A stretch of DNA of 17,700 nucleotides, from the NCBI GenBank assembly GCA_945907105.1, contig CAMDSB010000022.1:1-17700 (forward strand). Direction: 5' to 3'. The stretch is from Rickettsia typhi (GTDB taxonomy: Bacteria > Pseudomonadota > Alphaproteobacteria > Rickettsiales > Rickettsiaceae). The position numbers were made by a program, and so were the translations under genes. Below are positions 1 to 17,700 of this stretch, piece after piece. Each line of letters starts with the position of its first letter. The first letter of the stretch is position 1. A model generated the notes under the pieces. The model saw only the letters and a program-made list of their open reading frames with translations. It searched no databases and was not told the origin of the DNA.

Positions 1-440
1 CGATTGATAGAAAACATACGACCCATTTTTCGCAAAAATTCGATGTAGCCAACCTTTTCTAGCCAATCCGAGTTATTAACCATTATAGCATCGCTTTCTC
101 CATCTCCAAATTTAATAAATTTAGATAACGATTTTTTTATACCACCTATATTGCTTGCTATCTCCTCGTCGGATAAATACTTTCGAGCCTCCTCTTTTCC
201 AGTTGGATCCCCTATTTTTGTTGTCGCGCCTCCAATTAAAACTATTGGTTTGTGTCCATATTGCTGCAACAGACGAAGTATCATCACCTGCATTAAATTA
301 CCAATATGCAATGAAGATGCAGTGCAATCAAACCCTAAATATGCAACGATTTTCTGTTCTTTTGTCTTTTGCTGCAAACGTACTTCATTAGTACATTGGT
401 GAAAGTAACCACGCTTTTTAAATTCTTCAAAAAATGTCAT
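1..440 (-). CDS. tyrS: Tyrosyl-tRNA synthetase, N-terminal part (runs off the window)
   Basis: This gene charges tRNA-Tyr with tyrosine in the cytoplasm. Reading back from the ATG at 440 gives 146 residues with no stop, so the rest lies left of the window. Class I landmarks are present: the YLGFD strand at about residues 34-38 that binds tyrosine, the HIGN version of the HIGH ATP-binding signature at 45-48, and the conserved [13 protein letters not shown] loop further on. The flow of the sequence resembles rickettsial TyrRS. The start fits the family because GYFHQCT follows ten residues later. It diverges from the protease gene at 514. A perfect TTGACA -35 box lies upstream on this strand. 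Nothing looks damaged. Identity is very secure. Confidence 0.96.
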
Positions 441-470
441 ACTAGTTGTGCCACTTATTAATATTGGTGT

Positions 471-499
471 AGTCTTGTTTTTAATTCTTATTTTGTCAA
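471..499 (-). promoter_or_regulatory. Candidate promoter of tyrS
   Basis: On the minus strand a perfect TTGACA -35 box (494-499) is followed after 17 bases by AAGACT (471-476), a poor -10 box. Initiation would fall about 25 bases before the tyrS ATG at 440. The -35 is convincing and the -10 is weak. Confidence 0.35.
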
Positions 500-513
500 G
501 AATAAAGAAATAT

Positions 514-1248
514 ATGCTAAAACACGCTATCTTCTTTATCATTATTAGTCACGTTGCTTATGCGAGCGATTGGGACAAAGTTCGATTCCAAAACTTAGCA
601 TCAGGTAAAACTTATCCCATCAGTATAGGTAGCGGTTTTTTTGTTAATCAAGATAATATTGTAACCAATAAGCATGTAGTCGAACATTGCTTAAATATCG
701 CGGTTAGAGGCGCAGTGAAGCCAACGTTAGTTAAGCTTCTGTTTGTAGATAATAATCTTGATCTAGCAGTTCTACAGTCCCCCCTAGCCCCTATGAGAGT
801 TCCCTATTTAAGGAACAATCATTCTGAAATACATATTGGAGATATATTATTTTCAATTGGTTATCCGCTAGAAAGAGGTGAAACGGGCAACTATATTATT
901 CTTGAGGCAAAGGTATTAAATACAAGGAAAGATTCAGATACAGGATTTTCTCACATAGAATTCACTGATAATGTAAACCATGGTAACAGCGGTGGGCCGT
1001 TGCTGGACAAAAACTCCAATTTGGTCGGTGTAGTAACAGCAAAGCTAGTTTATAAATACAGCGATCCCAATATCCCACCTAAAAACGTTGCGCTAGCTAT
1101 TGGAGTCGAAGGACTTATAGATTTTCTTAAAAAATCTAGCATACCATATGCATCTAGTTCATCTTATGATATATTTACTAATTATCATGTCGACAGATTA
1201 ACTAAAGATTATGTTGTAAACATCCACTGCGTACAAAATAATAAATAA
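514..1248 (+). CDS. Exported trypsin-like serine protease (S1C type, no PDZ)
   Basis: This is a small HtrA-like protease domain. From the ATG at 514 it has 244 residues. It opens with a signal peptide ([10 protein letters not shown], cut near AYA-SDW), so it should act in the periplasm or outside the cell. The triad is intact: His in TNKHVV (about residue 54), Asp in NNLDLAVL (about 83) and Ser in GNSGGP (about 159). No PDZ domain follows, and only a tail of roughly 35 residues remains after the barrel, so it is shorter than DegP or DegS. The frame is open back to an ATG at 448, but that lies only 7 bases from the divergent tyrS start, and the extra 22 residues would put a second hydrophobic stretch before the signal peptide. 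514 is therefore preferred. The substrate is unknown. The DUF6314 gene follows after 16 bases, probably in one transcript. Confidence 0.85.
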
Positions 1249-1264
1249 CCGTTTTTTAGAAAAT

Positions 1265-1780
1265 ATGAAATCTATAGCTCTGCCTACATTTGATGATATA
1301 TTTGACCTATTGAATGGTAGTTGGGACATTTCGCGGCAAATCATTAATTATAAAGACAGTCACTTATGCGCTACATCGCAAGGAACTGCAGAATTTTATA
1401 AACAATCTAATATGACTTCTCTATTACAGGAAAATGTTATTGTAAATTGGGCGAATGGATTTTCTTCTTCGGCGACCAAATCATATCTATTTGAACAAAA
1501 TGACAATTCACTACTACAACACCGCTTTGATAGCCCTATTAATTTATTAAAAAACACACAACTTGATTCCACTATAATGTCTAAAAAAATCCTTATGCAC
1601 ACCCTGCTTTTTTATAAAAATAATCATAGTTTAAGCTCTAATTCTTTATACTACTGCGGTATGGATAAGTATGAACTATCATTTATAATAGTTTCTAAAT
1701 ATAGCTTTCTAATGAATTACCAGATTTCTGGACCGTTCAAAAACTCTTATATACACAGTACATATAGCAAAAGAAGTTAA
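1265..1780 (+). CDS. DUF6314 family protein
   Basis: This is a 171-residue protein with no signal peptide or membrane segment. I recognise the pattern of the alphaproteobacterial DUF6314 family, which is thought to fold as a small lipocalin-like barrel. Supporting motifs are GSWDISR (18-24), GTAEF (40-44), a central Tyr-Leu-Phe (73-75), a CGMDKYEL segment (131-138, usually HxCxxDxY in the family) and the ending ISGPFKNSYIHSTYSK. The usual His before the late Cys is Tyr here. An insertion rich in Asn, Ser and Leu around residues 92-127 is longer than I expect. No biochemical role is known for the family. It lies 16 bases after the protease gene and probably shares its transcript. Confidence is high that it is a gene and moderate for the family. 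Confidence 0.7.
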   Translation: MKSIALPTFDDIFDLLNGSWDISRQIINYKDSHLCATSQGTAEFYKQSNMTSLLQENVIVNWANGFSSSATKSYLFEQNDNSLLQHRFDSPINLLKNTQLDSTIMSKKILMHTLLFYKNNHSLSSNSLYYCGMDKYELSFIIVSKYSFLMNYQISGPFKNSYIHSTYSKRS

Positions 1781-1867
1781 AGTGTAATATGTTAATTTCA
1801 AGGGGAAGTTTGCAAAATATATGTTTTATCAAGTCAAGTACACTTAAATATTGCGAAGTGGAAAGAC

Positions 1868-1896
1868 TATACAATCTACCCCAAAAATGATACAAT
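1868..1896 (+). promoter_or_regulatory. Extended -10 promoter of the YdcH-like gene
   Basis: TGATACAAT (1888-1896) is an extended -10 element. TATACA (1868-1873), 17 bases upstream, matches the -35 consensus at four of six positions. Initiation near 1903 would place the ATG at 1895 outside the transcript, which argues for translation from 1925 or 1928. Confidence 0.5.
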
Positions 1897-1924
1897 GCAG
1901 CGATATTTAATCTTTGCACTAAAG

Positions 1925-2131
1925 ATGATGAATTATACTCAAGATCAAAAGCAACTAGAACTCCAGTCCATAAAACAAGAACATCAAGATCTCAATGAGA
2001 TCATAGACGATCCAAACTCCACAACTAAATTCTCTAAATTCACACTACAAAAACTTAAAAAAAGAAAGCTCTTTCTAAAAGATAAAATTAAGCTGCTACA
2101 ATCTATGTTATACCCTGATATAATTGCTTAA
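1925..2131 (+). CDS. YdcH/DUF465 family small coiled-coil protein
   Basis: This is a small charged protein of 68 residues from 1925 (67 if the adjacent ATG at 1928 is used). It matches the DUF465/YdcH pattern: an early helix with IKQEHQDLNEII, a loop, then a Lys-rich second helix with LQKLKKRKLFLKDKIKLL. The two helices form a short coiled-coil hairpin. The family is widespread in proteobacteria, often near the cell-envelope or division genes of alphaproteobacteria, but it has no settled function. The frame stays open back to an ATG at 1895. That codon overlaps the -10 box and would add a hydrophobic leader foreign to the family, so it is rejected. It converges on the pentapeptide-repeat gene with only 19 bases between stops. 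Confidence 0.75.
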   Translation: MMNYTQDQKQLELQSIKQEHQDLNEIIDDPNSTTKFSKFTLQKLKKRKLFLKDKIKLLQSMLYPDIIA

Positions 2132-2141
2132 TTTATAGTAA

Positions 2142-2160
2142 AAACAACGTTTAATTTTTC
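2142..2160 (+). terminator. Weak terminator-like hairpin after the YdcH-like gene
   Basis: AAAC-AAC-GTTT is followed by AATTTTTCTTTT on the plus strand, just past the stop at 2131. The stem is only four pairs and the T-run lies inside the convergent gene's 3' end. This is a weak case, offered because no other stop signal is visible. Confidence 0.22.
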
Positions 2161-3968
2161 TTTTCTGTTGTTAAAGGCGTGCCAGGAGCTTGATCTGAAT
2201 TTTGAACTTCTGACGCTTTAGGCGGTTCTTTAGGCTCTAGCCCCTTAACATTTTCAAGTGTAACCTGATTTAACACAACACCATCTACAAATGACCTAGA
2301 AAAATCTAAATTAGCGAGTTTAGTAGAACTCAAATTTGTTTTATTAAGTTTTGTTCCGAAAAAGTTGGTGCCTTGAATACTTGACCCACTAAGGTCAGTA
2401 TTGGTTAAATCCGCATCACTAAAGTCCACATCAATAAATAAACAACTTTTAAACTTAGCGTCTTTAAGTTTAGCTCCCTTTAGGATAGTATTTTTAAAAA
2501 CAATTTGTACAGAGCTAATACCTGACAAATCAAGAAAAGCCATATTCATATTTGAAAGATCTTTGTACGCCATCAATTCACTGATATTTGTAATTGCTTC
2601 AGAGCTACTTATTCTCTCGAAACCTTTATTGTTAAACATTATATTACGCGTGAACATGGAATTGATAACTACCATTGCCACATTATTAATTCCTCTCAGC
2701 TGAGAATTATACACGGGTGAATTATCAAACGTCACAGATTGAAAATCACAATTTATCATTGCAATCTGCTCCATCTTAGAGTTAGAAAAAATTGTTCTGT
2801 GAATCTTTGCATTTTTAAAAATCGTTCTGGCTAAGTTAATTTTACTAAAAGAGCTATCCTCTAAATTATAATTATCAAAGTAAGTATCAATTAGATTCAC
2901 GTTTGTTAGACTAAATTTACTTCCTCCTTCATTACTAAAGATAGAATTTTTAAGAGCTGAATTCGACACTTTAAAATCTTTTATTGATGCCTTGTTAAAA
3001 TGAACGTTTGTTGCTTGCACATTGTCAAAATATATTTTTGACATCTTGGCACTAGTAAATTTCACTTCATCAATAACACTTCCTAGCATTTTTACTTCAG
3101 AAAAAGAAGTGTTAGCCATAGACATATTTTTAAATAAAGAGTTATTAAATGTCACTTTCTCTAAAGTAGCATTTTTCATCGAAGCATTTTCAAATATAGC
3201 TGAGTCGAATTTAGTCTCTTCTGTGAATTTTGCCTCATCTACAATACTTTGACTAAAATCTGTATTAATAAAACTGGCTCCTTTAGAAATAATTCCACTT
3301 AAATCAGACGATTCAAAACTACATTCCTTAACCAACACTTGTGAAAGTGTAGCCCCTCTAATATCAACACCAAAAAACGCTGAGTTATTAATTTTCGAAC
3401 CAGTAAGATTTATATTTACTAAATTTGCTTTTTGTAAATTTACATTATCCATCTGTACTTCTTTCATTACAGCCTTCATCAAGTTGGCTTCATCAAATCT
3501 TGAATTGGAAATTTTAGCACCAGTAAAGTCAGCTTCCTCAAAATTAGCGCCCGATAGATTCACGTCATCAAATATAGACCCATTAAAGATAGAAGCTTGA
3601 AAGTCCACTCCTGGTGCATTGAATTTTTTGAACTTAACATTAGAAAAATCGCTTTCTTGGATTGTGGAACCTGTCAATAGACTCCCATCAAAATTAGCTC
3701 CAGAAAAATCAACTCTCGCAAGCTCTGCGCCGGAAAGATCCATTCTTGACATATCAGCACCAGAAAGGTTGGCTCCCGTTAATTTGAGGCCCCGCAAATT
3801 TGTGCCATACACTTTTTTAAGATCTACTGATTGACGCTCATTTACTTGTTTAGTGATATATTCTTTGATCTCGATACTCTTCTTTTCACTAAGTACACCA
3901 CTACTAACTTCTTTTGTATCGCTACAACCAAGCGCAAAGAATATTGCAATAAAAGTCCATTTTCTCAT
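2151..3968 (-). CDS. Giant pentapeptide-repeat lipoprotein
   Basis: This 605-residue protein has a lipoprotein signal (MRKWTFIAIFFALGC, lipidated Cys at 15), a charged linker to about residue 55, and then about 92 degenerate pentapeptide repeats of the A(D/N)LXX type to about residue 575. Each repeat centres on Leu, Phe, Met or Ile, as in LSGAN, FSDAD and LTNTD. Two places break the register: a short Gly-Gly stretch near 345 and a longer one at about 435-475. The tail is Pro- and Glu-rich. Such repeats fold into a right-handed square beta-helix. About 23 coils would give a rod near 11 nm, tethered to a membrane and probably in the periplasm; this is inference. The gene starts 16 bases after ntrX, with AAGGAT (3978-3983) as ribosome site, so the two are probably co-transcribed and coupled. 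I know no named homologue and assign no function. Confidence 0.88.
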   Translation of the reverse strand: MRKWTFIAIFFALGCSDTKEVSSGVLSEKKSIEIKEYITKQVNERQSVDLKKVYGTNLRGLKLTGANLSGADMSRMDLSGAELARVDFSGANFDGSLLTGSTIQESDFSNVKFKKFNAPGVDFQASIFNGSIFDDVNLSGANFEEADFTGAKISNSRFDEANLMKAVMKEVQMDNVNLQKANLVNINLTGSKINNSAFFGVDIRGATLSQVLVKECSFESSDLSGIISKGASFINTDFSQSIVDEAKFTEETKFDSAIFENASMKNATLEKVTFNNSLFKNMSMANTSFSEVKMLGSVIDEVKFTSAKMSKIYFDNVQATNVHFNKASIKDFKVSNSALKNSIFSNEGGSKFSLTNVNLIDTYFDNYNLEDSSFSKINLARTIFKNAKIHRTIFSNSKMEQIAMINCDFQSVTFDNSPVYNSQLRGINNVAMVVINSMFTRNIMFNNKGFERISSSEAITNISELMAYKDLSNMNMAFLDLSGISSVQIVFKNTILKGAKLKDAKFKSCLFIDVDFSDADLTNTDLSGSSIQGTNFFGTKLNKTNLSSTKLANLDFSRSFVDGVVLNQVTLENVKGLEPKEPPKASEVQNSDQAPGTPLTTEKKN

Positions 3969-3984
3969 CTAATTCTTATCCTTA

Positions 3985-5439
3985 CTAATTCGTTAGTTCT
4001 ACCAACACATCTAAATCCTCATCCGCTTCATGGTCAATTCCATTAAGTTTTCCATTGGCGGCGTGAATATTAAGCGTTTTCAATTTTCTGTGTAACGCGG
4101 ATCTCTCCATGCCTACAAAAGTTGATGTCTTAGAGATATTACTATTAAACCTGTTCATCTGTGCAGTCAAGTACTGTCTCTCAAACACTTCTCTAGCTTC
4201 ACGAAGAGGCATAGACATCATATCAAGATTTGTATCTGGCTTTGAAATATTAACACTATTATTAATAACTTCTTGGGGTAGCATGTCCGATCTAATTTTA
4301 TCAGATGATAATGAACTAGGTGGATTCATTATTAAAGTCCACTCAATTACATTGCGAAGCTGCCTTACATTCCCTGGCCAGTTATACGCCTGAAGCGCAG
4401 CAACAGATTCGTCAGAAAATTCCCTTTCCTTTAGCCCCGAAAATTTTGAAAGCTGCTTAACAAAATATTTAACTAGTAACGGAATATCCTCTTTTCTTTC
4501 AGCTAACATTGGCACATATAAAGGAACAACATTTAACCTGTAATATAAATCTTGTCTAAATCTCCCGTGAGTAATCTCCACCTGCAAATCTTTTGTAGTT
4601 GAAGTTACTATCCTAACATCCAGCTTCGTTGATTTTGTTCCCTTTATTAGAGTTTGATCTCTTAAGAATTTTAGCAATTTATTTTGAGCATTTAAAGGCA
4701 AATCCCCGACATCATCAATGTACAAAGTGCCATTATTTGCAGCTTCAAGCACACTGATTCGTTTATCAAACAGACTCGTTGGCTCTTGCCTCTCAAACTC
4801 ACCAAATAACTCCTGCTGAATTTTAGTAGCATTCATGGCAATCGGGCTGAATACTATAAAGGGCCCATTGGCTCTTTTAGATCTTTTATGTATTAATCTT
4901 GCAGCAAGCTCTTTACCACTTCCAACGGCACCATTTATCATAACCCTTCCGGAGGTTGGGGCAACTTTTTCTATTTCAGATCTTAATTTTGTGGTATTAG
5001 TAGCTGAACCAACAAATTCTGTTTTATCTATTACTTTTGATTTTAGATCTATATTTTCTCTTTTTAGCTTAGCTGATTCGCAAGCTCTTTTGAGAATGAT
5101 CATAAGCTTGTCATGAGTAAATGGTTTTTCTAAATAATCATATGCGCCCATTTTTATAGCACTTACTGCTGTCTCAATTGTGCCATGCCCACTAATTACT
5201 ATAACTGGCATAAGCGGATACTGCTTTTTTACCATCTCTAAAATACCTAAGCCATCCAAATCGCTGTCTTGTAGCCAAATATCAAGGATTATTGCATTAG
5301 GAAGCTTTTCTGATATAGCCTTAAAAGCTTGAGCGCTATTCGCAGCTGACCTGCTCAAAAACCCATCGTCTTTTAAGATATCTGATATTAAATCTCTAAT
5401 ATCTGCTTCATCGTCAATAATCAGAATGTCTAGTGCCAT
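3985..5439 (-). CDS. ntrX: NtrX response regulator (AAA+ / Fis type)
   Basis: This is the response regulator partner of the NtrY kinase, with 484 residues. The receiver domain spans about 1-120, with acidic pocket D9/D10, phospho-acceptor D53, S83 and K105. The AAA+ domain (about 140-370) has Walker A GAVGSGKE (170-177), Walker B LYIDD (239-243) and [10 protein letters not shown] (354-363). A Fis-type helix-turn-helix follows at about 410-455, then an acidic tail. After LFGEFE (211-216) the sigma54-contacting GAFTGA loop is missing, and the usual Asp-Glu of Walker B is Asp-Asp (D242-D243). It therefore probably acts as a DNA-binding regulator rather than a classic sigma54 activator. In relatives NtrYX responds to redox, nitrogen or envelope state. 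A 415-bp gap separates it from ntrY upstream; the pentapeptide-repeat gene follows at once. Confidence 0.95.
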
Positions 5440-5854
5440 AATTTTAACTCTCTTAAAAGACTTAATAATAAAATCAAGCCATACCTAAGCTACTAAACTC
5501 GAATATACTATTTCACTTTTTATAAATTAAATCTTGAACCTTAAGAATAGTAACTCTTATAGTCTAAACTATAGAGCAAACCACTAGGAACTTAGAATTC
5601 ATTCATATAACTTACAAGGGGAAATACTATAAAATTTACTTATTCGAACAAAATAGCAAACGAACAACCCTTTCCCTTCCCTCATAACCAATTCAAACTA
5701 ACTAACTTCTTTCTCTAGCCTGTAAACACTGGATTATGAATCGCTTAACTAGAAGTTATCGCTTTGCAAATTATAAAGCAACAATTTTATAGTAAATATA
5801 CAACATATAGCCATTTTTTTTACAAAAACCTTAATAGTTAAGTAAGGTTAGTTA
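5440..5854. other. 415-bp gene-free region between ntrY and ntrX
   Basis: I see no credible gene here in any frame. The longest thing noticed is an 18-codon ORF from an ATG at 5736. The stretch holds the terminator-like hairpin of ntrY (5827-5849) and a small inverted repeat at 5554-5576 (CTC-T-TATAG, 6-base loop, CTATA-GAG). Near the ntrX end a possible -10 box, TATATT on the minus strand, lies at 5502-5507 and would give a leader of about 60 bases, but its -35 is poor. In most alphaproteobacteria ntrY and ntrX are nearly contiguous, so the gap is odd. It could be eroded coding DNA or a regulatory spacer. Confidence 0.6.
5822..5849 (-). terminator. Terminator-like hairpin after ntrY
   Basis: On the minus strand AACCTTA and TAAGGTT (5843-5849 and 5827-5833) form a perfect 7-bp stem with a 9-base loop. 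It runs straight into TTTTTGT just beyond the ntrY stop. The stem is AT-rich and the T-run short, so termination may be partial. Its place supports separate transcription of ntrX. Confidence 0.5.
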
Positions 5855-7660
5855 TTATTTTAACTTATTCTTTAAACTTACAGCGCTCATTGTTAATTCA
5901 ACCCGTGCTCCGTTATTTTTATTATTAGACAAGCTTACTGTTCCGAAATGGTCTAAAGCTATCCTTTCAACAATAGAAAGCCCTAAGCCCGTGCCATTAG
6001 ACTTTGTTGTAACATAGGCCTCCTTGGCTGATTTTAACATTTTCTTGCTAAATCCAGGCCCATTATCTTCTACACAAATCTTTACAAATTCATCGTCGAC
6101 AAATAACATAACTTTTATTTCCTTCTTCATCGCTGTCTTATCAAAAGACTCTTCAGAATTCAGCATCAGATTTACCATAACCCTATTTATTTGAGAAACA
6201 TCGCAAACAAATTCATGCATTTTAACGTTCGAAAAGAAGGTGTAATTTATAGTATCATTTATTAATTTTCTTGATTCTACCAAGTCATTGATTAAAGAGA
6301 TAATTTCGCATTTAGCAAAATTAGGAGAAGGTAGTCTAGCAAAATCTACAAATTCTGACACTATCTGCCCTATATCATTTGAATGCCTAAGTATGTTATT
6401 TGCATATTTTTCAAAAGAGTCCTTATCCCCCACTTCGTCCTTAAATTTTTTAAGTAACCTTTCGGCAGATAGCTGAATTGGGGTAAGGGGGTTCTTTATC
6501 TCATGAGCCACTCTCCTAGCCACATCAGCCCAAGCCGAAGCTCTTTGAGCAATTAGCAAATCTTTTTGTTGGTGATCAATTTGAGTTACCATTCTATTAA
6601 AGGCCGAGGAAAGCACCTTTACCTCATCCTTTTTTAGACCTTCTATTGGAACCTGCACAGAAAAATCACCATTTTTAACTTTTTCAGCTGCAATTACTAG
6701 CTCTCTAATTGGTCTTACAATACGTTCAGCAAACCTTCTTCCCCAAATAATGGAAGCTAATAGTAACACCACGCTGAGCAAAATAAACACCATCGAAAAC
6801 TTGATCTGCATAGCAACTATCTGGTCCTTTAGCTTCTCGTACTCGGATACGGCCCCTTTGGTCTTATCAATATGATCAATAATTTTTGCATCTACTAATC
6901 TTCCAATTAACAAATAAGTGTCGTCATAATCCTTAATCTTAATCAAAATACGTATCTTAGAGGGATCAGAATCCACCTGTACCACATCACCTCGGTTAGC
7001 TCTATCGATCAAGTAGATTGGAATAGTCATAAAGGCCAGCGAAAAGCTAAGAGAAGTTTGAGCTAGAATCGTATTAGAATTCCTTTGAAAAACTATTGCT
7101 TCGTCAAGAGATCTAAGTTCTGCTTGAGCATTAATGACCTTCAAAAACAATTCGGGACTATGAATCAAATCATAATACATCGAGGTTAAATCATCTGAAA
7201 CCGAGATGGCCGTTTCCCTTAATTGTAACACATGTTCATCAATATAAGATTCTCCAACACTTACCGACTGATCAAGAACTTTTGATATTTTCTTATCAAA
7301 CCAAGCTTCTATCCCGAAATTAAAGAAGTATGTCGAAAAGACTGCAACAATAACAGTTGGTAGAGCTGAGCCAATACTAAATGCAATGACAATTCTCTTA
7401 CGCAGCTTTGAAACTCTGCGTTCTCCACCTTTTGTAAAAGTAAAGTTGCTACTAATTATTAAAACACTCAAAACTAATATTGCAACCAATATAGCAAGCA
7501 GAAGGCTAAGTATTAAAACTGGATCCAAGTCTTTTTGAAAAGATATCCCAATCGATACTATGCTAGATACTATAGTAATAATACAAACCCCACCTACTAT
7601 ATAGAGCAATAGGTTTTTGAATCTATTATTAGTAAAATTATTCCAAGTTTTTTCTAGCAT
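5855..7660 (-). CDS. ntrY: NtrY sensor histidine kinase (PAS-less)
   Basis: This membrane sensor kinase has 601 residues and is the expected phosphodonor for NtrX. It has membrane helices at about 17-40, 47-70 and 88-112, an extracytoplasmic sensing region of about 170 residues, a fourth helix at about 286-306, and a HAMP domain to about 362. HisKA follows with the H-box VAHEIKNPLTP (phosphorylated His 386), then the catalytic domain with N-box (497-504), DNGPGF (532-537) and GTGLGLS (556-562). All catalytic motifs are intact. Free-living alphaproteobacterial NtrY runs about 730-770 residues with a PAS domain between HAMP and HisKA. Here HAMP joins HisKA almost directly, a shortening I also associate with Rickettsia NtrY. 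It follows the fis-like gene after 95 bases that contain a long hairpin. Confidence 0.95.
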   Translation of the reverse strand: MLEKTWNNFTNNRFKNLLLYIVGGVCIITIVSSIVSIGISFQKDLDPVLILSLLLAILVAILVLSVLIISSNFTFTKGGERRVSKLRKRIVIAFSIGSALPTVIVAVFSTYFFNFGIEAWFDKKISKVLDQSVSVGESYIDEHVLQLRETAISVSDDLTSMYYDLIHSPELFLKVINAQAELRSLDEAIVFQRNSNTILAQTSLSFSLAFMTIPIYLIDRANRGDVVQVDSDPSKIRILIKIKDYDDTYLLIGRLVDAKIIDHIDKTKGAVSEYEKLKDQIVAMQIKFSMVFILLSVVLLLASIIWGRRFAERIVRPIRELVIAAEKVKNGDFSVQVPIEGLKKDEVKVLSSAFNRMVTQIDHQQKDLLIAQRASAWADVARRVAHEIKNPLTPIQLSAERLLKKFKDEVGDKDSFEKYANNILRHSNDIGQIVSEFVDFARLPSPNFAKCEIISLINDLVESRKLINDTINYTFFSNVKMHEFVCDVSQINRVMVNLMLNSEESFDKTAMKKEIKVMLFVDDEFVKICVEDNGPGFSKKMLKSAKEAYVTTKSNGTGLGLSIVERIALDHFGTVSLSNNKNNGARVELTMSAVSLKNKLK

Positions 7661-7688
7661 ATCTATTATTTGATTGGATGTATAAAAT

Positions 7689-7730
7689 AGTCTATGACTT
7701 AAAATCAGCTGACATAAGTTATCATAGACT
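7689..7730 (-). terminator. Long hairpin between the fis-like gene and ntrY
   Basis: AGTCTATGA (7689-7697) and TCATAGACT (7722-7730) are a perfect 9-bp inverted repeat. Inside it, CTTA (7698-7701) and TAAG (7715-7718) extend the stem past a 3-base bulge. Read on the minus strand the hairpin begins 25 bases after the fis-like stop and is followed by ATTTTATA, so it may be a terminator or attenuator. The long arms and large loop also fit a protein-binding operator ahead of ntrY. Confidence 0.45.
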
Positions 7731-7755
7731 TAGCTCCATATAGCATGAATAACAG

Positions 7756-8004
7756 CTAATTCTCCGAGATAGCCAATTCTTTAATTTTCTTACGTAAAGT
7801 ATTCCTATTAATCCCTAAAATTTTCGAAGCTTTTACTTGAACACCACCAACATGTTGTAGGGTTTTTTTAATTAAGCTTCTTTCAACTTCATTTATCACC
7901 CTTTCATACAAACCAGATTCTGGACTATCACCTGCATGCATTCTAAAAAATTTATCCAGACTTGCCTCAACGGAGTTAGAAAGTGATTCGCACTCTTTTT
8001 TCAT
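7756..8004 (-). CDS. Fis-family DNA-binding protein, probable NtrC remnant
   Basis: This 82-residue protein consists almost wholly of a Fis/NtrC C-terminal domain. The core GLYERVINEVERSL (31-44) builds the dimer helix, and a helix-turn-helix follows with KASKILGINRNTLRKKI (58-74). E. coli Fis shares the same layout, including LYExVxxEVE and GINRxTLRKK, and also lies beside dusB. The wording HAGDSPESGLYERV, however, reads like the end of alphaproteobacterial NtrC. With ntrY and ntrX next door, the simplest reading is an ntrC that lost its receiver and AAA+ domains. It should bind DNA as a dimer and bend it; its targets are unknown. It starts 18 bases after dusB, without a clear Shine-Dalgarno, and probably shares its transcript. 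Confidence 0.85.
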   Translation of the reverse strand: MKKECESLSNSVEASLDKFFRMHAGDSPESGLYERVINEVERSLIKKTLQHVGGVQVKASKILGINRNTLRKKIKELAISEN

Positions 8005-8022
8005 TTTTCTATATATTTTAGG

Positions 8023-9003
8023 TTAAATTAATGGTCCGTAAAATTCTTTTACCTTGTTTTTGACGTTATCAACATCGTTTAGTTGGTTAATAGTCGCACG
8101 AAACTCTCCGGAATTGGGCAAACCACTGCTATACCATCCCAGATGCTTCCTGGCTATTTTTATCCCTATGTCTTTTCCATAATGCTCTATTATTTCATCA
8201 TAATGATCCAGCACAACGTTTAATTGTATTTCCAAGCTTGGATCTGGTAATTTTTCTCCGCTCTTGAGAAAATGTGCAATCTGAGAAATTAACCAAGGTT
8301 TGCCGTAAGCCCCTCTTCCTACCATAATACCATCAGCTTCCGACATTTGTAATGCACGTATAGCGGTATCAATACATACAATATCACCATTAGCAATTAC
8401 AGGAATCTTTACCGCCTTTTTGACTTGCGAGATAAAGGCCCAGTCAGCACGTCCTTTATAAAATTGGCATCTTGTTCTACCATGCACTGTAATCATCTTA
8501 ATACCAGCATCCTCAGCAATTTTTGCAAGTGTAGGAGCATTTTTTGTGTCATCATCCCAACCCATTCTCATCTTAAGCGTAACAGGGATTTTTACCGCTC
8601 TAACTGTTTCTTGTATAATTTGAGCAGCAAGTTTTTCATCCCTCATCAAAGCCGATCCAGAAAAACCACCTACAACTTTTTTTGCTGGGCATCCAAAATT
8701 TAAGTCAATGATCTTCGCCCCCATATCTTCGTTCATTTTTGCCGATTCTGCTATTACATCAGGCTCACACCCAGCCAACTGGACACAAGCCTTTGTCGCA
8801 TCATTATTATCTGGATCAATTGCACATTTTTTCATCGATTGATGGGATCGAACAATCATAGCTCTACTTGCTATCATTTCTGATACCACAAGACCAGCTC
8901 CAAATTTCTTTACTAATTTCCTGTATGGTAAATCTGTTACCCCTGACATAGGAGCCAGAATGACCGGACTTGAAAGCTCAATATTGTCGATTTTTATTTG
9001 CAT
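8023..9003 (-). CDS. dusB: tRNA-dihydrouridine synthase (DusB/NifR3)
   Basis: This FMN enzyme reduces uridines in the tRNA D-loop with NADPH. The 326 residues form a TIM barrel with [10 protein letters not shown] at 15-24, the catalytic Cys 105 in NFGCPAKKV, the MRMGWDD segment (146-152), VHGRTR (173-178) and the FMN-phosphate motif [10 protein letters not shown] (228-237). Length and motifs are normal for DusB. In many alphaproteobacteria this gene (nifR3) opens the ntr operon, and in gammaproteobacteria it precedes fis. Here both relations hold: the Fis-like gene follows after 18 bases, then ntrY. An extended -10 element precedes the start at 9003. Confidence 0.96.
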
Positions 9004-9033
9004 ATTATGCTATGTAATTCTTAAAACTTGGAA

Positions 9034-9042
9034 ACTATATCA
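9034..9042 (-). promoter_or_regulatory. Extended -10 element before dusB
   Basis: The minus strand reads TGATATAGT, a TGn-extended -10 box with one mismatch in the hexamer, about 30 bases before the dusB ATG. No good -35 sits at the right distance. It lies in the 55-bp gap after the DsbD-like gene, so the dusB group may be transcribed both from here and by read-through. Confidence 0.4.
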
Positions 9043-9058
9043 CAATTATTAACAAAAA

Positions 9059-10708
9059 TCACCACACTTCTCTGATCGCAAGCTTTATATCCGAGTATGA
9101 GACTATGATTGGTAGAACTATCCCTTCTGGCTTTTTAGGGCCGTAGAGCTTATAAAAAGGTATTCCATAAGACCCATTGGCAACTATATAATCATATATT
9201 TCTTGATTATGCGAACTAAAATCTCCTTTCATTGCGTGCACGTCGTGCTCTTGAAATAGCTTCATCGTCCTATCTCTATTTAGTACCATTAAATTATTAT
9301 ATTTGCATGACACACACCAATCTGCAGTAATATTAATAAAAACTATTTTTCCTTGATCAATATATGTTTTGATTTTATCTCGTTCAAATTTATGCCAAGT
9401 GTTATCGATTTGCATTTGAGCGATTGAATCATCATTACTTGCTCTAATCGGTAGTATAAGACTTGCTAAAATAATACCTAAGACAATAAACCACTTAAGA
9501 CCCTGGTTTTTCATAATCCCCGTGCCACTCTCTAACGAAAACTTTAGTAGCAGAAGTAGGAAAAATACTCCAATAGTAGCTCTTTCTCCTATCTGGCCAT
9601 AGAGAACAAATAAGAGCCAAAAAACTGTCCCAGCCATAAATAATACCAACACCTTCTTTAACCAAAGAATCCATGCCCCAGGTTTAGGTATAATTTTTAA
9701 TATGGAAGGATAAAAAATCATAATAATATATGGTAAGCTAAAACCAAGAGCTACAAAGGAAAAATTTAAAAATATTTGAAAGTTATTTGCCGCTAATGCT
9801 AAAGAAACAGCTGTGCCCAAGAATGGAGCATTACAAGGTGTTGATAAAATTGCTCCCAGTACCCCGCTAAAATAATGCTCAAGATATTGATTGCTTAACT
9901 TATTAATATTTAATTTGTTCATTAAATTATCGGGCAAAGATAAATCAATTCTCTCTGAAGCGCCGCTAATAAAAATAGTTATTATGATGCTTAAGATTAT
10001 AATAAATTCTGGTTCCTGAAAATTCGCGCCAAGACCAAATTGACTACCAGTATGTTTCAAACTTATAACTATTGCAGTTAAAATCCAGAAACTAGAAAAT
10101 ATTCCAGCAATGGTCAACAAGCATGCGATTTTTTTGTCAATACTATCATTTCTCAAAAACGAAAATATCTTAAGTGACAGCACTGGTAGTACGCACGGCA
10201 TAAAATTCAAAACAAATCCGCCTAGTATTGACAATATAATAAGCGAAAAATACTTTTCAAATCCGAATCCTTTCTCTATTGGGTAAATCTTACTGATGAT
10301 AGTTTGCTTGACGGGAATACACATATCATTACAAATAGCGTATTCTAACTCTGCCTGTATGTTTACTGGTTTTGTACTATCCCTTGCCTGCAACTCAATC
10401 TGGATCTTTACCAAGCCATCAAAGTAATTTATTACTCCTATCCCTTCAACATGTTTTTGCTTGGAATCTGGCCAAATTATCTTATAATCTTTGAGATTGG
10501 AAGAGTTATTCAATGTAATTTTTATAGGTAAGCCAAATTTCGACACTTCGCCATTCGCATATATACTAGACCCTTTTAGCATCTTTATTTCTAAAAACAC
10601 TTCACCTAAATCACCTGTTTTGATGATAAAATGTGGGCTAGATGCATAGGCCTCTGATAATATTGAGCTTATAAGAATAAAAAAGATATATACTTGTCTT
10701 ATAGTCAT
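9059..10708 (-). CDS. DsbD/ScsB-like thiol:disulfide interchange protein
   Basis: This three-part membrane reductase of 549 residues carries electrons from cytoplasmic thioredoxin to periplasmic disulfides. A signal peptide (1-22) precedes a periplasmic beta domain with the pair C126-C130 in CNDMCIP. A core of about eight membrane helices follows, with MPCVLP (C172) and TPCNAP (C292), the buried redox pair. It ends in a thioredoxin-like domain with WCVSC (C465, C468), the periplasmic gamma domain. All six redox cysteines are in place. The CX3C pair in the first domain resembles ScsB-type proteins more than E. coli DsbD, where the spacing is wider. Its partner is not in the window. It shares a 69-bp divergent promoter region with yqgE. 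dusB follows after 55 bases. Confidence 0.9.
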   Translation of the reverse strand: MTIRQVYIFFILISSILSEAYASSPHFIIKTGDLGEVFLEIKMLKGSSIYANGEVSKFGLPIKITLNNSSNLKDYKIIWPDSKQKHVEGIGVINYFDGLVKIQIELQARDSTKPVNIQAELEYAICNDMCIPVKQTIISKIYPIEKGFGFEKYFSLIILSILGGFVLNFMPCVLPVLSLKIFSFLRNDSIDKKIACLLTIAGIFSSFWILTAIVISLKHTGSQFGLGANFQEPEFIIILSIIITIFISGASERIDLSLPDNLMNKLNINKLSNQYLEHYFSGVLGAILSTPCNAPFLGTAVSLALAANNFQIFLNFSFVALGFSLPYIIMIFYPSILKIIPKPGAWILWLKKVLVLFMAGTVFWLLFVLYGQIGERATIGVFFLLLLLKFSLESGTGIMKNQGLKWFIVLGIILASLILPIRASNDDSIAQMQIDNTWHKFERDKIKTYIDQGKIVFINITADWCVSCKYNNLMVLNRDRTMKLFQEHDVHAMKGDFSSHNQEIYDYIVANGSYGIPFYKLYGPKKPEGIVLPIIVSYSDIKLAIREVW

Positions 10709-10719
10709 GGCCTATGATC

Positions 10720-10748
10720 TTGAAATACTAAACTGTTATGACTATATA
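10720..10748 (+). promoter_or_regulatory. Promoter of yqgE
   Basis: TTGAAA (10720-10725) and TATATA (10743-10748) are exactly 17 bases apart, a good sigma70-type match. Initiation near 10755 makes the in-frame GTG at 10757 almost leaderless and favours the ATG pair at 10778/10781. Confidence 0.6.
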
Positions 10749-10777
10749 GAATAGTAGTGATTAAAGTAAATGTTTTG

Positions 10778-11353
10778 ATGATGGACCAAAATTTTTCAGA
10801 TTTAACTGGCAAAATTCTCATAGCAAGTCCCTTCGCTATGGAAGGTAATGTATTTCATAAATCATTGATCTATGTTATCAAGCACGCGAACGAAGGTTCT
10901 ATAGGGCTTATTTTCAATCGCCCAGTTAGAAGCGCACTTGCAAATAGTTTATTTAACAAACTTGATACCGAGCTAAATTTTGATAACCTTGAGCTTAATA
11001 TTCATATTGGTGGACCAGTTGAGGTGGAACGTGGCTTCTTCTTACACTCCAGCGATTATAATGAAAATTTACTTTTCCACCCAAATCAAGAAGAATTAGC
11101 TATCAGCTCAAATGTAAAAATATTGCAAGATATGGCTGCCGGTAACGGACCAGCAAAGAGCATCTTCATCGTTGGCTATACAGGATGGGCAGCCGGGCAA
11201 TTAGAATTTGAATTAGAAAACAATCTTTGGATAATAGCTGAGCCAGATAAAGAGCTAATATTTTCCCCCGACGATTCAAACAAATGGACAAAGGCTTTAA
11301 ATATAGTTGGTGTCTCAAGCAGCTATTTTATGCCGTTCGCAGCAACTTCTTAA
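10778..11353 (+). CDS. yqgE: YqgE/AlgH family protein (DUF179)
   Basis: This is a soluble protein of about 191 residues. Family signatures are LTGKILIASP near the N-terminus, SIGLIFNRPV, IHIGGPVEVERGFFLHS, and GYTGWAAGQLEFELENNLW towards the C-terminus. The rickettsial member reads very similarly. The fold is known, but the role is unsettled; the AlgH name comes from an early link to alginate regulation in Pseudomonas. The start was chosen at the ATG pair 10778/10781 (MMDQNFSDLTGK), because the upstream GTG at 10757 sits at the predicted transcription start. A 149-bp spacer with a second promoter separates it from the lipoprotein gene. Confidence 0.92.
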   Translation: MMDQNFSDLTGKILIASPFAMEGNVFHKSLIYVIKHANEGSIGLIFNRPVRSALANSLFNKLDTELNFDNLELNIHIGGPVEVERGFFLHSSDYNENLLFHPNQEELAISSNVKILQDMAAGNGPAKSIFIVGYTGWAAGQLEFELENNLWIIAEPDKELIFSPDDSNKWTKALNIVGVSSSYFMPFAATS

Positions 11354-11410
11354 AAAAAATCTCATTCAATTGCTAAAACTACAAACTCTAGTTAATACTC
11401 ATGAAAATAC

Positions 11411-11439
11411 TTGATACCTAGTAAAAATAGGATTATATC
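11411..11439 (+). promoter_or_regulatory. Promoter of the DUF3035 lipoprotein gene
   Basis: TTGATA (11411-11416) and TATATC (11434-11439) are separated by 17 bases. The spacer carries CCTA/TAGG arms. An imperfect inverted repeat (AGGATTATAT at 11429-11438, ATATATATCCT downstream to about 11472) straddles the -10 and start region and could be an operator. A strong ribosome site, AGGAG (11493-11497), precedes the ATG at 11503. Confidence 0.55.
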
Positions 11440-11502
11440 TTAAAGGGATTGAAGAGTTAATATATATATCCTTCATTAATTAAAAAGACATTAGGAGAAA
11501 TT

Positions 11503-11742
11503 ATGAAAAAAATTCTGTTGATTATAGCAGTATTGTTTTTATCTATCGGGTGCAGCAGCAAAACAAAAAAAACGCTTGGATTGACTGAAACAATACCAGA
11601 CGAATATCAGGTGCAGCGTAGCAAGTCGTTGGAGGTACCACCTCATTATAGAGCTCAGAGTCCTGAAGGAGCTAAGAATATGAACGTGAAAAAAAAGAAA
11701 CTTTCAAAAAGCGAGCAAGCTCTACTGAAAGAAATTGAGTAA
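11503..11742 (+). CDS. Short DUF3035-type lipoprotein
   Basis: This 79-residue lipoprotein has a signal MKKILLIIAVLFLSIGC with the lipidated Cys at 17. It then shows LGLTETIPDEYQVQRSKSLEVPPHYRAQSPEGAKN, the hallmark of alphaproteobacterial DUF3035 proteins, and a Lys-rich end. The PDEYQVQRSKSLEVPP core is what I rely on. The mature part is about 60 residues, shorter than most members, which carry a longer C-terminal region. It should sit on the inner face of the outer membrane. A lipoprotein of the outer-membrane assembly machinery has been proposed for related proteins, but I cannot show this here. It has its own promoter and an unusually clear Shine-Dalgarno. Confidence 0.8.
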   Translation: MKKILLIIAVLFLSIGCSSKTKKTLGLTETIPDEYQVQRSKSLEVPPHYRAQSPEGAKNMNVKKKKLSKSEQALLKEIE

Positions 11743-11764
11743 ACCTCTGGAACAATAAAATAAT
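11735..11764 (+). promoter_or_regulatory. Candidate promoter before the structured segment and perM
   Basis: TTGAGT (11735-11740) and AATAAT (11759-11764) are 18 bases apart, with five of six matches in the -10. Initiation would be close to 11771, at GGCGAG, the left edge of the GC-richer hairpin. The -35 overlaps the end of the lipoprotein gene. Confidence 0.35.
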
Positions 11765-11770
11765 CGTGTG

Positions 11771-11825
11771 GGCGAGAATCCTTCAGACCTATCGGCAGCA
11801 AGAAATACTCTTGAACTTTAAAGAA
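11771..11825 (+). ncRNA. Possible small RNA or structured leader (SRP domain IV-like hairpin)
   Basis: This segment is richer in GC than its surroundings and folds from GAG (11774-11776) to CUC (11808-11810). Its tip reads CUU-CAGA-CC-UAUC-GG-CAGC-AAG. This recalls the SRP RNA domain IV order UCAG-G-ACC-tetraloop-GG-N-AGCA, with one base missing and a non-GNRA loop. The outer ends pair poorly and no terminator follows, so a complete 4.5S RNA is not shown. It could equally be a 5' leader of the PerM-like gene. It also stays open as an ORF remnant (GTG at 11766 to stop at 11831, 21 codons). Speculative. Confidence 0.2.
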
Positions 11826-11833
11826 CCTTAATT

Positions 11834-12877
11834 ATGAATAAAATGCTTGCATGGACAATGGTATTTCTAGCTATCGGTGGCATTGTTTATGCCCTGTCAG
11901 CTACACTAGCACCATTTTTAATATCTTTCATTTTTGCCTATCTTTTGCAGCCCGCAATAGATACAAATTGTAGAAAATTTTCGTTGCCACGAGGCATAGT
12001 GACGTTTGGTGTTTTTACCTTATTTTTAAGCGGATTCATTACAATTATAGTTTTAATTGTACCGATAATATATCGTCAGATTTCTGCCTTTATCGGCAAA
12101 ATCCCCATGTACAAAACTAATTTTGATAGCGCAATATCAACCTGGTCTACAAAATTTCACGACATTGATCCCGACCTTGCCAACAAGATTTCTGACTCTG
12201 CGCAAAATGTTGTTAATGGCACCCTGAGCTTATTTGCTTCATTTGCTAATCACATCTGGCAATACACTGTTGCTACGATAAATTTCTTTACTATTATCGC
12301 TTTAATACCAATTATTTTGTACTATTTTTTAAGAGACTGGCCTCAAATAGTTAAAACCGTTGACTCTATTTTCCCAATGAGAAGTAAAAGCAAAGTTAGA
12401 GAAATTTTTAATTCAATAAATGAGCTGCTATCCGCTTATATTAGAGGTCAGCTCAATATTTGTATACTACTTACCATTTACTACGTGACTGGCTTAAGTA
12501 TTATTGGTCTTGATCTAGCATTGCTTCTTGGAATTTTTTCTGGTTTCTTAATTATTATTCCTTTTATTGGTGTTTTATTATCTTTTTTGATGGTGACAAT
12601 TAGCTGCTATTTTTCTTTTGGAGCTGGCACTGAACTTATCTATGTATTTATTTTATTTGCAATTGGCTACACAGTAGAAAGCTATATCTTGACTCCCAAG
12701 ATTATTGGGGATCGTATTGGATTACACCCGGTATGGATTATCTTTTCCGTCTTTGCTACAGCTAACTTATTTGGCTTTGTAGGAGTCTTATTTGCTATCC
12801 CTATAGCTGGAATAGCAAAAGTTTGCCTATCGAATATAATTGACTACTATAAGTCTAGTAGCATGTATAAAAGCTAA
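11834..12877 (+). CDS. AI-2E / PerM family membrane protein
   Basis: This 347-residue polytopic membrane protein has about eight hydrophobic segments: two near the start, one at about 57-78, one near 147-167, and a tight cluster from about 210 to the end. A soluble stretch lies at about 80-130. The family mark PKIIGDRIGLHPVWIIFS near residue 290 and RGQLNICILLTIYY before the late helices identify the AI-2E transporter (UPF0118/PerM) family. Some members export the quorum signal AI-2 and others act as ion/proton antiporters, so the substrate here is open. The neighbouring hdaA, 24 bases on, is a common partner in alphaproteobacteria and suggests a conserved pair rather than a functional link. 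Confidence 0.9.
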   Translation: MNKMLAWTMVFLAIGGIVYALSATLAPFLISFIFAYLLQPAIDTNCRKFSLPRGIVTFGVFTLFLSGFITIIVLIVPIIYRQISAFIGKIPMYKTNFDSAISTWSTKFHDIDPDLANKISDSAQNVVNGTLSLFASFANHIWQYTVATINFFTIIALIPIILYYFLRDWPQIVKTVDSIFPMRSKSKVREIFNSINELLSAYIRGQLNICILLTIYYVTGLSIIGLDLALLLGIFSGFLIIIPFIGVLLSFLMVTISCYFSFGAGTELIYVFILFAIGYTVESYILTPKIIGDRIGLHPVWIIFSVFATANLFGFVGVLFAIPIAGIAKVCLSNIIDYYKSSSMYKS

Positions 12878-12901
12878 CCCCAACTAAAATGACTATACAA
12901 G

Positions 12902-13558
12902 ATGCAACAAATTACTTTCTCTTTTGACAGTAGCGATCATCACGATCCAAGTGAATTTATTGAGTCATCATCAAATCATTTGGCTCTTAAGACACTAATT
13001 GCTTGGCCCCCGGAGGCGTGGGGAGTAGCACCATATGCAAAAACACTTATTTTGAGGGGGCCAAAGTCCTCGGGGAAGAGCTATTTAGCTAAAAAATGGT
13101 CATTAAACTCTGGGGCATTATTTCTCAAAAAAGCTCATCAACTAACAGAAAGCCTGTTAGCTCACCACACGACTTTTGTAATAGATGGATTTGACAGCAG
13201 CTGGAATGAAGAGAAAGTACTTCACCAATTCAACTCAATTCATGAAAGTAACAAGTATTTACTGATCACTACTACTCAAATACCAAAGTTGATTTTACCA
13301 GACTTAGCGTCAAGAATTAAGGCAACAAATATTGTGGACATTGATTTTCCAGATGATACCCTGATTTCTATGTTGATATTCAAGCTTTTTTCTAACTTCT
13401 CAGTAGTTGTAGACAAAGAGGTAATCAACTATTTAGTAACCATATTACCGCGTGAATTTCCGGAAATAATAATCGCTGTACAAAAAATCAATGACTACGC
13501 GATAGAGCATAAGCGTAAAATTACAGTACCGCTAGTTAAGCTAGCTCTAAACACATAG
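12902..13558 (+). CDS. hdaA: HdaA-like DnaA-related ATPase, replication regulator
   Basis: This 218-residue protein is related to the DnaA AAA+ domain but lacks the DnaA DNA-binding domain. It should act with the sliding clamp to switch off DnaA-ATP after initiation. The N-terminal QITFSF (3-8) resembles the clamp-binding QLxLPF motif. Walker A is GPKSSGKS (53-60). Walker B is FVIDGFD (92-98), with Gly where DnaA has Asp or Glu. LPDLASRIKA (about 133-142) carries the Arg-finger position. The sensor II region is present as a degenerate PREFPEIIIAVQKIND. The changed Walker B suggests slow or absent hydrolysis by this subunit, which is inference. Its last 23 bases overlap the end of the convergent thiolase gene. 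Confidence 0.85.
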   Translation: MQQITFSFDSSDHHDPSEFIESSSNHLALKTLIAWPPEAWGVAPYAKTLILRGPKSSGKSYLAKKWSLNSGALFLKKAHQLTESLLAHHTTFVIDGFDSSWNEEKVLHQFNSIHESNKYLLITTTQIPKLILPDLASRIKATNIVDIDFPDDTLISMLIFKLFSNFSVVVDKEVINYLVTILPREFPEIIIAVQKINDYAIEHKRKITVPLVKLALNT

Positions 13559-14711
13559 CAATCCCCATACCTCCACCAATACAAAGAGTAGCCAGTGCCC
13601 TTTTGGCAATAGATCTTCTCATTTCATGCAGTAATGTTACCAAAATTCGCGCTCCACTTGCACCAATAGGATGACCAATAGCGACAGCTCCACCATTGAC
13701 ATTTACCTTGTTAATATCCCATTTCATTTGTCGATTAACATACTCAGCCTGAGCAGCGAAAGCTTCATTTGCTTCAATCAAATCAAGATCTTCTACTTTC
13801 CAACCTGCTTTTGCAAGAGCAAGTTTAGATGCAGGCACAGGACCCGTTCCCATAATAGATGGGTCTACACCACAACTAGCATAAGATACTATTCTTGCTA
13901 TAGGTATTAATTTATGTTTTTTTACCGCTTCTTCTGAAGCAACAAGAACACAAGCTGCCCCGTCATTAATGGTCGATGAGTTACCAGCGGTAACAGTTCC
14001 ATCAACTTTAAATGCTGGTTTTAGCTTAGTCAGGCCTTCCATGTTTGAATTACCCCTAATCCCTTCATCTTGGTCAAATATAAAACTTTCTTTCTTTTTT
14101 TGGATTTTGATAGGAACAATCTCATCTTTAAATTTTCCATTCATCTGCGCTTTTGATGCTTTTAGCTGGGAGCTGAGAGCAAGTTGGTCTTGTGCCTCAC
14201 GACTAATATTAAATTTTTCAGATATATTCTCAGCAGTAATACCCATCATTTTACCTGAGAATACATCTGTTAGTCCATCATACATCATAAAATCGGTAAG
14301 CTTTATATCACCAAATTTATTCCCCCCACGTATATAACCTCCGTGCATACCTAGGGACATATTTTCCTGACCCCCAGCAATAATCAAATCACTTTGTCCA
14401 GCTCTGATTGCATTTGCTGCCAGCGCTACAGCTTTTAATCCCGAACCGCAAACTTTATTAATAGTAGTTGCAGGCAACTCTATTGGCATGCCCGCATGAA
14501 TCAAGGATTGACGAGCTGGGTTTTGGCCGGAGCCACCAGCAATCACCTGACCTAATATAATCTCATCAAATAGCTTTGGATCAAGCTTACTCTCAGCTAA
14601 TATTGCTTTTATGACCTCTGCACCTATCAAAGGAGCGGCCATTTCTGAAAGGCTTCCCAAAAAACTACCAACGGCAGTTCTTTTACCATGCGTTATATAG
14701 ACTTCTTTCAT
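13536..14711 (-). CDS. phaA: Acetyl-CoA acetyltransferase (thiolase, PhaA/AtoB type)
   Basis: This thiolase condenses two acetyl-CoA to acetoacetyl-CoA, or runs in reverse in fatty-acid breakdown. The 391 residues are the usual length. Catalytic residues are C88 in INKVCGSGL, H347 in NGGAVAIGHPIGASGAR, and C377 in CIGGGMG. Placement 58 bases after a PHA-synthase-like gene on the same strand points to the biosynthetic role, the first step of polyhydroxybutyrate synthesis. The reductase PhaB is not in this window. The gene ends inside hdaA: the two stops face each other and 23 bases are read on both strands. The name phaA rests on context, since the sequence alone fits atoB equally. Confidence 0.93.
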   Translation of the reverse strand: MKEVYITHGKRTAVGSFLGSLSEMAAPLIGAEVIKAILAESKLDPKLFDEIILGQVIAGGSGQNPARQSLIHAGMPIELPATTINKVCGSGLKAVALAANAIRAGQSDLIIAGGQENMSLGMHGGYIRGGNKFGDIKLTDFMMYDGLTDVFSGKMMGITAENISEKFNISREAQDQLALSSQLKASKAQMNGKFKDEIVPIKIQKKKESFIFDQDEGIRGNSNMEGLTKLKPAFKVDGTVTAGNSSTINDGAACVLVASEEAVKKHKLIPIARIVSYASCGVDPSIMGTGPVPASKLALAKAGWKVEDLDLIEANEAFAAQAEYVNRQMKWDINKVNVNGGAVAIGHPIGASGARILVTLLHEMRRSIAKRALATLCIGGGMGIAMCLELA

Positions 14712-14769
14712 AAATTTTCTCTACTAATATTTATATATTACTAAAAACACCCTCGCATGGAAATTGGTT

Positions 14770-15801
14770 TTATGAAACTCCACCTGTTGGCCCTACTTCC
14801 CCTTCTTTTTGCTCTAAAGCAGTTTTTAGCCAATTATTATATTGCTGCTGAAATTTAGAACTAGGAGATATTAGATAAGCAGCATGCCCTCCTTCCACTT
14901 CTATAAGTGTAGAGTTTTTTATCGTTTTTTGCAAAGGAACTATTGAACTATATGGCACTATTTGATCTTTCTTAGCGTAAATAATACAAGTTGGGACATT
15001 AATTTGCTCTGGATCTACAATTGATCCCTTCACTTCCCATTTTTTATTGTAGGTTATATTTTTCAAACAAAATTCTTCAATGATTTGCAGATAAAGTGAT
15101 TTTGGAATGGAAATACCAGACTGTAGCCAGTCTTCAACTTGTAAAAATAATTCCCTTGAACCTGGAGCTAAAGCGAAATACTTATCAATCTTTTCGCTGT
15201 ATTGTGAAGGAAACATTAAGAAGAACATTATTTGAACATATATTTTCGGTATTAGCTCACTCTCTTTTATCACATTCTCAAAAATAAAATTCTCCAGAAT
15301 TAATGTAATATTACCAAAGTGAGCGAAGTCCCACGGAGTAGTCAATAATGATAAGCTACTAATGCCAAGACCTCTACCAGGAAACGCTGCAACACATATA
15401 TTTCCTCCTATACAATGGCCGATTAGATTAATTTTTTCCTTATTATTTTTACCAATAAAATTTATTATTTCTTGCAACTCACAAACTAAGTCTTCAAGCT
15501 TCAATTGGCTATTAGTCTCCTTCCAATTTATAAGATATACTTCCCCATGTTGACGTAAATTTTGTACAAAATTATTCTCTCCTGATAAAAATAGTATTTC
15601 TGGAGAATTAAAAATTGAAGGAACAATTAGGAATATATTATTTTTGGAAACCAAGGATTCATATCTCATCAGTTTTACTATCTCGGAATCGTAATTTACT
15701 GCTAATGACAAAGCAGAATATCTCGGCTGACTTTTTGATTTTGCAAATCGATCATATTCCATTTTGTATTGATCGTATTTATCGGAGTGAAAACCTAACA
15801 T
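14770..15801 (-). CDS. phaC: PhaC-like polyhydroxyalkanoate synthase (short form)
   Basis: This alpha/beta hydrolase of 343 residues has a cysteine nucleophile: C130 in LIGHCIGGN, where PHA synthases have G-x-C-x-G-G. The triad is completed by D279 in YAKKDQIVP and H306 in EGGHAAYLISP, which align with the KxDxIVP and GHxAxxxNPP motifs of PhaC. It should polymerise hydroxyacyl-CoA into storage polymer on granules. The length matches class III/IV catalytic subunits (about 355) and is far below class I enzymes (about 590). Classes III and IV need PhaE or PhaR, and neither is visible here. The thiolase follows after 58 bases. A related thioesterase or depolymerase role cannot be excluded. Confidence 0.78.
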   Translation of the reverse strand: MLGFHSDKYDQYKMEYDRFAKSKSQPRYSALSLAVNYDSEIVKLMRYESLVSKNNIFLIVPSIFNSPEILFLSGENNFVQNLRQHGEVYLINWKETNSQLKLEDLVCELQEIINFIGKNNKEKINLIGHCIGGNICVAAFPGRGLGISSLSLLTTPWDFAHFGNITLILENFIFENVIKESELIPKIYVQIMFFLMFPSQYSEKIDKYFALAPGSRELFLQVEDWLQSGISIPKSLYLQIIEEFCLKNITYNKKWEVKGSIVDPEQINVPTCIIYAKKDQIVPYSSIVPLQKTIKNSTLIEVEGGHAAYLISPSSKFQQQYNNWLKTALEQKEGEVGPTGGVS

Positions 15802-15842
15802 AATAAAATGGCCAATTAAATAATTCTATTGAAAAACAGAGC

Positions 15843-15871
15843 TTGACTCTTTAAGGCTACAATGATACAGT
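15843..15871 (+). promoter_or_regulatory. Strong promoter of tlc
   Basis: TTGACT (15843-15848) and TACAGT (15866-15871) are 17 bases apart, and TGA before the hexamer makes an extended -10. This is the best promoter match in the window. Initiation near 15878 leaves a leader of about 130 bases before 16009. It lies in the divergent region shared with the phaC-like gene. Confidence 0.65.
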
Positions 15872-15896
15872 ACGCTGCAATATTTTCATCGTACTG
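15868..15896. repeat. Inverted repeat over the tlc promoter (operator-like)
   Basis: CAGTACG (15868-15874) and CGTACTG (15890-15896) form a perfect 7-bp inverted repeat with a 15-base spacer. The left arm covers the last bases of the -10 box and the pair brackets the expected start site. Arm centres are 22 bases apart, about two helical turns. This suits a dimeric repressor; an RNA hairpin is less likely because the left arm lies upstream of the start. Confidence 0.45.
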
Positions 15897-16008
15897 CTAG
15901 TATATCTGAATCTGCTATATTTTATTAGTTATAGCTTATAGGCATGCAGACCTACGACCAGAAATGACTTTTAAAGTTTTTTTTTTGTCTATGGGTGTTT
16001 TGCAAACA

Positions 16009-17505
16009 ATGTCTAATAACGAAACCAAACCTTTTAACAAGATCCGTAACATTTTTTGGCCAATTCACAAATCAGAACTGGCTAAGTTTGTTCCTATCTC
16101 AGCTTTAATGTTCTGCGTTATATTTAACCAGAATGTTTTAAGAATCTTAAAAGATAGCATTTTAATTTCCGAAGTAAGTGCCGAAATTACTAGCTTTAGC
16201 AAGGTTTATGTCGTAACACCAATGGCAGCAATATTTGTTATTGTTTATGCAAAACTAATAAACCACTTACCAATTCACAAAATATTTTACTATCTAGCAG
16301 CAATATTCACTGGCTTTTACATCATATTCGCTTTCGTGATATATCCGAATATTGATTTCTTCCATATGGATAGAGAGCTTCTAGCTCAACTGATGGATAC
16401 TCATCCTCATCTAAAATGGTATATATCTACAGTAGGGAACTGGAGTTACATTCTTTTTTACTCTTTCTCTGAATTATGGCCAAATGTATTTTATATTTTA
16501 ATGTTTTGGCAAATAGCTAATGAAATTACTAATACAAACGAAGCTAAGCGCTTTTACACGTTGTTTTCGCTCTTCGGCAATTCCTCACTGATCTTAGTCG
16601 GCTTTATGATGATGAACTTATCATCAGATAATAGTGTTATCCACCAGTTATTCACTGTATCCAATAGCAAAATTATGTTAGTCCAAGTATCGATTGCAAT
16701 GGTTGCTTTTGCCTCTGTCTTATCATGTTTGCTTGTTCGTTACATTTCAAGAAACTTCAGTAGCACATATTCCAACCTACCAGTTGGTCGTATGGACAAA
16801 TCAACTAGGCCAAAGATGGGGATCATTGAGAGTTTTAAGTATATAGCAAGATCCAAATATTTGTGGTTGATGCTTATATGCTCCGCTTCATTTGGGCTTT
16901 CTATGAATCTGGTAGAAGCAGTGTGGAAAGCTAAAATAAAGGAATTGTACCCTACTGTTAACTCATATGCTGAATTTAATAGTTTATATATACTCTGGAC
17001 CGGCGTTGCTATTATGGTTATGACGATTATAGGTAACAATGTCATGCGCAAAAGCAGTTGGTTTGCCGCAGCAGTAATTTCACCCGTAATTATCCTAACC
17101 ACGGGAACAATTTTCTTTTTTCTAGTAGTTTTTGACGACCACATAATGAATTTTTTCGATGGAGCAATCCTAATGTCTCCATTAGCTCTTGCAGTATTTG
17201 TCGGTGCAGTTCAAAATATTTTATCCAAAGGATCAAAGTACTCTATTTTGGATACATCGAGCCAAATGCTGTATATTCCTCTTGATCAAGAGCTGCGTAC
17301 TAAAGGAAAAGCTGCTGTAGACGTGATTAGCCCTAAAATCGGTAAATCTGCTAGCGGACTTGTTCAATCAATGATCTTCACAATATTGCCTATGGCAACA
17401 TATAACTCTATTGCCGCGCCGCTTATGGTGATTTTCATCGTAGTATGCGTATTATGGATTTATGCTATTAGAAAGGTCTATTTCGAATATCAAAAAATAG
17501 TATAG
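16009..17505 (+). CDS. tlc: ATP/ADP translocase (nucleotide transporter, Tlc family)
   Basis: This inner-membrane antiporter takes ATP from the host cell in exchange for ADP. From 16009 it has 498 residues and about twelve membrane helices, the usual size for rickettsial Tlc (about 498). It follows Tlc1 along its whole length. Diagnostic stretches are IFWPIHKSELAKF at the start, LRILKDSILI, FYSFSELWPNV, NEAKRFYTLF, MNLVEAVWKAKIKELYPT, NILSKGSKYSILDT and YIPLDQELRTKGKAAVDVI. The charged Lys and Glu residues needed by plastid and rickettsial carriers are visible in these. The frame is open to ATGs at 15964 and 15991; 16009 (MSNNETKPF) matches the family's short hydrophilic start. Rickettsia carries several paralogues with different nucleotide choice, so ADP/ATP specificity is inferred. 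ppa follows after 76 bases. Confidence 0.96.
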   Translation: MSNNETKPFNKIRNIFWPIHKSELAKFVPISALMFCVIFNQNVLRILKDSILISEVSAEITSFSKVYVVTPMAAIFVIVYAKLINHLPIHKIFYYLAAIFTGFYIIFAFVIYPNIDFFHMDRELLAQLMDTHPHLKWYISTVGNWSYILFYSFSELWPNVFYILMFWQIANEITNTNEAKRFYTLFSLFGNSSLILVGFMMMNLSSDNSVIHQLFTVSNSKIMLVQVSIAMVAFASVLSCLLVRYISRNFSSTYSNLPVGRMDKSTRPKMGIIESFKYIARSKYLWLMLICSASFGLSMNLVEAVWKAKIKELYPTVNSYAEFNSLYILWTGVAIMVMTIIGNNVMRKSSWFAAAVISPVIILTTGTIFFFLVVFDDHIMNFFDGAILMSPLALAVFVGAVQNILSKGSKYSILDTSSQMLYIPLDQELRTKGKAAVDVISPKIGKSASGLVQSMIFTILPMATYNSIAAPLMVIFIVVCVLWIYAIRKVYFEYQKIV

Positions 17506-17508
17506 CCG

Positions 17509-17520
17509 TTTTGATCAAAA
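17509..17520. repeat. 12-bp perfect palindrome after tlc
   Basis: TTTTGATCAAAA is a perfect palindrome starting 4 bases past the tlc stop, in the 76-bp gap before ppa. A second element follows at 17537-17556, where AGTCT, AGACT and AGTCT could form alternative hairpins, the better one being AGACT-GACA-AGTCT. No T-run follows. Role unknown. Confidence 0.35.
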
Positions 17521-17581
17521 TATCGTATAAATCTTTAGTCTTAGACTGACAAGTCTGCAAAACTATAAATGGAGTTAAGGT

Positions 17582-17700
17582 ATGTTTATTGATAAAATTG
17601 CTGCAAAAACAAAGGATGGAGATTTTAATGTTATAATTGAAATCCCAATGAATGATAACCCAGTGAAATATGAATTTGATAAAGATGTAGGAGCAATAGT
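17582..17700 (+). CDS. ppa: Inorganic pyrophosphatase, N-terminal part (runs off the window)
   Basis: This is the family I soluble pyrophosphatase, which splits pyrophosphate to phosphate and so drives biosynthesis forward. Only the first 39 residues are inside the window. They read MFIDKIAAKTKDGDFNVIIE and then IPMNDNPVKYEFDKDVGAIV. The pairing of xNVxIEIPxxxxPxKYEFDK is diagnostic of the family: the Lys and Glu of KYEFDK border the active site. The ATG at 17582 has GGAG (17571-17574) at good distance. It lies 76 bases after tlc on the same strand and may share its transcript. Confidence 0.93.
   Translation, partial: MFIDKIAAKTKDGDFNVIIEIPMNDNPVKYEFDKDVGAI

What the first reader, a model, noticed from the sequence alone, without database searches (positions are those of the whole stretch)
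2151..3968. A 605-residue lipid-anchored pentapeptide-repeat rod coupled to ntrX
About 92 degenerate pentapeptide repeats follow a lipoprotein signal, with two register breaks and an acidic Pro-rich tail. Known pentapeptide proteins with a role, such as the Qnr/MfpA gyrase mimics, are about 200 residues and cytoplasmic. A membrane-tethered rod of around 11 nm is a different object. Its start lies 16 bases after ntrX with a good ribosome site, so its amount should follow NtrX. It could be an envelope spacer, surface scaffold or sensor of the NtrYX pathway. This is the best candidate here for an undescribed system.
Basis: partly seen in the sequence, partly recalled or inferred. Interest (0 to 1): 0.7.

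Follow-up and report, generated by a model that had tools for sequence, protein, structure and literature searches.

The report
Rickettsiales envelope pentapeptide rod beside ntrX
A gene in a relative of Rickettsia encodes a stiff rod, about 12 nanometres long and probably fastened to a membrane by a lipid, which belongs to an overlooked protein family of the order Rickettsiales and which, in the sampled relatives of Rickettsia, usually sits next to the gene of an envelope regulator; what it does is still unknown.

Summary
The 605-aa ORF has a lipobox-type N-terminus and about 100 pentapeptide repeats; AlphaFold2 predicts a beta-helix (pLDDT 91.9) with an alpha-helical N-cap and one helix-bearing joint. 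It starts 16 nt after ntrX. In Rickettsiaceae-type genomes the gene lies downstream of ntrX on the same strand in 37 of 39 found through ntrX and in 27 of 27 found through the rod, while outer neighbours change. dN/dS is 0.12-0.15. The N-cap marks a family found in 124 of 261 sampled Rickettsiales genomes but in none of 287 others of a class sample. Homologues in Wolbachia-, Ehrlichia- and Anaplasma-like genomes look exported, lack the lipobox and lie away from ntrX, so lipid anchor plus ntrX linkage is the Rickettsiaceae variant. Best mechanism (inferred, 0.4): an envelope sentinel or docking rod that works like Caulobacter YjbI, a secreted pentapeptide protein that restrains envelope-stress two-component systems. 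It lacks YjbI's Cys pairs and conserved tail, so it is not a YjbI. No function has been shown.

The parts
2151..3968 (-). rod gene (PENTA), 605 aa, start and stop codon included
3924..3968 (-). lipoprotein-type signal, residues 1-15, lipobox Cys15
   Evidence: sequence; a Cys before the cap in 35 of 36 N-termini; prediction by eye
3783..3899 (-). alpha-helical N-cap, residues 24-62, the family signature
2652..3803 (-). main pentapeptide beta-helix, residues 56-439
2544..2651 (-). joint: interruption with a short helix, residues 440-475
2244..2543 (-). C-terminal beta-helix of about five coils, residues 476-575
2154..2243 (-). disordered Pro-rich tail, residues 576-605, not conserved
3979..3983 (-). 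AAGGA, possible ribosome binding site
3985..5439 (-). ntrX, response regulator, gene next upstream
   Evidence: NCBIfam NF051870, 615 bits, cut-off 600
5855..7660 (-). ntrY, sensor kinase
   Evidence: Pfam PF19312 NtrY_N E 1.3e-31

Best explanation
It is a real, selected envelope protein of a Rickettsiales family: exported, closed at its N-end by an alpha-helical cap, about 25 coils (about 12 nm) of square beta-helix with a helix-bearing joint before the last coils. In Rickettsiaceae it is very probably made as a lipoprotein, in the window from the ntrX transcript. Most likely mode of action: a rigid docking rod in the periplasm or at the outer membrane that reports envelope state to, or restrains, envelope-stress signalling and is replenished together with NtrX in a feedback loop, as the secreted Caulobacter protein YjbI is with its two-component systems. 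Shown by computation: ORF, predicted fold, family, linkage, purifying selection. Inferred: export, lipidation, co-transcription, which membrane, and the sentinel role.
For: AlphaFold2 model and the same order of parts in an independent model of a Wolbachia-like homologue. Linkage to ntrX in 37 of 39 and 27 of 27 genomes, firmer than the outer neighbours. Gap of at most 60 nt or overlap in 22 of 36. Cys before the cap in 35 of 36. dN/dS 0.12-0.15. Cap shared beyond Rickettsiaceae: 25 of 36 other fetched proteins above all 120 controls before any iteration. NtrX as a regulator of the envelope in Rhodobacter and essential in Caulobacter (PMC9275681 passages) and essential in Brucella ovis (PMC10746171 passages). 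YjbI precedent (PMC12864828 abstract, sections 11 and 18, passages).
Against: No functional evidence. Homologues outside Rickettsiaceae have no ntrX in their fetched flanks. Gap over 300 nt in 7 of 36. One Rickettsiaceae-type genome (G037) has ntrX but no rod by either profile, and one (G015) has the rod elsewhere, so NtrX works without an adjacent rod. Broken, shortened or half-length copies exist. YjbI's Cys pairs and conserved tail are absent.
Confidence: 0.4

Rival explanations
1. Passive structural spacer: the rod tethers or stiffens the envelope at a fixed distance and has no signalling role; the ntrX link only matches its amount to envelope growth.
For: Near gap-free alignment over the rod at 23-90% identity to the window protein, so length is kept. 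Similar-length capped proteins (541-726 aa) in 95 of the 124 cap-positive genomes. Presence in lineages recalled to lack LPS or a normal wall argues for a general mechanical part.
Against: Half-length copies in L017 and L018 and shorter capped proteins in 29 of 124 genomes argue against a strict ruler. Two adjacent faces of the Rickettsiaceae rod are more conserved than the other two (3 of 5000 permutations), which suggests a partner; the Anaplasmataceae-like set does not show this.
Confidence: 0.3
2. Surface-exposed or host-directed protein: the rod is displayed outside or released and binds host or neighbour molecules.
For: Faster evolution than NtrX (dN 0.05-0.12 against 0.004-0.025). Another Rickettsia pentapeptide protein, SrfD, is a secreted effector (PMC11258249 passages).
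Against: dN/dS is low. The family is spread over the order in operon-like or housekeeping contexts (asd, gmk, SURF1). SrfD is about 107 kDa and has coiled coils.
Confidence: 0.15
3. Neutral linkage: the ntrX-rod order is a frozen neighbourhood without functional meaning, and the rod does something unrelated.
For: Other capped proteins of the order work without ntrX beside them; the NtrX-rod identity correlation (Pearson 0.89) is also what plain vertical descent gives.
Against: The gene before ntrX is ntrY in only 25 of 38 and the gene after the rod falls in 20 clusters among 30, so the neighbourhood as a whole is not frozen.
Confidence: 0.14
4. Gyrase mimic of the Qnr/MfpA kind.
For: Same fold class; NCBIfam Qnr model matches at 88 bits.
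Against: 88 bits is far below that model's cut-off of 240; export-type N-terminus; about three times the length.
Confidence: 0.01

Closest known systems
Caulobacter crescentus YjbI, secreted pentapeptide protein (PMC12864828; abstract, sections 11 and 18, passages)
   Same: Export signal, pentapeptide beta-helix, envelope, alphaproteobacterium, a link to envelope two-component systems with feedback.
   Different: 183 residues against 605; two Cys pairs and a charged functional C-tail that are missing here; no lipobox mentioned in what I read; acts on UzcSR and ChvGI, not shown for NtrYX. Sequences were not compared.
Rfr32 of Cyanothece (PDB 2F3L/2G0Y; PMC8145042 passage)
   Same: Signal peptide and pentapeptide beta-helix with an alpha-helical cap.
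   Different: 167 residues, about five coils, cap at the C-end; profile match only 56 bits.
SrfD of Rickettsia parkeri (PMC11258249 passages) and cREM-4 proteins (PMC11077975 passages)
   Same: Pentapeptide proteins of the same bacterial family.
   Different: About 107 kDa or 950 aa; SrfD has two pentapeptide domains plus coiled coils and is secreted into the host cell. A second pentapeptide group of 750-1465 aa lies at separate loci in many of the same genomes; equating it with SrfD/cREM-4 is my inference from size.
Pentapeptide region of DotG/IcmE (PDB 7muc, 9ngw)
   Same: A long pentapeptide stretch in an envelope machine (its periplasmic site is recalled), 93 bits to the A1 profile.
   Different: One domain of a 1048-residue secretion-system protein; the match is of a size that unrelated pentapeptide proteins also reach.
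Qnr, MfpA, HetL
   Same: Fold class; among the Foldseek matches.
   Different: About 200 residues and cytoplasmic (recalled).

Membership tests
Pentapeptide repeat proteins | at least eight contiguous pentapeptides forming a square beta-helix | tested here: met
   definition from the abstract of PMC8145042
YjbI | N-terminal secretion signal | tested here: met
   by eye: charged start, hydrophobic stretch, Cys15; no signal predictor was available
YjbI | two conserved cysteine pairs, one at each end of the helix | tested here: not met
   Cys at 15, 216, 407, 509 only; of these only Cys15 is among the near-invariant columns
YjbI | conserved charged C-terminal tail needed for function | tested here: not met
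   tail length and sequence vary from row to row
YjbI | restrains envelope two-component systems | not testable with these tools
   needs experiment
Bacterial lipoproteins | lipobox Cys after a signal peptide | tested here: met
   Cys before the cap in 35 of 36 Rickettsiaceae-type N-termini; lipid attachment itself untested
Qnr/MfpA gyrase mimics | curated family score | tested here: not met
   Qnr 88 bits against 240, MfpA 85 against 360
SrfD / cREM-4 | about 950 aa with coiled coils | tested here: not met
   605 aa; the model shows beta-helix, a cap and one short helix
Capped Rickettsiales rod family (defined here) | N-cap motif before the repeats | tested here: met
   part of the model A3; cap of its closest genome G001 found at E 1.7e-13
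Capped Rickettsiales rod family (defined here) | joint before the last coils (crown members) | tested here: met

The most novel reading that the evidence does not exclude
Rickettsiales own a private envelope rod. In Rickettsiaceae it has become a lipid-anchored sentinel wired to NtrX, so that damage to or removal of the rod switches NtrYX output, which in turn remakes the rod: a self-resetting envelope sensor in bacteria with very few two-component systems.
Probability: 0.22. Interest if true: 0.8.

Novelty: new variant of a known kind. Interest (0 to 1): 0.6.

Why it matters
Rickettsiales have small genomes and poorly understood envelopes, yet cap-positive genomes in this set go down to about 0.7 Mb. 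None of the listings or passages I saw describes this protein. A conserved exported rod with a fixed genomic partner gives a concrete entry into what NtrYX senses in Rickettsiaceae, and the YjbI work makes the question testable in a laboratory model. The case also shows that whole-length repeat scores mislead for such proteins while cap and joint identify relatives.

Tried and rejected
Whole-database protein searches with the window protein, a Rickettsia homologue and an Ehrlichia-like homologue listed other pentapeptide proteins and gave no usable orthologue names; only the candidates sharing most words were scored, and the lists are capped at 120. Whole-length profile score as evidence of orthology was rejected after a control: 120 other pentapeptide proteins have a median of 177 and a maximum of 286 bits, overlapping the 108-288 bits of the 36 non-Rickettsiaceae proteins. 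Rounds 2 and 3 of the iterated cap search drifted into repeats and were not used; from round 1 on, the added proteins are part of the model. Conserved D/N at position i-1 were not read as metal sites, because A(D/N)LxX is the repeat consensus (recalled). PADLOC: no match. Rfam: no match in the window. No tRNA. The promoter and terminator scan was close to shuffles (19 against 16.3, 3 against 2.1). A plasmid search gave only matches below 60% identity. The gene-neighbour clustering uses mechanical ORFs of at least 100 aa, so some of its 'genes' may be spurious. The face test was made after seeing the means, on the main rod only, and used 17 of the 19 rows of A2.

Rows dropped: the NtrX scan kept the best 80 of 354 relatives (79 loci); I examined L001-L046. 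Alignment A1 holds the window plus 28 of the 39 ntrX loci; left out were L005 and L046 (cut by contig ends), L006 (frame broken near the start), L016 (internal stop), L017 and L018 (half length), L024 and L027 (shortened), L029 (close relative of L028 and L030), L015 and L037 (no rod gene at ntrX). The 36 gaps and N-termini are the window plus 35 of the 37 adjacent loci (without L006 and L016). Of the order search I fetched 40 stretches, chosen and not random; L124 repeats the genome of L103; the 39 proteins scored include three of Rickettsiaceae type (L085, L103, L104), and two, L115 and L117, do not show the cap even after one round.

Full report
1. What is there. The ORF at 2151-3968 (-) encodes 605 residues. 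Its N-terminus has a short charged start, a hydrophobic stretch and a lipobox-type Cys at 15; the ATG lies 16 nt after the ntrX stop with AAGGA 10 nt before it. Pfam finds pentapeptide families and the similar SV2 luminal repeat, and none of the 19 NCBIfam models listed reaches its cut-off. A register segmentation finds 103 pentapeptides, score 252 against at most 54 in 100 shuffles.

2. Structure. AlphaFold2 on an alignment of 29 sequences (A1) gives mean pLDDT 91.9 and pTM 0.83: helices 28-43 and 50-54 form a cap, a beta-helix runs to about 575, a short helix 462-467 sits in an interruption (the joint), and the tail 583-605 is below pLDDT 50. The ten best Foldseek matches in the PDB are pentapeptide beta-helices, nine of them designed beta1-type solenoids and one HetL; QnrB1 follows, and other beta-helices such as alginate lyases also match. 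About 25 coils give about 12 nm with a recalled rise of 0.48 nm.

3. Linkage to ntrX. A scan of the genome collection with NtrX kept 79 loci out of 354 relatives. Of these I take 39 (L001-L037, L042, L046; NtrX identity 59-99%) as Rickettsiaceae-type, from identity and from those record titles that say so. In 37 of the 39 a homologue of the rod lies downstream of ntrX on the same strand. The exceptions are L015, whose genome G015 has the gene elsewhere, next to secD, and L037, whose genome G037 has none by the rod or the cap profile. Seven further loci (L038-L041, L043-L045; 51-56% NtrX identity) show no homologue by blastp. L047 and later were not examined. Since those loci were chosen through ntrX, I also went the other way: the order-wide search with A1 (261 genomes, 120 with E <= 1e-25) gave 44 genomes above 500 bits, 27 of them new. 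In 27 of 27 ntrX lies upstream on the same strand within 1.7 kb; in one (G237) a BioY gene lies between. The outer neighbours are less firmly held: the ORF before ntrX is ntrY in 25 of 38, and the ORF after the rod falls in 20 clusters among 30, the largest of 6 (mechanical ORFs). In none of the 14 loci L022-L035, titled Rickettsia, is ntrY found in the fetched flank before ntrX, but the rod gene is there in all 14. The gap between ntrX stop and rod start is at most 60 nt or an overlap in 22 of 36, 61-193 nt in 7 and 350-821 nt in 7. So a shared transcript is very likely in the window and many relatives, less certain in the last group, and proven in none.

4. Selection and anchoring. dN/dS among the window and its three nearest relatives is 0.12-0.15 for the rod and 0.01-0.03 for ntrX. 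Rod and NtrX identities correlate over 406 pairs (Pearson 0.89, Spearman 0.72), as vertical inheritance would give. A Cys before the cap is present in 35 of 36 N-termini; the exception is Orientia chuto (L036). The +2 residue is Ser in 28, Asp in 3, Gly in 2, Thr in 2; whether the E. coli sorting rule (recalled) applies here is unknown, so the membrane is open. In the main rod two adjacent faces are more conserved than the other two (3 of 5000 permutations reach it); 17 Anaplasmataceae-like sequences do not show this (3325 of 5000).

5. The wider family. Whole-length scores cannot show orthology: 120 other pentapeptide proteins score up to 286 bits with A1. Two non-repeat elements can. The N-cap: controls reach at most 5.4 bits, while 28 of 39 tested proteins, 25 of the 36 not of Rickettsiaceae type, exceed that with the Rickettsiaceae cap alone; after one round of iteration, which puts hits into the model, it is 37 of 39, and L115 and L117 still fail. 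Profile-profile comparison of the cap with that of 19 Anaplasmataceae-like proteins (A2) gives E 4.3e-10, and of the joint E 4.9e-8. The joint motif is visible in L099 and the Wolbachia-, Ehrlichia- and Anaplasma-like proteins, and more weakly in two Neorickettsia-like ones. An independent AlphaFold2 model of the Wolbachia-like protein L090 (mean pLDDT 92.6) has the same order of parts: helix 43-56, helix 62-66, rod, joint helix 499-507, rod. A 44-position cap profile of 26 rows (A3) matches 124 of 261 genomes of the order sample, among them the genomes that supplied rows of the model; 95 have ORFs of 541-726 aa and 29 shorter ones at the best match. In an even sample of the class it matches 2 of 289, and both, G012 and G040, are also in the order sample; so 0 of the other 287. 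A sample can miss rare members, and I was not told the order of those 287. Some genomes have more than one capped protein.

6. Context elsewhere. None of the 36 other fetched loci (L086-L102, L105-L123) shows an NtrX-like ORF in its fetched flanks. Recurrent neighbours, judged from printed ORF starts, are gmk, SURF1 and asd; Pfam confirmed two examples of each, and thioredoxin once. By eye these proteins mostly start with a Sec-type signal or a membrane anchor without lipobox; L108 has a lipobox-like Cys. The asd-linked L110, L111, L113 and L120 have rods without the joint; L099 combines asd linkage with the joint. The simplest history is an exported capped rod older than Rickettsiaceae, later placed beside ntrX and given a lipid anchor there; no tree was built to test this.

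7. How it may work. Nothing functional is shown. In print: ntrX is essential in Caulobacter, and NtrYX regulates LPS, exopolysaccharide and wall composition in Rhodobacter (PMC9275681 passages); ntrX is essential in Brucella ovis (PMC10746171 passages). The 183-residue secreted Caulobacter protein YjbI sits at the outer membrane, silences UzcSR and ChvGI, is lost on zinc, sucrose or acid stress, and its promoter is an UzcR target, a loop that resets the response (PMC12864828; abstract, sections 11 and 18, passages). A rod co-transcribed with ntrX would hard-wire similar logic. I give this sentinel or docking model 0.4 and a passive spacer 0.3. The protein is not a YjbI: Cys pairs and conserved tail are missing and it is three times as long.

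8. What is in print. Searches for pentapeptide repeat with Rickettsia, Rickettsiales, Wolbachia, Anaplasma, lipoprotein, ntrX, periplasm plus signal peptide, or envelope stress, and for NtrX with NtrY and Rickettsia gave no listing, and the passages I read no text, that describes this protein. The pentapeptide proteins discussed for Rickettsia in the passages I read are SrfD and cREM-4. One Megaera paper reports a poorly conserved expressed pentapeptide protein (PMC13134042 passage), which I could not match to this one. Subscription journals, and papers that do not use the word, would be missed.

Noticed in passing
window 7756-8004 (-): An 82-aa Fis-like protein lies between dusB and ntrY; it matches Fis (E 8e-18) and the C-terminal end of NtrC (E 2e-13). 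It could be a remnant of the ntrC that sits in the usual dusB-ntrB-ntrC-ntrY-ntrX order (recalled).
   Followed up: no
window 448-1248 (+) and 1265-1780 (+): A DegP-like trypsin-type peptidase without other Pfam domain, followed by a DUF6314 protein, both convergent with the rod gene; homologues of both lie after the rod in L002, L003 and L008.
   Followed up: no
window 1925-2131 (+): A 68-aa DUF465 protein, convergent with the rod gene.
   Followed up: no
window 5440-5854: A 415-nt gap between ntrY and ntrX that could hold a promoter for ntrX and the rod.
   Followed up: no
G001:C29, G002:C8, G003:C2, G032:C1 about 868-870 kb and others: A second, larger pentapeptide group (ORFs of 750-1465 aa) in many of the same genomes, perhaps SrfD/cREM-4.
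   Followed up: partly
L099, L107, L109, L110, L111, L113, L120, L121: Capped or cap-like exported pentapeptide proteins next to an asd-like gene in other genomes of the order (asd confirmed by Pfam in L099 and L120).
   Followed up: partly
L036, L017, L018, L024, L016, L006, L037: Variation of the rod in Rickettsiaceae-type loci: lipobox Cys lost in Orientia chuto (L036), half length in L017 and L018, interrupted or shortened in L024 and L016, frame broken near the start in L006, no gene in the genome of L037.
   Followed up: partly
window 14770-15801 (-) and 15964-17505 (+): A PHA-synthase-like alpha/beta hydrolase (95 bits against a cut-off of 365) and an NTP/NDP exchange transporter (402 bits, cut-off 387).
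   Followed up: no
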